Of a stretch of 64,000 nt of DNA, positions 1 through 64,000 are shown one piece after another. Under the pieces are notes generated by a model. It did not search any database, had not been told where the DNA came from, and saw nothing but the letters and a program-made list of their open reading frames with translations. Every line of letters begins with the position of its first letter. Within the stretch, counting starts at the first letter, position 1. The stretch is from Blastococcus sp. CT_GayMR16 (GTDB taxonomy: Bacteria > Actinomycetota > Actinomycetes > Mycobacteriales > Geodermatophilaceae), in assembly GCF_004570875.1 (NCBI RefSeq), contig NZ_SPQK01000010.1:1-64000 (forward strand). The letters run 5' to 3'. The translations under genes and the position numbers were made by a program.

Positions 1-274
1 CGAGCGCCGTCCCCAGTGGGCGGGCCAGCTCCGCCCGGCCCCGCTCCTTGAACGCGTTGACGGCGGGCCGCACCGGGCCGCTGTAGGCGCCGGCGGCGGC
101 GGTCGGCGGGAAGCCCCACGGGACGCGGCGCGGCGTCGCCGGTCGCGGGACGGCGAGCAGCGCCGCACAGCGCCGGCAGAGGATCGATCCAGGCAGCCCG
201 CAGCCCGCGCACGTGCGGGGCAGGACCAGGTCGGCGAGCGCACCGGCCAGTGCGCCGATCCCCGATCCGCCCAT
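1..274 (-). CDS. ComF family protein (5' part, cut by window edge)
   Basis: The first 91 codons are visible and the rest lies beyond the left edge. ComF-family proteins have an N-terminal zinc finger followed by a phosphoribosyltransferase-type fold and are linked to DNA uptake in other bacteria; the role in actinobacteria is unknown. Four cysteines at residues 22, 25, 33 and 36 form a CxxC...CxxC finger, followed by the family-typical segment YSGPVRPAVNAFKERGR. The ATG is preceded six bases upstream by TAGGCT, which also contains an in-frame stop, so translation cannot start further upstream and is probably leaderless. It follows lpqB, as in mycobacteria. Confidence 0.85.
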   Translation of the reverse strand, partial: MGGSGIGALAGALADLVLPRTCAGCGLPGSILCRRCAALLAVPRPATPRRVPWGFPPTAAAGAYSGPVRPAVNAFKERGRAELARPLGTAL

Positions 275-280
275 CCGGTC

Positions 281-286
281 AGCCTA
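281..286 (-). promoter_or_regulatory. -10 box (TAGGCT) of comF, leaderless
   Basis: TAGGCT matches TANNNT and ends six bases before the comF ATG. No Shine-Dalgarno sequence is present. The transcript would begin at or next to the start codon. Confidence 0.55.
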
Positions 287-300
287 TGGCCCCGGCCAGA

Positions 301-348
301 GGCTCGGGCCGAGCCTGCGGGGCCTGAGGAGGACGGGGTCCTTCTCCT
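301..348 (-). repeat. Intergenic repeat element, copy 1 (after lpqB)
   Basis: The element lies between the lpqB stop codon and comF. On the minus strand it reads GAGAAGGACCCCGTCCTCC and then a GC-rich palindrome whose plus-strand core is GGCTCGGGCCGAGCC (301-315). The GGAC-CCC-GTCC part can form a small hairpin. Related sequences follow the stop codons of the DUF3499 gene and whiB2. It may act as a terminator, but it lacks a T tract. Confidence 0.55.
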
Positions 349-357
349 GTGGACAAC

Positions 358-2082
358 TCAGAGCGGGTAGAAGGGTGCCGTCCCGGGCAGCGGCTCGGCC
401 CCGCGGACCAGGGTCACCCAGGTGCCGCCGGCGAGCTGCCAGATCGTGCCGCCGGCGTCGACGAGCGGCTGGCGGGTCGGCGCTCCGGCGATGGACCCCG
501 GCTGGCTGGGCAGGCCGGCCGTCGGCACGCCCGTCAGCCCCCAGCCGTCGACGCCCACCTGGTAGACGCCGACCCGGTCGTTCCCCTGGTCGCGGGCGAG
601 CACCAGCAGGTTCCCGCTGTCCCGCCACGCGACGTCGACCACCTGCGACAGCGAGGGGGCCACGCCGCGCAGATCCCGCAGTTCCACGCTGCCCGCCTCG
701 GTCCGGACGACGGTCCCGATGTAGAGGCCGCGGCCACCTGGCCCGTCGACGACGAGCGCGGCGCGGACGCCGTCCGGCGACAGGCGGAGGACCTCCGCGC
801 GACCGAGGCCCTGCAGGGTCGGCGTGCTCACCGCCTGCGGGGCGCCGGTGGCCGGCACGCGCACCACGTCGGTGCCGTCGCGCACCACCCACGCCTCCGA
901 CCGCGTGGACGCCACGGTCGGGCTGTCCAGCGTCGTGGCGGTCAGCACCGCCGCGAGGTCGCCGGCATACGGCCCGGCGTACAGCGTCGCCCCGCCGGCG
1001 TCCTGCCGGACCCCGACGAGGAAGGACAGCTGCCCCGTGCGCGGCTCGGCCGACACCGCGGCGCTGGTGAGGCCGTAGACCCCGGTGCCCGCAGGCCCCG
1101 GCGAGGGCTCCCCGCGGGAGACGGTGTGCAGCGCACCCCCACTGAGGTAGTGGCCCACCGCGTCCAGCGGCACCGCGTCGGGGTTGAAGGCGGCCCAGTC
1201 CTCGACGGTCTGCTCGTCGGGGATCCCGGCGATGTCCACCGGCTCGCCGTCGACCCGGATCTCGACCCGGTTGATGCGCAACGGGGCGAGGGTCCAGACG
1301 ATCTGCGCACAGATCTGCGAGAGCACCGGCGCCGGATCGGCCGTCAGCGCGGTCAGGTCGACGACGGCTGCCTGCTCGTCCACGGTGACCGCATTGCGCA
1401 GCTGGACGCCGTTCAGGGGGTTCTGCACCCCCGCCGCGAGCGCCCCGGACGGCCCGTCCAGGAGCCGCTGGACCAGCGCTGTCGGCTGCGCGTCGCCCTT
1501 GATCAGCAGGCGCGGATCCGGCACCACCCGCTGGCCGGTCAGGTCCAGGAAGAAGGCGTCCCGCTCGACGTAGAGCCGCTCGAAGTCGGGCTCGAGGATG
1601 ATCAGGCCGTTCGGCGGATCGCTGATCCGCCACTCGCCGTCCACCTGCTCGAGGTTGAACTGCCGGGTGAAGACCCCCGTCCCGCCGACGGTGAACACCC
1701 CGCGCGGGTCGACGGTCCCGACCGGGTTGGCCGTCAGCGTGACCGCGTCCACCTCGGTGGCGACCGTGGCGTAGTCGGGGCTCAGCACGGTGATGCCCGC
1801 CTCGTCCGACCACGACCCGGCGGCTTCGCGCGTGAGGTGCTCACGGGCGACGGGGTGACCGGGGCGGGAGCTGGCCGCGGCGTCGATGAACCCCCGGACG
1901 ATCTCCTCCGGCGTCGCACCGGGCTCCGGCGGGAGGGGCTCGATGCCGACGGCCTCGGCCGGCCGGGACGGTGCCTCGGGGATCTGCACGGTCGGCGAGG
2001 AGTTCGGCACCGTCGAGCAGGCGGAGAGGGCCAGCAGAAGCGCCAGCACCGGCGCCCATCGCCGGGCCGGGGAGCGCGTCAC
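358..2082 (-). CDS. lpqB: Lipoprotein LpqB, accessory protein of the MtrAB system
   Basis: A 574-residue exported lipoprotein that in mycobacteria interacts with the sensor kinase MtrB and modulates MtrA phosphorylation. The N terminus has a short charged region, a hydrophobic stretch and a lipobox LSAC with the lipidated cysteine at residue 22. The middle carries a GerMN-like domain and the C-terminal half a beta-propeller-like region, matching family length and order. The GTG start at 2082 overlaps the mtrB stop by four bases (GTGA), so the two are translationally coupled. A longer upstream reading frame exists in this phase but would run antisense-like through mtrB coding sequence and lacks the lipoprotein signal at its start. 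Confidence 0.92.
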   Translation of the reverse strand: MTRSPARRWAPVLALLLALSACSTVPNSSPTVQIPEAPSRPAEAVGIEPLPPEPGATPEEIVRGFIDAAASSRPGHPVAREHLTREAAGSWSDEAGITVLSPDYATVATEVDAVTLTANPVGTVDPRGVFTVGGTGVFTRQFNLEQVDGEWRISDPPNGLIILEPDFERLYVERDAFFLDLTGQRVVPDPRLLIKGDAQPTALVQRLLDGPSGALAAGVQNPLNGVQLRNAVTVDEQAAVVDLTALTADPAPVLSQICAQIVWTLAPLRINRVEIRVDGEPVDIAGIPDEQTVEDWAAFNPDAVPLDAVGHYLSGGALHTVSRGEPSPGPAGTGVYGLTSAAVSAEPRTGQLSFLVGVRQDAGGATLYAGPYAGDLAAVLTATTLDSPTVASTRSEAWVVRDGTDVVRVPATGAPQAVSTPTLQGLGRAEVLRLSPDGVRAALVVDGPGGRGLYIGTVVRTEAGSVELRDLRGVAPSLSQVVDVAWRDSGNLLVLARDQGNDRVGVYQVGVDGWGLTGVPTAGLPSQPGSIAGAPTRQPLVDAGGTIWQLAGGTWVTLVRGAEPLPGTAPFYPL

Positions 2083-3800
2083 GACGACGCTCCGGGACGG
2101 CGGACCATGGCCGGGCGCAGCGGCAGCGGTGAGCTGGTCAGGTCCCCGTCGGCGGTCAGGGGGAGCGTGAGCCGGAACTGGGCGCCGGCGTCGGGCTGGC
2201 CCCAGACCTGCAGCCAGCCCCCGTGCAGGCGGGCGTCCTCGAGGCTGATCGACAGACCGAGACCGCTGCCACCGACCGTGCGGACCCGGGACGGATCGGC
2301 CCGCCAGAACCGGTCGAAGACGTGCTGGGCGTCGGCGGAGCTGAGGCCGACGCCGAAGTCGCGGACGGTGACCGCAGCAGCGGTGCGATTCGCCGCCAGG
2401 GTGATCTCGATCGGCTTCCCGGCCCCGTGCTCGATGGCATTGCCGACCAGATTGCGCAGGATCCGTTCCACCCGGCGGGCGTCGACGTCGGCGATCACGT
2501 CCTCGTCGGGCCGGTTCACCACCAGCTCGGAGTCGTGCCGTTCGGCGAGCGACCACACGCCGGCGACCACCCGGGCGACCAGTGCCCCCAGGTCGACGGG
2601 CTCGGAGTCGAGGACCGCGGCGCCGGCGTCGTAGCGGCTGATCTCCAGTAGGTCGGTCAGCAGCCCCTCGAACCGGTCGAGCTCGGCGCGCAGCAGCTCG
2701 GCGGAGCGGGCGACGTGCGGCGGGAAGTCCCCCCGCGCGTCGTGCAGCACGTCGGCGGCCATCTGCACCGTCGTGAGCGGCGTCCGCAGTTCGTGGGAGA
2801 CGTCGGAGGTGAAGCGCTGCTGGAGCTGCGAGAGCCCCTCCAGCTGGGTGATCTGCCGCTGGAGGCTGTCGGCCATCGCGTTGAAGCTGGTCGCCAGCCG
2901 CGCGAGATCGTCCTCGCCGCGCACGGTCATCCGCTGCTCGAGCTGCCCCTCGGCCAGCCGCTGGGCGATGCCGGCCGCCCGGCGCACGGGGTCGACCACC
3001 AGGCGGGTGACCAGCACCCCGATGCCGACGACGAACAGTGTCAGCGCGATCCCGCTGATGATGACCGTCGTCCGGATGAGGGAGAGGCTCTCTCCCTCCT
3101 GGTCCAGCGGGAACGCGTAGTACAGCTCGATCCGCTGGCTCCCGGCCGTGTCGCTGGGCACCGAGAGTCCGATGAGCAGGGTCGGCTGCGGCACCCCCTG
3201 CTGATCCGGCACCTGCCAGTACTTGTAGGACTGCCCGCCGCCGTCGATGTCGGCCCGGAGGTCGGCCGGCAGCGCCTGGAACACAGGACTGGGGCTGGGG
3301 GCGGTCCGCTCCACGTCACCGGTCCGGTGGACCATGACGACGTCGAAGCTGCCGGCCGCGCCGCTGCGGGCCCGCAGCTGGGTCACGGTGCGGTCCAGCG
3401 CCGTGCGGACGCTCGCCGCGTCGCCGGTGGCGATCCCGGACACCTGGGTCTGCGCGTAGGTCACACCGGCGCGGGCCTGGTCGATGGCGGCCTGCCGCTT
3501 CACGTCGAGCAGCTGGTCCCGGATCTGGCTGAACAGCACGAGGCTGACGATGACGACCACCGTGCCCGCGACGAACATCGTGATCGCGGCGATGCGGACC
3601 TGCAGCGAGGAGCGCCACGTGTGCAGAGCGCGGACGGCCAGCCGGCGGGAGAGGACGTAGGACCGACGGCGCAGGCGCACCGCGCGGCGTCGCAGGCCGC
3701 GGCGGATCCGCCGCAGCTCCGTCGCGCTGCGGGACGGCTGTTCCGATTCGGGTGAGGCCAGGACCTCAGCGTCCCCGGAGGGCAGCTCGGTGCGGGTCAC
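2079..3800 (-). CDS. mtrB: Sensor histidine kinase MtrB
   Basis: Membrane histidine kinase of the MtrAB two-component system, which controls cell division and cell-wall hydrolase genes in actinobacteria. A basic cytoplasmic N terminus is followed by a membrane segment (about 70-91), an extracytoplasmic sensor region, a second membrane segment (about 243-265), a HAMP linker (266-318), the HisKA domain with motif SHELRTPL and phosphorylated histidine 336, and an HATPase domain with N box NLVGNAIEHG and G boxes DFGVGL and GGSGLGLSI. Length (573 residues) is normal. It sits 16 bases behind mtrA and overlaps lpqB by four bases. Confidence 0.95.
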   Translation of the reverse strand: MTRTELPSGDAEVLASPESEQPSRSATELRRIRRGLRRRAVRLRRRSYVLSRRLAVRALHTWRSSLQVRIAAITMFVAGTVVVIVSLVLFSQIRDQLLDVKRQAAIDQARAGVTYAQTQVSGIATGDAASVRTALDRTVTQLRARSGAAGSFDVVMVHRTGDVERTAPSPSPVFQALPADLRADIDGGGQSYKYWQVPDQQGVPQPTLLIGLSVPSDTAGSQRIELYYAFPLDQEGESLSLIRTTVIISGIALTLFVVGIGVLVTRLVVDPVRRAAGIAQRLAEGQLEQRMTVRGEDDLARLATSFNAMADSLQRQITQLEGLSQLQQRFTSDVSHELRTPLTTVQMAADVLHDARGDFPPHVARSAELLRAELDRFEGLLTDLLEISRYDAGAAVLDSEPVDLGALVARVVAGVWSLAERHDSELVVNRPDEDVIADVDARRVERILRNLVGNAIEHGAGKPIEITLAANRTAAAVTVRDFGVGLSSADAQHVFDRFWRADPSRVRTVGGSGLGLSISLEDARLHGGWLQVWGQPDAGAQFRLTLPLTADGDLTSSPLPLRPAMVRRPGASS

Positions 3801-3816
3801 TGCCCCAGTGTGACGC

Positions 3817-4533
<717 letters not shown>

Positions 4534-4559
4534 TCTGCGCTGGTCAGGGGAAAAGGTGT

Positions 4560-4594
4560 CCCACCCGCCCGAGTGAGATCCCCGGGCGGGTGGG
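4560..4594 (-). terminator. Strong hairpin between sahH and mtrA
   Basis: A perfect 12-base-pair stem, CCCACCCGCCCG (4560-4571) with CGGGCGGGTGGG (4583-4594), encloses an 11-base loop. It starts 22 bases after the sahH stop codon and ends before the mtrA start. It probably ends sahH transcripts, although no T tract follows, and would separate sahH from the mtrAB-lpqB operon. Confidence 0.6.
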
Positions 4595-4615
4595 GCGTCA
4601 GCCTTGCAGAGGCGA

Positions 4616-6112
<1,497 letters not shown>

Positions 6113-6306
6113 GTCGCTCCAGTGGGCGGGGGCGGCCGGCTGCGCAGGGCGCGGCGGGGCCGTCTCGGCGGTCTGCGGGGGATTCGAGCGAGCATGCCGA
6201 GGCTTCGGCGGGGCTCGTACCGTGTCCCAGGGTACGTCGAGACCGTACCGTTACGCAGCCCCTACGGGACGGAATGTGACGGAGCGGCTCGTCCGGGGCC
6301 GGTGGG

Positions 6307-6366
6307 TCAGCTGAGGTGCGAGCGGCCCAGGTGTGATCAGCCCAGGTGCGATCAGCCGAGGTGCGT
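6307..6366 (-). repeat. Four tandem 15-base repeats at the manA stop codon
   Basis: Four contiguous 15-base units (6352-6366, 6337-6351, 6322-6336, 6307-6321) read on the minus strand as ACGCACCTCGGCTGA, TCGCACCTGGGCTGA, TCACACCTGGGCCGC and TCGCACCTCAGCTGA. The first is the last five codons of manA including its stop; the others repeat the same phase (Ser-His-Leu-Gly/Ser-stop, one unit with Arg instead of stop). The repeat therefore duplicates the gene's own terminus. Confidence 0.85.
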
Positions 6367-7527
6367 CGTCGCCCGGTAGAGGACGGCGGGACCACGAGCG
6401 GTGACCGGCGTGGCGGCGGGCACGAAGGCCGAACCCCCCTTCTCGAGGGTCAGCTCACCCTCGGACGAGGCCAGGACGGCGGTGCCCTCGGTGCACAGCA
6501 CGACCTGGGGCCCGCCGGTCGTCAGCGATCCGGACCCGGTGTCGAGCTGGATGCGGGTGAGGTCGAAGTCGTCGACCGGCACCGGATAGCGCAGCCCCCC
6601 GGGCCCGAGGACCGGGTGGATGACCGGCACCCGGCCGTCGGTGAAGTCCAGGACCTCGATGAGTGCGGCCAGGTCGACGTGCTTGGTGGTGAGCCCGCCG
6701 CGCAGGACGTTGTCCGAGGCCGCCATGACCTCGACCCCCGCGCCGGACAGGTAGGCGTGCAGGTTCCCGGCGGGCAGGAACACCGCCTCCCCCGGCGCCA
6801 GCTTCAGGTGGTTGCACAGCAGCGAGATGACCACGCCCGGATCGCCGGGGTAGGTCGTCGCGAGGGACGCCGCCCACCGGTAGGTGTTGATGAACTCGGG
6901 ATCGTGGGCGGCCACGAACCGCCCGGCCGCCTCGGCGACCGCGCTGACCAGCACCGAGCGGTGCTCCGGGGAGAGCGCGATCAGCTGCGGGATGGCGGCC
7001 CGCAGCCCACCGCGGGCGAGCGCGGCGATGGTCGGCTTCAGCTCGGGCACCTGGAGCTTGGCCAGGCAGTGCAGCGACTCCTCCACCGGCCGGAAGCCGC
7101 ACAACGCCTCGAAGGTCGTCAGCGCGAGCAGCAGCTCCGGCTTGTGGAACGGGTCCTTGAACGTCCGCGTCGAGTCGTCGCGCGGCACGCCGGCGGCCTC
7201 CTCGGCGGCGAACCCGGCCTCGGCCTGCTCGTTGGTCGGGTGCGCCTGCAGCGACAGGGGCTGCTCGGCGGCGAGCACCTTCATCAGGAAGGGCAGCCGG
7301 GTCCCGAACCGCGCGTGGACGGCGGGACCGAGGAGCGCCTCGGGCTGCTCCTGGATCGCCTTGTCCAGCGGCGTGCCCGTCGAGAGCACGCTCGGAGCAT
7401 CCGGGTGGGCGCCCATCCACAGTTCGGCGTACGGCCGGTCTGCCGGGCTCGCCTTCCCCAGGAGCTCGGGGATCACCGTGCGCGAACCCCAGGGGTAGTG
7501 ACGCACAGTGTTCATCAGGGACCACAT
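6352..7527 (-). CDS. manA: Mannose-6-phosphate isomerase, class I
   Basis: Zinc-dependent cytosolic isomerase interconverting fructose 6-phosphate and mannose 6-phosphate, the entry to GDP-mannose (with the phosphomannomutase at 11808 and manC at 22149). The zinc-site motif QAHPTNEQAEAGF and the segment LTTFEALCGFRP are intact. The ATG at 7527 gives MWSLMNTVRHYPWGS, which aligns with the start of E. coli ManA, and a TAGCCT box lies eight bases upstream, so I prefer it to the GTG at 7575 that would add 16 residues. The 3' end consists of a tandemly repeated 15-base unit. Confidence 0.92.
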   Translation of the reverse strand: MWSLMNTVRHYPWGSRTVIPELLGKASPADRPYAELWMGAHPDAPSVLSTGTPLDKAIQEQPEALLGPAVHARFGTRLPFLMKVLAAEQPLSLQAHPTNEQAEAGFAAEEAAGVPRDDSTRTFKDPFHKPELLLALTTFEALCGFRPVEESLHCLAKLQVPELKPTIAALARGGLRAAIPQLIALSPEHRSVLVSAVAEAAGRFVAAHDPEFINTYRWAASLATTYPGDPGVVISLLCNHLKLAPGEAVFLPAGNLHAYLSGAGVEVMAASDNVLRGGLTTKHVDLAALIEVLDFTDGRVPVIHPVLGPGGLRYPVPVDDFDLTRIQLDTGSGSLTTGGPQVVLCTEGTAVLASSEGELTLEKGGSAFVPAATPVTARGPAVLYRATTHLG

Positions 7528-7535
7528 CGGGTCGG

Positions 7536-7541
7536 AGGCTA
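7536..7541 (-). promoter_or_regulatory. -10 box (TAGCCT) of manA, leaderless
   Basis: TAGCCT ends eight bases before the ATG at 7527 and supports that start over the GTG at 7575. No Shine-Dalgarno sequence precedes either codon. Confidence 0.5.
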
Positions 7542-7600
7542 CCGACTCGCCCTCACCCACGGGTACGACGCTCACTCGTCGAGGGCAGGCGGCCCAGTCG

Positions 7601-9358
7601 TCAGACGCCCGCGCGGACGTCCGGGGCGCCCAGCCGGGCTGCGTCGGCGGTGCGGTCGTCGGGCATCCGCTGCGACTCCCGCTCGGCGGCGACCCGGGCG
7701 GTGTAGTGCTCGACCTCGCGCGCGGTCCGCTCCTCGTCCCAGCCCAGTGCCTCGGCCATCAGTGCCGCGACCTCGGGTGCGGAGTCGACGCCGCGGTGGG
7801 CGCACTCGATCGACACCCGGGTGCGCCGGGTCAGGACGTCGTCGAGGTGGAGCGCCCCCTCCGCCATCACCGCGTGCACCACCTCGGCGGCCAGGTACCC
7901 GGGCGCTCCCGTCAGCGGCCGCGCCAGTGCCGGATGGGTGCGGGCCAGCTCGAGCACGTCGCCGATGCGGTCGCCGTGGCGGCGCAGCAGCCGCTCGACG
8001 GTCTCCTCGGGCAGGTTCCAGCCGGCGGCCAGCTGGGGCGCGGAGTCGCGGACGACGTCCCACTGGTGGGCGCCGACCAGCGGCAGGTGGGCGGTCCGCG
8101 AGGCCGGCACACCGGGCAGCCCGGCGACGGCCGCATCGACGGCGTCCTCGGCCATGACCCGGTAGGTCGTGTACTTGCCCCCCGCCACGAGCACGAGCCC
8201 CGGCACGGGCGTGACGACGGCGTGCTCGCGGGATAGCCGGCTCGTCTCGTCGGACTCCCCCGCCAGCAGCGGGCGCAGCCCGGCGTAGACGCCGAGGATC
8301 TGGTCGGGGGTCACCGGGCGGACGAGCACCGCGTTGACCTGCTCGAGGATGTAGCTGATGTCGGTGCTGCAGGCAGCCGGGTGGTCGCGGTCCAGCCGCC
8401 ACGGGGTGTCGGTGGTGCCGACGATCCAGCGGTCGCCCCACGGGATGACGAACAGCACGCTCGTCGGCGTCCGGAGGATCAGCCCCGACTGCTGCGCGCC
8501 GGCCGCCGTCAGCTCCGAGGCGTCGATCGCCGACCGCGGCACGACCAGGTGCACGCCCTTGGACGCGCGCACCTTCAGGCTGGGCGCGGACACGCCGAGC
8601 ATCGCGCCGATGTCGTCGCTCCACACACCGGTGGCGGCGATGACGCTGCGGGCCCGGATGCTGAACGACGTCCCGTCGGCGAGGTCGGCCACGTGCGCCC
8701 CGACCACGGGGGCCTGATCTCCCTCGCCGTCCCGGATCAGCCCGGTCACCCGGGCGCTGGACAGCACCCTCGCGCCGTAGCCGGCGGCGGTGCGGACGAC
8801 GGCGAGCGTGTGCCGGGCGTCGTCGACCTGGGCGTCCCAGTAGCGGATCGAGCCGCGGACGACGTCGCCGCGCAGCCCCGGGAAGGCCTGCAGCGTGGCC
8901 TTGCGGGACAGGTGGCGGTGTCGGGGGATCTCCCGGTCGCTGGTGAAGGCCGCGCCCAGCACGTCGTAGAGGGCGATGCCGGCGCCGTAGTAGGCGCGCT
9001 GCCAGACCGGCGCCGTCAGCGGCAGCAGGAACGGCAACGGGGTGACCAGGTGCGGCGCGATCGTCTGCACGAGCCGCGACCGCTCCGCCAGCGCCTCGCG
9101 CACCAGCGGGAACGCGAACTGCTCCAGGTAGCGCAGCCCGCCGTGGATCAGCTTGCTGGACCGACTGGAGGTGCCGGAGGCGAAGTCGCGGGCCTCGACC
9201 AGCGCGACCGACAGCCCGCGGCTGGCCGCATCGAGGGCGGCCCCGGCGCCCGTGACGCCGCCGCCGATGACGAGGACGTCGACGACCTCGTCCTGGAGGG
9301 CGGCGCGGTCGGCACGGCGGCGCGCCGGGGAAAGCATGGTCCGGCTCATGCCCTCCAC
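7601..9358 (-). CDS. glpD: Glycerol-3-phosphate dehydrogenase (FAD-dependent)
   Basis: Membrane-associated flavoenzyme oxidising glycerol 3-phosphate to dihydroxyacetone phosphate and feeding electrons to the respiratory chain. The 585-residue protein has the N-terminal FAD-binding motif VIGGGVTGAGAALDA, the family segment SSRSSKLIHGGLRYLE, and a C-terminal DAO_C-like domain with CAHRGVDSAPE. The start may be the GTG at 9358 or the ATG three codons later. It reads in the same direction as manA, with the stop 73 bases before the preferred manA start. The pmm operon ends 61 bases upstream. Confidence 0.93.
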   Translation of the reverse strand: MEGMSRTMLSPARRRADRAALQDEVVDVLVIGGGVTGAGAALDAASRGLSVALVEARDFASGTSSRSSKLIHGGLRYLEQFAFPLVREALAERSRLVQTIAPHLVTPLPFLLPLTAPVWQRAYYGAGIALYDVLGAAFTSDREIPRHRHLSRKATLQAFPGLRGDVVRGSIRYWDAQVDDARHTLAVVRTAAGYGARVLSSARVTGLIRDGEGDQAPVVGAHVADLADGTSFSIRARSVIAATGVWSDDIGAMLGVSAPSLKVRASKGVHLVVPRSAIDASELTAAGAQQSGLILRTPTSVLFVIPWGDRWIVGTTDTPWRLDRDHPAACSTDISYILEQVNAVLVRPVTPDQILGVYAGLRPLLAGESDETSRLSREHAVVTPVPGLVLVAGGKYTTYRVMAEDAVDAAVAGLPGVPASRTAHLPLVGAHQWDVVRDSAPQLAAGWNLPEETVERLLRRHGDRIGDVLELARTHPALARPLTGAPGYLAAEVVHAVMAEGALHLDDVLTRRTRVSIECAHRGVDSAPEVAALMAEALGWDEERTAREVEHYTARVAAERESQRMPDDRTADAARLGAPDVRAGV

Positions 9359-9419
9359 TGTCCCCCCGCCGGGCGGGAGCGGGAGCGCGACCCGCCTTCC
9401 GCGGTGCGCGCCGAGCCCC

Positions 9420-10445
9420 TCAGGCCCCCTGCGTCACCGTGGCGCCGGAGGTGCCGGACGCCGTGGGTCGCCGGACGTCGGGCTCGAGGTAGATGACGCG
9501 GGCGATCGGTACGGCGTCCCGGATGCGGCGCTCGGCGGCGTCGATGAGGTCCGCGATCTCCTCCGCGGTGTCTCCACGCTGCACGGCGATCTTGGCCGCC
9601 ACCAGGACCTCGTCGGGGCCCAGGTGCAGCGTCTTCATGTGGATGACCGACACCGGGGACGGGCCGCCCTCGAGGGCCGCGACGATCTTGCGCTGGTCCT
9701 CCGGCGTCGCGGACTCCCCCAGGAGCAGGCTCTTGGTCTCCATGGCGAGGATGAACGCGATCACGACCAGGAGGAGGCCGATCGCCACGGTGCCGAGCCC
9801 GTCGTAGACCCCGTTGCCGGTCAGGGTCGCGATGCCCACGCCCAGGAGAGCGAGCACCAGGCCGGTCAGCGCACCGACGTCCTCGAGCAGGATCACCGGG
9901 AGCTCGGGTTGGCGGGCGGTGCGGATGAACTTCCAGTAGCTCTGCCCCGGAGCCTTCACCGCGGCCGTCTCGTGCACCGCGGTCCGCAGCGAGAAGCTCT
10001 CCAGCCCGATCGCGACGACGAGGACACCGATCGCCCAGCCCGGCGAGGTGAGCTCCTCCGGGTTCTGCAGCTTGTGCACGCCCTCGTAGATGGCGAACAG
10101 ACCGCCGACGCTGAACAACACGATCGCCACGATGAACGCGTAGATGTAGCGGTCGCGCCCGTAGCCGAAGGGGTGCTCCGGGGTCGCCGCGCGCGCCGCC
10201 CGCTTCCCGCCGACCAGCAGCAGCACCTGGTTGCCCGAGTCGGCGACCGAGTGGATGGCCTCGGCCAGCATCGAGGACGCGCCGGTCACGAGGAACGCGA
10301 CGAACTTGGCGATCGCGATGCCCAGGTTGGCGATCAGCGCGGCGATGATCGCCCGCGTCCCGTGGCCGCCGCCGGGCTCGCCCGCCTCCCCGCCGGCACC
10401 GTTGGCTGCGTCGTGCTCGGCGGTGGCCTTCGACTCGGCGGTCAT
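9420..10445 (-). CDS. Cation diffusion facilitator family transporter
   Basis: Inner-membrane divalent metal exporter of 341 residues with about six membrane segments, then a cytoplasmic domain ending in YLEPD. The second membrane helix carries H65 and D69 in AIHSVADSGNQ; the fifth carries LLEDVGALTGL, so the usual His/Asp metal-site residues are partly replaced and the metal is uncertain (manganese, iron or zinc). It resembles the mycobacterial Rv2025c type. The ATG at 10445 overlaps the preceding stop by four bases (ATGA). A much longer reading frame upstream in this phase is not supported. Confidence 0.85.
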   Translation of the reverse strand: MTAESKATAEHDAANGAGGEAGEPGGGHGTRAIIAALIANLGIAIAKFVAFLVTGASSMLAEAIHSVADSGNQVLLLVGGKRAARAATPEHPFGYGRDRYIYAFIVAIVLFSVGGLFAIYEGVHKLQNPEELTSPGWAIGVLVVAIGLESFSLRTAVHETAAVKAPGQSYWKFIRTARQPELPVILLEDVGALTGLVLALLGVGIATLTGNGVYDGLGTVAIGLLLVVIAFILAMETKSLLLGESATPEDQRKIVAALEGGPSPVSVIHMKTLHLGPDEVLVAAKIAVQRGDTAEEIADLIDAAERRIRDAVPIARVIYLEPDVRRPTASGTSGATVTQGA

Positions 10446-11587
10446 GAACGCAGCGCCCTCTCGTTGTCCAGTGCGAGTGCCAGGTAGACGGCGGTGAAGT
10501 CGGCCACCGAGAGCTGGCGGGCCAGCCGAGGGAGGCGGGCGAACCGCGTGGGGTCGCCGTGCTCGGCCAGCCCGCTGACCGGGACGTTGTGCTCTGCGGC
10601 GGCCCGCAGCACCGTGTCCATGGCCGCCGCCGCCGACCGCGGCTCCCGCTCCCCTGCGCCGTCGTCCCCACCGGCCTCGGCGTCGCGGATGGTCAGCAGC
10701 CGCAGGCGTCGCCCGGCGTCGTCGGCGCGGTCCCGGAAGAAGTCGTCGGCGCCGTCGCGGGGGGCCAGCGGCCCGCCCAGGACGGCGCACGCGGCCACTC
10801 GCTGGTCGGGCAGCCGGAACCCGGTGGCCGGCAGGCCCGCGAGGGTGGCCAGCTGGTCGGTGATCCGGGTGGCGGCGGCGCCGGCGAGCGGGCCCTCGGC
10901 GGCGATGACCGGGAGCGCCCCGAGCAGCTCGAGCGCCATGGTCTTGGCCGGGTTCACGAAGGATTCCTGCGCCGGCCCGCACTCGCCCGCGACCTCGTCG
11001 AGCGCGGCGGCGATCGCCTCGGGCTCGGCCACACCCTGGGGGATCAGGTCGAGCTCGGTGGCCAGCTGCAGCAGCGGCGTCAGCAGCGACCACAACGTCG
11101 TGTGCTGCACGCGGGAGTGCGGCAGCGAGACGTAGGGCGCCCGCGCGGCGGAGCAGGCCGCCCGCAGCGGCGCGTCCTCCGCGCCGATGCCGACGAGGGA
11201 CACCCCCCGCCGTGCCGCTTCGTACGCCGGGGCCACCGCGTAGCGGCCGGCGCCCGTCCGGGTCGCCACCACGGCGATGTCGGTGGGTCCGGTCCACACC
11301 GGCAGCGCCGGACCGGGGACGACGTCGACCGTCACCGGGCTCGACGGCCCGAGGAGGGCGCGCAGCACGGAGGCCGCCACCGCGCCCTCCCGGCGGGCGA
11401 CGATGACCAGGCCCCGCGGCCGGCCCCCCTCGGTCACCCGGCCGAGGCCCGCCTCGGTCGTCAGCCGGGCGGCCTCCCGCACCTGCGCTCCCGCGCCGGC
11501 GACGGCGGGGAGCAGCCCGCGCGGGTCACGGGCACGCAGGACCTCGAGGTCGTCGAGGACCTCCTCGGCGAGCTCGGGCGACGTCAT
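10442..11587 (-). CDS. SIS-domain protein (phosphosugar isomerase-like)
   Basis: A 381-residue homologue of the mycobacterial protein between manA and manB (Rv3256c type), annotated elsewhere as phosphoglucose/phosphomannose isomerase-like. An N-terminal SIS-like half contains the TGPTDIAVVATRTGAGR segment and a C-terminal half resembles the PGI/PMI C-terminal domain. The sugar substrate is unproven. It overlaps the Trm112-like gene upstream and the CDF gene downstream by four bases each, so it is co-translated with phosphomannomutase, which favours a role in mannose phosphate metabolism. Confidence 0.75.
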   Translation of the reverse strand: MTSPELAEEVLDDLEVLRARDPRGLLPAVAGAGAQVREAARLTTEAGLGRVTEGGRPRGLVIVARREGAVAASVLRALLGPSSPVTVDVVPGPALPVWTGPTDIAVVATRTGAGRYAVAPAYEAARRGVSLVGIGAEDAPLRAACSAARAPYVSLPHSRVQHTTLWSLLTPLLQLATELDLIPQGVAEPEAIAAALDEVAGECGPAQESFVNPAKTMALELLGALPVIAAEGPLAGAAATRITDQLATLAGLPATGFRLPDQRVAACAVLGGPLAPRDGADDFFRDRADDAGRRLRLLTIRDAEAGGDDGAGEREPRSAAAAMDTVLRAAAEHNVPVSGLAEHGDPTRFARLPRLARQLSVADFTAVYLALALDNERALRS

Positions 11588-11811
11588 GAGGGGTTCGTGC
11601 CCCCGCCGTCCCGGTGTCGCGCCTCGTCGAGCAGGAGCACCGGGATCCCGTCGCGCACCGGGAAGGCGCGGTCGCAGGTGGTGCAGAGCAGCTCGCTCGC
11701 CGCCTCGTCCACGGTCAGCGGGCTGTGGTGCGTGTCGGGGCAGGCCAGGATCGCCAGCAGCTGCGGATCGAGACCCAGTGGCCCGCTCGACGTCCCGTTG
11801 GCAGTGGTCAT
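11584..11811 (-). CDS. Trm112-like (UPF0434/DUF343) small protein
   Basis: A 75-residue protein with the family pattern LLAILACPDTHHSPL, CTTC and FPVRDGIPVLLLDEA. Trm112-like proteins are small zinc-ribbon proteins that in other lineages activate methyltransferases; the bacterial role is unclear. The first cysteine pair is incomplete (CPDTHH), the second (CTTC) is intact. The ATG at 11811 overlaps the pmm stop by four bases, and the stop overlaps the next start by four bases. An upstream in-frame extension is not supported. Confidence 0.8.
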   Translation of the reverse strand: MTTANGTSSGPLGLDPQLLAILACPDTHHSPLTVDEAASELLCTTCDRAFPVRDGIPVLLLDEARHRDGGGTNPS

Positions 11812-13172
11812 GCCCGCACCATCCTCAGTACCTGGTCCCGGAGTTCGGTCATCCGCGCCTCGTCCGGCGCCTCGACGTTGAGCCGCAGCAGCGGCTCGGT
11901 GTTGCTGGCCCGCAGGTTGAACCACGCGCCGTCGGACAGGTCGACCGTCAGGCCGTCCATGTCGTCGACGACCGCCCCGTCCTCCTCGGCGAAGGCATCG
12001 CGCACCTCGGCCATCCTCGCGGGGGCGTCGGCGACCGTTGAGTTGATCTCGCCGGACGCGGCGTACCGGCTGTAGGCCGCGGTCAGCTCCGAGAGCGGGC
12101 GGGCCTGCTCCCCCAGTGCGGCGAGGACGTGCATGGCGGCGAGCATGCCCGTGTCGGCCCGCCAGAAATCACGGAAGTAGTAGTGCGCCGAGTGCTCGCC
12201 ACCGAAGACGGCGTCCGTCCGGGCCATCTCGGCCTTGATGAACGAGTGCCCCACCCGCGTGCGCACCGGGTTGCCGCCGTGCTCGCGGACGATCTCCGGC
12301 ACGGCGTGCGAGGTGATCAGGTTGTGGATGATCGTCGTCCCGCGGCCCTTGGCCAGCTCCCGGACGGCCACCAGCGCCGTGATCGCCGACGGGCTGACCG
12401 GGTCGCCGTTCTCGTCGACGACGAAGACCCGGTCGGCGTCCCCGTCGAACGCCAGCCCGATGTCGGCACCGTGCTTCCGGACGGCCGCCTGCAGGTCGAC
12501 CAGGTTGGCCGGGTCCAGGGGGTTGGCCTCGTGGTTGGGGAAGGAGCCGTCCAGCTCGAAGTAGAGCGGAACGATCTCCAGGGGCAGACCCGAGAGGACG
12601 ACGGGGACGGTGTGACCGCCCATGCCGTTGCCCGCGTCGACCACGACCGTCAGCGGCCGGATGCCGGAGAGGTCGACGAGACCGTGCAGGTGCGCCGCGT
12701 ACTCGGCGAGCACGTCGCGCTGGGTGACCTCGCCGACCCGGGCGGGCGCGCGGTCGTAGCGATCCTGCTCGGCCCACTCGCGGATCGTGACCAGCCCCGA
12801 GTCCTGCCCGACGGGCGCCGCACCGGCCCGGCACATCTTGATGCCGTTGTACTGGGCGGGGTTGTGGCTGGCGGTGAACATCGCGCCGGGCATGTCCAGC
12901 GAGCCGGCCGCGAAGTACAGCAGGTCGGTGGAGCCGAGTCCCGCCTCGACGACGTCGACACCGCGGCTGATCACGCCCTCGGCGAAGGCGCGGGAGAGCG
13001 GGATGGAGGACTCGCGCATGTCGTGGGCGGTGACGACGGCGGTCGCACCGCTGTCACCGACGACGAACTCGGCGAAGGCGGCACCGATCGCCCGGCTGAT
13101 CCCCTCGTCCCACTGGTCCGGAACCACGCCCCGGACGTCGTAGGCCTTGATGAGCGAAGACAGATCGGGCAC
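11808..13172 (-). CDS. manB: Phosphomannomutase/phosphoglucomutase
   Basis: Cytosolic alpha-D-phosphohexomutase interconverting mannose 6-phosphate and mannose 1-phosphate (possibly glucose phosphates too). The catalytic phosphoserine is S102 in TASHNP, the metal-binding loop is DGDADR, and the sugar-binding GGEHSAHYYF segment and the C-terminal phosphate-binding RASNTEPLLR motif are present. At 454 residues it is full length. The GTG start has a TAGGGT box seven bases upstream and no Shine-Dalgarno sequence. It heads the four-gene overlapping operon with the Trm112-like, SIS and CDF genes. Confidence 0.93.
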   Translation of the reverse strand: MPDLSSLIKAYDVRGVVPDQWDEGISRAIGAAFAEFVVGDSGATAVVTAHDMRESSIPLSRAFAEGVISRGVDVVEAGLGSTDLLYFAAGSLDMPGAMFTASHNPAQYNGIKMCRAGAAPVGQDSGLVTIREWAEQDRYDRAPARVGEVTQRDVLAEYAAHLHGLVDLSGIRPLTVVVDAGNGMGGHTVPVVLSGLPLEIVPLYFELDGSFPNHEANPLDPANLVDLQAAVRKHGADIGLAFDGDADRVFVVDENGDPVSPSAITALVAVRELAKGRGTTIIHNLITSHAVPEIVREHGGNPVRTRVGHSFIKAEMARTDAVFGGEHSAHYYFRDFWRADTGMLAAMHVLAALGEQARPLSELTAAYSRYAASGEINSTVADAPARMAEVRDAFAEEDGAVVDDMDGLTVDLSDGAWFNLRASNTEPLLRLNVEAPDEARMTELRDQVLRMVRA

Positions 13173-13179
13173 GACGCGG

Positions 13180-13185
13180 ACCCTA
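13180..13185 (-). promoter_or_regulatory. -10 box (TAGGGT) of the phosphomannomutase operon, leaderless
   Basis: TAGGGT ends seven bases before the GTG at 13172 with no ribosome binding site between. Confidence 0.5.
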
Positions 13186-13225
13186 TCGGCGCGCCTTGTG
13201 GCGTGCTCGAACGGCCACCCTTCAG

Positions 13226-13317
13226 CAGAAGGACCTCGCCCCCCTCAGCCCTCGCACGCTCGGGCCGAGCCTCCGGACGAGGCCGAAAAGCGCGAGGGGA
13301 AGGGTGGTCCTCTTTCA
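13226..13317 (-). repeat. Intergenic repeat element, copy 2 (after DUF3499 gene)
   Basis: A GC-rich element begins at the stop of the DUF3499 gene. Its ends, AGAAGGACC and GGTCCTCTTT, are imperfect inverted repeats that continue inward (CCTCAGCCCTCGC against GCGAGGGGAAGGG). The core GCTCGGGCCGAGCCT (13258-13272) is also present in copy 1. The whole could fold into a long stem and may end transcription ahead of the phosphomannomutase promoter. Confidence 0.55.
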
Positions 13318-13665
13318 GGTGATGTCGGGAAGGACCCGGAGATGGCCGCGGCGGAAGCCACCGCCGTCGTCGGCGGGGTTGCGCGGGGGCTCGGGACGAG
13401 CGGCCTCGCGGACCGCGTCGGCGAGGGCGAGCAGGTCGTCGCCGGTGGGGCCGGCATCGTCGAGGTCGATCTCGTGACGGACGACGTCCCAGCCGCGGGG
13501 CACCGTCAGGCGCCCGGCGTGGAACTCGCACAGGTCGTAGCTGTGCGGTTCCGAATAGGTCGCCAACGGGCCGACGACGGCGGTCGACTCCGCGTACACG
13601 TAGGTCAGAGTCGCCGCTGCCGGTTGCGCGCAGCCGCTGCGCGAACAGCGACGTGACTGCCTCAC
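13315..13665 (-). CDS. DUF3499 family protein
   Basis: About 116 residues of a small conserved actinobacterial protein of unknown function (mycobacterial counterpart Rv3258c). The N terminus RRCSRSGCAQPAAATLTYVY contains a CxxxxC pair and a further cysteine follows in YDLCEFHAGRL, which suggests a metal-binding site. GAGGA lies seven bases before the GTG at 13665; a second GTG sits one codon upstream. It is followed by the intergenic repeat and then phosphomannomutase. Confidence 0.85.
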   Translation of the reverse strand: MRQSRRCSRSGCAQPAAATLTYVYAESTAVVGPLATYSEPHSYDLCEFHAGRLTVPRGWDVVRHEIDLDDAGPTGDDLLALADAVREAARPEPPRNPADDGGGFRRGHLRVLPDIT

Positions 13666-13805
13666 CACCGGATCCTCACGGACAGCACAGTAAACCTGCG
13701 CAGCGGTCGTCCGCAGCAGGCACGCGGGGTAATCGGGTGGGGACGCACCATCCTGCACGATGACCCCGTGGGCCCCGACACCGGTCCGGCACCGTTCGAC
13801 GGCCG

Positions 13806-13811
13806 TAGGCT
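13806..13811 (+). promoter_or_regulatory. -10 box (TAGGCT) of the zincin-like gene, leaderless
   Basis: TAGGCT ends nine bases before the ATG at 13821. No Shine-Dalgarno sequence is visible. Confidence 0.4.
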
Positions 13812-13820
13812 CGCCCCCAA

Positions 13821-14288
13821 ATGAGCCGCCCACCACGCCGTTCCAGCCCTTCCCGCCGCGACCGGCACGGCCGCGGCCTGCGCGGTCGCCTGGTTCCGGC
13901 CGAGGTCCCACTGGCCCGCAGCCGCGCCGAGCAGTTCGACGACCTCGTCCTCGACGCGGTCGAGGAACTGGAGCGCCGCTGGGAGCGGGAGCTGGCCGGC
14001 GTGGAGTTCGCCGTCGAGGACGTGCCGTGGGTCGAGCACATCACCCCGGAGGACGCCGTCCTGGACGCCGACGTGCTCGACGACGGCAGCGTGCCGCTGG
14101 CCCGCGTCCTGCCCGCGCACCGGGAGGACGGGCGCGAGGTGCCGCCGCGCATCGTGGTGTACCGGCGACCGCTGGAGATCCGCGCGCACGACCGCGAGGA
14201 CCTCGCCGACCTGGTGCGCGACGTGGTCGTCGACCAGGTGGCGGTCCTGCTGGGCCGTGACCCGGAGGAGATCGACCCCGGCGGCTAG
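13821..14288 (+). CDS. Zincin-like metallopeptidase family protein (Rv3259 type), catalytic motif missing
   Basis: A 155-residue protein at the position of mycobacterial Rv3259, between the divergent DUF3499 gene and the whiB2 region. The core (FDDLVLDAVEELERRWEREL ... VEDVP ... IVVYRRPLE) fits the zincin_1 / DUF1025 family. The HExxH zinc motif expected near the C terminus is replaced by VVDQVAVLLG, so the protein is unlikely to be an active metallopeptidase. The stop shares the tetranucleotide CTAG (14285-14288) with the stop of the convergent gene. Confidence 0.75.
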   Translation: MSRPPRRSSPSRRDRHGRGLRGRLVPAEVPLARSRAEQFDDLVLDAVEELERRWERELAGVEFAVEDVPWVEHITPEDAVLDADVLDDGSVPLARVLPAHREDGREVPPRIVVYRRPLEIRAHDREDLADLVRDVVVDQVAVLLGRDPEEIDPGG

Positions 14289-15163
14289 AGCGGGCTGCCC
14301 AGTTCGCGGGCCAGGGACCGGGCCTCGGCGAGCCTGGCCCGCGCGAACGCCGCGTCGAGGCCGTCTCCGCGGTCGGGCCGGGTGATCCGCGCGACCAGCT
14401 GCTCGAAGGCCACCGCGTGCCAGAGGACACCCACGTCGGGCTCCTCCCAGCCGGCGGTGCGCTCCACGACGACCTCGGCGATCAGCCCCCGGTCCTGCTC
14501 CCCCGCGGTGGTCGCCCAGAGCGTCAGCAGGTCCCGGTGCCGCGGGCCGGCCTCGACCCCGGTCCACTCGAGCACGACCAGCCGGCCCAGCTCCTCGTCC
14601 ATGACCGCGTTCGCGGCGCGGAGGTCGCCGTGGCCGACCTCGGCCAGCGGCAGTTGGCGTGCCGCCGTCCGCACCGCTCGCAGCTCGGCCAGCGGAACAC
14701 CCCCGCGCACAAGCCGGCCGGCGTCCTGGACAGAAGCGCGGGCCCGGCTCAGGGCCGGTCCCTGCGACACCTGCCACGGCTCCCCCGGGGGTACCGGCGG
14801 CGGTGCGACGCGGACGGCGGCCTCGATCGCCTCCTCCGTCCAGCGGGTGCCGCCCGCCGGGCCGGGACGGACCCGCCGTGAGAGCAGCCAGCGGCAGTCG
14901 TCGGCCGCCGCGAGCACCTCCGGAACGCCGATGCCGCGCTCCTCGGCCCACCGTCGTCCCCGCAGCTCCGCCCGCAACCGCAGGCGCCCGCTCTCGGTCA
15001 CGGCCAGGTCGAGGATCCGGTCGGCGAGCACGCCCTGGACGATGCCCAGCCGCGCGCCCAGGTCGGTCACGGCGAGCAGCGGCTGTGCCACTCCCAGGTC
15101 GACCAGGAGCGCACCGAGCCTGCCACCGGGGTCACCGGCCGCGGAACTTCCGGAAGTGCTCAT
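14285..15163 (-). CDS. Putative aminoglycoside phosphotransferase-like (kinase-fold) protein
   Basis: A 292-residue protein of uncertain function. The segment VGHGDLRAANAVMDEELG followed by VVLEWTGVEAGPRHRDLLTLW resembles the catalytic HGDxxxxN and metal-binding loops of the APH phosphotransferase fold, with EW where DW is usual. The N-terminal nucleotide-binding lobe is not recognisable. ATG at 15163 chosen; no clear ribosome binding site. Convergent with the zincin-like gene, with which it shares its stop region. Confidence 0.55.
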   Translation of the reverse strand: MSTSGSSAAGDPGGRLGALLVDLGVAQPLLAVTDLGARLGIVQGVLADRILDLAVTESGRLRLRAELRGRRWAEERGIGVPEVLAAADDCRWLLSRRVRPGPAGGTRWTEEAIEAAVRVAPPPVPPGEPWQVSQGPALSRARASVQDAGRLVRGGVPLAELRAVRTAARQLPLAEVGHGDLRAANAVMDEELGRLVVLEWTGVEAGPRHRDLLTLWATTAGEQDRGLIAEVVVERTAGWEEPDVGVLWHAVAFEQLVARITRPDRGDGLDAAFARARLAEARSLARELGSPL

Positions 15164-15246
15164 CGCCGGAATCGTCCCAGCGGAGCCCGCTTCCAGGCAC
15201 CAGGGCGCGCCCGGGTCGGCTCGCGGCCCCTGCGATGCTGGGCGGG

Positions 15247-16155
15247 ATGGACATCCCCGCGGCGGCTGCCGGCAGCGCGACGGTGCCCTGGTTCGCGCTC
15301 GGCATCGTCGTCGGGGTCCTCGGGGTCCTCCTGGCCGGACTGACGGCCGCACTGGTCCTCCGGCGGCGGGTCGCCGACCACCCGGCCGCGGCGCCCGCGG
15401 CCGCGCCGGAGGGGCTGGCCGTCGACGACCTGCCCGGCTTCCTGGAGACACCACCGGGCTCGGCCGGCGCGGCACCGCACACGGGCTGGGCCGCGCTCAC
15501 CGCACCCCCCGTTCCGGCACCACCGGCCCCCGTGCCACTTCCGCGGGCACGTCGGGACACCGTCGTCGTCCTCGCGTCGATGGCCGTCACCGCCCTGCTG
15601 CTCGTCGGGGCGGCCGCGGCCGTCGCGGCGGCGTCGCGGCCGGACGGCCGCCGCGGGCACTCGTCCTCGGCCGACGCCACCCGCGACCGGGACGGCGCAG
15701 CCGCACGGCTGACCTTCGGCGGGCTCGTCCTGGAGCCGCGGGCGGTGGGGGTCACCGCCACCTATCCGGTCGTCGAGGTGTCGACCGACGGGGAGCAGGC
15801 ACGCGCGCACGTCGAGTTCCCCACGTTCAACTGCCTGACCGGCGAGGCGCCCCCGGATCCGGTCGCCGCGGGCTGCACGCGGACGCAGACGGAGTACGCG
15901 GAGCTGGCCTCCCCCGAGCTCGTCGTCGACCGCGAGGGCGACGGCCTGCGCGTCACCGGCCGGTTCCCCACCGAGCTGCGGCCCAACGGCAGCGCGCCGA
16001 CGCCCACCGGCCGGGTCTACGAGCTGCGGATCACCGTCGCACCGGCCGACGCGGGCGCCGGGCGCGGGTGGCGGCCGGCCGACGGCGTCCTGGAGCTCGG
16101 CTCCGGGCGTGCGGACACGGTCGACGACGTCAGCGTGCTGCGGTCCGACTCCTGA
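15247..16155 (+). CDS. Hypothetical membrane protein
   Basis: About 302 residues, not assigned to a family. A membrane segment near the N terminus (VPWFALGIVVGVLGVLLAGL) is followed by a proline/alanine-rich linker, a second membrane segment (VVVLASMAVTALLLVGAAAA) and a soluble C-terminal domain of about 150 residues with two cysteines (FNCLTGE and AGCTRT) that may form a disulfide, suggesting it faces outside. The ATG at 15235 is an alternative start. The 3' end overlaps the next, convergent gene by 26 bases. Confidence 0.6.
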   Translation: MDIPAAAAGSATVPWFALGIVVGVLGVLLAGLTAALVLRRRVADHPAAAPAAAPEGLAVDDLPGFLETPPGSAGAAPHTGWAALTAPPVPAPPAPVPLPRARRDTVVVLASMAVTALLLVGAAAAVAAASRPDGRRGHSSSADATRDRDGAAARLTFGGLVLEPRAVGVTATYPVVEVSTDGEQARAHVEFPTFNCLTGEAPPDPVAAGCTRTQTEYAELASPELVVDREGDGLRVTGRFPTELRPNGSAPTPTGRVYELRITVAPADAGAGRGWRPADGVLELGSGRADTVDDVSVLRSDS

Positions 16156-16975
16156 GCCGCGGGACCGGAGGCCAGTCGCGGGCCGGGTCGGTGAGCCGCA
16201 CGGCGGGGAAGCCCAGCTCGGTGCGCAGCGGCTGCCCCTCGCCGAAGCCCCACCAGGGCCGCCGGTCGGTGCCGTCGAGCAGCGTGAGCAACGCGGCGCG
16301 GGGGACCTCGCCATCGGCCACGACGGCGAGCTCGACCTGACCGATCGCGGCGTGCAGGCGGGCGGTGGCCCGCAGGAAGCCCCGGACCCGGCGACCGTGC
16401 TCCCGCGCCGTCAGCGCCGGGAGCCACCGGTCGACCTCGCGGGGGTCACGGGTGCGGATCACCGGGCCGACGTCGTCGAGGTCGTCGACCAGGCGGTGGG
16501 TGCGTGCGGTGGCGATGACGCCGTCGGGCAGCCGGGCCGCGAGCGCCCTCGCCGTGGGGTCGCCGAGCGGGAGGCCGGCCAGGCGGAGCAGCCGGGGCCG
16601 ACGCAGCGAGCCGAGCAGGTCGGCGAGTCCCTCGGCGAGCAGGCCCGCCATCTCCTCGTCACGAGCCAGGAGGCGCCCCGGCGGGCTGCCCGGCGGAACG
16701 GGGCCGGCGGCGTCGCACAGCAGCGTCACGACGGTGGTGGGGCCGCGGCGCCGCAGGAGCAGGAACGCGGCGGCGTCCGGGCGGCCCTGCCGGTGCGCCT
16801 CCACGACCACGGCGACGGGCCGTCCGGAGAGCCGGGTGGCTGCCCCCGCATTGAGGACGGCGGTGAGCCACGGTCCGCGCGCGGTGACGGGGGCGCGCAG
16901 CGCGGCCATCAGCGGTCCTGCGGCACGGACCTCCCGGACCACCCGCGCGCGTCCGATCGCGACCCGGGTGAACAC
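16130..16975 (-). CDS. Hypothetical protein
   Basis: A 281-residue arginine- and leucine-rich soluble protein with no signal peptide or membrane segment. I do not recognise a domain; mixed alpha/beta composition with GNAT-like spacing (QVELAVVADGEVPRAALLTLL) is suggestive only. It lies downstream of whiB2 on the same strand and ends inside the convergent membrane protein gene. The start is GTG at 16975. Confidence 0.5.
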   Translation of the reverse strand: MFTRVAIGRARVVREVRAAGPLMAALRAPVTARGPWLTAVLNAGAATRLSGRPVAVVVEAHRQGRPDAAAFLLLRRRGPTTVVTLLCDAAGPVPPGSPPGRLLARDEEMAGLLAEGLADLLGSLRRPRLLRLAGLPLGDPTARALAARLPDGVIATARTHRLVDDLDDVGPVIRTRDPREVDRWLPALTAREHGRRVRGFLRATARLHAAIGQVELAVVADGEVPRAALLTLLDGTDRRPWWGFGEGQPLRTELGFPAVRLTDPARDWPPVPRLRSRTAAR

Positions 16976-17021
16976 CCCCGCATACGACCACAGCCGCGCT
17001 GTTCGGCCCCGTCCCGGGTCC

Positions 17022-17065
17022 CGCCCTGAGCCTGCGAAGGGTGGGGAGGACGGGGTCCTTTCTCA
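17022..17065 (-). repeat. Intergenic repeat element, copy 3 (after whiB2)
   Basis: On the minus strand TGAGAAAGGACCCCGTCCTCC begins at the whiB2 stop codon and is followed by CCACCCTTCGCAGGCTCAGG. It shares GGACCCCGTCCTCC and GCAGGCTC with copy 1 after lpqB. The position right behind a stop suggests a terminator-like role. Confidence 0.55.
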
Positions 17066-17491
17066 GACGGCGCGGCGGCGCAGGCGGCGGCGCTCACGCT
17101 CCGACAGCCCGCCCCAGATGCCGAACCGCTCGTCGTTGGCGAGGGCGTACTCCAGGCACTGGGCCTTGACCTCGCACCCGGTGCAGATCTTCTTGGCCTC
17201 GCGGGTCGAGCCGCCCTTCTCGGGGAAGAACGCCTCAGGGTCGGTCTCGGCGCAGAGCGCCTGCTCTTGCCAGGACTGGGCGTCGCCCTCGGTCCCGATC
17301 CCCAGCAGGCCGGCGATGCCCTGCCCGCCGATCCCCTGGTTCATCCCGAAGCCCTGCCCGCCGAAACCCGGACCGCCGAACGCAGACGCCTGACCATGGC
17401 CGCCCGTGCCCTGGCCGGCGCCCGTTCCGAACCGGTCCGAAGACCGGTCGTTCGAACTGACGTAATCGCTCAACCACGACACCTCCGCCAT
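17063..17491 (-). CDS. whiB2: WhiB2-type iron-sulfur transcriptional regulator
   Basis: Small iron-sulfur protein of the Wbl family; WhiB2/WhmD (WhiB in Streptomyces) is needed for septation. The 142-residue product has cysteines 80, 103, 106 and 112 in the C...CxxC...C pattern, the FGIWGGLSERERRRLRRR turn and basic tail, and an unusual glycine/glutamine-rich stretch (about 24-62) before the domain. The ATG at 17491 (AEVSWLSDYV) follows AGGGGA by ten bases. It sits next to divergent fbiA as in mycobacteria. Confidence 0.93.
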   Translation of the reverse strand: MAEVSWLSDYVSSNDRSSDRFGTGAGQGTGGHGQASAFGGPGFGGQGFGMNQGIGGQGIAGLLGIGTEGDAQSWQEQALCAETDPEAFFPEKGGSTREAKKICTGCEVKAQCLEYALANDERFGIWGGLSERERRRLRRRAV

Positions 17492-17576
17492 GACGATGCG
17501 TCCCCTCTCGCTTTCGCCCCGGTGCGCGGTTCCCGGGAGGTTCCCGGTCCGCTGTGCACTCGATGACATCGCCGGA

Positions 17577-17606
17577 ATTACACGCGTGTCGTTGCCCGCC
17601 CGTCAA
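17577..17606 (-). promoter_or_regulatory. Candidate whiB2 promoter
   Basis: TTGACG (17606-17601) and TGTAAT (17582-17577) are separated by 18 bases on the minus strand, about 86 bases before the whiB2 start. This would give a leadered transcript, in line with the ribosome binding site seen for whiB2. Confidence 0.45.
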
Positions 17607-17722
17607 CTTCGCCCGGTGTAAGCGACACGCCACACCAGGCACACGCGTCACAGGCGTTCGTCAGATCTCGTCCCAACCCATGACACGCCCGTGGAACAGT
17701 CGACAACTGCCTATCGGGCACG

Positions 17723-18682
17723 ATGTGTTTCGTGGAGATCGTCGTGCTGGCCGGAGGCACCGGAGGGGCTCGTTTTCTCCGTGGAGTACGCGCCGCGGCG
17801 CCGGAGGCCGGGATCACGGTCGTCGTGAACACCGGGGACGACGTGACGATGCACGGCCTCCGCATCTGCCCGGACCTCGACACCGTGATGTACACCCTCG
17901 GCGGCGGCATCGACGAGGAGCGCGGCTGGGGCCGCGCGGGCGAGAGCTGGACGGTCAAGGCCGAGCTCGCCGCCTACGACGCGGACCCGTCCTGGTTCGG
18001 TCTGGGTGACCGGGATCTCGCCACGCACCTGATCCGGACACGCATGCTCGACGCCGGATACCCCCTCTCGGCGGTGACGACCGCTCTCGCGGAGCGCTGG
18101 CAGCCCGGCGTGACCCTGCTGCCCATGAGCGACCAGCGGGTGGAGACCCACGTCGTGGTCCCCGATCCCGACACCGGCCGCCAGCGGGCGATCCACTTCC
18201 AGGAGTGGTGGGTGCGACTCCGCGCGGCGCCCGACCCGTCGGCGTTCGTCCAGGTGGGTGTCGACGCCGCCCTGCCGGGCCCGGGCGTGACGGAGGCCTT
18301 CGCGGCTGCCGACGCCGTCCTGCTGGCCCCGTCGAACCCGGTCGTCTCCATCGGCACGATCCTCGGCGTGCCCGGCATCCGAGCCGCGCTGCTGGGGTCA
18401 CCCGCCCGCATCGTGGGGATCTCCCCCATCGTCGGCGGCGCCGTGGTCCGCGGGATGGCCGACCGCTGCCTGCCGGCGCTCGGTATCGAGGTGAGCGCGG
18501 AGGGGGTCGGCCGGCACTACGGCGCCCGCTCCGACGGCGGCCTGCTCGACACCTGGCTGGTCGCCCCCGACGACGCGGCCGACGTCGGCGGTGTCGACGT
18601 CCGCCGGGTGCCGCTGCTGATGAACTCCCCCGAGGCGACCGCGAACCTGGCCCGGGCCGCGCTGGACGCAGCCGGTGTCTAG
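17723..18682 (+). CDS. fbiA: 2-phospho-L-lactate transferase (FbiA/CofD), F420 biosynthesis
   Basis: Transfers the phospho-lactate/phosphoenolpyruvate unit from its guanylylated carrier to the deazaflavin Fo in coenzyme F420 biosynthesis. The N-terminal motif [34 protein letters not shown] and the later [13 protein letters not shown] segment are diagnostic. Length is normal (319 residues). The ATG at 17723 is used; the GTG at 17735 (VEIVVLAGG) fits the usual family start as well. It overlaps fbiB by eight bases. Confidence 0.95.
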
Positions 18683-19730
18683 ACCGCCGGGGGGCCTGTC
18701 GGTCCTGCCGGTGGCCGGGCTGCCCGAGTTCCGGCCCGGCGACGACCTCGCCGCCGCCGTCGCGGCCGCCGCCCCCTGGCTGGCCGACGGCGACGTCGTC
18801 GTCGTCACGTCCAAGGTGGTGTCGAAGGTCGAGGGCCGGCTGGTGCACGTCCCGCCGGGCGCGGACCGGGAGAAGCTGCGGCTGCAGGCGGTGGAGGACG
18901 AGGCCGTGCGCGTGGTGGCCCGCCGCGGACCCCTGGCGATCGTGCAGACCCGGCAGGGCTGGGTCGTCGCCGCGGCCGGCATCGACGCGTCCAACGTCGG
19001 ACAGGACGCCCTGGTCCTCCTGCCCGAGGACGGCGACGCCTCGGCGCGGGCGCTCCGGGACCGGCTCGGCGAGCTCCTCGGCGTGGACGTCGCGGTCGTG
19101 GTCAGCGACACGTTCGGCCGGACGTGGCGCGAGGGGCTCACCGACGTCGCGGTCGGTGCCGCGGGCATCCCGGCCCTGATCGACCACCGCGGCGCGGTCG
19201 ACGGCTTCGGCAACCGCCTGGAGACGACGCGTACGGCGGTGGTGGACGAGCTGGCCTCGGCGGCCGACCTCGTGAAGGGCAAGCTCGGCGGCGTCCCGGT
19301 CGCGGTGATCCGCGGGCTCGCCTTCGAGCAGGCCTCTCCCGACACCGGCACCCGGCCGCTGGTCCGCCTGCCGGCCGACGACCTCTTCCCCTACGGCGCC
19401 CGCGACCTGGTGGGCTCCCGCCGGCCGAGCGCCGAACTCGTCCCGCGGGCCGGTGAGCTCGACGCGGTCGCCGAGGCGTTCCGGGTCGCCAGCGCCGCGC
19501 TCCCGGAGTTCCCGGTCGTCCTGCGCTACGGGGGCGAGGGCGACGGGGTGGTCGACGTCCACCTCACCGACGCGGTGACCACCACGACGGCCGTCAGCCT
19601 CGGCGCCCTGCTGGGCGCTGCGATCGTGCAGCTGCACGCGGAGGGCTGGACGACCCGCTGGGAGCCGGTGGGCACGCCGGGCGGCACCTCGCTCGTCGGC
19701 CGGCTGTGGCTGGGCACCCCGCCCGGCTGA
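18675..19730 (+). CDS. fbiB: F420-0:gamma-glutamyl ligase FbiB, shortened C-terminal domain
   Basis: Adds L-glutamates to F420-0. The CofE domain (about 1-245) is intact: [43 protein letters not shown] and [16 protein letters not shown]. Mycobacterial FbiB (about 450 residues) has a second, nitroreductase-like domain that reduces dehydro-F420; here only about 100 residues follow the ligase domain, with no recognisable flavin-binding motifs. The GTG start overlaps the fbiA stop. Confidence 0.92.
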
Positions 19731-19746
19731 CCCGGCACCGTTCTAT

Positions 19747-19752
19747 TAGCGT
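19747..19752 (+). promoter_or_regulatory. -10 box (TAGCGT) of rmlC, leaderless
   Basis: TAGCGT ends eight bases before the rmlC GTG (19761); the 30-base gap after fbiB has no Shine-Dalgarno sequence. Confidence 0.45.
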
Positions 19753-19760
19753 CGGCACCC

Positions 19761-20369
19761 GTGGAGATCCGTGAGCTCGCCGTTCCCGACAGCTACGCGC
19801 TCGACCTCGTGCCGCACGGGGACTCCCGCGGCCGGTTCACCGAGTGGTACCGGGCCGACGTCCTGGCGAAGGAGACCGGCTTCGGCCTGACCCTGGCGCA
19901 GGCCAACCACAGCGTCTCCGCCCGCGGCGTCCTGCGGGGGGTGCACTTCGCGCTCGTGCCCCCCGGTCAGGCGAAGTACGTCTACTGCCCCGCGGGCAAG
20001 GTGCTCGACGTGATCGTCGACATCCGGGTCGGCTCCCCCACCTTCGGCGTCCACGACGCCGTCGTCCTCGACAGCGAGCAGCCGAGCGCGGTCTACCTCG
20101 CGGAGGGGCTGGGCCACGCGTTCGTGTCACTGGCCGACAACAGCTCGGTCACCTACCTCGTGTCCTCCGGGTACTCCCCGGGCCGCGAGTTCGGCATCAA
20201 CCCCATGGACCCGGCCCTGGACCTGCCCTGGCCGACCGCCATCGAGTTCGAGTTCTCCGCGAAGGACCAGGCCGCCCCCACCCTCGCCGAGGCGCAGGAG
20301 CAGGGCCTGCTGCCGACCATGGAGCAGTGCGCCGCCCGCTACGCGGAGCTGCGCGCCGCCGCCGGCTAG
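19761..20369 (+). CDS. rmlC: dTDP-4-dehydrorhamnose 3,5-epimerase
   Basis: Third enzyme of dTDP-L-rhamnose synthesis, a cytosolic cupin-fold epimerase. The 202-residue protein shows SRGRFTEWYR, QANHSVSARGVLRGVHF with the catalytic histidine 62, the KYVYCPAGKVLDVIVD strand and GLGHAFVSLADNSSVTYL. Rhamnose fits the WbbL-like and rhamnan-type glycosyltransferases nearby; rmlA is at 25501, but no rmlB or rmlD is present in the window. The stop shares CTAG with the stop of the convergent glycosylase gene. Confidence 0.93.
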   Translation: MEIRELAVPDSYALDLVPHGDSRGRFTEWYRADVLAKETGFGLTLAQANHSVSARGVLRGVHFALVPPGQAKYVYCPAGKVLDVIVDIRVGSPTFGVHDAVVLDSEQPSAVYLAEGLGHAFVSLADNSSVTYLVSSGYSPGREFGINPMDPALDLPWPTAIEFEFSAKDQAAPTLAEAQEQGLLPTMEQCAARYAELRAAAG

Positions 20370-21298
20370 ATCGACCGGTAGTTCGTCGGCGCGAAACGAG
20401 GGCCCCGCCGCGGCCGCCGGGAGCCGCCGGTGAGCAGCAGCCGCACGACGCGCTGCCGGTGCCCGCGCCACGGCTCGAGCAGTTCCAGCATCCCGGCGTC
20501 GTCGGTGTTCCTCCGCCCGGCCAGCGCCCAGCCGACGATGTTCTTCAGGTGGTAGTCGCCGACGCTGACCGTGTCAGGGCAGCCCAGCGTCCGCTGCACC
20601 ACCTCCGCCGCCGTCCAGACGCCGATGCCCGGGATCGAGCAGAGCCGGCGCTGCAGCGCGGCCGACTCGCCCGCGACCTCCGGCTCCAGCCGCGAGGCGA
20701 CCGAGGCCACCGCCCGCAGCGCCCGGCGCCGGGCGCCGTCCAGACCGCAGGCATGCCACTGCCAGTCGGTCACGTCCAGCACCCGCTGGGGCGACGGCGG
20801 CACCCGCATGCCGTCGGGCGCCGGGCCGGGCGCCGGCTCACCGGCCAGCCGCAGCAGCTCGCGCCACACCCGGTTGGCCTCGACCATGGTCACCTTCTGC
20901 TCCAGGACGGCGGGGACGAGCGCGTCCCACGTGCGGCCGGTCCGGCCGAGCCGCAGCCACCGCGCCGTCCGGTGCAGCTCGGTGACCACCGGGTGCCCCG
21001 CGGGATCGAAGCCGTCGGGCCGGTCGGCGGCACCCAGCCACTCGGGCACCGCCGTCCCGGCCCGGTCGGCTCCCGGGCCCCATGCCGAGATCCGCACCGC
21101 ACCGGAGCCGACCGCGATGCGCACGGTCGCCGGGCCGTCGGGCGTCGTCGTCGTCCGCCACAGCCCGTCGTCGGCCACCCGCATCGTCGGGTCACCGGTG
21201 CCGCGGCGGTGCGGGGACAGCGCCCGTCCCAGCTCCAGTGGCCAGTCCGGGGTGAAGACGGACTCGTGGGCCGGTGCGGCCAGCGTGGCGGTGCTCAG
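20366..21298 (-). CDS. DNA-3-methyladenine glycosylase-like protein (HhH-GPD superfamily)
   Basis: Base-excision repair glycosylase of the AlkA type, predicted to remove alkylated bases. The helix-hairpin-helix IPGIGVWTAAEVVQRTLG is followed by VSVGDYHLKNIVG, whose aspartate is the expected catalytic residue. An N-terminal region with EQKVTMVEANRVWREL fits the AlkA fold. The start is uncertain: an ATG at 21400 would overlap the upstream SDR gene; a CTG at 21298 with GGGGGA in front gives a family-like N terminus; an internal ATG at 21184 would cut conserved residues. Confidence 0.82.
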   Translation of the reverse strand: MSTATLAAPAHESVFTPDWPLELGRALSPHRRGTGDPTMRVADDGLWRTTTTPDGPATVRIAVGSGAVRISAWGPGADRAGTAVPEWLGAADRPDGFDPAGHPVVTELHRTARWLRLGRTGRTWDALVPAVLEQKVTMVEANRVWRELLRLAGEPAPGPAPDGMRVPPSPQRVLDVTDWQWHACGLDGARRRALRAVASVASRLEPEVAGESAALQRRLCSIPGIGVWTAAEVVQRTLGCPDTVSVGDYHLKNIVGWALAGRRNTDDAGMLELLEPWRGHRQRVVRLLLTGGSRRPRRGPRFAPTNYRSI

Positions 21299-21353
21299 GA
21301 CGTTCCCCCGGGGTGGTGCGGTCAGGTGGTCCGGACAGCAGGCGGGCCCAGCC

Positions 21354-22124
21354 TCAGCGAGGTGCCATCCGCAGCGCGCCGTCCATCCGGATGACCTCAC
21401 CGTTGAGGTAGCCGTGCTCGACGATGGCCAGCGCCAGCTGGGCGTAGTCCGACGGCTGGGCGAGACGCTTCGGGAAGGGTATGCCCGAGGCGAGCTGCTG
21501 CCGCTGCTCCTCCGGCATGCCGGCCATCATCGGCGTGTCCACCAGACCGGGGGCGATGGTGCACACGCGGACGCCGATGGTGGCCAGGTCGCGAGCGGCC
21601 GGGAGGGTCATGCCGACGACGCCGCCCTTGGACGCGGCGTAGGCGATCTGCCCGATCTGGCCGTCGTAGGCCGCGATCGAGGCGGTGTTGACGATGACCC
21701 CGCGCTCGCCGTCCTCGTCGGGCTCGGTGGCCGACATCGCGGCGGCCGCGAGGCGCAGCACGTTGAACGTGCCGACCAGGTTCACCATCACCGTGCGGCT
21801 GAAGGCACCGAGGTCGTGCGGCTCGCCGCCGCGGCCCACGGTGCGCTGCGCCCAGGCGATGCCGGCGCACTGCACGGCGATGCGCAGCGGCCGGTCCTTG
21901 CCGGTCGCGTCGGCGATCGCGGCCTGCACCGAGGCCTCGTCGGTCACGTCGGTGCGGACGAAGGTGGTGTGCCCGCCGAGCTCCGCGGCCAGCGCCTGGC
22001 CTCGGTCCTCCTGCAGGTCGAGGATGGTCACGGCGGCGCCCTTGGCGGCCAGTGCGCGGGTGGTGGCCTCACCGAGCCCGGAGGCTCCTCCGGTGACCAC
22101 GGCTGCGACGTCGAAGCTCTTCAT
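21354..22124 (-). CDS. SDR family oxidoreductase (3-hydroxyacyl-CoA dehydrogenase-like)
   Basis: NAD(P)-dependent short-chain dehydrogenase of 256 residues, closest in pattern to type II 3-hydroxyacyl-CoA dehydrogenases of fatty-acid beta-oxidation. The cofactor motif TGGASGLG is at 11-18, the NNAG-equivalent is QCAG, and the catalytic Ser-Tyr-Lys set lies in [20 protein letters not shown] followed by K. The ending [15 protein letters not shown] is typical. ATG with TAGCCT eight bases upstream. The substrate is inferred from family only. Confidence 0.88.
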
Positions 22125-22132
22125 GCCACCGG

Positions 22133-22138
22133 AGGCTA
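22133..22138 (-). promoter_or_regulatory. -10 box (TAGCCT) of the SDR gene, leaderless
   Basis: TAGCCT ends eight bases before the ATG at 22124, in the 24-base gap to manC. Confidence 0.45.
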
Positions 22139-22148
22139 GCCATGCCCC

Positions 22149-23249
22149 TCAGCTGTACCGGAGGCCGTGCCGTTCCTCGACCGCGGCCAGCAGCTGCTTG
22201 ACCCGCTCGGCGTCGCCGACCGGGCAGACCATCGTCACGTCGGCGGTGTGCACGACCACGCTGTCGCGCACGCCGACCAGGGCGATGACGTGCTCCGGAT
22301 CGTCGCTCAGCACGATGTTGCCGGATCCGTCGAGCACGACCGTCAGCCCGCGGACGGCGTTGCCGGCCGCGTCGACGTCCAGCGTGTGCGCGAGCGCGGG
22401 CCACGAGCCGACGTCCAGCCAGTCGACGTCGAGATCGGCCACCAGGACCCGGCCCGGCTCGGTGGCGGCCGGCTCGAGCACGGCGTAGTCGACGCTGATC
22501 TTGGGCAGGGTCGGGAAGACCTCCGCCAGGACGGCGTCCCGATCGGGACCCGGCGCCGCGCCCACGATGCGGCGCAGACCCTCGGCCGTCTCGGGCAGGT
22601 GCTCGGCCAGCGCGTCGAGCACCGTCCGGGCGCGCCAGACGAACATGCCGGAGTTCCAGAGGTACTCCCCCGACGCGAGGTAGGCCTCGGCAGTGGCCCG
22701 ATCGGGCTTCTCCCGGAACGCGGCCGCCTCGGAGACCCCGGGCACCTCGGTGGGCGCACCGCGCTGCACGTACCCGAAGCCGGTGGCCGGCGTCGTCGGG
22801 GTGATCCCGAGGGTGACCAGCGAGTCCGGGCGGACGGCGAGGGCGTCGTAGGCCGTCTCCAGGGTCGCGGCGAAGCGCTCCACCGGGCGGATGACGTGGT
22901 CCGCGCTCACGACGGCCAGCTCGGCGTCGGGGTCGACGTCGGCGACCAGCGCCGCGGTCAGACCCACCGCGTTCGCCGTGTCGCGGGCGACGGGCTCCAG
23001 GATCAGCCGGTCGGCGCGCAGCTCCGGCAGCGCCGCGCGGACCATCTCGCCGTAGCGGGCGGCGGTGCACACCCAGATCCGCTCGGCCGGGAGCACGGCG
23101 CGGAGCCGGTCGAACGCCTCGGCGAGCAGGCTGTGGGCGCCGCCGTCCTCGCCGGTGAGGACGTCGAGCAGCTGCTTGGGACGCTCGGCGCGCGACAACG
23201 GCCACAGCCTCGTGCCGGAGCCGCCGGCCATGATCACTGCGTGGCGCAC
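22149..23249 (-). CDS. manC: Mannose-1-phosphate guanylyltransferase
   Basis: Makes GDP-mannose from mannose 1-phosphate and GTP, completing the route started by manA and the phosphomannomutase. The N terminus [18 protein letters not shown] and the downstream RPKQLLDVL lysine motif, plus [15 protein letters not shown] and [12 protein letters not shown], are diagnostic of the GDP-mannose pyrophosphorylase family. The GTG at 23249 (366 residues) is preceded by GAGAGGA. It lies just downstream of the WbbL-like gene, the same order as Rv3265c-Rv3264c. Confidence 0.92.
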
Positions 23250-23271
23250 GTCGGCGTCCTCTCGACGGGGG

Positions 23272-24240
23272 TCAACGACCGGGCGGCATCGTGCCGGGGC
23301 CGCCGGCACTCCGGCGCCACGGCCGCCGGCGACGGCGGGGCAGCTCGTCGGCCGAGCGCTGCGGCTGCGCCCCGGCGCCCACGCGCGCGCTCACGTAGGA
23401 GACCAGCATCCGACCGCCCAGCCCCGCCCGGAGCGCACCGCGCAGGGGAGCGTTGAGGCGCCCCGGATAACGGCGGGCCAGGTAGCGCAGGGCGCTGGTG
23501 TGGTGGACCCGCTGCATGCGGTGCGGATCGCGGCGGGTGGCGTGGCCGCCCTCGTGCTCCACGACCGCGGACGGCGCGTAGACGTGCAGCCAGCCGCGTT
23601 CGCCGAGCCGGGCCGCGAGGTCGACGTCCTCGAAGTACATGAAGTAGCCGGGGTCGAAGCCACCCACGGAGTGGAAGGCCTCCAGGTCGACCAGGAAGCA
23701 GGAACCGGACAGCCAGCCGGCGGTCCGCTCGCGGGGGGCCTCCCGCTCGCGCCGGTAGCGCGCGGTCCAGGGGTTGGCGGGCCACACCCAGCCCAGCAGC
23801 GCGTGCCCGATCCCGGTCGACAGCGCGGGGAGGTCGCGGGCCGAGGGGTAGAGCTGCCCGTCGGGGGTGCGGATCGCCGGCCCCACCGTCGCGGCGCGCG
23901 GCCAGCGGGCGGCGACGGCGATGAGCTCGTCGACGGCGCCCGGCTCGAACCTGATGTCGGGGTTGGCGACCACGGCCCAGCCCGACTCGCGGTCGGCGAG
24001 ACCGGCGTTGGCGGCGGGCCCGTAGCCCACGTTGCCGCCGGTGGGCAGCACGCACACCGAGGGATACCGCTCGGCGGCGGCCTGCGGCGCCCCGTCGGTG
24101 GACCCGTTGTCGGCCAGCACCACCTCGACCGGGCGGGTCGTCGCGGTGGCCAGCGAGGTCAGGAAGCCGTCGAGGGACTCCCCCGGCGAGTAGGTGACCG
24201 CGACGACGCGGAGCGGCAGCTCCTCCGGTTCGGTCCCCAC
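23272..24240 (-). CDS. wbbL: WbbL-like rhamnosyltransferase (GT2)
   Basis: Cytoplasmic GT2 glycosyltransferase. In mycobacteria WbbL transfers rhamnose from dTDP-rhamnose to GlcNAc-PP-decaprenol, making the arabinogalactan linker. Visible are [48 protein letters not shown], the DxD-like NPDIRF and the acceptor-site [18 protein letters not shown] at 24240 with TAGGGT seven bases upstream gives the best N terminus (322 residues); an ATG eight codons further up is less likely. The neighbour manC and the rml genes agree with the assignment, but the acceptor here is unproven. Confidence 0.8.
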
Positions 24241-24247
24241 GCCCGCG

Positions 24248-24253
24248 ACCCTA
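24248..24253 (-). promoter_or_regulatory. -10 box (TAGGGT) of wbbL, leaderless
   Basis: TAGGGT ends seven bases before the GTG at 24240 and helps choose that start. Confidence 0.45.
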
Positions 24254-24276
24254 CGGTCCGGCACCGGGAGCGCCGC

Positions 24277-25389
24277 TCAGGACCCGGCGGCGGTCGTGTA
24301 GCTCGACAGGTGGGCCCGGGCGCAGGCGCGCCAGTCGAACAGCGCCGCCCGGGCACGGGCCGCCTCGCCCAGTTCGTGCCGTCGGACCGGGTCCGCGAGC
24401 AGGCTCTCCAGTGCCGCGGCGATGGAGGCGGGATCCGGCTCGGTGTAGGCCACGGCGTCCCCGCCGACCTCGGGCAGCGAGAGGATCCGGGTCGTCAGCA
24501 CCGCCGCGCCGCAGGCCATCGCCTCGAGCACCGGCAGCCCGAAGCCCTCGCCGAGGCTCGGGTAGGCGACCAGCTCCGCGTCGCCCAGCAGGCCGGCGAG
24601 CAGCTCCAGCGGGAGGTAGCCCGGCCGGAGCAGGGTCAGACCCGCGGGCACCTCCGCAGCCGCCCGCTCGATCTCCTCGTCCCAGCCGCGGCCGCCGGCC
24701 AGCACCAGCGCCGGGGGATCCTCCGTCCCGGCCACGGCCTGCACCCAGCCGCGCACGAGCGCGGCGGCGTTCTTCCGCGGTTCCAGCGTCCCGAGGAAGG
24801 CCACGTAGCGGCCGGTCAGCCCGAGGTGGCCGCGGAGGGCGGCCCGCTCGGCGTCCGACGGCACGTGGAAGCGACGCGCGTCGACGCCGAGGTGGGCCAC
24901 GTCGATCCGGTCGGCGCGGGCGCCGGCGACCCGCACCAGCTCGTCCCGGGTGGCCGCCGACGGGGTCACGCACCGGCGGGCGCGCCGCAGCGAGACCCGC
25001 GTCCAGGTGCGGAAGAACTGCCGCTTGACCGCCAGGTGGACGTCGGGATGGGTGAAGAAGGTCGCGTCGTGCAGCGTCGCCACCACGGGCACACCGGCGA
25101 CCAGCGGCATCGTGTAGTGCGGGCTGTGCAGCACGTCGGCCCGGCTGCGCCGGACCAGGGCCGGCAGTCCCGTCTGCTCCCAGGCGAACCGAACCGGCGT
25201 CCGCGCGATCGCGGCCGGCGCGGCGAGCAGGTCCACGCCCGGCAGCAGCGCGCGGTAGTGATCGACGTCGTGGGCCTGGACCACCACCGCGAGGTCGGCG
25301 CCCTCCTCGACCAGCGCGGGCAGCAGCTCGTCGACGTAGCGGCCCACGCCGCCCCGGTCCGGTGGGACCGCCGTCGCATCGACGACCAC
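24277..25389 (-). CDS. Glycosyltransferase family 4 protein
   Basis: GT-B fold retaining glycosyltransferase of at least 370 residues. The N-terminal [35 protein letters not shown] and the nucleotide-binding [20 protein letters not shown] segment are typical of GT4 mannosyl-/rhamnosyltransferases. The donor is unknown. The GTG at 25389 is the first canonical start, but AGGAG lies six bases before an in-frame CTG at 25407, which would add LPNQPR and may be the true start. It is divergent from rmlA. Confidence 0.85.
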
Positions 25390-25488
25390 GCGCGGTTGGT
25401 TCGGCAGCAGGAACTCCTGGGACGGAGGGATACGGGGGGCACGGGGCGCGATCAGAGCCTACGAGGGGAGACCGGCGCCGCCCGCCGA

Positions 25489-25494
25489 TACGCT
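25489..25494 (+). promoter_or_regulatory. -10 box (TACGCT) of rmlA, leaderless
   Basis: TACGCT ends six bases before the rmlA ATG at 25501, with only C/G bases between. Confidence 0.5.
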
Positions 25495-25500
25495 GCCCCC

Positions 25501-26367
25501 ATGCGCGGCATCATCCTTGCGGGCGGCAGTGGCACCCGGCTCTATCCGATCACCAAGGCCATCAGCAAGCAGCTGATGCCGATCTACGACAAGCCGATGA
25601 TCTACTACCCGCTCTCCCTGCTGATGAATGCCGGGATCCGCGAGGTCCTGATCATCACGACCCCCGAGGACCAGGCCGGCTTCCAGCGGCTGCTCGGCGA
25701 CGGGGCCGACGTGGGCATCGAGATCAGCTACGCCGTCCAGCCCCGGCCGGAGGGGCTCGCGCAGGCGTTCATCATCGGCGCGGAGTTCATCGGCGAGGAG
25801 TCCGTCGCCCTGGTTCTCGGCGACAACATCTTCTACGGCACCGGCCTCGGCGAGAGCCTGCGGAACAACACCGACCCGGTCGGCGGGCACGTCTACGCCT
25901 ACCACGTGGCCAACCCCAGCGAGTACGGCGTCGTGGAGTTCGACGACTCCGGCCGGGTCATCTCCATCGAGGAGAAGCCCGCGAAGCCGAAGAGCTCCTA
26001 CGCCGTCCCCGGCCTGTACTTCTACGACAACCAGGTCGTCGACATCGCCGCGAAGATCCAGCCGAGCGCTCGCGGCGAGCTCGAGATCACCGCGATCAAC
26101 GACGAGTACCTCCGCCGGGGCGAGCTCACCGTCACGGTGCTGGAGCGCGGCACCGCGTGGCTCGACACAGGCACGCACGCCTCGATGATGCAGGCGGCCG
26201 AGTTCGTGCGGGTCGTCGAGGAGCGGCAGGGCTGGAAGATCGGCTGCATCGAGGAGATCGCCTGGCGGCGCGGCTTCATCGACGACCAGCAGCTGGAGGC
26301 CCTGGCGAGGCCGCTGCAGAAGAGCGGCTACGGCGACTACCTGCTCGGGGTCATGGCCGGACGCTGA
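25501..26367 (+). CDS. rmlA: Glucose-1-phosphate thymidylyltransferase
   Basis: First enzyme of dTDP-L-rhamnose synthesis: joins dTTP and glucose 1-phosphate. The 288-residue protein starts [20 protein letters not shown] and has the [26 protein letters not shown] and [19 protein letters not shown] segments of RmlA. It is full length. Leaderless, from the divergent gap with the GT4 gene; a very long upstream extension in this phase runs antisense over real genes and is not coding. Confidence 0.97.
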
Positions 26368-26381
26368 CGGTTCAGCCGGCC
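26355..26381. terminator. Hairpin at the convergent rmlA / GT4 ends
   Basis: GGCCGG and CTGA (26355-26366, separated by a three-base bulge) pair with TCAG and CCGGCC (26372-26381). The two stop codons lie within or beside the stem, so the structure could terminate from both sides. No T tract. Confidence 0.4.
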
Positions 26382-27475
26382 AGTTCGGCGTAGAGCTGCC
26401 AGAGCTGTTCCGCGACGTTCTCCCAGGAGAAGTCGGCGGCCCTGCGTCGTCCGGCGGGGACCAGTTCCGCTCTGCGGGCCTCGTCGCCCATCAGGTCCCC
26501 GAGGGCTGCGGCGAGCGCGCGGGCGTCGCCCACGGGCGTCACGACCGTCGCACCCCCGCCCACCTCCACCAGGGCCGGGGCGTCGGAGGAGACCACCGGC
26601 ACGCCCGCGGCCATCGCCTCCAGGACCGGGAGCCCGAAACCCTCGGCCCGGCTCGGCGCAACGAGCGCCGTCGCGCCATGCAGGACGGCGGCCAGGTCGG
26701 CGTCCGACAACCGCCCCAGCAGCCGGACCTGCCCGTCGGGCAGGCCGAGGTCGCGCGCCATGGCGTCCGGCTGCACACCGCCCCAGCCCGCCTGGCCCAC
26801 GACCATCAGCGGGGGCAGGCCGGCCGGCCGCTGGGCCAGCGCGGCGAGGAGGACGTCGAGTCCCTTCCGGGGCTCCAGCGTCGCCACCGTGAGCAGGTAC
26901 TCCCCCGCCGGCACCCCGAGACGCTCGCGACGGGCAGCCGCGTCCGGCCGGTCGTCGAGGGCGGCGCCGACCCCGGCCCCCGTCACCACGACCCGGTCGG
27001 GCAGCGAGAGGAACCGGGCGAGCTCGTCGGCCACCGCCTGCGTCGGCACCACGATCGCGTCGGCCGTCGCGGCCACCCGCTCGGCCATGCGGCGGTGCCA
27101 GTGCACGCCCCGGGGGGTCAGGGTCTCCGGGTGCGTCCAGGGGACGGCGTCATGGATGGTCACCACCAGCGGGCGGTCCCCTCGCGGCGGCGCCAGCAGG
27201 GTCGGCGCGTGCACGAGGTCGCCGCCGCGCGGGCCGACGGGGACCCCGCGTTCCCAGGCCGCCACCAGCGGACGGCGGGGCAGCGCGAGGCGCCGGTTCG
27301 ACGGCGCACCCGGCACCCGCGCCGCGGTCGTGTCCCGGTGCCAGGCCGTCCAGCCCTGCACCCCGCCGTCGGCCGGGGCGCCGGCCACGAGCGCGGCGCA
27401 GACCTCGGCGGCGTACCTGCCGGTTCCTCCGGGCACGGGCGACAGGAGCTGCTCCAAGACCAGGTCCAGCCGCAT
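26372..27475 (-). CDS. Glycosyltransferase family 4 protein
   Basis: A 367-residue GT-B glycosyltransferase with GGTGRYAAEVCAAL, TVATLEPRKGLDVLLAAL and the donor-binding [20 protein letters not shown]. The sugar donor and acceptor are unknown; mannose or rhamnose is likely given the context. Its ATG has TAGGGT six bases upstream, back to back with the divergent promoter of the GT2 gene at 27536. It ends four bases from rmlA. Confidence 0.88.
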   Translation of the reverse strand: MRLDLVLEQLLSPVPGGTGRYAAEVCAALVAGAPADGGVQGWTAWHRDTTAARVPGAPSNRRLALPRRPLVAAWERGVPVGPRGGDLVHAPTLLAPPRGDRPLVVTIHDAVPWTHPETLTPRGVHWHRRMAERVAATADAIVVPTQAVADELARFLSLPDRVVVTGAGVGAALDDRPDAAARRERLGVPAGEYLLTVATLEPRKGLDVLLAALAQRPAGLPPLMVVGQAGWGGVQPDAMARDLGLPDGQVRLLGRLSDADLAAVLHGATALVAPSRAEGFGLPVLEAMAAGVPVVSSDAPALVEVGGGATVVTPVGDARALAAALGDLMGDEARRAELVPAGRRRAADFSWENVAEQLWQLYAELAG

Positions 27476-27481
27476 GGCCCG

Positions 27482-27487
27482 ACCCTA
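27482..27487 (-). promoter_or_regulatory. -10 box (TAGGGT) of the GT4 gene, leaderless
   Basis: TAGGGT ends six bases before the ATG at 27475. Confidence 0.45.
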
Positions 27488-27521
27488 GGCGGCGGGTGAC
27501 CGCAGGACCGACGGCGGTGAC

Positions 27522-27527
27522 TACCGT
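27522..27527 (+). promoter_or_regulatory. -10 box (TACCGT) of the GT2 gene, leaderless
   Basis: TACCGT ends eight bases before the ATG at 27536; no ribosome binding site. Confidence 0.45.
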
Positions 27528-27535
27528 CCCGCCAC

Positions 27536-28495
27536 ATGCAGGAACCGGGCCCCGGGGTCACCGTCGTCGTCGTCACCTGGCAGGGCGCGCACCTGCTCGG
27601 CCCCTGCCTGGACTCCCTCGCCCGGCAGACCGTCCCCCACGACGTCCTCGTCGTCGACAACGCGTCCACCGACGAGACACCGGACGTCCTCGCGCGCTAT
27701 CCCCAGGTCCAGGTCGTCCGCACCAGCCGCAACCTCGGTTTCGCCGGCGGGGCGCAGCTAGGCCTCGAGGCGGCGCGCACCGAGTTCGTCGCGCTGCTCA
27801 ACAACGACGCGTGGGCCGAGCCGACCTGGCTGTCGGCCCTCCTGACCGCGGCGCAGGCCCATCCGGAGGCCGCCGCGATCACCTCCCTGCTGCTGCTCGA
27901 CGGCACCGACCCGCCCCGCGTCAACAACGCCGGGGTGGACCTGCTGCCGACCCTCTACGGCGCGGACCGCGCCGCCGGGGCCGCTCCCGAGGACGTGGCG
28001 CGCCCTGCGGAGGTCTTCGGTTTCAGCGGTGGCGCCGCGCTGCTGCGCCGCGGGCCCGCGCGGGAGGTCGGCGGCTTCCCCGAGCGCTACTTCCTCTACT
28101 ACGAGGACACCGACCTCTCCTGGCGGCTGCGCCTGGCCGGCTGGACGATCCGGTACGAGCCCACCGCCGTCGTCCACCATCGACACGCCGCCAGCTCCGA
28201 CGTGCGGTCCCCGCTGTTCGCCTTCCACAACGAACGGAACCGGCTGCTCCTCCTCGTCCGCTGCGCGCCGGCCCTCCCCGCCGTCCGCGCCTGGGTGCGG
28301 TTCTGCCTCACCACGGCCTCGCTCGCCGTGCGGCAGGTGCTGACCCGCCCGCCCCAGCAGCCCCACAACCTGCGGATAGGCCTCCGGACGCGCGTCCTGC
28401 TGTCTGCGGGCCGGCTGCTCCCGTGGGCCCTCGGGGCGCGGAGGCGCATCCGGCCCGGCAAGGGCAGGCCCGTCGATCCGGGGCTCAGCGGGTAG
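27536..28495 (+). CDS. Glycosyltransferase family 2 protein
   Basis: A 319-residue GT-A glycosyltransferase resembling rhamnosyltransferases: VTVVVVTWQGAHLLGPCLDS, VVDNASTDETPDVLA, SRNLGFAGGAQLGLEAA, LLNNDAW and the acceptor-site FLYYEDTDLSWRLRLAGW. It is followed by a hydrophobic/basic C-terminal tail that may contact the membrane. It lies immediately upstream of the ABC exporter genes on the same strand and probably builds the exported glycan. Confidence 0.88.
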   Translation: MQEPGPGVTVVVVTWQGAHLLGPCLDSLARQTVPHDVLVVDNASTDETPDVLARYPQVQVVRTSRNLGFAGGAQLGLEAARTEFVALLNNDAWAEPTWLSALLTAAQAHPEAAAITSLLLLDGTDPPRVNNAGVDLLPTLYGADRAAGAAPEDVARPAEVFGFSGGAALLRRGPAREVGGFPERYFLYYEDTDLSWRLRLAGWTIRYEPTAVVHHRHAASSDVRSPLFAFHNERNRLLLLVRCAPALPAVRAWVRFCLTTASLAVRQVLTRPPQQPHNLRIGLRTRVLLSAGRLLPWALGARRRIRPGKGRPVDPGLSG

Positions 28496-28676
28496 CCGTC
28501 CCACGGGCGGGGGGTCGATGGTGCGCCCTCGTCCCTCGTGTCACAGGCGGGCCGCTCGGCAAGCCGCGCGATGCTAGCGTGGACGGTCGAGGCCCGGTGC
28601 GAACTTCGACATCGCACCCTCCTGCGTGCACGCAGTGAGTTGGTGGCGGGGAGACAAGACAGGTGGACCTGCTCGT

Positions 28677-29489
28677 ATGACCCAGTCCGTTCGGGCGGTG
28701 TGGCAGTACCGCGGACTGATCGGCAACTTCGCCAATCGCGAGATCAAGGGCAAGTACAAGGGCAGCCTCCTGGGCTCGGCCTGGTCGCTGATCAACCCGC
28801 TGGCCACGTTGGCGATCTACAGCCTCGTCTTCGGCTTCATCATCAAGTTCCCCACGCCGGTGGCCGGCAACGGCGAGCTGACCAGCTTCACCGTCTACCT
28901 GTTCACCGCCCTGGTCGTGTGGAACTTCTTCCAGTCGGTCGCCACCAGCGGCATGGGCGCCCTCGTCATGGCCGGTCCCCTGCTCCGCAAGATCTACTTC
29001 CCGCCGTTCGCGCCGGTGATCGGCTCGGCGGGCGCGGTGCTCAACCAGACGGCGATCGAGTTCGGCCTGCTGTTCGTGGTCTACCTGGTCGTCGGCAACA
29101 TCAGCTGGACGTTCCTGCTGGTCCCGATCCTGATGATCCTGCTGGCCGCGTTCTCGCTGGGGATCGGCCTCTTCCTCGCCGTGATGAACGCGCGCTTCCG
29201 GGACGTCAGCTACATCGTCAGCGTGCTGCTGAGCCTGCTGTTCTACATGTCGCCGATCATCTACCCGATCTCCCTGGTCACCGACCTGTACGACAAGCAC
29301 GGGTGGCTGCGGCTCTACGAGTACAACCCCGTCACCGCCTTCATCGAGGCGTTCAAGTCCGCGCTCTGGCACCTGGAGTTCCCCGGCTGGGGCCGGCTGG
29401 CCTACCTGACCGTGGTCAGCGTCCTGGTGCTGATCGGTGGCTGGACGTTCTTCCAGCGCAAGTCCGCCGACGTGAGCGAGGAGCTGTGA
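28677..29489 (+). CDS. wzm: ABC-2 polysaccharide/O-antigen export permease (Wzm type)
   Basis: Six-helix inner-membrane permease (270 residues) that with the ATPase at 29486 moves an undecaprenyl- or decaprenyl-linked glycan across the membrane. The N-terminal LIGNFANREIKGKYKGSLLG and IYPISLVTDLYDKHGWLRLYEYNPVTAFIEAFK-type region (in part) are typical of ABC-2 teichoic acid/O-antigen exporters. The ATG at 28677 is chosen over an in-frame ATG 17 codons upstream because it matches family length. It overlaps the ATPase start by four bases (GTGA). Confidence 0.92.
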   Translation: MTQSVRAVWQYRGLIGNFANREIKGKYKGSLLGSAWSLINPLATLAIYSLVFGFIIKFPTPVAGNGELTSFTVYLFTALVVWNFFQSVATSGMGALVMAGPLLRKIYFPPFAPVIGSAGAVLNQTAIEFGLLFVVYLVVGNISWTFLLVPILMILLAAFSLGIGLFLAVMNARFRDVSYIVSVLLSLLFYMSPIIYPISLVTDLYDKHGWLRLYEYNPVTAFIEAFKSALWHLEFPGWGRLAYLTVVSVLVLIGGWTFFQRKSADVSEEL

Positions 29490-30778
29490 CGGTCTTCCAC
29501 CCCGCCGACGTGGAGACGATCGCCGCCGAACCGCAGGCGGCCGACATCGCCATCGAGATCCGAGGGGTCAAGAAGCGGTTCCGGCGGTTCAACGACCGCA
29601 AGACCAACGTGAAGGAGCTGTTCAGCTCCCGGCGCGGGCGCGCGAAGCGCTACGACGACTTCTGGGCGCTCAAGGGCATCGACCTCGACATCCCCCGTGG
29701 GAAGACCTTCGGCCTGATCGGGCACAACGGCTCGGGCAAGTCGACACTGCTCAAGCTCGTGGCCGGCATCCACCGGCCCACCGAGGGCACCATCGAGCAC
29801 CACGGCCGCATCTCGGCGATGCTGGAGCTCGGGGCAGGGTTCCACCCGGAGATGTCCGGACGCGACAACATCTACCTCAACGGGTCGATCCTCGGCATGA
29901 CCCGCAAGCAGATCGACGCCGCGATGGACAAGATCATCGCGTTCAGCGGGCTCGAGGAGTTCATCGACACACCCGTCAAGGTCTACTCGTCGGGCATGTA
30001 CGTCCGGCTCGGCTTCGCCATCGCGGTGAACCTCGAACCGGAGATCCTCATCGTCGACGAGGTCATCGCCGTCGGCGACGAGGAATTCCAGCGCCGCTGC
30101 TTCGACCACCTCTACGAGCTCCGCCGCCGCGGCGTGACGATCGTCCTGGTCACGCACTCGCTCGGTCTGGTCGCCGACCTGTGCGACGAGGCGGCGTGGC
30201 TCGACGGCGGCACCCTGAAGGCGGTCGGTCCCTCGCGCGACGTCGTCGACCAGTACCTGGCGGCGGTCAACCGCCGCGAGGCCGCATCCAGCCAGGACGG
30301 CCCCGACGACCTGGCCACCGACGACGAGACCGAGGGCAAGACCCCGCGGCGCGGGTCGGGCGAGATCCGGGTGACCAAGGTCGACTACCTCGGCCAGGAC
30401 GGCAAGCCCCGGCCGTTCCTCGCGACGGGCCAGCCGTGCACGATCCGGATGAGCTACCGGGCGACCAAGGCCCTACCGTCGGTGACGTTCGGGCTCGGCT
30501 TCACCACCGAGAGCGGCGTGCAGGTCGCGGGCCCGAACTCGGGCTACGGCGAGCATGCCTACGCGGTCGAACCGGGCGAGGGACACGTCGACTTCGCCCT
30601 CGACGAGCTGCCGCTCCAGCCCGGCGAATTCCTCGTGACGACGGCGGTGGTCGACAAGGGGCACCCCTACGACTACGTGGACCGCGCCTTCGTGCTCAAG
30701 GTGCGCGCCGACGACGTCTCCGAACCCGGCCTGGTCAAGCTCACGGGCAACTGGTCCCTGGGCTCCGCCACCTCCTGA
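29486..30778 (+). CDS. wzt: ABC polysaccharide export ATPase with C-terminal carbohydrate-binding-like domain (Wzt type)
   Basis: Nucleotide-binding subunit of the exporter, 430 residues. Walker A GHNGSGKST (about 78-86), signature YSSGMYVRLGFAIA (about 166), Walker B EILIVDEVIAVGD (about 187) and switch VTHS are intact. An acidic linker (about 270-290) leads to a 140-residue C-terminal domain from GEIRVTKVDYL onward, resembling the Wzt C-terminal domain that in E. coli O8/O9a reads the modified end of the glycan. The GTG start overlaps the permease stop. Methyltransferase genes follow directly. Confidence 0.92.
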   Translation: MTVFHPADVETIAAEPQAADIAIEIRGVKKRFRRFNDRKTNVKELFSSRRGRAKRYDDFWALKGIDLDIPRGKTFGLIGHNGSGKSTLLKLVAGIHRPTEGTIEHHGRISAMLELGAGFHPEMSGRDNIYLNGSILGMTRKQIDAAMDKIIAFSGLEEFIDTPVKVYSSGMYVRLGFAIAVNLEPEILIVDEVIAVGDEEFQRRCFDHLYELRRRGVTIVLVTHSLGLVADLCDEAAWLDGGTLKAVGPSRDVVDQYLAAVNRREAASSQDGPDDLATDDETEGKTPRRGSGEIRVTKVDYLGQDGKPRPFLATGQPCTIRMSYRATKALPSVTFGLGFTTESGVQVAGPNSGYGEHAYAVEPGEGHVDFALDELPLQPGEFLVTTAVVDKGHPYDYVDRAFVLKVRADDVSEPGLVKLTGNWSLGSATS

Positions 30779-30811
30779 CCCTGTCCGACGGCCCTCCGAA
30801 GGAGCACGACC

Positions 30812-32023
30812 ATGTTCAGCGCCGAATCCCTCGGCACCCTCCTGCTGTCACTGGCGACGGGGTTCCCCGACCGCGCCAAGAACATGGTGCTGACCAGTGA
30901 GGAGCTCACCGAGGACGAGCGCAAGCTCCTCTGGGAGCCGCTGACCACCACCGACGTCCCGGCGGCGCAGGCCCGGGGTCTCGGGGATGCCATCCGCCAG
31001 GGCGGCACCAACGACTTCTTCGCCAACGAGTGCTACCGGGCGGCGTTCTACCTGGGCGACGGGATCACCCAGCTGCGCGAGGACCCGCTGTTCGGCTACT
31101 TCAGCTCCCACCGCGCCGGGCGGGTGCTCGACAAGTGGGTGCACTACTTCCCCGTCTACTCCCGCCACTTCGCGCCGTTCCGCGGCCGGCCCGTGCGCAT
31201 CCTCGAGATCGGCATCTACCGGGGCGGGTCCCTGGACATGTGGCAGTGGTACTTCGGGTCGCAGGTCACGCTCGTCGGCGTCGACATCGACGAGGACGCC
31301 CGGGCCGCCTCCGACCCGCGCCACGTGGTCGAGATCGGCGACCAGACCGATGCCGACTTCCTGCGCCGGGTGGCCGGGCAGCACGGGCCGTTCGACATCA
31401 TCATCGACGACGGCGGACACGAGATGCAGCAGCAGATCGTGACCACGGAGACGCTGTTCCCGTTGCTCGCCGACGGCGGGGTCTTCCTCGTCGAGGACAC
31501 CCACACCTCCTACTGGGAGTCCTACGAGGGCGGCCGGAACCGGGCCGGGACCTTCATGGAGTGGGCGAAGAACCGCCTGGACGACGTCAACGGCTTCCAC
31601 CAGCCCGGCGAGGTCGACCCGGTGTGGACCGGCCAGCTCGACAGCGTCCACGTCTACGACTCGATCGTCGTGCTCGACAAGAAGACCCGGTTCGCGCCGT
31701 TCGCCGAGCAGGTCGGGCACGCCGAGTTCCTCATGTACCCGCGGTCGGCGGCGGGGATGTTCTCCGAGCTGCTCGCCACCCGGGACGCCGCGCGCAACGA
31801 GCGCGACCAGCTCCGCGCGACCTCCGCGGCGGAGGACGACGCCCGGGACGAGGAGCTGCGCCTGCTGCGGGCCGAGCTGGCCAGCCTCCGCCCCTCGGCC
31901 GCGGCCCTCAACACGCGACTCAACCAGCTCAAGGGCGAGTTGGACAACGCGCGCAGCTCGCTGCGCCAGCTCCGCCGCGGGGACGGCACCAGCGTGTGGC
32001 GTCGGCGCGGGGGTGGCCGCTGA
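30812..32023 (+). CDS. CmcI/TylF-like SAM methyltransferase with C-terminal coiled coil
   Basis: A 403-residue protein. The methyltransferase core (about 125-270) has motif I ILEIGIYRGGSLDMW, GVDIDEDAR, FDIIIDDGGHEM and the DGGVFLVEDTHTSYW segment seen in CmcI and macrocin O-methyltransferase families; the acidic DDGG/ED residues suit a metal-dependent O-methyltransferase. From about residue 323 to 388 a heptad-rich, highly charged coiled coil follows. AGGAG precedes the ATG by eight bases. Directly behind Wzt, it is a good candidate for capping the exported chain. Confidence 0.85.
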   Translation: MFSAESLGTLLLSLATGFPDRAKNMVLTSEELTEDERKLLWEPLTTTDVPAAQARGLGDAIRQGGTNDFFANECYRAAFYLGDGITQLREDPLFGYFSSHRAGRVLDKWVHYFPVYSRHFAPFRGRPVRILEIGIYRGGSLDMWQWYFGSQVTLVGVDIDEDARAASDPRHVVEIGDQTDADFLRRVAGQHGPFDIIIDDGGHEMQQQIVTTETLFPLLADGGVFLVEDTHTSYWESYEGGRNRAGTFMEWAKNRLDDVNGFHQPGEVDPVWTGQLDSVHVYDSIVVLDKKTRFAPFAEQVGHAEFLMYPRSAAGMFSELLATRDAARNERDQLRATSAAEDDARDEELRLLRAELASLRPSAAALNTRLNQLKGELDNARSSLRQLRRGDGTSVWRRRGGGR

Positions 32024-32854
32024 ATGGGCTTGCACACCCGTCACCTCCCACGGGTCGTGGACGTCGCAGGCGCGACGGCCGTCGAGCGAGATGCGCCGGT
32101 ACCCGCGGAGGCAGAACGGGTCGCCTTCCTCGCCCACTGGTCGGAGACCGACCGCCAGTCGCGGTCGACGCTCCAGCTCGTCGCTGAACTGCAGCGGCTG
32201 GGGTACCGGGTCGTCGTCTCCTCCACCAGCCCGGCCGAGAAGCCGCTGGACTTCGGTGCCGACGACATCCGGCTCGACGAGCTGACCGTCCTGCGGCGTC
32301 CCAACACCGGCTACGACTTCGGCTCCTGGTCGGTGGCCATGGCCGCGCACGAGGATCTGCTGGGCCGCCCGTACGTGCTGGTCCTGAACGACAGCCTGGT
32401 GGGCCCGTTCGCGCCGCTGGACGCCGTCATCGACGACTTCGAGGGCACGTCGGCCGACGTGTGGGGCATGGTCGAGAGCAACCAGTTCATCAGTCACCTC
32501 CAGTCGTTCTTCCGCGGCTTCCGCTATGGCGTGCTCGCCGAACCGGTGATGCGCCGCTTCTGGCGGGATCTGCGGGTCATCCCCGACAAGACCGCGCTCA
32601 TCGAGCAGTACGAGTTCGGCTTCTCCGATTTCTTGCTCCGGTTCGGTTTCTCCACCTCGCCGTTCGTCCACCACAGCCAGGTGGTGGGAGAGGGCCTCAA
32701 CCCGACGATCCACGGATGGCGGGCCCTGTTCGACGCCGGAGTGCCGTTCGTCAAGCGCGAGCTGATCCGTCAGCCCGAGCTCACGGCGGACGGCCACCGC
32801 ATCCCGGCCGTCATCGCCGATCGCTACGGGACCGATGTTGCCGAGTGGTTGTGA
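32024..32854 (+). CDS. RgpF-like rhamnan synthesis F family protein
   Basis: A 276-residue protein with the family core VAFLAHWSETDRQSRSTLQL, RRPNTGYDFGSWSVAM, VLNDSLVGPF and WGMVESNQFISHLQSFF. RgpF-family proteins are glycosyltransferases or modifiers in rhamnose-rich polysaccharide synthesis. The ATG follows the previous stop codon without a gap, so it is translationally coupled. A hairpin lies after its stop. Confidence 0.85.
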   Translation: MGLHTRHLPRVVDVAGATAVERDAPVPAEAERVAFLAHWSETDRQSRSTLQLVAELQRLGYRVVVSSTSPAEKPLDFGADDIRLDELTVLRRPNTGYDFGSWSVAMAAHEDLLGRPYVLVLNDSLVGPFAPLDAVIDDFEGTSADVWGMVESNQFISHLQSFFRGFRYGVLAEPVMRRFWRDLRVIPDKTALIEQYEFGFSDFLLRFGFSTSPFVHHSQVVGEGLNPTIHGWRALFDAGVPFVKRELIRQPELTADGHRIPAVIADRYGTDVAEWL

Positions 32855-32868
32855 CTGCCGCGCGACCC

Positions 32869-32889
32869 GGGGGACGCCCCGCGTCCCCC
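32869..32889 (+). terminator. Perfect hairpin between two RgpF-like genes
   Basis: GGGGGACGC (32869-32877) and GCGTCCCCC (32881-32889) form a perfect nine-base-pair stem with a CCC loop; GTGAC/GTCAC flank it. It sits inside the operon, 15 bases after one stop and just before the ribosome binding site of the next gene, so it may be an attenuator or RNA-processing stop rather than a full terminator. Confidence 0.5.
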
Positions 32890-32903
32890 GTCACAGGAAG
32901 TAG

Positions 32904-35012
32904 ATGATGATGCTCGAAGGAACGCTTGCCCGCCGGGCAGCCGGCCGGCTCAAGCGCGGCGCGCTACGGCGGCTCGCCCTGCGCCAGCAGGCGCTCTACC
33001 GGCTCCGCCACCGGCTGCAACTTCGCGGGCGCGTCTACCGCGTCATCGGCCGCGAGCTCCCCCAGGACTACGGCAGGCCCTTCTTCCCGCCTGCCTCCTT
33101 CGACGAGTGGGTGACCCGCAGCGGCGAGGGCCGGCCGGTGCTGTACCCGCCGAACTGGCGCACCCACGGACGTCTCGTCGTCGAGGAGCCGGCCCGCGTC
33201 GGGGTGCTGATGCACGCGCACTTCCCCGACCTGGTCCCCGAGCTCGTCGAGCAGCTCGGGAACATCCCGGTGCCATTCGACCTGATCGTCACCAACAGCT
33301 CCGGCACCGAGGTGGACATCCCCCCGGTCGCGAACATGCGCCACTGCCGGGTGCTCCCGGTGGAGAACCACGGCCGCGACATCTGGCCGACCGTCGCCGT
33401 CGTCAACTCCGGCCTGCTCGACCCCTACCTGCTCGTGCTCAAGGTGCACACCAAGAAGAGCGCCTGGCGCGAGGAGCACGCCGACCTCTCCGGCGACGGC
33501 GCCACGTGGCGGTCGGGCTTCCTGAAGCAACTGCTCGGCGACCGGACCAACGTCGAGCAGATCCTCGGCGCCTTCCGGGCCGACCCCGGCCTCGGCGTCG
33601 TGACCGCCGACGGCAGCGTGCTCGGGCCTGAGTTCTGGGGGGACAACCAGCGCAACGCCCGCGAGCTGGCGCGGCGCCTGGAGTTCCACCTCGACGACGA
33701 CGCCCTCACCTTCCCCGCGGGATCGATGTACTGGTGCCGCGGGATCGTGCTGCAGGGGCTGCGGGCGCTGATGATGACGAGGGCCGACTTCGAGGACGAG
33801 GCCGGCCAGGTGAACGGCACGACCCCGCACGCCGTCGAACGGCTGATCGGGGTGCTGACCCACGAGGCCGGCCTGTCGAGCACGGAGCGCTCGGCGCTCC
33901 CGGAGCCGTCCGCACCCGCCGGGTACGAGGACTTCGACGGCCGCGAGCTGCTCCCGCGGGCCCGGTTCGTCCCGTTCTACCTGCCCCAGTTCCACCCGAC
34001 CGACGAGAACGACGAGTGGTGGGGACAGGGCTTCACCGAGTGGACGAACGTGACCACCACCCGGCCGGTGTTCCACGGGCACTACCAGCCTCGACTCCCC
34101 ACCGACCTGGGTTTCTACGACCTGCGCTCGGACGAGGTGCGGGCGGCACAGGCGGAGATGGCGGCCTCCGCCGGCATCGAGGGCTTCATGTACTACTACT
34201 ACTGGTTCGCCGGGAAGCGGCTGCTCAACCGGCCGATCGAGGCACTGCTGCGCGGCGACCTCGACTTCCCGTTCTGCCTGATGTGGGCCAACGAGAACTG
34301 GACGCGCCGGTGGGACGGCAACTCCAAGGACGTCCTCCTGGCGCAGGACTACGACCGGGTGCCCGCCGAGCAGTTCATCGAGGACGTCGCCGAGTTCCTG
34401 GCCGACCCCCGGTACATGACGGTCGACGGCAAGAAGATCCTGGCCGTCTACCGGCCCGCCCAGATGCCGGACTTCCCGAAGGTCGCGCAGCGTTGGCGCG
34501 AGATCGCACGTCAACGCGGGCTCGGCGAGCTGTTCCTGATGCACGTCGACGTCGGGCACAGCATGCAGGGGCTCGCCTCCACCGAGGAGAGCGGACTCGA
34601 CGGGTCGCTGGAGTTCCCGCCGCACAACATGCTGTGGCAGGGCATCGACCGCCGGGAACTGCAGATGCGGCACGACTTCCAGGGCAATGCGATGAGCTAC
34701 CCCGCGCTGGCCGACGACGCCGCGCTCCGGGCGGCGCGGGACGCAGACCAGAACCACTTCCCCGGAGCGATGGTGACCTTCGACAACACCGCCCGCCGAC
34801 AGCTGAGCAGCGACTTCTGGTGGGGCGCCAATCCCTATGTCTTCCACCGCTGGCTGAAGTCACTGGCCGGGGCGGTCACCGTCCGCGAGCGGGAACGGCG
34901 CCTGATCTTCGTGAACGCCTGGAACGAGTGGGCCGAGGCCGCCGTGCTCGAGCCCACCGACCGGCACGGGAAGAGCTTCCTGCTGGCGCTCCGGGACGTC
35001 GCCTACAGCTGA
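32904..35012 (+). CDS. Two-domain RgpF-like / GH99-like WbsX protein
   Basis: A 702-residue protein. The N-terminal part (about 60-340) is RgpF-like: VGVLMHAHFPDLVPELVEQL, VENHGRDIWPTVAVV and VLKVHTKKSAWREEH. The C-terminal part (about 350-700) is a WbsX/GH99-like domain: FVPFYLPQFHPTDENDEWWG, GFTEWTNVTTTRPVFHGHYQ, YYYYWFAGKRLLNRP, FCLMWANENWTRRWDG and FVNAWNEWAEAAVLEP. Such domains occur in polysaccharide loci as putative glycosyltransferases or endo-acting hydrolases. ATG after AGGAA; overlaps the convergent methyltransferase gene by ten bases. Confidence 0.88.
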   Translation: MMMLEGTLARRAAGRLKRGALRRLALRQQALYRLRHRLQLRGRVYRVIGRELPQDYGRPFFPPASFDEWVTRSGEGRPVLYPPNWRTHGRLVVEEPARVGVLMHAHFPDLVPELVEQLGNIPVPFDLIVTNSSGTEVDIPPVANMRHCRVLPVENHGRDIWPTVAVVNSGLLDPYLLVLKVHTKKSAWREEHADLSGDGATWRSGFLKQLLGDRTNVEQILGAFRADPGLGVVTADGSVLGPEFWGDNQRNARELARRLEFHLDDDALTFPAGSMYWCRGIVLQGLRALMMTRADFEDEAGQVNGTTPHAVERLIGVLTHEAGLSSTERSALPEPSAPAGYEDFDGRELLPRARFVPFYLPQFHPTDENDEWWGQGFTEWTNVTTTRPVFHGHYQPRLPTDLGFYDLRSDEVRAAQAEMAASAGIEGFMYYYYWFAGKRLLNRPIEALLRGDLDFPFCLMWANENWTRRWDGNSKDVLLAQDYDRVPAEQFIEDVAEFLADPRYMTVDGKKILAVYRPAQMPDFPKVAQRWREIARQRGLGELFLMHVDVGHSMQGLASTEESGLDGSLEFPPHNMLWQGIDRRELQMRHDFQGNAMSYPALADDAALRAARDADQNHFPGAMVTFDNTARRQLSSDFWWGANPYVFHRWLKSLAGAVTVRERERRLIFVNAWNEWAEAAVLEPTDRHGKSFLLALRDVAYS

Positions 35013-36010
35013 CGGGGACGGCGGACGCGACGGACGACGGCGCGGACCGGCCGCGGGACGCGCGCCCGGAGCCGGTCACCGGATCGCCCCACCGCGTGCC
35101 GGAGCGAGCGGCGCGCGCGGCGTCCGGCCTGGGCCACGGGCCGCCGCTCCGTGCGGACCAGCACCGCGAGGGCCTGCGAGATGGGCTCCCCTGTGGGCCG
35201 CCAGCAGAACAGGTCGAGTCCTGCGTCGCCCCAGATGCGCTCCACCGCGCGTCGGGACGCCACGGCCCACCCGTAGTAGTCGCGGGTCCGGACGCCACCT
35301 CCCCCGGTCGCCCCGAACTGGACCTCGTCCGCGCGGAAACGGGCGCGGACGGCCGCCACGTCCGGGAAGACGGCAGCGACCGAGGCGGTGAAGCCGTCGG
35401 AGTCGCCCCCTGCCACGGCCGCCTGGGACCCTTCGACCAGGTCGAGGAACTCCTCTCCGATCACCGTGATGACGACGACGCCGCCCGGGCGCACCAGCCG
35501 GGCGAGCTCACGGGCCCAGGCAGCGTGCGCGGGGCCGGACAGGTGCGAGAACACGCTGAAGGCGACGGCGACGTCCATGCTGCCGTCCGCCAGGACCGTC
35601 GGGGGCACCGGAGCAACCGTCAGGGCGTTGATGCCCGGGAGGCTGACGTTGACCAGCGCGGTCATCTCGGGGTCGACGTCCGCGGCGAACAACGCGGTCG
35701 GCGACACCTCGGTCAGCAGGACCCGGCTGATCCGTCCCCAACCGGAGCCCAAGTCCAGGACCCGGCTTCCCGCGAGCCCGGGGTGCCCGAGCGCGCGGAG
35801 AGCCTCCCCGACCGCCGTCACGAACGCCTCTGCCTCGGCGTAGGCCCGCTCGAACGACTGCCCCACGAACTGCACCTGCACCTGTTCCGGGGGGTTCGGC
35901 GGTGCTGCGAGTGCCACGTCCACGACGCCCGGGGGAACCGTCAGCGGCACGCCGGAGGCCAACCGGGACACCAGCGCAGAGGTCACCACGCGCTCACCCT
36001 GGCCGAACAC
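35003..36010 (-). CDS. Class I SAM-dependent methyltransferase
   Basis: A 335-residue protein with motif I VLDLGSGWGRISRVLL, ADVDPEM and the post-motif segment DVAVAFSVFSHLSGPAHAAW, which match small-molecule or sugar methyltransferases of the Methyltransf_25/11 type. The C-terminal 45 residues are strongly basic, possibly for membrane or nucleic acid contact. The target is unknown; position in the polysaccharide locus suggests glycan methylation. The start is GTG at 36010, with another GTG seven codons later. Confidence 0.82.
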   Translation of the reverse strand: MFGQGERVVTSALVSRLASGVPLTVPPGVVDVALAAPPNPPEQVQVQFVGQSFERAYAEAEAFVTAVGEALRALGHPGLAGSRVLDLGSGWGRISRVLLTEVSPTALFAADVDPEMTALVNVSLPGINALTVAPVPPTVLADGSMDVAVAFSVFSHLSGPAHAAWARELARLVRPGGVVVITVIGEEFLDLVEGSQAAVAGGDSDGFTASVAAVFPDVAAVRARFRADEVQFGATGGGGVRTRDYYGWAVASRRAVERIWGDAGLDLFCWRPTGEPISQALAVLVRTERRPVAQAGRRARRSLRHAVGRSGDRLRARVPRPVRAVVRRVRRPRQL

Positions 36011-36124
36011 CCCGCGCCACGCTCGTTCTATTGACCCCTCCCGTCACAGTCGCCACTCTGACCCAGACTGTCGGCACGCGTCCGGCTACCGTAGGTGACA
36101 AGGCGACTGCGAGGAGAAGCGACA

Positions 36125-37066
36125 ATGACCGCCATGGCCGACGTCACGAAGGCGACGACGCGCATCAACCGCAGGCCCGCGATCGCGGACGCCGGCGAGG
36201 TGGCGCCGAAAGCTGCGACCCCGGAGGCTGCACCCGTGAAGGTGCTCGAGAACGCCGGCTACTGCTCGTGCTGCCGCAACCAGACGGTCTTCGTCGCCTA
36301 CGACTCCTGGCTGCGCGACCACTACCTCTGCACCCGCTGTGGCTCGGTGCCCCGGCAGCGGCATCTGCAGTCCGTCTTGGACGAGTCGTTCTCCGGCTGG
36401 ACCGACCTCGTCGTCCACGAGTCGTCGCCGTCCAACGACTTCATCGCGCGTCTCTGCTCGGACTACAGCTCGTCGCAGTACTTCCCGGACGTCCCCCGGG
36501 GCGCGTTCAAGGACGGCGTCCGCAGCGAGGACGTCGAGGCGCTGACCTTCGCCGACGAATCCATCGACCTGTTCATCACCCAGGACGTCCTCGAGCACGT
36601 CTTCAACCCCGACCGAGCCATCCGCGAGATCCACCGCGTCCTCAAGCCCGGCGGAGCGCACGTCTTCACCGCGCCCAAGCACCGCGGGCTCGACGTCAGC
36701 CGCCGCCGCGCCCGCCTCGGGGCCGACGGGGTCGTCGACCACCTGCTGCCGGAGGAGTACCACGGAAATCCGATCGGCGACAACAAGGCGCTGGTCACCT
36801 GGGACTACGGCTACGACTTCGAGCAGCTGATGAGCGAGTGGGCGGGCGCCGAGGTGCAGGCCCACCACCGCCGCGACCGCGGCCGCGGACTGGACGCGGA
36901 GTTCAACGAGGTCTTCGTGATCCGCAAGCCCCACACCACCGTGGTTCCCACCCGCTGGGAGCCCCCGCGTGGGCGGCGCGCCGCCCTGGGTCAGCTCCGG
37001 CCGGCGCTCGGCCACATCAAGCGCAGCCTGGTCGAAGTCGCCCGCCCGAACCGCTCGGCCGACTGA
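36125..37066 (+). CDS. SAM-dependent methyltransferase with N-terminal zinc ribbon
   Basis: A 313-residue protein. After about 40 low-complexity residues, CSCC and CTRCG (about 50-75) form a zinc-ribbon-like knuckle. The following methyltransferase fold has DESIDLFITQDVLEHVFNPD and REIHRVLKPGGAHVFTAPKH, characteristic of sugar- or lipid-directed methyltransferases. Motif I is weak. AGGAGA lies seven bases before the ATG at 36125; a GTG ten codons upstream is less likely. The gene is isolated between two convergent or divergent neighbours. Confidence 0.83.
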   Translation: MTAMADVTKATTRINRRPAIADAGEVAPKAATPEAAPVKVLENAGYCSCCRNQTVFVAYDSWLRDHYLCTRCGSVPRQRHLQSVLDESFSGWTDLVVHESSPSNDFIARLCSDYSSSQYFPDVPRGAFKDGVRSEDVEALTFADESIDLFITQDVLEHVFNPDRAIREIHRVLKPGGAHVFTAPKHRGLDVSRRRARLGADGVVDHLLPEEYHGNPIGDNKALVTWDYGYDFEQLMSEWAGAEVQAHHRRDRGRGLDAEFNEVFVIRKPHTTVVPTRWEPPRGRRAALGQLRPALGHIKRSLVEVARPNRSAD

Positions 37067-37085
37067 ACCCGTCCTCCATGGGGCT

Positions 37086-37127
37086 GATGCGCTGACCGCC
37101 CGTTCCGACGGTCGCGGTCAGCGCATC
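37086..37127. terminator. Bidirectional terminator hairpin between convergent genes
   Basis: GATGCGCTGACCGC (37086-37099) and GCGGTCAGCGCATC (37114-37127) form a perfect 14-base-pair stem; the 14-base loop contains a further CCGT/ACGG pairing. It lies 19 bases after the methyltransferase stop and includes the last codons and stop of the convergent glycosyltransferase, so it can serve both strands. Confidence 0.7.
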
Positions 37128-38491
37128 CGGCGCATCCGGGCCCAGGCGCGGCGGACGAGCAGGCCCGGGCCGCCCTCCCGCCAGCCGGCGCGCACCCGGT
37201 CCATGATCCGCGCGTGTCCGGTGGACCCGTCGAGGCCCACCTGCAGCCGGTCGATGCGGTCCAGCGCCAGGTCCGGAGAGCGGACGGGGGCGGCGCAGAA
37301 GTCGGCCAGCGGCACCGTGACCCGGTCCCACGCGTAGACCTTCCCCAGTGCCGCGGCCGCAGCGCCGGACCGGCCGCGCCAGTCCTCGTCCCGGACCGCC
37401 CGGTCGATCGCGGAGGCCAGGGCCTCCAGATCGCCGGCGGGCACCGTCACTCCCGCACCCTCGCCCGCGATGTGCTCGGCGAGGTCGTCGCCACCGGTGC
37501 TGATCACGGGCAGCCCGCACCACAGGTAGTCCAGGAGGCGGGTGCGGAAGGAGAACTCGGTCTCGACGTGGTCCTTGTGGGTGCTGACGCCGAGGTCGGC
37601 GGCAGCGAGCCAGTGACCCCGCTCGTCGTAGGGCACCCAGCCCTCGTGGAAGAACACCGCCCGGTCCAGCGTGCCGGTCTCGACTGCTGCCTCCCGCGCC
37701 GCGTCGGTGGCGGTGCGGACGCCGGCGACCGGATGACGGGTGCCCAGGAAGACCAGGCGCAGGTGTGGATGCTCGGGCAGCACCCTGGCCACCGCCCGGA
37801 CCAGCACCTCGGGGTCGAACCACTCGTAGACGCCGCCGCCCCAAATGAGCACGACGTCCTCGTCGGAGATCGCTGGGAAAGTCCGCTGGAGCACGGTGCG
37901 GTCGCGTCGCGGTGCGGTCGCCTCAGGAACGCCGAAGGGAACCACGGTGACCAGCCGCGACAGGTCCGGCGCCTCGTCGTAGGTCAGCGGGTTGACCCGG
38001 CCCAGGGCGGCCAGGTGCCCGATCCACAGCGCGCGCTGCCGGGCCGAGGCGCACAGGACGAGATCGGCGCGGGCCAGCTGGGTGTTCAGCGACCGGATGC
38101 AGTCCCGCACCACTGCCCGCCGCTCGGCCTCGCCGAGCGAACGCGCCTGCTCCAGCTGCTCCAGGTGGTAGGGGTCGTAGGCGTCGACCACGATGGGGAC
38201 GGGCTCGTCGACGAGCCAGGGGTGCAGCCCGAGGACGTCGCCCTGGATGAGGACGACGGCCGCCGTGGAGACCAGATCCCGGAGAGCGGCCTCGCCGGGC
38301 GCGGCGGTGAGGGTGACCTGCGAGTCCCAGCGGTCGACCGCGGCGAGGGACATCAGGGTCACCGGGCCCGACCGGCCGTCCCGGGCGAGAGCCCGCGCCA
38401 GCTCCAGCGCCCGGATGGCCGGCCCTGCCATCCGCTGAGCCACCGGCTCCGGCGTGATGATCAGGACGCCGGAGCGGCCGCCCTCGCTCAC
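37118..38491 (-). CDS. Glycosyltransferase (GT4/GT1-like)
   Basis: A 457-residue GT-B glycosyltransferase. Features are an N-terminal ITPEPVAQRMAGPAIRALEL segment, VDAYDPYHLEQLEQ, LIWGGGVYEWFDPEVLVRAV, FFHEGWVPYDERGHWLAAAD and LDYLWCGLPVISTGGDDLAE, the pattern of sugar transferases found in lipopolysaccharide and antibiotic loci. The GTG at 38491 overlaps the stop of the 1005-residue glycosyltransferase by four bases. Longer upstream readings in this phase are not coding. Confidence 0.87.
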   Translation of the reverse strand: MSEGGRSGVLIITPEPVAQRMAGPAIRALELARALARDGRSGPVTLMSLAAVDRWDSQVTLTAAPGEAALRDLVSTAAVVLIQGDVLGLHPWLVDEPVPIVVDAYDPYHLEQLEQARSLGEAERRAVVRDCIRSLNTQLARADLVLCASARQRALWIGHLAALGRVNPLTYDEAPDLSRLVTVVPFGVPEATAPRRDRTVLQRTFPAISDEDVVLIWGGGVYEWFDPEVLVRAVARVLPEHPHLRLVFLGTRHPVAGVRTATDAAREAAVETGTLDRAVFFHEGWVPYDERGHWLAAADLGVSTHKDHVETEFSFRTRLLDYLWCGLPVISTGGDDLAEHIAGEGAGVTVPAGDLEALASAIDRAVRDEDWRGRSGAAAAALGKVYAWDRVTVPLADFCAAPVRSPDLALDRIDRLQVGLDGSTGHARIMDRVRAGWREGGPGLLVRRAWARMRRMR

Positions 38492-41400
38492 GGACGGTCG
38501 CCCTCGGGGTCGCACAGCCAGTTGTAGACGCCGGCCAGCGCGCCGTCCCAGTCGGCGTGCCCGCTCGCGATGTCCGACAGTCCCTGTGCGGCGAGCCGCG
38601 CCCGCAGCTCGGCGTCCGTGCACAGGCGCTCCAGTCGGTCGGCGAGGCTGTCGACCGTGCGCCGGGCCAGCAGGCTGTTCCTGCCGTCCTCGAGGAGCCA
38701 GTGGCCCCACGGGTTGTCGAACGCCACGACCGGCACACCGCTGGCCATGAGCTCCAGCGGGAGGTAGCTCGGGTGTCGGGACACGGTGAGGGCCAGACCG
38801 ACGTCGCTGGAGCGGTACAGGTCGCCCGTGGCGCGGTAGTCCAGCAGGCCCAGGTGCTCCATCGAGCCGTCGTCCTCACCACCGCCGGCGCGGGCGCCGG
38901 CCGTCACGATGTGCACCCGGTCGCCGAGCCGCCGCTTGAGCTCCGCCAGCGCGCCCGACGCCAGCTCCCAGCAGTTGCGCCAGTGGCCGGGCCGGGCGTA
39001 CACGAACACCGTGACCGGGTCGGTCGGGGCGCGCCCGGGCCGGTCCTCGGCGTGGAACACACCCGGATCGACCGCCGGCGTGAAAGACATGGCCCGGCCG
39101 CCGTACTCGTTCTCGTACACCTGCCGCAGGTTGGCGGTGTTGCAGATGCCGTACATCCCGAGGCGGTAGCTCTCCTCGGCGAGGGCGTACTGGGTCCCCG
39201 CGGGGTAGAACATCGGCTCGAAGTCCTGGACCAGGTAGAACTTCCGGCGGATGCCCGGCGCGTGGGCCAGGGCGTAGGCCGTCGTCCACAGGGTGGCGAT
39301 GCCCGCATCGGCCGGCGGCACCCCCCCGAGGTCCATGGACTCGTCGTAGTAGGCGATCGGCGAGTCGGCCAGCGAGGGGAACGCCGCGGTCAGGGCCGAC
39401 CGGACGAAGTGGTCCGGAGGCTGTCCCCAGACGACGAAGCGGTTCTCGACGCCGTGCCGGCGGGCGAGCAGGTCGGCGATGCGCAGCGCCGTGTTGATGC
39501 CGCCGTAGAACGGGCTGTCGATGTCGGGGACGAACCAGTTCAGCGTGCGCACGGGGAACCGCGCGCTGTTCTCGTCGTGCGTCGCGCGGATCGCCTGTAC
39601 GTCGGCGTCACTCACCCGGCACATCGCGGCCAGCCGCCGGGACTCGGCGACGTCGCTGCGCTGCCGGTAGGCGGTGAGGTCGCGCCCGATGATCCCGCCC
39701 ACCCGCTCGGCGGGAGGAGGCTCGCTCTTGGGCCGCAGCTTCGGCCGCCGGCTGCGCAGCGACAGGTTCGGGTTCCAGTACGGGTCACCGCCGAACAGCC
39801 ACGCGTTGTATCTCCAGTAGCTGGCGAAGTAGTCCTCGACCGGCACGGCCGTGCCGCGGGTGGCCGACTCGAGGTGGCGGACCGGGGTGTGCGGCGAGCA
39901 GATGTTGCGTCGCCCCTCGAGGACGGCGCTCAGGCCGAGTGCGACGTCCGAACCGCAGAGCACGAAGCGCTCGTCGAAGCCTCCGACCGCGTCGAAGACG
40001 TCGCGGCGGACTGCGCAGCAGGCCCCGGTCACCGCGAGGACATTGCGGATCCGGTCGGCGGGCCCGTACATGGAGGTGGAGCCCGGCTGCATCCCGGCGA
40101 ACACGTGGTCTGCGAAGCCGGACATCCCGACCACGACCCCACTGTGCTGGATGGCCCCCGTGGGATCTGTCAGTTGCAGCCCCACGACACCGATGTCGGG
40201 TCGGACCGCCCAGCCGACGAGCTCGCGCAGCCACGCCGGGTCCAGGATCTCGGTGTCGTCGTTGAGGAAGACGAGGACGTCGGCGTCGGTCCGCGCGACG
40301 GCGGCGTTGTTCACCGCGGAGTAGTTGAACGGCTGGTCCCACCACAGCACGTCCAGCTCGAAGCCGAGGTCGAGCCCGGCATACCACTCCTCGTGGTCAG
40401 GGGTCCGGCCACCGTTGTCGACGACCACGACGTCGAACGACGGGTAGTCGCTGGCGGCTACCGACGGCAGGCAGGCAGCGAGCATCTCGCGGTTGTGCCG
40501 CGTGGGGACGACGACGGTGACGCGGGGCCACTCGGGGAGCTCCCACACGACCCGCACGCCGCCGTGCCGTCCTGGTGCGGCGCGGCCGGGCAGCCCGGCG
40601 CGGTCGAGGTGGGCCTGCACGGTGGCCACGGCCGCCGCCTCCGGCAACTCGGTGCGGGCGGGAACGCTGCTCAGCACCCGGGGGACGCGGCGCACGCGCT
40701 CCGGGGGGAGGTCGGCGCGCAGCAGCAGGTCCCAGTGCACGGCCGGGTCGGACGCGGACGCGAGGCCACCGACGGCGAGGATCGTGGCGGCGCGCATCGC
40801 GAATGCTCGGCCGACGTAGTCCTCGCCGATCAGCAGCTCCGGTGACCACGACGGGCGGAAACGCGGGTCGCGGTGGTGCCGGCCCACGGCGACGTCGTCG
40901 TCCCAGGTGACCAGGTCGACCTGTGGTGCGCGGTGGACGGCGAGCGCGACCTCGAACACGCACTCGGGGGCCAGGCGGTCCCCCGCTCGCAGCAGGATCG
41001 TCAGGGCCCGTCCGTGCTCCCCGAGCCATGCCGTGGCCGTCGTGGCCGGGTCCTCCGCCCCCACCTCTGTGATCCGTTCGTCGGCCGCGTCCGTGGTGCC
41101 CCAGACCAGGGCCCGCCAGCACGGCGACGACTGGGCCTGCAGGCTCGCCGTCGTGACCGACGGGTCACCCTCGCCCGGCAGCACGAGGACGACGACGTCC
41201 CTGCCGTCGGCGATCTCCTCCGCCCGCCGCGTCTGGGCGGCCAGCTCCGAGCGGCTCGCCCGGTGCCCGGCGAGCCACAGCGGGTACGGAGGCGCCGGCA
41301 GCTCGGCGACGCCCGACGCGGTCCAGTGCCGGCGCAGGGCCTGCGCGGTGTCGCGCAGGTCGCGGCCGGTCTCACGCGCGGCCATGGCGACCGCGCGCGG

Positions 41401-41505
41401 GCGGCTCCCCGGCGGCATCCGCGCGACCAGTGACGCCTGGATCCGGTCCCGCCAGCCCGTCTCCTGAGCCGGCTGCGGCGCAGGGTGGTCGGAAGGGCTG
41501 GTCAC
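38488..41505 (-). CDS. Large bifunctional glycosyltransferase (GT2 plus WsaF-like GT4)
   Basis: A 1005-residue protein. An N-terminal domain (about 70-310) is a degenerate GT-A-like fold, then a GT2 domain (about 325-580) has RVTVVVPTRHNREMLAACLP, VVVDNGGRTPDHEEW, LNDDTEI and CAVRRDVFDAVGGFDE. From about residue 650 a GT4-like domain begins, NWFVPDIDSPFYGGINTALR, with LVQDFEPMFYPAGTQYALAE and LPLELMASGVPVVAFDNPW, as in rhamnosyltransferase WsaF. Two different linkages could be made by one polypeptide. GTG after GAGGAG. Confidence 0.87.
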   Translation of the reverse strand: MTSPSDHPAPQPAQETGWRDRIQASLVARMPPGSRPRAVAMAARETGRDLRDTAQALRRHWTASGVAELPAPPYPLWLAGHRASRSELAAQTRRAEEIADGRDVVVLVLPGEGDPSVTTASLQAQSSPCWRALVWGTTDAADERITEVGAEDPATTATAWLGEHGRALTILLRAGDRLAPECVFEVALAVHRAPQVDLVTWDDDVAVGRHHRDPRFRPSWSPELLIGEDYVGRAFAMRAATILAVGGLASASDPAVHWDLLLRADLPPERVRRVPRVLSSVPARTELPEAAAVATVQAHLDRAGLPGRAAPGRHGGVRVVWELPEWPRVTVVVPTRHNREMLAACLPSVAASDYPSFDVVVVDNGGRTPDHEEWYAGLDLGFELDVLWWDQPFNYSAVNNAAVARTDADVLVFLNDDTEILDPAWLRELVGWAVRPDIGVVGLQLTDPTGAIQHSGVVVGMSGFADHVFAGMQPGSTSMYGPADRIRNVLAVTGACCAVRRDVFDAVGGFDERFVLCGSDVALGLSAVLEGRRNICSPHTPVRHLESATRGTAVPVEDYFASYWRYNAWLFGGDPYWNPNLSLRSRRPKLRPKSEPPPAERVGGIIGRDLTAYRQRSDVAESRRLAAMCRVSDADVQAIRATHDENSARFPVRTLNWFVPDIDSPFYGGINTALRIADLLARRHGVENRFVVWGQPPDHFVRSALTAAFPSLADSPIAYYDESMDLGGVPPADAGIATLWTTAYALAHAPGIRRKFYLVQDFEPMFYPAGTQYALAEESYRLGMYGICNTANLRQVYENEYGGRAMSFTPAVDPGVFHAEDRPGRAPTDPVTVFVYARPGHWRNCWELASGALAELKRRLGDRVHIVTAGARAGGGEDDGSMEHLGLLDYRATGDLYRSSDVGLALTVSRHPSYLPLELMASGVPVVAFDNPWGHWLLEDGRNSLLARRTVDSLADRLERLCTDAELRARLAAQGLSDIASGHADWDGALAGVYNWLCDPEGDRP

Positions 41506-41697
41506 GGGGGCGACTCCTCGGCGGTCGTGGCGGGTCAGCCGGTACGGTCAATTCTGGTCGGCCCGGTGCGGAAGCCGAACACGCCTCCCCGCACCGTCGG
41601 TGACGACGGAACTGCACGAGGAACAGCGGGTGTCAAGGTACCTTCCGGCCGCCGCGCGGCCCGTTCGACGACCCAGGAGGCCGGACTGCGCATCGGC

Positions 41698-42801
41698 ATG
41701 GACGTGACGCCTTTGCTGGGCACGCCCACCGGCATCGGCCGGTACGTACGGTCGCTCCTCGCCGAGCTGGCCGACCCCGGGACCGACGTCCGCGGCGTCG
41801 CCTTCACGCTGCGCCGCCGGGGCGGACTGGCCGGAGAGCTCCCGGCGGGCGCGCGGCTGGTCGGCCCCCCGTTGCCGGCCCGTGCCCTCCAAGCGCTGTG
41901 GGCCCGCGCGGAGTTCCCGCCCGTCACGGCGGTGAGCGGGCCGGTCGACGTCTTCCACGGCACGAACTTCGTGCTGCCGCCGACCGGCCGGGCTGCGGGC
42001 GTCGTCACGGTGCACGACCTGTCGTTCCTGAGGACGCCGCAGACCGTCACACGCGCCTCACTGGCCTACCGGACGCTGGTCCCCCGCAGCATCGGGCGCG
42101 CGGGGGCGGTCGTCGTGCCCAGCGCCGCGGTCGCGGCCGAGGTGGCCGAGGAGTACCCCGGCGCCGCCGATCGCGTCGTCGTCACGCCGCTCGGGGTGGA
42201 CCCCGTCTGGTTCACGGCCGGACCGCCCGACGAGGCCCGCCGCCGGCGCCTGGGGCTACCCGGCGACTACCTCGTCTTCAGCGGCTCGCTCGAACCGCGG
42301 AAGAACCTCCCGTTGCTCCTGGCCGCCCAGCGCCGCCTCTGCGGGCAGGACCCGGACTGGCCGCCGCTGGTGCTGATGGGCCCACCGGGCTGGGGCCCCG
42401 CCCTGGACGTGGCGGGGTTGCCGCCGGGTGCGGTGCGGCTGACCGGCTACCTGGCCGACGACGACCTGCGCAGCGTCGTGGCCGGAGCCCGCGCCCTGGT
42501 CTACCCGTCCCTCTACGAGGGGTTCGGACTGCCGCCGCTGGAGGCCTTCGCCTGTGGCGTCCCGGTCGTGGCGTCCGACCTGCCGGTCACGCGGGAGGTC
42601 GTCGGCGACGACCCCGAGCTGTCCCGTCTCGTGCCCCCCGGCGACACCGACGCCCTCGCCGACGCCCTGCTCCGGCAGGTCGGGACGGACGAGCCCACCG
42701 GCGTGGCCGACCGCCGGCGGGCCCGGGCCGCCGGATTCACCTGGTCGGCCACGGCCGAACGGACGCGCCAGGCCTACGGGCAGGCGATCACGGCACGGTG
42801 A
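41698..42801 (+). CDS. Glycosyltransferase family 4 protein
   Basis: GT-B glycosyltransferase of 367 residues from the ATG at 41698, with DVTPLLGTPTGIGRYVRSLL, FSGSLEPRKNLPLLLAAQ and YPSLYEGFGLPPLEAFACGV. A perfect AGGAGG (41675-41680) lies five bases before an in-frame CTG at 41686, which would give the family-typical start (M/L)RIGMDVTPLLG; the ATG is 17 bases from it, too far. CTG initiation is therefore plausible. The 3' end overlaps the convergent SpoIID-like gene by 14 bases. Confidence 0.87.
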   Translation: MDVTPLLGTPTGIGRYVRSLLAELADPGTDVRGVAFTLRRRGGLAGELPAGARLVGPPLPARALQALWARAEFPPVTAVSGPVDVFHGTNFVLPPTGRAAGVVTVHDLSFLRTPQTVTRASLAYRTLVPRSIGRAGAVVVPSAAVAAEVAEEYPGAADRVVVTPLGVDPVWFTAGPPDEARRRRLGLPGDYLVFSGSLEPRKNLPLLLAAQRRLCGQDPDWPPLVLMGPPGWGPALDVAGLPPGAVRLTGYLADDDLRSVVAGARALVYPSLYEGFGLPPLEAFACGVPVVASDLPVTREVVGDDPELSRLVPPGDTDALADALLRQVGTDEPTGVADRRRARAAGFTWSATAERTRQAYGQAITAR

Positions 42802-45577
42802 CCGCGACGCACCCGAGACCCGGGTTGACCGATCCGGCGCCCTGGTTGATCGCGTAGCTGCACACCGTGTGCCGGCCCGCCGGCAGCACGAAGTAGCCGG
42901 TGTAGCCGTGGGCCGGACCGACGCCCGGGAACGCGGCGCCGACGTCGGGCCGCGACTCCGAGGCAGCGACGATGCCGGCGAACTGCCCGTCCACGTAGAA
43001 GTGCGTGCTGATCGGTGCGGTGGGCGCGTCCGGTTCGACGACCCAGCCGGTCGCCACCGTGATGCCGTTGGCGACGGTGACCGAGTCGAGGTTGCCGAAC
43101 GGCAGCGTCTGGCCGCTCGCCACGGTCACGTCGGCACACGACAGCAGCGGATTGCCCTTCCCGCCCAGGACGTTGATGGCGAACGCGCACACCGAGTGCC
43201 GGCCGGCGGACAGGGACAGCGTGGTGTCGAACCCGTGAGCAGCGCCGGACGCCGGGAAGGCAGCCCCGACGTCCGGCCGGGACACCAACGCCGTAACGGC
43301 GGTCAGGAAGCGCCCGTCGACGTAGAGGTGGACGTCGATCGGGTTCGTGGTGTCACCGTCCAGCGCCCAGCCGACGACGCGCGCCTCGAACGCGGTGGCC
43401 GTGACGGCCTCGATCCGCCCGGTGGGCAGCACCCCGACGTCGACGGTCCGGCAGCCCAGCTGGGGGTTGACCGAGCCCTGCAGCACGTTGATCGCGTAGA
43501 CGCAGACCTCGTGCGTGCCGGGGGCGGCCGCGACGGGGAAGGAGAACCCGTGCGGCGCGCCCGCGTCCGGGTAGAGGGCGGCGACGTCCGGCCGGGACCC
43601 GTCGGCGCGGCCCGTGGCGGTGTTCACGCCGTCGACGTAGACGTGCACGTCGATCGGGGCGTTGGTCTCCGGGTCGAGTGCCCACCCCGTGACGGTGAGG
43701 TCGGCGGCCCGGCCGGCGGCGGCCTCGAAGTTGCCGACCGGGACCACCTTCAGGACCAGCGTCCGGCAGCCGAGCTGCGGGTTGATGCCCGGCGTCGGCA
43801 GGTTGATGGCGAACAGGCAGATCTGGTTGATCCCCGGCTGCAGCGGTACGCGGACGCTGAAGCCGTGCGCATTGCCCGCACCCGGGAAGGCCGAGCCGAC
43901 GTCCGGCCGGGATCCGTTCGCGGCGAAGGCGCCGGAACCCACGCCGTTGACGTACGCGTGGACGTCGAGGGACCCGGAGGTGTCCGGGTCGACCGCCCAG
44001 CCGGTGAGCAGCCCCTCGCCCGCGGAGATCCCCGCCGTCTCGATGTTGCCGACGGGCAGCCCGCTCGTGTCGGCGGTCAGGCACCCGAGAGGCGTGTTCA
44101 TGCCCCCGGGTCCGGTGTTGATGGCGAACATGCAGATCTGGTGCCGGCCCTGGCTGACGGGGACGAGCAGGTCGAAGCCGTGCCGGTCACCACGACCCGG
44201 CAGGACGGCGGCCACGTCGGGCCGGGGCACGTCGGCCATGTAGGAGTTCTGGAAACCGCCGTCCAGGTAGGCGTGCACGATGATCGGGTCGTTGGTGTCC
44301 GGGTCCAGCGCCCAGCCCTCGACGCGCACCTGGTTCCCGGTCACGGGGGTGACGGCATCGAACCCTCCGAACGGGTTGCCCTCGTCCCGCGGCTTCCACC
44401 AGGTCGACTTGAGGCCGAAGCGGGGCGACTTCACAGTGACGGTTGCGGACGAACCGACGATCTGCAGCGACGTGATGTAGCCGCCCCACTCACCCAGCCC
44501 CGCCCGACTCATCACCCGCAGGCCCTGCAGGGTGCCGATCGCGTAGTTGGCCTCGAGGTAGGACGCCGTGAGCGTCGTCGTCCAGGAGTTGTCGGGATTG
44601 CCCGCGAGGCCGTCGTAGGGGTCCAGCGCGGCCCGCAGGTACGGCTGGCCGCCGTCCAGGCTCGCGCCGCCGTTGGATGCGCTGAACTGGGTGAACGCCG
44701 GCGCGCCGTTGTAGTACAGGGCGATGCCGGCCGTGGCCGCGATGGCGCTGTTGGTCCTCGAGTCCTCCACGGACCGGCCCTTGTAGACCTGGCACGCGGT
44801 CGTGTCGCAGATGTCGTAGGACTGGGTCGACGGGGTCTGCACGTCCCACCAGGCATAACTGCGCGCAGCGACGGCCTGCGCCTGGAGTGCGGCCGGTGCC
44901 CACGACGGCGGAGACTCACTGGGCACCACGCCCATGAGGTACTCCTGCATGTTGACCGTGTTGACCGCGGTGCTCTGGTTCGTCCCGGTCCGCACCACGG
45001 CGACCGACCCCCGGTACCTGACCGGGCTGCCGCTCGACGTGTAGACGACGACGCCGTCCTCCGACCAGAACGCGAGCGGGCCGGCGAAGTCCGGTCGGCC
45101 GGCGATCGGGAAGTCGACCCAGGCGGACCCGTCGTAGCGCAGCACCCGCTCCCGGCCGTTCTGGGTGAGCACCCGGAACTTCCCCGGCTCGGCGTAGACG
45201 GTGTCGCCCGTCGCGGTGTCCTGGATGGCCATGACCGTCGTCCCGGCCGCCGAGTCGATGCGCTGGTCGCCGGTGACGGTGGCGGTCAGCTGCACGCGGA
45301 CGCTCGGGGCGCCGATCGGGGTCTGCGTCGTCCCGGGATAGTAGAAGGCGAGGATCTGGTTGACGTCGAGGCCCGCGATAGCGGCACCCTGCGCCCCCCG
45401 CTGGGACATGCCCTTGCCGTGGCCGAAGCCGTGGCCGTCGATCGTGTAGGTCCGGTTCGACGGCACGGGAAACCAGTCGGCAGCCTGCGCGGGCGTCGCA
45501 GGGGCGACCACCCCGAGCAGACCGCCGGTGAGCAGGGCGACGACCGTGACGACGATCGCCCGGTTACGTCTGCGCAT
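42788..45577 (-). CDS. Secreted SpoIID/LytB-domain protein with five C-terminal repeats
   Basis: A 929-residue exported protein with a signal peptide (cleavage near AQA-ADWF, about residue 32). The SpoIID domain, a glycan-strand lytic fold in sporulating bacteria, has GHGFGHGKGMSQRGAQG placed at its N terminus rather than its C terminus, then MQEYLMGVVPSESPPSWAP and ALQAQAVAARSYAWW. From about residue 405 five ~100-residue repeats follow, each with GW(A/V)(L/V)(D/E)PD, VHxYxDG, RPDV..(F/L)PG.G..HGF and H..C.(Y/F)AIN...NP.L.C. It follows the amidase gene after one base. Confidence 0.87.
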   Translation of the reverse strand: MRRRNRAIVVTVVALLTGGLLGVVAPATPAQAADWFPVPSNRTYTIDGHGFGHGKGMSQRGAQGAAIAGLDVNQILAFYYPGTTQTPIGAPSVRVQLTATVTGDQRIDSAAGTTVMAIQDTATGDTVYAEPGKFRVLTQNGRERVLRYDGSAWVDFPIAGRPDFAGPLAFWSEDGVVVYTSSGSPVRYRGSVAVVRTGTNQSTAVNTVNMQEYLMGVVPSESPPSWAPAALQAQAVAARSYAWWDVQTPSTQSYDICDTTACQVYKGRSVEDSRTNSAIAATAGIALYYNGAPAFTQFSASNGGASLDGGQPYLRAALDPYDGLAGNPDNSWTTTLTASYLEANYAIGTLQGLRVMSRAGLGEWGGYITSLQIVGSSATVTVKSPRFGLKSTWWKPRDEGNPFGGFDAVTPVTGNQVRVEGWALDPDTNDPIIVHAYLDGGFQNSYMADVPRPDVAAVLPGRGDRHGFDLLVPVSQGRHQICMFAINTGPGGMNTPLGCLTADTSGLPVGNIETAGISAGEGLLTGWAVDPDTSGSLDVHAYVNGVGSGAFAANGSRPDVGSAFPGAGNAHGFSVRVPLQPGINQICLFAINLPTPGINPQLGCRTLVLKVVPVGNFEAAAGRAADLTVTGWALDPETNAPIDVHVYVDGVNTATGRADGSRPDVAALYPDAGAPHGFSFPVAAAPGTHEVCVYAINVLQGSVNPQLGCRTVDVGVLPTGRIEAVTATAFEARVVGWALDGDTTNPIDVHLYVDGRFLTAVTALVSRPDVGAAFPASGAAHGFDTTLSLSAGRHSVCAFAINVLGGKGNPLLSCADVTVASGQTLPFGNLDSVTVANGITVATGWVVEPDAPTAPISTHFYVDGQFAGIVAASESRPDVGAAFPGVGPAHGYTGYFVLPAGRHTVCSYAINQGAGSVNPGLGCVAVTVP

Positions 45578-45578
45578 G

Positions 45579-48140
45579 TCAGGCCGTCACGGAGCGGCAG
45601 GCGAGCACGGGGTTGGACTGCCCCATGCCGGCGTTGATGCCGAAGGCGCAGACGGTGTGCGCTCCGGCTCCGACGAGGAGCGACGCGGAGAAGCCGTGAC
45701 CCGGGCCGGCGCCCGGGAAGGCCGCCGCGACGTCCGGTCGGTTGCCGGCCGCCTGCACCTGCCCGGCGTACCGGCCGTCCACGTAGAGGTGCACCGGGCT
45801 GGAGCTCGGGCCGGCGTCGGGGTCCCAGGCCCACCCCGTCAGGTCGACGCGTCCGCCACCGCGGGGCGTGACGGCCTCCAGGTTGCCGATCGGCTCCCAC
45901 GCGCGCTGGGTGATCTCGGCCGTCGCGCAGCCGAGGCCGGGGTTGACGGAGCCGGCGCCGGCGTTGATGGCGTAGGCGCAGACGGTGTGCACGCCGGGGC
46001 CGTACTCGATAGAGCTGCCGAACCCGTGCCGGTCACCGGCGCCGGCGAAGGCCGCGGCGATGTCGGCCCGGGACGTGTCGGCCGTCAGCGGCCGCGCGTA
46101 CCGGCCGTCGACGTAGACGTGCACCGGCAGTGCGCTGCTGAGCGCGTCCGGGTCGAGCGCCCAGCCCTCGACCTCGAGCGCGCGGCCATTGGCACGCGCC
46201 GCGTCGAGGTGGCCGACCGGCTGGAACGGCGTGTTGGTCACCACCAGCGAGACGCAGTTGAGCAGCGGGTTCTCGGTGCCGTCGGCCCGGTTGATCGCGT
46301 ACACGCAGACCCGGTACGTCCCGGGGGCGTTGACCGTCGTCTGCCAGGACCACCCGTGCGCCGGTCCGGCGCCCGGGAAGGCGGCGCCGACGTCGGCACG
46401 TGGGGCGTTGGCGACGATCGACTGCCCGAACTGGCCGTTGACGTAGACGTGCATGTCCAGCGAGGAGGCGAGCGAGTCGGGGTCGACCGACCAGCCGGAC
46501 GCGCGCAAGGTGCGTCCCTCCACGACGGCCGCCTCGACGTTGCCGACGGGGTTGTAGGTCTTCCTGATGTCGGTCGCGGTGAAGCCCTGGCACTTCATCC
46601 AGGTGTTCGCGCCCGCGGAGCCGGCGTTGACGAACACCACGCAGACGGTGTGGCGACCCGGCGACAGCGCCAGCTGCCCGCGGAACCCGTGCGCGTTGCC
46701 GATCCCCGGGTACGCGGCCCCGACGTCCGGACGGTTGCCGTTCGCGCGCAGGCTCAGCGCCCATCCGCCGTCGACGGACACGCCGACGTCGATCGACGCG
46801 GTGGGCACGTCGGGGTCGTAGGCCCAGCCCACGACGTCCAGCTTGTCGCCGGCCACCGACAGCGCCTCGACATTGCCCACGGGGCTGCCGGACACCGGTG
46901 TCATCCGGGCCGCGACCATGTCCCGGATCTGGGCCATGCGGCTGTAGGCGTAGTCGCCCGGGCAGGTCGTGTTGCCGACGTCCCGGTGCGCGAACACGGT
47001 CGGGAGAGTGACGACCTGCCCCGCGTCGTACTTCGCCGTCCCGCCGCCCCCGGACGTCAGCTGCGTCGTCGCGTACGGGCTCACGCCGTAGAGCGAGAGT
47101 TTCCAGGCCGTGACGGCGGCCACGGAGTCGAGGACCACCTGGGGGGTGTCGACCTCGGCGTAGTTGCCGAGCATCGAGACGCCGAACGTGCCGGTGTTGA
47201 AGCCACCCGCGTGGGCGCCGATCACCGTGGAGCTCAGGCCGCCGTAGCGGCCCTCGAAGATGCGCCCGAACTTGTCGACGATCACGTTGTAGCCGATGTC
47301 GCCCCAGCCGCGCGTCTGCGTGTGGTAGGCGAAGATGGACCGCATCATCCCGGGCACCTCGGCCGCCGTGTACGTGTTGCGGTCAGCGGTGTGGTGCAGG
47401 GTGGCGGCCTTGATCGTCGGCGCGTACTCGGGGTCCCAGGTGCGGATCGACTCGTCGGCACCCCACTGCGCGCGGCTGATGATCTCGGGCATCGTGGCGG
47501 CGGCGCCGGCCTGATCGGGGGCGCCGGACTCCACGGGCAGCTTGTCCGCCGCGCTCGTCCCGGGATCGACCAGGGCGACCTTGACGTCCTGCGGGACCGC
47601 CCCGCCCTCGCCCTGGACGATGACCTCGACGCCGTAGGCGTCGTCGGTCCAGTAGGGCGCGGTCCCGCCGCGGACCTCCTCGTCCCCCGACCCGGTCGAC
47701 GGGCTCTGCTCCACGTCGTCGGCCGCGAGCGTCGTCCACTCGCCCCAGTCGCCGGACCGGTTCTTGACCCGCAGTTGGACGACCACGTCGTGCACGTCGC
47801 TCTGCCGCCACGTGACGCCGACGGTGGAGAACTTCTCGGTGTCCGGCTGCGACACCGTCAGTGCCGGGACGCCGGGCAGCTCCGCCCCGGACGAGACGAC
47901 GTCCTCGGCCGGCGTCTCTTCGGCGGGTGCCGCCGGCTCGTCGACCCCGTCGGGCTGGGGCGTGCCGTCGGTGAGCACCACGGCCTCGTCGCTGGGCTCC
48001 ACCACCGACCCGAGGGCGACCTCGTCGATGGACGCCTCCACGGGATGCGCATCCGGCACCGGCGCGGCGTAGACCGGCAGCACGAGGAGCAGCCCGGTCA
48101 TTGCCAGAAAGGCCATGAGGCCCACGAGAGTGCGGCGCAC
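45579..48140 (-). CDS. Secreted N-acetylmuramoyl-L-alanine amidase (PGRP type) with four C-terminal repeats
   Basis: An 853-residue exported protein predicted to cut the amide bond between muramic acid and the stem peptide. The signal peptide (LVGLMAFLAMTGLLLVLPVY) is followed by an acidic region and a beta-rich domain; the PGRP/amidase_2 domain has the zinc ligands in LHHTADRN, VFAHRDVGNTTCPGDYAYS and the YNVIVDKFGRIFEGRYGG core. Four repeats of the same type as in the downstream SpoIID-like protein end it. The GTG at 48140 follows GGAGGA by six bases. A direct repeat resembling an MtrA site lies about 115 bases upstream. Confidence 0.9.
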   Translation of the reverse strand: MRRTLVGLMAFLAMTGLLLVLPVYAAPVPDAHPVEASIDEVALGSVVEPSDEAVVLTDGTPQPDGVDEPAAPAEETPAEDVVSSGAELPGVPALTVSQPDTEKFSTVGVTWRQSDVHDVVVQLRVKNRSGDWGEWTTLAADDVEQSPSTGSGDEEVRGGTAPYWTDDAYGVEVIVQGEGGAVPQDVKVALVDPGTSAADKLPVESGAPDQAGAAATMPEIISRAQWGADESIRTWDPEYAPTIKAATLHHTADRNTYTAAEVPGMMRSIFAYHTQTRGWGDIGYNVIVDKFGRIFEGRYGGLSSTVIGAHAGGFNTGTFGVSMLGNYAEVDTPQVVLDSVAAVTAWKLSLYGVSPYATTQLTSGGGGTAKYDAGQVVTLPTVFAHRDVGNTTCPGDYAYSRMAQIRDMVAARMTPVSGSPVGNVEALSVAGDKLDVVGWAYDPDVPTASIDVGVSVDGGWALSLRANGNRPDVGAAYPGIGNAHGFRGQLALSPGRHTVCVVFVNAGSAGANTWMKCQGFTATDIRKTYNPVGNVEAAVVEGRTLRASGWSVDPDSLASSLDMHVYVNGQFGQSIVANAPRADVGAAFPGAGPAHGWSWQTTVNAPGTYRVCVYAINRADGTENPLLNCVSLVVTNTPFQPVGHLDAARANGRALEVEGWALDPDALSSALPVHVYVDGRYARPLTADTSRADIAAAFAGAGDRHGFGSSIEYGPGVHTVCAYAINAGAGSVNPGLGCATAEITQRAWEPIGNLEAVTPRGGGRVDLTGWAWDPDAGPSSSPVHLYVDGRYAGQVQAAGNRPDVAAAFPGAGPGHGFSASLLVGAGAHTVCAFGINAGMGQSNPVLACRSVTA

Positions 48141-48253
48141 GGGACATCCTCCGAGAAAAGCAGTGGTCTCCGCCCGCACGGAGCGCTGCCGGCCGGTCGC
48201 CCCGGTTCGCCGATGAGCGGGGCACACGGCCTGGCGGGTGTGCGGACGCGAAG

Positions 48254-48280
48254 GTCAAAGTTACGTCACGGATCGGTCAC
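48254..48280 (-). promoter_or_regulatory. Candidate MtrA-binding direct repeat upstream of the amidase operon
   Basis: On the minus strand GTGAC (48280-48276), six bases, GTGAC (48269-48265), then GTAAC (48264-48260) and TTGAC (48258-48254). Two GTGAC units 11 bases apart, one DNA turn, resemble the GTNAC direct repeats bound by MtrA orthologues, which control peptidoglycan hydrolases. TAACTT may also serve as a -10 box here. Confidence 0.4.
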
Positions 48281-48381
48281 ACGGTGTGCCGACACGCACG
48301 CCTTGCCTCACCCGTCCAGGACGACGGACAGGCGGGCGGGCGGGCCGCCCGATACCAGGCGCCTGCCAGCGGAAGGCCGCC

Positions 48382-50229
48382 TCAGGGACAGCGGAAGCGG
48401 TCACCCAGGTGACCGAGCCGGTCCACCTCGCGGCAGCGACCGTCGTCGTCCACCGCGAGCACGCGCACGACCCGCGCGCGCTCGACGCACAGGGGCCCGT
48501 CGCCGACCGTGCTGAGGGCGACGCCCCGGACGTCCGGGTCGACCAGCGGGACGACGCGGGTTCGCTCACCCCCGGGGAGATCGCGGCGGAAGTAGCCCTC
48601 CTGGTCACCGCGCCCCGGATCGGTCACGACCTGGACCTCGACGTCCTGAGGGGCTCGGTATTGGACGACCAGGAAGGCCGGTTCCCGCGTCCGCGCGACG
48701 TCGGCCCGGGCCAGGACCTCTCCGGCCGGCGCCCGCGACCCGCCGCACCCACCGCGGTCGAGGGTCACCCGGCCCGGCACCGTGACGAGGCGGGCGGGTC
48801 GCACCGCGCCCGTGTCGTCGATGATCACCGGTTCGGGGCCGAGGTCCTGCGGCGTGAAGCCGCGGACGACGAGCGGCAGGAGCTTGTCGTGCCGGACGTA
48901 GCCGACCGCCCATGACGTGCCCAACGCCGGGTGTGCAGACAGCGGGATCAGCGTGACGTCGTCGCTCGACCACTCGTCGGCGTCGGCGCGTACGGCGTCC
49001 AGGTACGCGCGCGCCTCCGTCGTCTGCGCCCACTGGCGGCCCAGGTAGGCATTCCCGGCGACCGCGAGGTGCACGGCCAGCCCCACGACCAGGACGGCGC
49101 CGAGCCAGCGCGGCCACGGTCCGGCGGGCCGTCGGCGGATCGACGGGACGCGCAGGTGGACCAGCGCGATCACCAGCGGGACGGTGACGTAGACGACGTA
49201 GTGCAGCCGCTCGGCGTTCCCCGCGATCGAGGCCGGGGTGTCGATGAGCAGCGGGCTGAGCTTGAGGAATCCGTAGTAGAGGAGGAAGGCAGCCGTCGCG
49301 AACAGCAGCGGTCCGGCGTTCCCCCGGCGCAGGACGGCGAGCAACAGCCCGACGGCCAGGACCCCCCCGAGGATCACGAGCTGGACGGTCCACGGCGAGG
49401 GACTGCTGCGCGGCAGGTTCGCGACGGAGGGCAGGACGTAGTCGGTGAGCGCCAGCAGCATGGTCCGCCCGGTGGCCTCCCAGGAGGGCGTCGTGCCGCC
49501 CGGCTGCACCACGAAGGCCTGGAGCCATACGGCGATCGCCGCGGCCGCGAGCACGAGGGAAGCGATCGGCCAGCGGATCGCCCACAACCGGCGCAGCCGT
49601 TCCGCCCACGGAACGGTCCGCCACAGGAGCAGCACGTCGGCGAGCAGTGCGAGCGGGAGCGCGAAGATCGGGCGTTCCTGGAACAGCTGACCCCCGACGA
49701 AGAGGACGAACGCCACGACGTGCCACCGCCGGGAGCCGGTCCGCACGCCCCGGACGTGCGCCGCACAGACCGCCGTCGTCACCGCGAGCGCGGACAGGAT
49801 GTGCATGCTCGTGTCGAACCAGATGCCGCTCTCCGACACGCTGACCGACAGCCCGATGAGAACGAGCCCGAGTACTCGCCGCCGGGTGGAAAGACCGAGC
49901 TCGGTCATGAACCAGAGGCAGCAGAAAAGCGTCGCGACGAGATTCAGCGTCATGAACGCCAGGCCGGCGACCGGCGACATCCCGGTCAGGCTCACCAGCA
50001 GGTGAGCCAACCGGTTGTACGGGGCAACGTGCTGGAAGACGTTGAGCGACAGCATCTCCCAGGACAGACCGGCCCGTTGCGCGACCTCGAACTGCAGCAG
50101 GTCGTCGTTGCCGTAGTAGAAGCGCCGCCAGAGCAGTGCCAGCTGGGCGGCGGCGAGGAGCAGGACCAGTCCGGTCCACGGCAATCCGACCCGCAGGCGT
50201 GCGGGGGCCGTGCGCGGCTGCGCGGTCAC
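48382..50229 (-). CDS. Polytopic membrane protein, possible GT-C-like glycosyltransferase
   Basis: About 615 residues. Roughly ten membrane segments in the first 400 residues (starting TGLVLLLAAAQLALLW) include an extracytoplasmic loop motif RRFYYGNDDLLQFEVAQ after the first helix, where GT-C enzymes place their catalytic acidic residues, and QERPIF later. A C-terminal soluble domain of about 190 residues follows. No firm family. The GTG at 50229 is the first canonical start; a perfect AGGAGG (50293-50298) lies six bases before an in-frame CTG at 50286 that would add 19 residues. Divergent from the LCP gene. Confidence 0.65.
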   Translation of the reverse strand: MTAQPRTAPARLRVGLPWTGLVLLLAAAQLALLWRRFYYGNDDLLQFEVAQRAGLSWEMLSLNVFQHVAPYNRLAHLLVSLTGMSPVAGLAFMTLNLVATLFCCLWFMTELGLSTRRRVLGLVLIGLSVSVSESGIWFDTSMHILSALAVTTAVCAAHVRGVRTGSRRWHVVAFVLFVGGQLFQERPIFALPLALLADVLLLWRTVPWAERLRRLWAIRWPIASLVLAAAAIAVWLQAFVVQPGGTTPSWEATGRTMLLALTDYVLPSVANLPRSSPSPWTVQLVILGGVLAVGLLLAVLRRGNAGPLLFATAAFLLYYGFLKLSPLLIDTPASIAGNAERLHYVVYVTVPLVIALVHLRVPSIRRRPAGPWPRWLGAVLVVGLAVHLAVAGNAYLGRQWAQTTEARAYLDAVRADADEWSSDDVTLIPLSAHPALGTSWAVGYVRHDKLLPLVVRGFTPQDLGPEPVIIDDTGAVRPARLVTVPGRVTLDRGGCGGSRAPAGEVLARADVARTREPAFLVVQYRAPQDVEVQVVTDPGRGDQEGYFRRDLPGGERTRVVPLVDPDVRGVALSTVGDGPLCVERARVVRVLAVDDDGRCREVDRLGHLGDRFRCP

Positions 50230-50608
50230 CGGGCGCCGGTCGTCGGAAGACCGCACGGGGCGCGCCGGATTCGCAGTGCGGGTCAGGGCCGTCCTCCTAC
50301 TGGACAGGGGGCTGACGGGGACGGCACCCGGACATCCTGCCCGGACCCGGGCCTCCTGGCAGCCCGAAGCCGCAGCGCTGCGCGCCGACCCACGGCACGT
50401 GTGTGACCGTTGCGTCCGGTGTGAACGACGGTGTGGCGGGCGCACATCGGCCACCCTGCAGAGGGGTGTCGGACGCCTCCGGCTCCCAGCCTCCGTGCTT
50501 ACCATCGGTGGCGTTCGTGCGTCCGACCACGGCGAGGCACCTGTGCTGCTGTCTCCTGACCGGTCATCGTGAACCGAACAGTCACATCCCCCGACAGTGA
50601 GGAAGCCG
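50230..50608. other. Divergent intergenic region between the membrane protein and LCP genes
   Basis: This 379-base gap holds the candidate CTG start and AGGAGG of the minus-strand gene and the 5' region of the plus-strand LCP gene. GTGTG occurs several times around 50399-50432 without regular spacing. TACCAT at 50500-50505 could be a -10 box for the LCP gene but no -35 is evident. I see no gene, RNA or terminator. Confidence 0.4.
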
Positions 50609-52315
50609 GTGAGCCGACCACGCGACCCGCACGTGGGGACGTTGGGTGCTCGCGCGCTCCCCCCTCGGCTCGACCCCCGCGCAGGCCGTCCGCCCCGCCC
50701 GCAGACGCGGCGCAGCGCTCCGGCCGCCGACGCCCCGGCCCGCCGTCCGGCTCCGCGTGATGCGGCCCGGGCCGGCGCACGCCGCCCCGACCACGACGCG
50801 GCCCTCGCCCATTCCCCGGTCCACGGCTTCGGCCGCGTCCTCGGCCTGACCACCGTCGGCGCACTGCTGCCGGGCGTCGGCTTCCTGGCCGCCGGTTACC
50901 GCAAGATCGGCTGGACCCTCCTCGCCGGCCTGGTCGCCCTGATCGGCATCGGCGCGTGGCTGGCCACCGGCGGGCAGCACGTCGCGATCCGCCTGGCGGT
51001 GAGCCCGACCGGCCTGCTGCTGATCATCGCCGCGGCCGTGGGCCTGGCGGTCGTCTGGGCGCTGGTCGTGATCGCCCAGTACCGCGTCCTCGCACCCGAT
51101 GGCACGTCCACCGGTCAGCACCTGGTCGGCAGCCTGCTCGTCGTCCTCCTCGCCCTCGGGGTCGCGGCACCCGCCTTCGAGGCCGCCCACCTGGCCGCCG
51201 TCCAGCGGAACCTGATCAACGGGCTGTTCGGCGACGAGGTCGTATCGGCCACCGTGCCCACCGATGCCGCGGCCGACCCGTGGGGCAGCAAGGACCGCGT
51301 CAACGTGCTCCTGCTCGGGGGCGACGGCGGCGACGACCGGACCGGCGTCCGCACCGACACGGTCATCGTGGCCAGCATCGACACCGAGACCGGCGCGACG
51401 ACGACGTTCAGCCTCCCGCGCAACCTCGAGGAGCTGCCCTTCCCGGAGGACAGCCCCCTGCACGACGTCTACCCCGACGGCTTCGACGCCGGGTCGGAGA
51501 GCGAGAGCCTGCTCAACGCCGTCTACCGCAACGGCCCCGCCGCGCATCCCGACATCCTCGGCCCGACCGACAACCCGGGGGCGGACTTCCTCAAGCTGGG
51601 TGTCGGCGCGGCGCTGGGGCTGACCATCGACTACTACGTCCTGATCAACCTGGACGGGTTCAGCCAGCTCATCGACGCCCTCGGCGGCATCACGGTGAAC
51701 GTCAACTACTACGTCCCCATCGGTGGCGAGCCGTCCCTCGGGTACCTGCCCGACGACTACTTCGCGCCCGGCCCGAACCAGCACATGGACGGCTGGCACG
51801 CGCTCGCCTTCGCCCGTGGCCGCTTCGGTCTGACCGACTACCAGCGCATGGACCGCCAGCGCTGCATGATCAACGCCATCGTCTCCGCGGCGGACCCGAT
51901 GACGCTGCTCAGCCGGTACCAGCAGATCGCAGCGACGACGCAGGACATCGTCTCCACCGACATCCCCCAGGGCGTGGTGGGCGACTTCGCCGACCTGGCG
52001 CTCGATGTCAAGAACGCCGGCATCCGGAGCGTGGTCTTCGACGACTCGGTGATCAAGCCGGCCTACCCGGACTTCGACAAGATCCGGACCATGGTCCAGG
52101 ACGCCCTGGCGGCCCCCGCGGACCAGTCCAGCGCGCCGACGAGCACCGCCCCGACGGGGACGGACGCCTCGGCTGCCGGCGGGGCGGCCGTCGACACCTC
52201 CGTGACCGCACCCACGTCGCCGGCGGTCAGCGCCACCGACGCCTGCGCGTACGACCCGGTCGCCGCACAGGAAGCTCTCGACGAAGGCGAGCCGCCGACC
52301 AAGAACGGGCGCTGA
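50609..52315 (+). CDS. LCP (LytR-CpsA-Psr) family glycopolymer ligase
   Basis: Membrane-anchored phosphotransferase that attaches glycopolymers from polyprenyl carriers to peptidoglycan; the mycobacterial protein at this position is Rv3267. A proline/arginine-rich cytoplasmic N terminus precedes about four membrane segments, then the LCP domain (about 230-430) with VNVLLLGGDGG, RTDTVIVASIDTETG, FSLPRNL, INLDGFSQLIDALGGI and the ALAFARGRF-DYQRMDRQR arginine motifs. The tail is Thr/Ala/Pro-rich. The GTG at 50609 follows AGGAA by five bases and is preferred to the GTG four codons upstream. Confidence 0.92.
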   Translation: MSRPRDPHVGTLGARALPPRLDPRAGRPPRPQTRRSAPAADAPARRPAPRDAARAGARRPDHDAALAHSPVHGFGRVLGLTTVGALLPGVGFLAAGYRKIGWTLLAGLVALIGIGAWLATGGQHVAIRLAVSPTGLLLIIAAAVGLAVVWALVVIAQYRVLAPDGTSTGQHLVGSLLVVLLALGVAAPAFEAAHLAAVQRNLINGLFGDEVVSATVPTDAAADPWGSKDRVNVLLLGGDGGDDRTGVRTDTVIVASIDTETGATTTFSLPRNLEELPFPEDSPLHDVYPDGFDAGSESESLLNAVYRNGPAAHPDILGPTDNPGADFLKLGVGAALGLTIDYYVLINLDGFSQLIDALGGITVNVNYYVPIGGEPSLGYLPDDYFAPGPNQHMDGWHALAFARGRFGLTDYQRMDRQRCMINAIVSAADPMTLLSRYQQIAATTQDIVSTDIPQGVVGDFADLALDVKNAGIRSVVFDDSVIKPAYPDFDKIRTMVQDALAAPADQSSAPTSTAPTGTDASAAGGAAVDTSVTAPTSPAVSATDACAYDPVAAQEALDEGEPPTKNGR

Positions 52316-52324
52316 TCGGCCGGA

Positions 52325-52341
52325 GGGACCTCGCAGGTCCC
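52325..52341 (+). terminator. Hairpin after the LCP gene
   Basis: GGGACCT (52325-52331) and AGGTCCC (52335-52341) pair around a CGC loop, starting ten bases after the LCP stop. No T tract; the next gene starts 33 bases later. Confidence 0.5.
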
Positions 52342-52373
52342 CCCGCCGTTCGGCCACCTGGGATCCTGGGTCC

Positions 52374-53180
52374 ATGCCTCCGATCGGCCCGGCCGCCCTG
52401 CTCGCCGCCGCACGTGACCGCGACCCGGGCCGGCCGCTGGTGACCCACTACGACGACTCGACCGGCGAGCGCGTGGAGCTCTCCGCGACGACGCTGGACA
52501 ACTGGGTCGCCAAGACCGCCAACCTGCTCCAGGACGAGTTCGACGTCGGCCCCGGCAGCACGGTCGCCGTCGCCCTCCCCGTGCACTGGCAGACCGCTGC
52601 GGTGCTGCTGGGGATCTGGAGCTGCGGGGCCGCGGTCCTCGACACCGCGGCCGAGGACGACGGGGGGCTCACCGGCGCCGACGTCGTCCTCGCCTCCCAG
52701 GACCGGCTCGCAGCGCTCGAGGAGGAGGACGGGGACGCCGAACGGCTCGGCCTCTCCCTCCACCCGCTGGGCGCCGGGATGGTCGGCTACGCCGGGCCGG
52801 CCCGCGACTTCGCCCTCGAGGTGCGGACGTCCGGCGACCGCTTCGTGCCGTATGCGCCGCCGGAAGCGGGCGCACCCGGACTGATCGCGGGGGGACTCGA
52901 GCTCAGCCTCGGCGGCCTGGTCGAGACGGCCCTGGAGCTCGCCGGGCGGCTCGGGATCGGTCCCGACGACCGGGTCCTGGTGGACGCCCAGGTCGCCGCC
53001 GAGGCCGGGCCGGTCGCGTGGCTGCTCGCCCCGCTCGCCGCCGGGGCCTCGATCGTGCTGTGCCGCTACCCGATCGCCGAACGCCTCCCGGAACGCGCCG
53101 CCGCCGAGCGCGTCACGGCGACCCTGGGCCGGAACGTCGACGGGGTACGGGAGCTGGGCAGGACGGCCGAGGAGGAGTGA
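52374..53180 (+). CDS. TIGR03089 family protein (adenylate-forming-like)
   Basis: A 268-residue actinobacterial protein resembling the N-terminal part of acyl-CoA synthetases but without the AMP-binding P-loop, at the position of mycobacterial Rv3268. Visible similarities are VELSATTLDNWVAKTANLLQ and VALPVHWQTAAVLLGIWSCG. Lacking the C-terminal lid it is unlikely to activate acyl groups on its own. Function unknown. Its stop overlaps the next gene by four bases. Confidence 0.85.
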   Translation: MPPIGPAALLAAARDRDPGRPLVTHYDDSTGERVELSATTLDNWVAKTANLLQDEFDVGPGSTVAVALPVHWQTAAVLLGIWSCGAAVLDTAAEDDGGLTGADVVLASQDRLAALEEEDGDAERLGLSLHPLGAGMVGYAGPARDFALEVRTSGDRFVPYAPPEAGAPGLIAGGLELSLGGLVETALELAGRLGIGPDDRVLVDAQVAAEAGPVAWLLAPLAAGASIVLCRYPIAERLPERAAAERVTATLGRNVDGVRELGRTAEEE

Positions 53181-53998
53181 CCTTCTCCGTCCTCGGCCGG
53201 GACGCCGCGACCGGTGACCTGGGCATCGCGGTGTCCTCGTGCATCCTCGCCGTCGGCCGGGCCGTGCCGACGGCGCGACCGGGCGTCGGCATCGTCGCGG
53301 TGCAGGCCCGCAGCCGCCGCGGACTCGGCGCCAGCCTGCTCGCGGGCCTGGCCGACGGGGCCTCCCCCGCGCTGCTGGTGCGCCGCGCCGCGCACGCCGC
53401 GGAGGACGTCGAGCGGCAGATCGCCGTCCTGGACGCCTCGGGGTCGGTGGCCGCCGACACCGGGCCCGGCTCGTTCCCCGTGAGCGGCCATCTCGTCGGC
53501 GAGGGGTTCAGCGTCCAGGGCAACATGCTCGCCGGCGAGGACGTCCTGCCGGCCATGGCGCAGGCGTTCACCACGGCGGACGGGGACCTGGCCGACCGGC
53601 TGCTCGCGGCGCTGACCGCAGGCCAGGACGCCGGGGGCGACCTGCGCGGCCGGCAGTCCGCGGCCCTGCTGGTGATGAGCGGGGAGCCGGCGACCGAGGA
53701 GGACGACGGCGTGCGCATGGACCTGCGCGTCGACGACTCCGGCGACCCGGTGGCCCAGCTCCGGATGCTGCGCAACCTGCAACGCGCCTACGACGAGGGC
53801 GACTACGAGACGCTCGCGGTCTTCGCCCCCGAGGGTGCCCGCGACCTCTACGCGGCGATGGCCGCGACCCGCCGCGGTGACCGAGAGGCGGCGCGCGCCG
53901 CGCTGGAGGCCATGCGGGCGCGCCCCGGATGGGCCGCCTGGCTGGCCTCCATGGCCGGGGACTCCCGCATGAGCGGGGTCTCCCGGCTGCTCGGGTGA
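53177..53998 (+). CDS. DUF1028 family protein (Ntn-hydrolase-like)
   Basis: A 273-residue protein with the family start TFSVLGRDAATGDLGIAVSS, GVGIVAVQARS and FSVQGNMLAGEDVLPAMAQA. DUF1028 proteins have an Ntn-hydrolase fold; the Thr directly after the initiator residue would be exposed as N-terminal nucleophile. The C-terminal 60 residues resemble the family's helical extension. GGAGGA precedes the GTG, which overlaps the previous stop (GTGA). Substrate unknown. Confidence 0.88.
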   Translation: MTFSVLGRDAATGDLGIAVSSCILAVGRAVPTARPGVGIVAVQARSRRGLGASLLAGLADGASPALLVRRAAHAAEDVERQIAVLDASGSVAADTGPGSFPVSGHLVGEGFSVQGNMLAGEDVLPAMAQAFTTADGDLADRLLAALTAGQDAGGDLRGRQSAALLVMSGEPATEEDDGVRMDLRVDDSGDPVAQLRMLRNLQRAYDEGDYETLAVFAPEGARDLYAAMAATRRGDREAARAALEAMRARPGWAAWLASMAGDSRMSGVSRLLG

Positions 53999-54100
53999 GC
54001 AGACGCACCGAGGACTCGTGACGGCCCTACCAGCAGGCGGGCCCACCGGTCTGCATCGGTATCGGGGTCACCGTCGCCGACGTCCGCATCGGGACGTGAG

Positions 54101-55270
54101 CTACTTCAGCAGGCTCCGGGCGATCACCATGCGCTGCACCTGGTTGGTGCCCTCGTAGATCTGGGTGATCTTGGCGTCGCGCATCATCCGCTCGACCGGG
54201 AAGTCCTGGGTGTAGCCGGCGCCGCCGAACAGCTGCACCGCGTCGGTGGTCACCTGCATCGCGACGTCGGAGGCGAACGCCTTGGCCGAGGCAGACACCC
54301 GGGTGACGTCGGGGCGGCCCTGCTCGCCCGCGGCCGCGGCGACGTAGACCAGGTGCCGGGCGGCCTCGATCTTCATCTCCATGTCGGCGAGCATGAACTG
54401 CACGCCCTGGAAGGAGCCGATCGACGTCCCGAACTGCTTGCGCTCCTTGACGTAGGCGACGGCGGCGTCGAGCGCGCCCTGCGCGATGCCGACCGCCTGG
54501 GCGCCGATGGTCGGGCGGGTGAAGTCCAGCGTCCGCAGCGCGGTCTTGAAGCCGGTGCCGGGCGCACCGATGATCCGGTCCGCCGGAATCGTGCAGCCGG
54601 TGAAGTACAGCTCGCAGGTGGGCGAGCCCTTGATGCCCATCTTGCGTTCCTTGGGGCCGACGGCGAAGCCCGGGTCGTCGCGGTGGACGGCGAACGCGGA
54701 GATGCCGTTGGCGCCCTTCTCCGGGTCCGTGACGGCCATGACCGTGTACCACTCGGAGACGCCGGAGTTGGTGATCCACGCCTTGGTGCCGTCGAGCACC
54801 CAGGACTCCCCGTCGAGGCGGGCGCGCGTCTTCATCGCGGCGGCGTCGGAGCCGGCCTCCCGCTCGGAGAGCCCGTAGCTGATCATCGCCTGACCGGAGG
54901 CGATGGACGGCAGCACGAGCTGCTTCACGTGCTCCGACGCCGACAGGATGATCGGCATCGAGCCGAGCTTGTTCACCGCCGGGATCAGGGAGGCGCTGGC
55001 GTCGACGCGGGCGACCTCCTCGATGACGATGCAGGTCGCGATCGCGTCCGCGCCCTCGCCGCCGTAGGCCTCTGGGATGTGGGTGGCGTGGAAGCCGGCC
55101 GCCGTGAGCGCCTTCTGGGCCTCGATGGGATAGCGGGAGTCGGCGTCCACCTCGGCGGCGAACGGTGCGATCTCCCGCTCGGCGATGTCGCGGACCGCGG
55201 CCCGGATCGCCTCGTGCTCGTCGGTCAGGGCGTAGAGCCCACCAGCGTTGCCCACAGCGTTGTTACCCAC
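54101..55270 (-). CDS. fadE25: Acyl-CoA dehydrogenase (FadE25 type)
   Basis: FAD-dependent acyl-CoA dehydrogenase of 389 residues at the place of Rv3274c. Features are AMISYGLSEREAGSDAAAMK, WITNSGVSEWYTVMAV, QAVGIAQGALDAAVAYVKER, FGTSIGSFQGVQFMLADMEM and the catalytic base region QLFGGAGYTQDFPVERMMRD with YEGTNQVQRMVIAR at the end. The glutamate of YEGT is the expected catalytic base for short-chain members. The GTG start has TACGAT six bases upstream (leaderless). Confidence 0.95.
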   Translation of the reverse strand: MGNNAVGNAGGLYALTDEHEAIRAAVRDIAEREIAPFAAEVDADSRYPIEAQKALTAAGFHATHIPEAYGGEGADAIATCIVIEEVARVDASASLIPAVNKLGSMPIILSASEHVKQLVLPSIASGQAMISYGLSEREAGSDAAAMKTRARLDGESWVLDGTKAWITNSGVSEWYTVMAVTDPEKGANGISAFAVHRDDPGFAVGPKERKMGIKGSPTCELYFTGCTIPADRIIGAPGTGFKTALRTLDFTRPTIGAQAVGIAQGALDAAVAYVKERKQFGTSIGSFQGVQFMLADMEMKIEAARHLVYVAAAAGEQGRPDVTRVSASAKAFASDVAMQVTTDAVQLFGGAGYTQDFPVERMMRDAKITQIYEGTNQVQRMVIARSLLK

Positions 55271-55276
55271 GGGTAA

Positions 55277-55282
55277 ATCGTA
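55277..55282 (-). promoter_or_regulatory. -10 box (TACGAT) of fadE25, leaderless
   Basis: TACGAT ends six bases before the fadE25 GTG at 55270, within the 24-base gap to purE. Confidence 0.5.
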
Positions 55283-55294
55283 AGCCCCGACGGG

Positions 55295-55807
55295 TCAGTC
55301 GTCGGCAGCCAGACGCTCCTGCAGGGTGAGGTCGCGGGCGACCACCTGCTCGGCCAGATCGGCCTGGAAACGGGCCACCGCCGCCCGCAGGACGTCGTCG
55401 GACGCAGCCAGGATGCGGACGGCGAGCAACCCCGCGTTGCGCCCGCCGCCGATGCCGACCGTCGCCACCGGCACACCCGCGGGCATCTGCACGATGGACA
55501 GCAGGCTGTCCAGGCCGTCCAGCCGGTCGAGCGCGCGGGGGACGCCGATGACGGGCAGCGGCGTGGCGGCGGCGACCATCCCCGGGAGGTGGGCCGCTCC
55601 CCCGGCACCGGCGATGATCACCCGCAGTCCGCGCCCGGCCGCGCCCTCGGCGTAGTCGAGCATCCGCCGGGGCGTGCGGTGGGCCGACAGCACGTGCGCC
55701 TCGTAGGCGACGTCGAACTCCTCGAGCGCCAGCGCGGCCGGCTCCATGACCGGCCAGTCGGAGTCGCTGCCCATGACGATGCCGACGATCGGGTCGCTCG
55801 TGCCCAT
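55295..55807 (-). CDS. purE: N5-carboxyaminoimidazole ribonucleotide mutase
   Basis: De novo purine enzyme moving the carboxyl group from N5-CAIR to CAIR. The 170-residue protein has [17 protein letters not shown], the catalytic-site histidine segment [15 protein letters not shown] and [19 protein letters not shown]. Full length. It follows purK by four bases and acts on its product. Confidence 0.96.
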
Positions 55808-55811
55808 CTGT

Positions 55812-57017
55812 TCAGTGCTCCTTCTCGAAGGCGAACGCCGGCTCGACCACGCCGTCGGCCAGGTACCGCGCGGCCGCTGTCGCCCGTGCCCGCACCTCGG
55901 TGACGTCGTTCCCCAGCGCCGTGACGTGGCCGAGCTTGCGGCCGGGGCGCTGTCCCTTGCCGTACCAGTGCAGCTTCACGTCCGGCCAGTGCGCCATGCA
56001 GTGGTGGATCCGCTCGTCGAGGCTCGGCCCGGCCCAGTCGTCCGCCGAGGCCGCGCCACCGAGCACGTTGGCCATCACGACGACGGGTGCGGTCATCGCG
56101 GTGTCGCCGAGCGGGTAGTCGAGGACGGCGCGCAGGTGCTGCTCGAACTGGCTCGTGCGCGCCCCCTCGATCGTCCAGTGGCCGGAGTTGTGCGGCCGCA
56201 TCGCGAGCTCGTTGACCAGGACGCCGTCGGCGGTCTCGAACAGCTCGACGGCGAGCATCCCGACGACGCCGAGCCGGTCGGCGATGCGGACGGCGAGTTC
56301 CTGCGCGGCGGTGGCGCGCTCCTCGGCGAGGCCCGGCGCCGGGGCCAGCACCTCCGCGCAGACGCCGTCCCGCTGGACGGTCTCGACCACCGGCCACACG
56401 GCCACCTGGCCGAACGGCGACCGGGCCACCTGCGCGGAGAGCTCGCGGACCATGGCGACGCGCTCCTCCAGGAGCAGGGTGCCGTGGGCCTCGAGGAGGT
56501 CGGCCGCCTGGTCGGGGCCGTGGACGACGAAGACGCCCTTGCCGTCGTAGCCGCCGCGCGGCGTCTTGAGCACGACCGGCCATCCGACGCCGTCGGCGAA
56601 CGCCGCGACGTCGTGGACGGTGCGCGCTTCGGCCCAGGCCGGTTGCGGCTCACCGCCCTCGGCGAGCGCGCGGCGGAGCACCAGCTTGTCCTGGGCGTGC
56701 ACGAGCGCGCCCGGACCGGGCGCGATCCGGTGCCCGGCGCGCTCGAGGGCGTGCAGGTGCTCGGTCGGCACGTGCTCGTGGTCGAAGGTGACCACGGTGG
56801 CGCCGTCGGCGAGGCGCTGCAGGGCAGCCAGGTCGGTGTGGTCGCCGATCTGCACGTCCGCGGCCACCAGCGCCGCCGACTCGGCCGGATCGGTGGCCAG
56901 CACCCGCAGCGACTGCCCGAGGGCGATCGCCGCCTGGTGCGTCATCCGGGAGAGCTGTCCCCCGCCGACCATCGCCACGACGGGCGTGCCGGTACGCGGA
57001 TCGAGGGGGGCAGCCAT
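55812..57017 (-). CDS. purK: N5-carboxyaminoimidazole ribonucleotide synthase
   Basis: ATP-grasp enzyme that carboxylates AIR with bicarbonate in purine synthesis, partner of PurE. Visible are [17 protein letters not shown], the ATP-grasp strands [20 protein letters not shown] and the metal-site segment [20 protein letters not shown]. The 401 residues match the family. The ATG has TAGTCT nine bases upstream, and a divergent promoter serves gtrA. Confidence 0.96.
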
Positions 57018-57026
57018 GGCGGCGCG

Positions 57027-57032
57027 AGACTA
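57027..57032 (-). promoter_or_regulatory. -10 box (TAGTCT) of purK-purE, leaderless
   Basis: TAGTCT ends nine bases before the purK ATG at 57017. Confidence 0.4.
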
Positions 57033-57065
57033 TCCGGTGCGCCCGGGCGGACCGGCGATCCCCAG

Positions 57066-57071
57066 TACAGT
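57066..57071 (+). promoter_or_regulatory. -10 box (TACAGT) of gtrA, leaderless
   Basis: TACAGT ends eight bases before the GTG at 57080. Confidence 0.45.
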
Positions 57072-57079
57072 CGGTAGGC

Positions 57080-57562
57080 GTGCAGTGGGCCGAGACCGTC
57101 CGTGAGCGCATGGGCACGACCTGGCGCCTGCTGCTCAAGGAACTGAGCGCGTTCGGGGTCGTCGGCGCTGTCTGCTTCGCCATCGACGTGGCGCTGTTCC
57201 AGCTCTTCTACGCCCACGTCGGGCTCGGCGCGGTGACCTCCAAGCTCCTCGCGGCCCTCGTCTCCATGACGGTCGCCTACTTCGCGCACCGCCACTGGTC
57301 CTTCTCCCATCGGGCGCGCACCGGCATCCGCCGGGAGTACGTGCTGTTCGCCCTCGTGAACGGGGGCACGCTGCTGCTGAACCTCTGCATCGTCGCCGTC
57401 GTCCGCTACCCGCTGGGCCAGTCGAGCCCGCTGGTGCTGCAGCTGGCCAACGTCAGCGGGATCGCCGTCGGCACGGTCATCCGCTACCTCTCCTACCGCC
57501 GCTGGGTGTTCCCGGCCGCGGGGGTCGCCTCGAGCCCGGTGGCGACGCCTTCCGGGGGCTGA
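57080..57562 (+). CDS. GtrA family membrane protein
   Basis: A 160-residue protein with four membrane segments, of the GtrA family of putative polyprenyl-phosphate-sugar flippases. FGVVGAVCFAIDVALFQLFY, YFAHRHWSFSHR and IRYLSYRRWVFP are typical. It sits next to purK as Rv3277 does. The GTG has a leaderless-type -10 box; an ATG ten codons later is an alternative. Confidence 0.9.
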   Translation: MQWAETVRERMGTTWRLLLKELSAFGVVGAVCFAIDVALFQLFYAHVGLGAVTSKLLAALVSMTVAYFAHRHWSFSHRARTGIRREYVLFALVNGGTLLLNLCIVAVVRYPLGQSSPLVLQLANVSGIAVGTVIRYLSYRRWVFPAAGVASSPVATPSGG

Positions 57563-57740
57563 CCGACGGCGGGAAACGCCCCATCCGTCCCACCCGGCAC
57601 CGCGATCCCAGCCGTTCCGAGGGTCGGGCCCGGAACGGGACGTCGAGGTACTGTGCCTGTCAGCCGCCTGACCGACGACCGGCGTGTGCGCAGCGGGACC
57701 GGCGAGCATGCGCTCCCCCCGTGGCCGCGAGAAAGAAGTC

Positions 57741-58730
57741 ATGCACTCATCCGAACCGAGCGTGCCCGCCGGGCTCGAGGACCTGCTCGACCTGAGCGTC
57801 CGCCTGGGCTCCGACCTCCGCCTCGTCCAGGGGGCCGGCGGCAACCTCTCGATCAAGACCGACGGCGTCCTGTGGATCAAGGCCTCCGGCACCCGGTTGA
57901 GCCAGGCGCGGACGCGCGACATCTTCGTCCCGATGGATGAGGCGGCCACCCGGGAGGCCGTGCTGGTCACCGAGGCGCTCACCCCCTACGTGCTGCCGTC
58001 CGCCCAGGCCGGGGGGCTCCGTCCGAGCATCGAGACGGCGCTGCACGTCCTGCTCCCGCACACCGTCGTCGTCCACGTGCACGGCGTCGGGTCGATCGCG
58101 GCCGGGCTGACCGACGGGGTCGAGGAGTCGGTCCGGACGCTGCCGGCCGACGTCGACACGGTCGTGGTGCCCTACGCCAAGCCGGGCGTCGAGCTCGCCC
58201 GCGCCGTGCTCGCGCGCACCCCTGCAGACCTCACCGGCGACCGTCCGCTGGTGCTGGTCCTGCGCAACCACGGGGTCGTCGTCGGAGCGGCGGACAGCGC
58301 CACCGCTGCCGAGGTGCTGGACCGCGTCGAGGCGCACTTCCGCTCGGCCTCGGCACCCCCCGCGGACGTCTCGACCGACTCGGGCCCGCTCTCCCCGCCC
58401 GGCACCGTCGACGCGACCGCGGCAGCGGTGCTGTGCGCCGGCGCCCTGACCCCGGATTCCGCGGTGTTCCTGGGCCCCGCGCCCTTCGGCCGGATCGACG
58501 GGGGCCCGCCGGCCGCCGACGACGGCAGCCCGCACTCGGGCTTCGTCGCCGACGACGGCTCGGTGTGGCTGCGCCCCGGGCTCGGCCCCGACGAGCGCGA
58601 GGTCGCGGCCAGCCTCGTCGACGCCGCTCGTCAGACCGACGGCGGCGACGTCTCGACGCTCTCGACCGCGCAGGTCGACGAACTGGTCACCTGGGAGGCG
58701 GAGAAGTGGCGTCAGCAGCTCAAGCGATGA
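57741..58730 (+). CDS. Class II aldolase/adducin domain protein
   Basis: A 329-residue protein whose first ~200 residues are a class II (zinc) aldolase fold: phosphate-binding GAGGNLSIK (31-39), KASGT, the acidic residue E98 in SIETALH, zinc histidines 112 and 114 in VVHVHG and a third, 177, in LRNHGVVV. Members cleave sugar phosphates such as fuculose or rhamnulose 1-phosphate, or dehydrate them. A C-terminal extension of about 120 residues is unlike FucA. ATG follows AGAAAGAAG; overlaps the next gene by four bases, so it probably prepares a precursor for the nucleotidyltransferase. Confidence 0.82.
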   Translation: MHSSEPSVPAGLEDLLDLSVRLGSDLRLVQGAGGNLSIKTDGVLWIKASGTRLSQARTRDIFVPMDEAATREAVLVTEALTPYVLPSAQAGGLRPSIETALHVLLPHTVVVHVHGVGSIAAGLTDGVEESVRTLPADVDTVVVPYAKPGVELARAVLARTPADLTGDRPLVLVLRNHGVVVGAADSATAAEVLDRVEAHFRSASAPPADVSTDSGPLSPPGTVDATAAAVLCAGALTPDSAVFLGPAPFGRIDGGPPAADDGSPHSGFVADDGSVWLRPGLGPDEREVAASLVDAARQTDGGDVSTLSTAQVDELVTWEAEKWRQQLKR

Positions 58731-60409
58731 GGCCCCTGCTCGTCATCCCGATGACCGGGGTGAGCGCGCGGTTCACGGCGGCGGGCTACGACCGGCCGAA
58801 GTTCCTCCTCGAGACCGACGGTCAGCTCGTCATCGACCACGTGATCGACATGTACCCCGACTGGGCCGACGTGGTCTTCGTCTGCAATGCGCTGCACCTC
58901 GACGATCCGCGGTTCGGCCTCGAGGAGCACCTGCTCTCCCGGCGTCCCGGCGCGACCGTCGTCCGCGTCGACACCCCGGCCCTCGGGCCGGGCGACGCGG
59001 TGCTCCGGGCGCGCGAGCACATCCCCCTGGACCGCCCGGTCGTCGTCAACTACTGCGACTTCGCCGCCTACCAGGACAGCGACCTGCTCGCCGAGCGCTT
59101 GAGCAGCGGCGAGGTGGACGGGATCATCCCCGTCTACACCGGCGGACACCCCCACATGGCGCACTCCACGTCCTACGCCTACGTGCGCATGGACGGCGCG
59201 CGGGTGGCCGACATCCAGGAGAAGCAGCCCTGGACCGACGATCCCACCAGCGAGTTCGCGTCCAGCGGCACCTACGCGTTCGCCTCCGGGAAGCTGCTGC
59301 TCGACTCGCTGGAGCAGCAGGTCGAGGAGGGGCACCTGCTCAAGGGCGAGTACTACCTGAGCCTCACCTACAAGCCGCTGCTCGCCCGCGGCGGCCGCGT
59401 CGAGGTGCTGGAGCTCCAGCACTTCATGCAGTGGGGCACGCCGCAGGACTTCGAGGAGTACCGGGAGACCAGCCGGGCCGTGGCCGCCTGGACCGCCCCC
59501 CGGGTCCGCCCCTCCACCACGGGTGCGGCCGGCCCGAGCGCGCGCGTGCTCCTGGCCTCCGGCGCAGGTCAGCGGTTCAAGGACGCCGGCTACGACGCCC
59601 CCAAGCCGGCGCTGCCCCTCTCCGGCCGGCCCGTCGTCGACCACGCCCTGGCCGGCCTGCCCGGCACCGAGACCGTGCTCGTGACCCGGCGCGACCTCGC
59701 CGACCACGGCGCCGTCGCGAGCCTCGCCGAGCAGGTGGGGGCCCGGCTGGTGTCCCTGCCCGGCATGACGCAGGGCCAGGCCGAGTCGGCGCTGCGCGGG
59801 CTGGAGGCGGTCGCGGCCGACGTCCCCGTGACCGTCGGCGCGTGCGACGCGCTGCCCACGATCGCGCAGTCGGCCTTCGACGAGGCGCTGGCGACCGCCG
59901 GACCCGAGGGCCTGGTGGTCTGGCTGGCCCGCCCGTACCACGCGGCGGCTCGGCGCCCCCAGCAGTACGGCTGGGCGTCGGTGGTCCCCGACGGCACCCT
60001 GGGCGACTGCTGGCTCAAGACGGCCCCGGCCGACCCGTCTGCCGGCGTCATGATCGGCACGTTCACGTTCGGCTCCCGGGACGCCGGCATCCGGCACATC
60101 GAGTCCCTGATGGCCGACGACGAGCGGGTGAACGGCGAGTTCTACCTCGACAGCCTGGTCGCGCGGCTGGCCAAGCAGGGCGTCCCGGTGGCCGGTCTGG
60201 TCGTGGAGACCTTCAGCTCGGTGGGCACCCCGGCCGAGTACGAGGCGCTGCGCTACTGGCAGTCCTGCTTCTCCAAGTGGGTGCACCATCCCTACGCCCT
60301 CGCCGCCGATCCGCTCGTCCGGGCCGCCGACCGGGCGGCGCTGGACCACGGGTTCCGGCAGTTCGAGCCCCGCCTGCCCGTACCGAGGACGCCGCACCGT
60401 GGCGCGTGA
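58727..60409 (+). CDS. Tandem (two-domain) nucleotidyltransferase
   Basis: A 560-residue protein with two copies of a nucleotidyltransferase fold. Domain 1 (about 1-255) starts LLVIPMTGVSARFTAAGYDR and PKFLLETDG; domain 2 (about 274-505) starts LASGAGQRFKDAGYD and PKPALPLSG. Both keep the GxGxRF-type loop, the PK lysine, an aspartate-containing NYCDF/GACDA metal site and a GEYYLS/GEFYLD segment. Likely activates a sugar or polyol phosphate to an NDP derivative; one domain may be regulatory. ATGA overlap with the aldolase gene. Confidence 0.85.
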   Translation: MRPLLVIPMTGVSARFTAAGYDRPKFLLETDGQLVIDHVIDMYPDWADVVFVCNALHLDDPRFGLEEHLLSRRPGATVVRVDTPALGPGDAVLRAREHIPLDRPVVVNYCDFAAYQDSDLLAERLSSGEVDGIIPVYTGGHPHMAHSTSYAYVRMDGARVADIQEKQPWTDDPTSEFASSGTYAFASGKLLLDSLEQQVEEGHLLKGEYYLSLTYKPLLARGGRVEVLELQHFMQWGTPQDFEEYRETSRAVAAWTAPRVRPSTTGAAGPSARVLLASGAGQRFKDAGYDAPKPALPLSGRPVVDHALAGLPGTETVLVTRRDLADHGAVASLAEQVGARLVSLPGMTQGQAESALRGLEAVAADVPVTVGACDALPTIAQSAFDEALATAGPEGLVVWLARPYHAAARRPQQYGWASVVPDGTLGDCWLKTAPADPSAGVMIGTFTFGSRDAGIRHIESLMADDERVNGEFYLDSLVARLAKQGVPVAGLVVETFSSVGTPAEYEALRYWQSCFSKWVHHPYALAADPLVRAADRAALDHGFRQFEPRLPVPRTPHRGA

Positions 60410-60821
60410 GCAGCATCTGAAGTCGCTCCTGCGCTTCCTGCTGGTGGGTGGCACCGCGGTCGTGCTGGACGCCGTCTCCTACGTGCTGCTGCACAAGGCC
60501 GGCGTCCCGGTCGACGCCGCCAAGGCGATCAGCTTCCTGATCGGCGCGGTCTTCGCCTACTTCGCGAACTGGCGCTTCACCTTCGGTGCCCGCCGAAGCC
60601 GGTGGAGCGAGGTCCTCTTCGTCGTCGTCTACGCCCTCGCGCTGGGGATCAACGTGGCGGCCAACGCCGGTGTGCGAGCGTGGCTCGGCACCAGCACCAC
60701 CGACGCGACGATCGCGTTCCTGGTGGCGACCGGCCTGTCGGCCGCCTGGAACTTCGTCGGCATGTCCCTGTTCGTGTTCCGCCGGGAGGAGTCCAGCGTT
60801 GACCACGTCGCACAGCGGTGA
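60399..60821 (+). CDS. GtrA family membrane protein (second copy)
   Basis: A 140-residue four-helix protein of the GtrA flippase-like family: RFLLVGGTAVVLDAVSYVLL, YFANWRFTFGARRS and WNFVGMSLFVFRRE. It probably flips or presents the polyprenyl-phosphate sugar made by the GT2 protein that follows. The GTG start lies 11 bases inside the end of the nucleotidyltransferase gene; its own end overlaps the GT2 gene by 23 bases. Confidence 0.88.
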   Translation: MAREQHLKSLLRFLLVGGTAVVLDAVSYVLLHKAGVPVDAAKAISFLIGAVFAYFANWRFTFGARRSRWSEVLFVVVYALALGINVAANAGVRAWLGTSTTDATIAFLVATGLSAAWNFVGMSLFVFRREESSVDHVAQR

Positions 60822-61551
60822 CACCACGGGAGGAGGCAACCTCGCCTTCTCCCTGGTGATCCCCTGCTACAACGAGTCCGCCGGACTGCCCGAGCTCGTC
60901 CGTCGCTGCGCGTACGTCGCGGCCGAGGGCGGGGGCGAGATCGTCCTGGTCGACAACGGCTCTACCGACGACTCCGCTGCCGTGCTCGAGGGCCTCCTGG
61001 GCCCCGCCGGCGACACCGCGGGACGCGACGGCGTGCGATGGGTGCGCGTGCCGGTCAACCAGGGCTACGGCTTCGGGATCACCAGCGGCCTCGCGGCGGC
61101 CCGGGCCGACATCGTCGGCTGGACGCACGCGGACCTGCAGACCGACCCGGCCGACGTCCTCCGCGCGCTGCCCCTGTTCGAGGGGGCCGGCGAGCGGGTG
61201 CTGGTCAAGGGCCGCCGCTTCGGCCGGCCGGTCGCCGACCGCGTCTTCACGGCCGGCATGTCGACCTTCGAGACCGCGCTGCTCCGCCGTCCGCTGCGCG
61301 ACATCAACGCCCAGCCCACGCTCTTCTCCCGGGAGCTGCTGGACCGCTGGGGCGAGCCGCCGACCGACTTCTCCCTGGACCTCTTCGCGCTGTACTCCGC
61401 ACAGGAGCTGGGCTTCGAGATCCGGCGCTTCCCGGTGATCTTCGCGCCGCGCAAGTGGGGCTCCTCGAGCTGGAACACCGACTGGTCGGCCAAGCGCCGC
61501 TTCATCCGCCGCACGCTGGACTACAGCCTCCAGCTGCGGAAGTCGCTGTGA
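60799..61551 (+). CDS. GT2 glycosyltransferase (polyprenyl-phosphate sugar synthase-like)
   Basis: A 250-residue GT-A enzyme with SLVIPCYNESAGLPELVRRC, VLVDNGSTDDSAAVLE, VNQGYGFGITSGLAAARADI, the DxD-like THADLQTDP and KWGSSSWNTDWSAKRRFI. This resembles dolichol-phosphate-mannose synthase/GtrB enzymes, which charge a polyprenyl phosphate. The TTG at 60799 is used because GGAGGA lies eight bases upstream and no ATG or GTG fits. Paired with GtrA upstream it forms a GtrA-GtrB-like unit. Confidence 0.86.
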   Translation: MTTSHSGDTTGGGNLAFSLVIPCYNESAGLPELVRRCAYVAAEGGGEIVLVDNGSTDDSAAVLEGLLGPAGDTAGRDGVRWVRVPVNQGYGFGITSGLAAARADIVGWTHADLQTDPADVLRALPLFEGAGERVLVKGRRFGRPVADRVFTAGMSTFETALLRRPLRDINAQPTLFSRELLDRWGEPPTDFSLDLFALYSAQELGFEIRRFPVIFAPRKWGSSSWNTDWSAKRRFIRRTLDYSLQLRKSL

Positions 61552-62165
61552 CCCTGATCTGCGCCCACCGCGTCAACGAACCCGACGCGCTGCGCGAGGT
61601 GCCGACCGACCTGGGCGTGGAGATCGACCTGCACGCCGACGGCGACCGCCTCGTCCTCGTGCACGACGCCTTCTCGACCGGACCGGACTTCGAGACGTGG
61701 CTGGCCGGCTACCGGCACCGCTTCATCGTGCTGAACACGAAGGAGGAGGGACTCGAGCAGCGGATCACCGCGATGCTCACCGAGCGCGGCATCACCGAGT
61801 GGGCGTTCCTCGACCAGTCCTTCCCCTTCCTCGTCCGCAGCCTGCGCTCCGGGGAGACCCGCACGATGGTGCGGCTCTCCGAGTACGAGTCGGTGGCGAC
61901 GGCGATGGCTCTCACTCCCCGGCCGGACTGGGTGTGGGTCGACTCCTTCACCGGCAGCTGGCCGCCGGCGGAGGAACTGCGCACCCTCGCCGACCACGGC
62001 TTCCGGCTGATGGTCGTGAGCCCCGAGCTGCAGGGTCGGCCCCTGGACGACGAGATGCCCGCGATCACCCAGCGCTTCCTGGACGCCGGCATCCGCCTGG
62101 ACGGGGTGTGCACCAAGCAGCCCGCCCGCTGGCATCGACCCGAGGCGCCGTGGTGGGGACCCTGA
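61548..62165 (+). CDS. Small GDPD-like (PLC-like TIM-barrel) phosphodiesterase
   Basis: A 205-residue protein with ICAHRVNEPDALREVPTDLG, GVEIDLHADGDRLVLVHD and the barrel-end strand SWPPAEELRTLADHGFRLM. HR, ExD and HD are the catalytic residues of glycerophosphodiester phosphodiesterases, here in a shorter barrel without a signal peptide, so cytosolic. It could cleave a phosphodiester intermediate of the pathway. GTGA overlap with the GT2 gene; overlaps the next gene by 16 bases. Confidence 0.8.
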   Translation: MTLICAHRVNEPDALREVPTDLGVEIDLHADGDRLVLVHDAFSTGPDFETWLAGYRHRFIVLNTKEEGLEQRITAMLTERGITEWAFLDQSFPFLVRSLRSGETRTMVRLSEYESVATAMALTPRPDWVWVDSFTGSWPPAEELRTLADHGFRLMVVSPELQGRPLDDEMPAITQRFLDAGIRLDGVCTKQPARWHRPEAPWWGP

Positions 62166-64000
62166 TCGCCCGGCTCAAGGGGAGCCGCACGCTCACCGGA
62201 CTGTCGCGGGGCACGGCCGTCCTCCTCGCCCTCGCGCTGCTCCTGCGCCTGGCTCTGGTCCTGCTCCTCGTGCCGGAGATCCACAGCGCGTGGTTCGTCC
62301 CGTTCTTCGACGACGTCATCGCCCACCCCTCGTGGGACCCGTGGCAGTCGTTCCTGGACCACGGCGGCGACCCGGACTCCTTCCCCTACGGGCCGGTCAT
62401 GTTCGTCTGGTTCGGCTTCTGGGCCTGGATCACCAGCTGGCTGCCCGCCCCCTGGGGCACCCAGATCGGCATCGGGCTCGGCCTGCTCGCCCTGGAAGTC
62501 CTCCTGTGGGCGCTGGTCACCCGGTTCCGACCCGCGTCGTCCCGGACGACGCTGCTCCTGCTGGCGCTCAGCCCGGTCGCGGTCTACGCCACCTACATCC
62601 ACGGTCAGCTGGACCTGCTGCCGACCCTGCTCATCGTCGCCAGCGTCCTGCTCCTGCGGGACCGCCGCTGGACGGCGGCCGGCGTCCTCGGCGGGCTCGC
62701 CGTGGCCGCCAAGTTCTCCTCGGCCTTCGTGCCGCCCCTCATCCTGATCTTCCTGCTGCGCAACGCGCGCTTCCGGGAGCACACCCGGGCCTACGTGATC
62801 GGGCTGATCCCGGGGCTGGTCCTGACGGTCCTGCCGATCCTGCTGCCCGGCTACCGCACGATGGTCCTGCGGACGCCGGAGAGTCAGTCGGTCGTCGCCT
62901 ACGCACTGGAGCTCGGCCCCGGGCTCGCGCTGGTCGTCCTGCCGGCGGTCTACCTTGCCCTGGCCGGACTGCTCTACCGCTTCAAGCGGGGCAATCCCGA
63001 CATCGTCGTGCTGGTCGTCGGCGTGATGCTCACGGCGGTCACCCTGCTCACCCCGGCCAGCCCCGGCTGGTACCTCTGGTCGGTCCCGTTCCTCGCGCTG
63101 CTCGCCGCACCGCTGGGCCGACAGGCGGTCGCCTCCGTCTGGCTGTTCTGGGGCGCCGCCACGGTAACCCTTGCCCTGCGCGCCTCCGGCGCGACATGGC
63201 GGGCCGCGGTCGGAGACCGGCCCGCGAGCACGTTCAGCGAGGTCGGCAACTTCGTCAACCGGTCGGGCGCCGTCGGCGCAGTCCTCTCCACAGGCACGGT
63301 GCTGCTCGGCGTCCTCATGCTGGTGCTCATCTACCGCCGGGCCCGCCCCCGCCTGGACATGTACCGGCTCAGCAACTCGCCGATGTCGGTCGCCATCGCC
63401 GGGGACAGCGGCACGGGCAAGGACACGCTGTGCATCTCGCTGGCCAATGTCTTCGGCGAGAGCGCGACGTCGTTCCTGATGGGCGACGACTACCACCTCT
63501 ACGACCGCAAGGCACCGCTGTGGCAGGTCACCACCCACCTGCACCCGGCGGCCAACGACCTGCCCACCATGAACCGCGACGCGCTGAGCCTCATGCGCGG
63601 CCAGCCGGTGTGGGCGGTGCACTACGACCACACCCGGGGCCGGTTCACCAAGCCACGGCCGATCAAGCAGCGGGAGCTGGTCGTCGTCAACGGTCTCCAC
63701 GCACTGACCGCGGAGGAGGTCCGCCGCACGGCGGACCTGACCGTCTACACCTCCATGGACGAGCGGCTGCGCCGGCGGCTGAAGATCAACCGGGACGTCG
63801 GACAACGCGGGCACTCCCTGGAGAACGTGGTCGCCTCCATCGAGCGGCGCTATCCGCACGCCCGCCGGTTCATCGAGCCGCAGGCCGATCTCGCCTCGGT
63901 CGTCTTCCGGCTGGAGCCGGTGAAGCCGCTGCCGGCCGAGGAGGCTGTCGACAACCGCCCGATCGAGATGATGCTGGTCGCCTACCTGCGTGGCTCCTCG
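62150..64000 (+). CDS. Fusion of GT-C-like membrane glycosyltransferase and uridine-kinase/PRK-like kinase (3' end outside window)
   Basis: The 617 codons in the window are open without a stop. Residues 1 to about 400 hold about ten membrane segments; the first loop WFVPFFDDVIAHPSWDPW has acidic residues where GT-C transferases bind metal, and GQLDLLPTLL and AAKFSSAFVPP recall PIG-M/GT87-type proteins. From about 412 a P-loop kinase begins: VAIAGDSGTGKDTLCISL (Walker A 418-425), FLMGDDYHLYDRKAPLWQ, HLHPAANDL and VVVNGLHAL, the layout of uridine kinase/phosphoribulokinase. It starts at GTG 62150 or 62153 behind GAGG. Confidence 0.82.
   Translation, partial: MVGTLIARLKGSRTLTGLSRGTAVLLALALLLRLALVLLLVPEIHSAWFVPFFDDVIAHPSWDPWQSFLDHGGDPDSFPYGPVMFVWFGFWAWITSWLPAPWGTQIGIGLGLLALEVLLWALVTRFRPASSRTTLLLLALSPVAVYATYIHGQLDLLPTLLIVASVLLLRDRRWTAAGVLGGLAVAAKFSSAFVPPLILIFLLRNARFREHTRAYVIGLIPGLVLTVLPILLPGYRTMVLRTPESQSVVAYALELGPGLALVVLPAVYLALAGLLYRFKRGNPDIVVLVVGVMLTAVTLLTPASPGWYLWSVPFLALLAAPLGRQAVASVWLFWGAATVTLALRASGATWRAAVGDRPASTFSEVGNFVNRSGAVGAVLSTGTVLLGVLMLVLIYRRARPRLDMYRLSNSPMSVAIAGDSGTGKDTLCISLANVFGESATSFLMGDDYHLYDRKAPLWQVTTHLHPAANDLPTMNRDALSLMRGQPVWAVHYDHTRGRFTKPRPIKQRELVVVNGLHALTAEEVRRTADLTVYTSMDERLRRRLKINRDVGQRGHSLENVVASIERRYPHARRFIEPQADLASVVFRLEPVKPLPAEEAVDNRPIEMMLVAYLRGSS

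What the first reader, a model, noticed from the sequence alone, without database searches (positions are those of the whole stretch)
57741..64000. Coupled six-gene module for activating, flipping and transferring an unusual sugar or polyol
Class II aldolase-like, double nucleotidyltransferase, GtrA, GT2, GDPD-like phosphodiesterase and GT-C/kinase genes overlap by 4 to 23 bases each. The set contains every step of a GtrA/B/C-type polyprenyl-phosphate pathway plus its own precursor synthesis, but the aldolase, phosphodiesterase and kinase are unexpected. This looks like an undescribed glycan-modification system.
Basis: inference. Interest (0 to 1): 0.8.

Follow-up and report, generated by a model that had tools for sequence, protein, structure and literature searches.

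The report
Eight-gene rare-sugar glycan decoration cassette
This is a set of overlapping genes, shared by very distant bacteria and partly by phages, that probably builds an unknown sugar from a pentose phosphate and attaches it to a surface glycan; its odd enzyme mix, with a relative of the Calvin-cycle kinase, matches no pathway I found described.

Summary
Six overlapping genes are present (57741-64270), and two more follow beyond the window end: a HAD phosphatase (64267-64995) and a membrane protein (64992-66851). Of 38 double-NTase loci (window's own not counted) with at least 6 kb on both sides, 28 carry all six partner functions and 34 at least five. GtrA is optional (20 of 38).

The 'kinase' is a phosphoribulokinase-type (PRK) domain fused to a GT-C. 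The 'phosphodiesterase' has a GDPD fold. The aldolase's nearest characterised relatives are fuculose-1-phosphate aldolases. In 10 of 10 picocyanobacterial kinase domains the catalytic Asp and His are lost; both are kept in the 37 other domains examined. Two phage contigs carry GDPD, aldolase, two NTases and a stand-alone intact PRK-type kinase without transferases; one also has HAD.

Best reading: a GtrA-type extracytoplasmic glycosylation system with its own precursor pathway, possibly entering at ribulose-5-phosphate. Product, glycan and every enzyme activity are untested. My paper searches found no description of the set.

The parts
57741..58730 (+). class II aldolase, 329 aa, with a conserved C-terminal extension
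   Evidence: PF00596 1.6e-17; E98, H112, H114, H177 invariant in 26 aligned sequences, window included; nearest characterised PDB relatives are L-fuculose-1-phosphate aldolases, after the uncharacterised 3m4r
58727..60409 (+). double nucleotidyltransferase, 560 aa, two NTase domains
   Evidence: PF12804/PF00483, two stretches each; motifs of both domains in relatives
60399..60821 (+). GtrA-family membrane protein, putative flippase; optional in relatives
   Evidence: PF04138 5.9e-17; 20 of 38 loci with full flanks
60799..61551 (+). GT2 glycosyltransferase without a predicted membrane segment, putative polyprenyl-phosphate sugar synthase
   Evidence: PF00535 8.9e-18; no hydrophobic segment by a simple hydropathy scan; 32 of 38 loci
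61548..62165 (+). GDPD-fold phosphodiesterase-like protein, 205 aa, no Pfam hit
   Evidence: H7 R8 E25 D27 H39 invariant in 20 aligned sequences; model pLDDT 93.9, top nine PDB hits are GDPDs; 34 of 38 loci
62153..64000 (+). GT-C (GT87-like) fused to a phosphoribulokinase-type kinase; cut by the window end, real end 64270 on the contig. Two further genes of the unit lie beyond the window on the same contig numbering: HAD phosphatase 64267-64995 (+) and a 619-aa polytopic membrane protein 64992-66851 (+)
   Evidence: PF09594 8.7e-8 and PF00485 6.3e-29 in one 705-aa frame; kinase nearest to phosphoribulokinases 6hzk/6kev 5e-36. HAD: PF00702 6.6e-15, 33 of 38 loci; membrane protein: relatives in 4 of 38 loci (L006, L007, L008, L047)

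Best explanation
It is a transferable cassette that makes an activated, unusual (probably pentulose-derived) sugar in the cytoplasm and adds it to a surface glycan outside the membrane. SHOWN by sequence: the composition, the order, the co-inheritance, kept catalytic motifs, and the fact that the soluble enzymes also occur without the transferases in phages. INFERRED: (1) the PRK domain phosphorylates C1 of ribulose-5-phosphate or a close analogue; (2) the HAD phosphatase removes a phosphate, leaving a ketose-1-phosphate; (3) the FucA-like class II aldolase breaks or re-forms the C3-C4 bond, giving a rare pentulose-1-phosphate or a product of aldol exchange; (4) the two NTase domains activate it; (5) the GDPD-fold enzyme hydrolyses or rearranges a phosphodiester intermediate (least certain); (6) GT2 puts the residue on polyprenyl phosphate, GtrA (or another flippase where GtrA is absent) turns it outward, and the GT-C adds it to the acceptor. 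My degrees of belief: glycan-decoration cassette with dedicated precursor synthesis 0.85; C1-kinase entry from ribulose-5-phosphate 0.35.
For: Co-inheritance across phyla. Reciprocal anchors: in IMG/VR the GDPD query finds 4 contigs, all 4 with an adjacent double NTase, 2 of 4 with the whole module; in plasmids the 20 GDPD records are all among the 31 double-NTase records. Kinase is PRK-like: 127.6 bits to phosphoribulokinase 6hzk; chains named uridine kinase score 105.0 (9qkn, a 321-aa protein listed beside cyanobacterial PRKs) and 73.3 (3w8r). The catalytic Asp/His dyad reported for PRK (PMC9978339, passages) is kept in 37 domains and lost in all 10 picocyanobacterial ones, whose other checked motifs are kept. 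Of genomes tested for PRK, 4 of 5 with a dead kinase have a separate ~300-aa PRK (E below 2e-60; the fifth, a 1.1-Mb genome, has RuBisCO) against 1 of 33 with an intact kinase. Phage contigs L182/L183 hold GDPD, aldolase, two NTases and a stand-alone intact kinase without GT2/GtrA/GT-C; L182 also HAD. The aldolase profile's nearest characterised relatives are ketose-1-phosphate aldolases.
Against: No activity, substrate or glycan is known. Methylobacterium longum (G108) has a separate PRK (no RuBisCO hit) and an intact fused kinase; Roseomonas pecuniae (G107) has a RuBisCO-family hit (4.2e-66), no separate PRK and an intact kinase. Many intact-kinase genomes hold other, weaker PF00485 members (probably uridine kinases; 279-300 aa in G317 and G474), and my line between these and 'PRK' is by E-value and length. 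The dead kinases lie in one group of organisms: the double-NTase tree needs 3 changes, a one-clade AU test gives p 0.06, and GDPD and HAD trees need one change, so this is one or two events, and the Fisher values (3e-4; 1e-5) are not corrected for kinship. Five of the ten dead-kinase genomes were not tested for PRK; G118, tested, has PRK but no RuBisCO hit. Four of the ten keep a GxxxxGK P-loop. Some loci lack a partner: GT2 in five Roseomonas-type loci, GDPD in L017 and L029, HAD in L081. The C-C chemistry and the GDPD step are guesses. Synechococcus phages with related NTase, aldolase and GDPD genes lack this kinase, but S-SM2 has a gene annotated 'putative carbohydrate kinase'.
Confidence: 0.55

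Rival explanations
1. Same cassette, but the PRK-type kinase acts on another substrate (a pentitol, ribose, tetrose or heptose phosphate) and ribulose-1,5-bisphosphate is not an intermediate.
For: PRK and uridine kinase are one Pfam family (PF00485) and both match; a chain named uridine kinase (9qkn) scores 105 bits; G108 keeps an intact fused kinase beside its own PRK; NCBIfam's phosphoribulokinase model scores 176 bits, below its 236-bit cut-off.
Against: The best PDB matches are phosphoribulokinases; the PRK catalytic dyad is kept; the domain decays in picocyanobacteria, where PRK or RuBisCO was found in all five genomes tested.
Confidence: 0.35
2. A PRPP-based pentofuranose three-component system like that of Citrobacter (PNAS 2024, PMC11127046), with Rib/Xyl/Ara furanose side chains.
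For: Shares a GT-C, a HAD phosphatase and a polyprenyl-phosphate-sugar logic; that work places pentofuranose addition in the periplasm (abstract and part 1 of 2 of the discussion read).
Against: None of the nine window/contig proteins scanned has a phosphoribosyltransferase (PPPRS) or MATE domain in Pfam, and the GT-C hits GT87. The cassette instead has GT2, two NTase domains, an aldolase and a PRK.
Confidence: 0.05
3. A catabolic or salvage pathway (sugar-phosphate cleavage to DHAP plus an aldehyde) that merely sits with glycan genes.
For: Kinase plus class II aldolase is the usual order in ketose catabolism (my knowledge); the aldolase is FucA/RhaD-like.
Against: Two NTase domains, GT2 and GT-C are among the conserved partners; the PRK domain is fused to the GT-C in the window and relatives; in Azospirillum and Hirschia plasmids the cassette lies among polysaccharide and ABC-transporter genes.
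Confidence: 0.05
4. Not a functional unit: independent glycan genes brought together by chance and frequent shuffling.
For: Order varies between lineages, and ten of 38 full-flank loci lack at least one partner.
Against: 28 of 38 loci have all six partner functions, and the gene families' identity matrices correlate; independent anchors recover the same partners.
Confidence: 0.03

Closest known systems
GtrA/GtrB/Gtr(type) periplasmic glucosylation of O antigens and Gram-positive three-component glycosylation
   Same: GtrA-family protein, GT2 enzyme and GT-C encoded together; polyprenyl-phosphate-linked donor expected
   Different: GT2 lacks the membrane anchor described for GtrB (PMC11127046; hydropathy); GtrA optional; the GT-C is fused to a PRK-type kinase; six catalytic domains for precursor synthesis (aldolase, two NTases, GDPD, PRK, HAD) travel with it
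PRPP-dependent pentofuranose three-component systems (Citrobacter O1/O2, PMC11127046) and mycobacterial arabinan assembly
   Same: HAD-type phosphatase (Citrobacter system) and GT-C; a pentose phosphate likely the entry metabolite
   Different: no phosphoribosyltransferase, no MATE flippase, GT87 rather than GT136; uses kinase, aldolase, NTases and a GDPD fold
Phosphoribulokinase (Calvin cycle)
   Same: P-loop, catalytic Asp and His, best PDB matches
   Different: fused to a membrane glycosyltransferase; 35 of 44 genomes tested have no RuBisCO-family hit
L-fuculose-1-phosphate / RhaD-type class II aldolases
   Same: conserved His and Glu kept
   Different: extra C-terminal part; in a glycan operon
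GDPD-HAD-NTase sets on Rhizobium, Sinorhizobium, Azospirillum, Tropicibacter and Pseudomonas plasmids
   Same: GDPD-like, HAD and one fused or two separate NTases side by side
   Different: no PRK, GtrA or class II aldolase annotated in the five stretches viewed (the gene table is incomplete); only 22-35% identical

Membership tests
GtrA/B/C three-component glycosylation | GtrA-family membrane protein | tested here: met
   PF04138 5.9e-17 in the window; but only 20 of 38 relatives' loci have it
GtrA/B/C three-component glycosylation | GT2 polyprenyl-phosphate sugar synthase with one or two membrane helices | tested here: not met
   GT2 domain present, but no hydrophobic segment in 250 aa; so it works like, but is not typical of, GtrB
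GtrA/B/C three-component glycosylation | GT-C transferase | tested here: met
   PF09594 8.7e-8, above the cut-off; ten hydrophobic stretches before the kinase. A fold model was queued but not finished
GtrA/B/C three-component glycosylation | residue added to a surface glycan outside the membrane | not testable with these tools
   needs mutants and glycan analysis
PRPP-dependent pentofuranose three-component system | polyprenyl phosphoribose synthase | tested here: not met
   no such Pfam domain in the nine proteins scanned
PRPP-dependent pentofuranose three-component system | MATE flippase | tested here: not met
   no such Pfam domain in the nine proteins scanned
phosphoribulokinase | sequence closer to PRK than to uridine kinase | tested here: met
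   6hzk/6kev 5e-36 (127.6 bits); chains named uridine kinase: 9qkn 4.1e-29 (105.0 bits), 3w8r 2.3e-19 (73.3 bits)
phosphoribulokinase | curated NCBIfam phosphoribulokinase score | tested here: not met
   NF005655 176.3 bits, cut-off 236
phosphoribulokinase | P-loop and catalytic Asp/His dyad | tested here: met
   kept in the window and 36 relatives; Asp and His lost in 10 picocyanobacterial copies, four of which keep GxxxxGK; dyad from PMC9978339 passages; its mapping onto GDDYH and YDHxxG is mine
phosphoribulokinase | phosphorylates ribulose-5-phosphate | not testable with these tools
   needs assay
glycerophosphodiester phosphodiesterase (GDPD) | GDPD TIM-barrel fold | tested here: met
   nine of nine PDB chains at E 0.001 or better are GDPDs, best 3ks5 7.7e-6, TM 0.69
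glycerophosphodiester phosphodiesterase (GDPD) | Pfam GDPD gathering score | tested here: not met
   window protein has no Pfam hit; a remote relative in Sinorhizobium just passes, 23.9 against 23.6
class II aldolase | Aldolase_II domain with catalytic Glu and three metal-binding His | tested here: met
   PF00596; E98, H112, H114, H177 invariant; the role of these residues is recalled

The most novel reading that the evidence does not exclude
Bacteria and some of their phages have a route that turns ribulose-5-phosphate, through ribulose-1,5-bisphosphate or its 1-phosphate, into a previously unknown nucleotide-activated pentulose-type sugar for surface glycans: a second use of the Calvin-cycle kinase reaction. 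Picocyanobacteria, whose Calvin cycle already makes ribulose-1,5-bisphosphate, have let the cassette's own kinase decay while keeping its other active sites.
Probability: 0.3. Interest if true: 0.9.

Novelty: new variant of a known kind. Interest (0 to 1): 0.74.

Why it matters
If right, it adds a whole precursor pathway to the known GtrA-type glycosylation systems and gives phosphoribulokinase chemistry a role outside carbon fixation. A review says ribulose-1,5-bisphosphate is used only by the Calvin cycle (PMC9978339, passage). The decayed kinase in picocyanobacteria is a natural experiment that makes the first substrate directly testable in a tube. The cassette occurs in Prochlorococcus, actinobacteria, proteobacteria and others, wholly or in part in phage contigs, and on an E. 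coli plasmid, where its genes are annotated only by broad family names.

Tried and rejected
Rejected: (a) chance neighbourhood. (b) Membership in the PRPP pentofuranose systems: no phosphoribosyltransferase, no MATE domain (against PMC11127046). (c) Uridine kinase as the best name. (d) Anti-phage defence: no PADLOC hit for four proteins. (e) A link to the xylulose O antigen of E. coli: blastn in 5,426 E. coli genomes finds the cassette only on two plasmids (whole stretch in near mode; its first 3,369 bases in distant mode); this has no power below about 65-70% identity. Xylulose as a rare bacterial sugar comes from PMC8707391 (passages); L-xylulose on a rhamnan in Yersinia enterocolitica O:10 from PMC11380512 (passages), whose main text has no 'aldolase' or 'nucleotidyl'. 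(f) G1199, a gammaproteobacterium with RuBisCO and PRK, looked like support because it has no fused kinase, but its double NTase (L085) has no module partner beside it, so I did not count it. (g) Two independent kinase losses: suggested by one tree, not required by two others.

Led nowhere: a structure of the GT-C/kinase fusion (alignment A6) was accepted after busy replies and was not finished. Papers: searches listed none; for 65, 66, 68, 69, 70, 103, 104, 120 I saw listings with the starts of abstracts, and of those papers opened only PMC9978339, PMC8707391, PMC11380512, PMC13390465 (passages) and PMC11127046 (outline, abstract, passages, part 1 of 2 of the discussion).
Full report
1. What is there. 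The window is bases 1-64000 of contig C1 of a 4.5-Mb, 47-contig genome. Six same-strand genes run from 57741 to 64270 with overlaps of 4, 11, 23, 4 and 13 bases. The last gene is cut by the window end. On the contig two more genes overlap by 4 bases each: a HAD phosphatase (64267-64995) and a 619-aa polytopic membrane protein (64992-66851); after a 67-base gap (start codon chosen by me) follow a methyltransferase and a second GT2.

2. Co-inheritance. A genome-contig scan with the double NTase gave 29 loci, by title from Microbacteriaceae, several groups of proteobacteria, Acidobacteria, Nitrospira, Prochlorococcus and Synechococcaceae. After dropping two duplicates (L090, L091), the second half of a split genome (L031), two second loci (L087, L088) and one weak locus (L089), 52 loci remained, the window's own not among them; 38 have at least 6 kb on both sides. 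In those 38: aldolase 36, GT2 32, GDPD 34, GT-C 34, kinase 34, HAD 33, GtrA 20, the 619-aa membrane protein 4; all six partner functions in 28, at least five in 34. Of the four poor ones, L013 has the missing GT2, GDPD, GT-C/kinase and HAD at another site (L087); L079 and L080 hold two partners, L085 none. L015, with a short flank, also has GDPD, GT-C/kinase and HAD at a second site (L088). Single absences are GT2 in four Roseomonas-type loci (L010, L011, L014, L033; also in L012, which has a short flank), GDPD in L017 (and in L029, short flank) and HAD in L081. Pairwise identities of the different families correlate (Spearman 0.38-0.86 over all loci, 0.61-0.88 without picocyanobacteria; the two NTase domains with each other 0.98; eight rows left out).

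3. Other anchors give the same answer. Searching IMG/VR with the GDPD family found 4 contigs; all 4 have an adjacent double NTase and 2 have the whole module (two of the four look like the same sequence). In plasmids, the 20 records with a GDPD relative are all among the 31 records with a double-NTase relative (compared by accession). The GT-C/kinase query covers 78% or more only in the three plasmids that have the full set; the other 12 records match 24-27%, the kinase part.

4. Distribution is patchy. Strong double-NTase hits: 7 of 385 genomes of the class of Sphingomonas L009, 5 of 369 of the class of L017, 6 of 386 of the phylum of Prochlorococcus L025 (E below 1e-170; 19 at 1e-30), 6 of 160, 2 of 111 and 1 of 105 of three orders, and 1 of 296 of the window's own phylum; each count includes the centre genome, and the first also a second genome known before. 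Among 98 genomes of its relatives, its own included, only the window genome and G017 have a full-length match (61% identity). The six Actinobacterial copies form one supported group. This looks like horizontal spread (inference).

5. The kinase. Against the PDB the domain matches phosphoribulokinases best (5e-36, 127.6 bits); chains named uridine kinase score 105.0 bits (9qkn, listed beside 'cyanobacteria specific phosphoribulokinase' entries) and 73.3 bits (3w8r). NCBIfam's PRK model scores 176 bits, below its cut-off of 236. For PRK a catalytic Asp/His dyad and the ATP-binding P-loop are described (PMC9978339, passages). Of 47 kinase domains (two duplicates left out), 37 keep P-loop, Asp and His; 10 have lost Asp and His, and six of these also the P-loop, while four keep GxxxxGK (alignment of the decayed parts is uncertain). 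All 10 are picocyanobacterial: five by record title, five as members of the order of the Synechococcaceae genome G116. In those 10 loci the motifs that I checked in the aldolase, both NTase domains, GDPD, GT2 and HAD are kept (the HAD of L027 is cut by the contig end). In L028, another Prochlorococcus, the GT-C/kinase gene was not found at the locus. Four other genomes of the same phylum (G317, G474, G361, G446) keep an intact kinase; they have no PRK at the level of section 6 and no Calvin-type RuBisCO hit, though G361 has a weak RuBisCO-family hit (1.6e-19) and G317 and G474 hold weaker PF00485 proteins of 279-300 aa.

6. Link to the Calvin cycle. Genomes were searched for PRK (PF00485; 30, 14) and RuBisCO (PF00016; 44). 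I called 'separate PRK' a ~300-aa frame with E below 2e-60; weaker PF00485 hits, probably uridine kinases and the like, occur widely. With a dead kinase: 4 of 5 tested have a separate PRK (one of them, G118, without a RuBisCO hit), and the fifth, G119 of 1.1 Mb, has RuBisCO but no PRK hit of that level. With an intact kinase: 1 of 33 has a separate PRK (G108, Methylobacterium longum, no RuBisCO hit), which goes against a strict rule; G107 (Roseomonas pecuniae) has a RuBisCO-family hit of 4.2e-66 without a separate PRK. Four intact-kinase loci (three plasmids, L102) were not tested. Fisher values of 3e-4 and 1e-5 ignore kinship. The double-NTase tree needs three label changes; an AU test of one clade (the ten plus L028) gives p 0.06; GDPD and HAD trees need one. 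So the association rests on one or two losses. It is what one expects if the domain makes ribulose-1,5-bisphosphate, but other reasons for decay are possible.

7. Phages separate the soluble core from the transferases. A double-NTase scan of IMG/VR gave 77 loci; by profile (40 bits or more) 55 carry double NTase plus a distant aldolase, 17 the NTase alone (many on short stretches), 1 NTase plus the membrane protein, 2 the whole module, and L182 and L183 the core. L182 has GDPD, aldolase, two separate NTases, a stand-alone kinase and HAD in a row, near a baseplate-hub protein (5e-24); L183 has GDPD, aldolase, two NTases and the stand-alone kinase, near a helicase (L183's second NTase seen in its translation). 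Both kinases score about 198 bits and keep P-loop, Asp and His. Neither locus has GT2, GtrA or GT-C by profile. Named Synechococcus phages (18 of 19 records) carry related NTases; in S-SM2 and Bellamy an aldolase and a small GDPD-like gene follow. None has the PRK-type kinase at E 1e-5 (5 records hit, none Synechococcus), although S-SM2 has a 'putative carbohydrate kinase'.

8. Reading. GT2, GtrA and GT-C make the cassette work like the GtrA/B/C systems; the other domains make its donor. After an uncharacterised protein (3m4r), the aldolase profile is nearest to L-fuculose-1-phosphate aldolases, which fits a C1 kinase followed by a phosphatase acting on a bisphosphate. I infer ribulose-5-phosphate, a 1,5-bisphosphate, a ketose-1-phosphate, an aldol step, NDP activation, polyprenyl-phosphate transfer, flipping, and GT-C transfer. 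The GDPD step is open. The acceptor may be a rhamnan-like wall polysaccharide: 5-29 kb upstream lie an ABC-2 permease, RgpF-like and WbsX-like proteins and an LCP-family protein; this is proximity only.

9. Known or new. The closest analogue that I read is the PRPP-based pentofuranose system (PMC11127046), which differs in donor synthesis, flippase and GT-C family. Searches with sets of the cassette's own terms returned none, one and none (the one, PMC10040529 on halotolerance, was not opened). Broader searches showed no description among the listed titles and abstract starts. The library lacks most subscription papers, so the set may be described elsewhere. I file it as a new variant of a known kind of glycosylation system with an undescribed precursor pathway.

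Noticed in passing
L047 (NZ_CP145712.1, 6022-14984): The whole cassette with the extra membrane gene sits on an IncR E. coli plasmid with IS26 nearby (human stool); an essentially identical 8,963-base copy occurs on a plasmid of a bullfrog isolate: 2 of 5,426 E. coli genomes, none on chromosomes.
   Followed up: partly
L182, L183, L111-L187: Many phage contigs, and named Synechococcus phages such as S-SM2 and Bellamy, carry the double NTase (PHROG 3980, unknown function), often with a class II aldolase; two contigs carry the soluble core with a stand-alone PRK-type kinase.
   Followed up: partly
L050, L107-L110: A wider, distant set of GDPD-like + HAD + one fused or two separate NTases without PRK occurs on Rhizobium, Sinorhizobium, Azospirillum lipoferum, Tropicibacter and Pseudomonas plasmids, its NTases annotated as 'glycosyltransferase family 2'.
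   Followed up: partly
window 28626-52315: A region with polysaccharide genes: ABC-2 permease, methyltransferases, RgpF-like and RgpF/WbsX proteins, SpoIID- and amidase-domain proteins, LytR-CpsA-Psr protein (ten frames scanned).
   Followed up: no
window 57080-57562: A second GtrA-family gene lies 178 bases upstream of the cassette on the same strand, next to oppositely oriented genes that look by eye like PurK and PurE.
   Followed up: no
contig 80990-88207 (L004): Three neighbouring paralogous proteins with a HExxH-type protease motif, two with repeated C-terminal units, seen by eye in the translations.
   Followed up: no
L080 (G533) 5659-8700: In a 0.8-Mb genome, GT2, GDPD and double NTase flank genes that look by eye like an FGGY sugar kinase and a rhamnose-isomerase-like protein, with no PF00485 hit in the genome at 1e-8; a possible replacement of the kinase part.
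   Followed up: no
L028 (Prochlorococcus AG-459-N19): The GT-C/kinase gene is missing between GDPD and HAD although most of the cassette is present.
   Followed up: no
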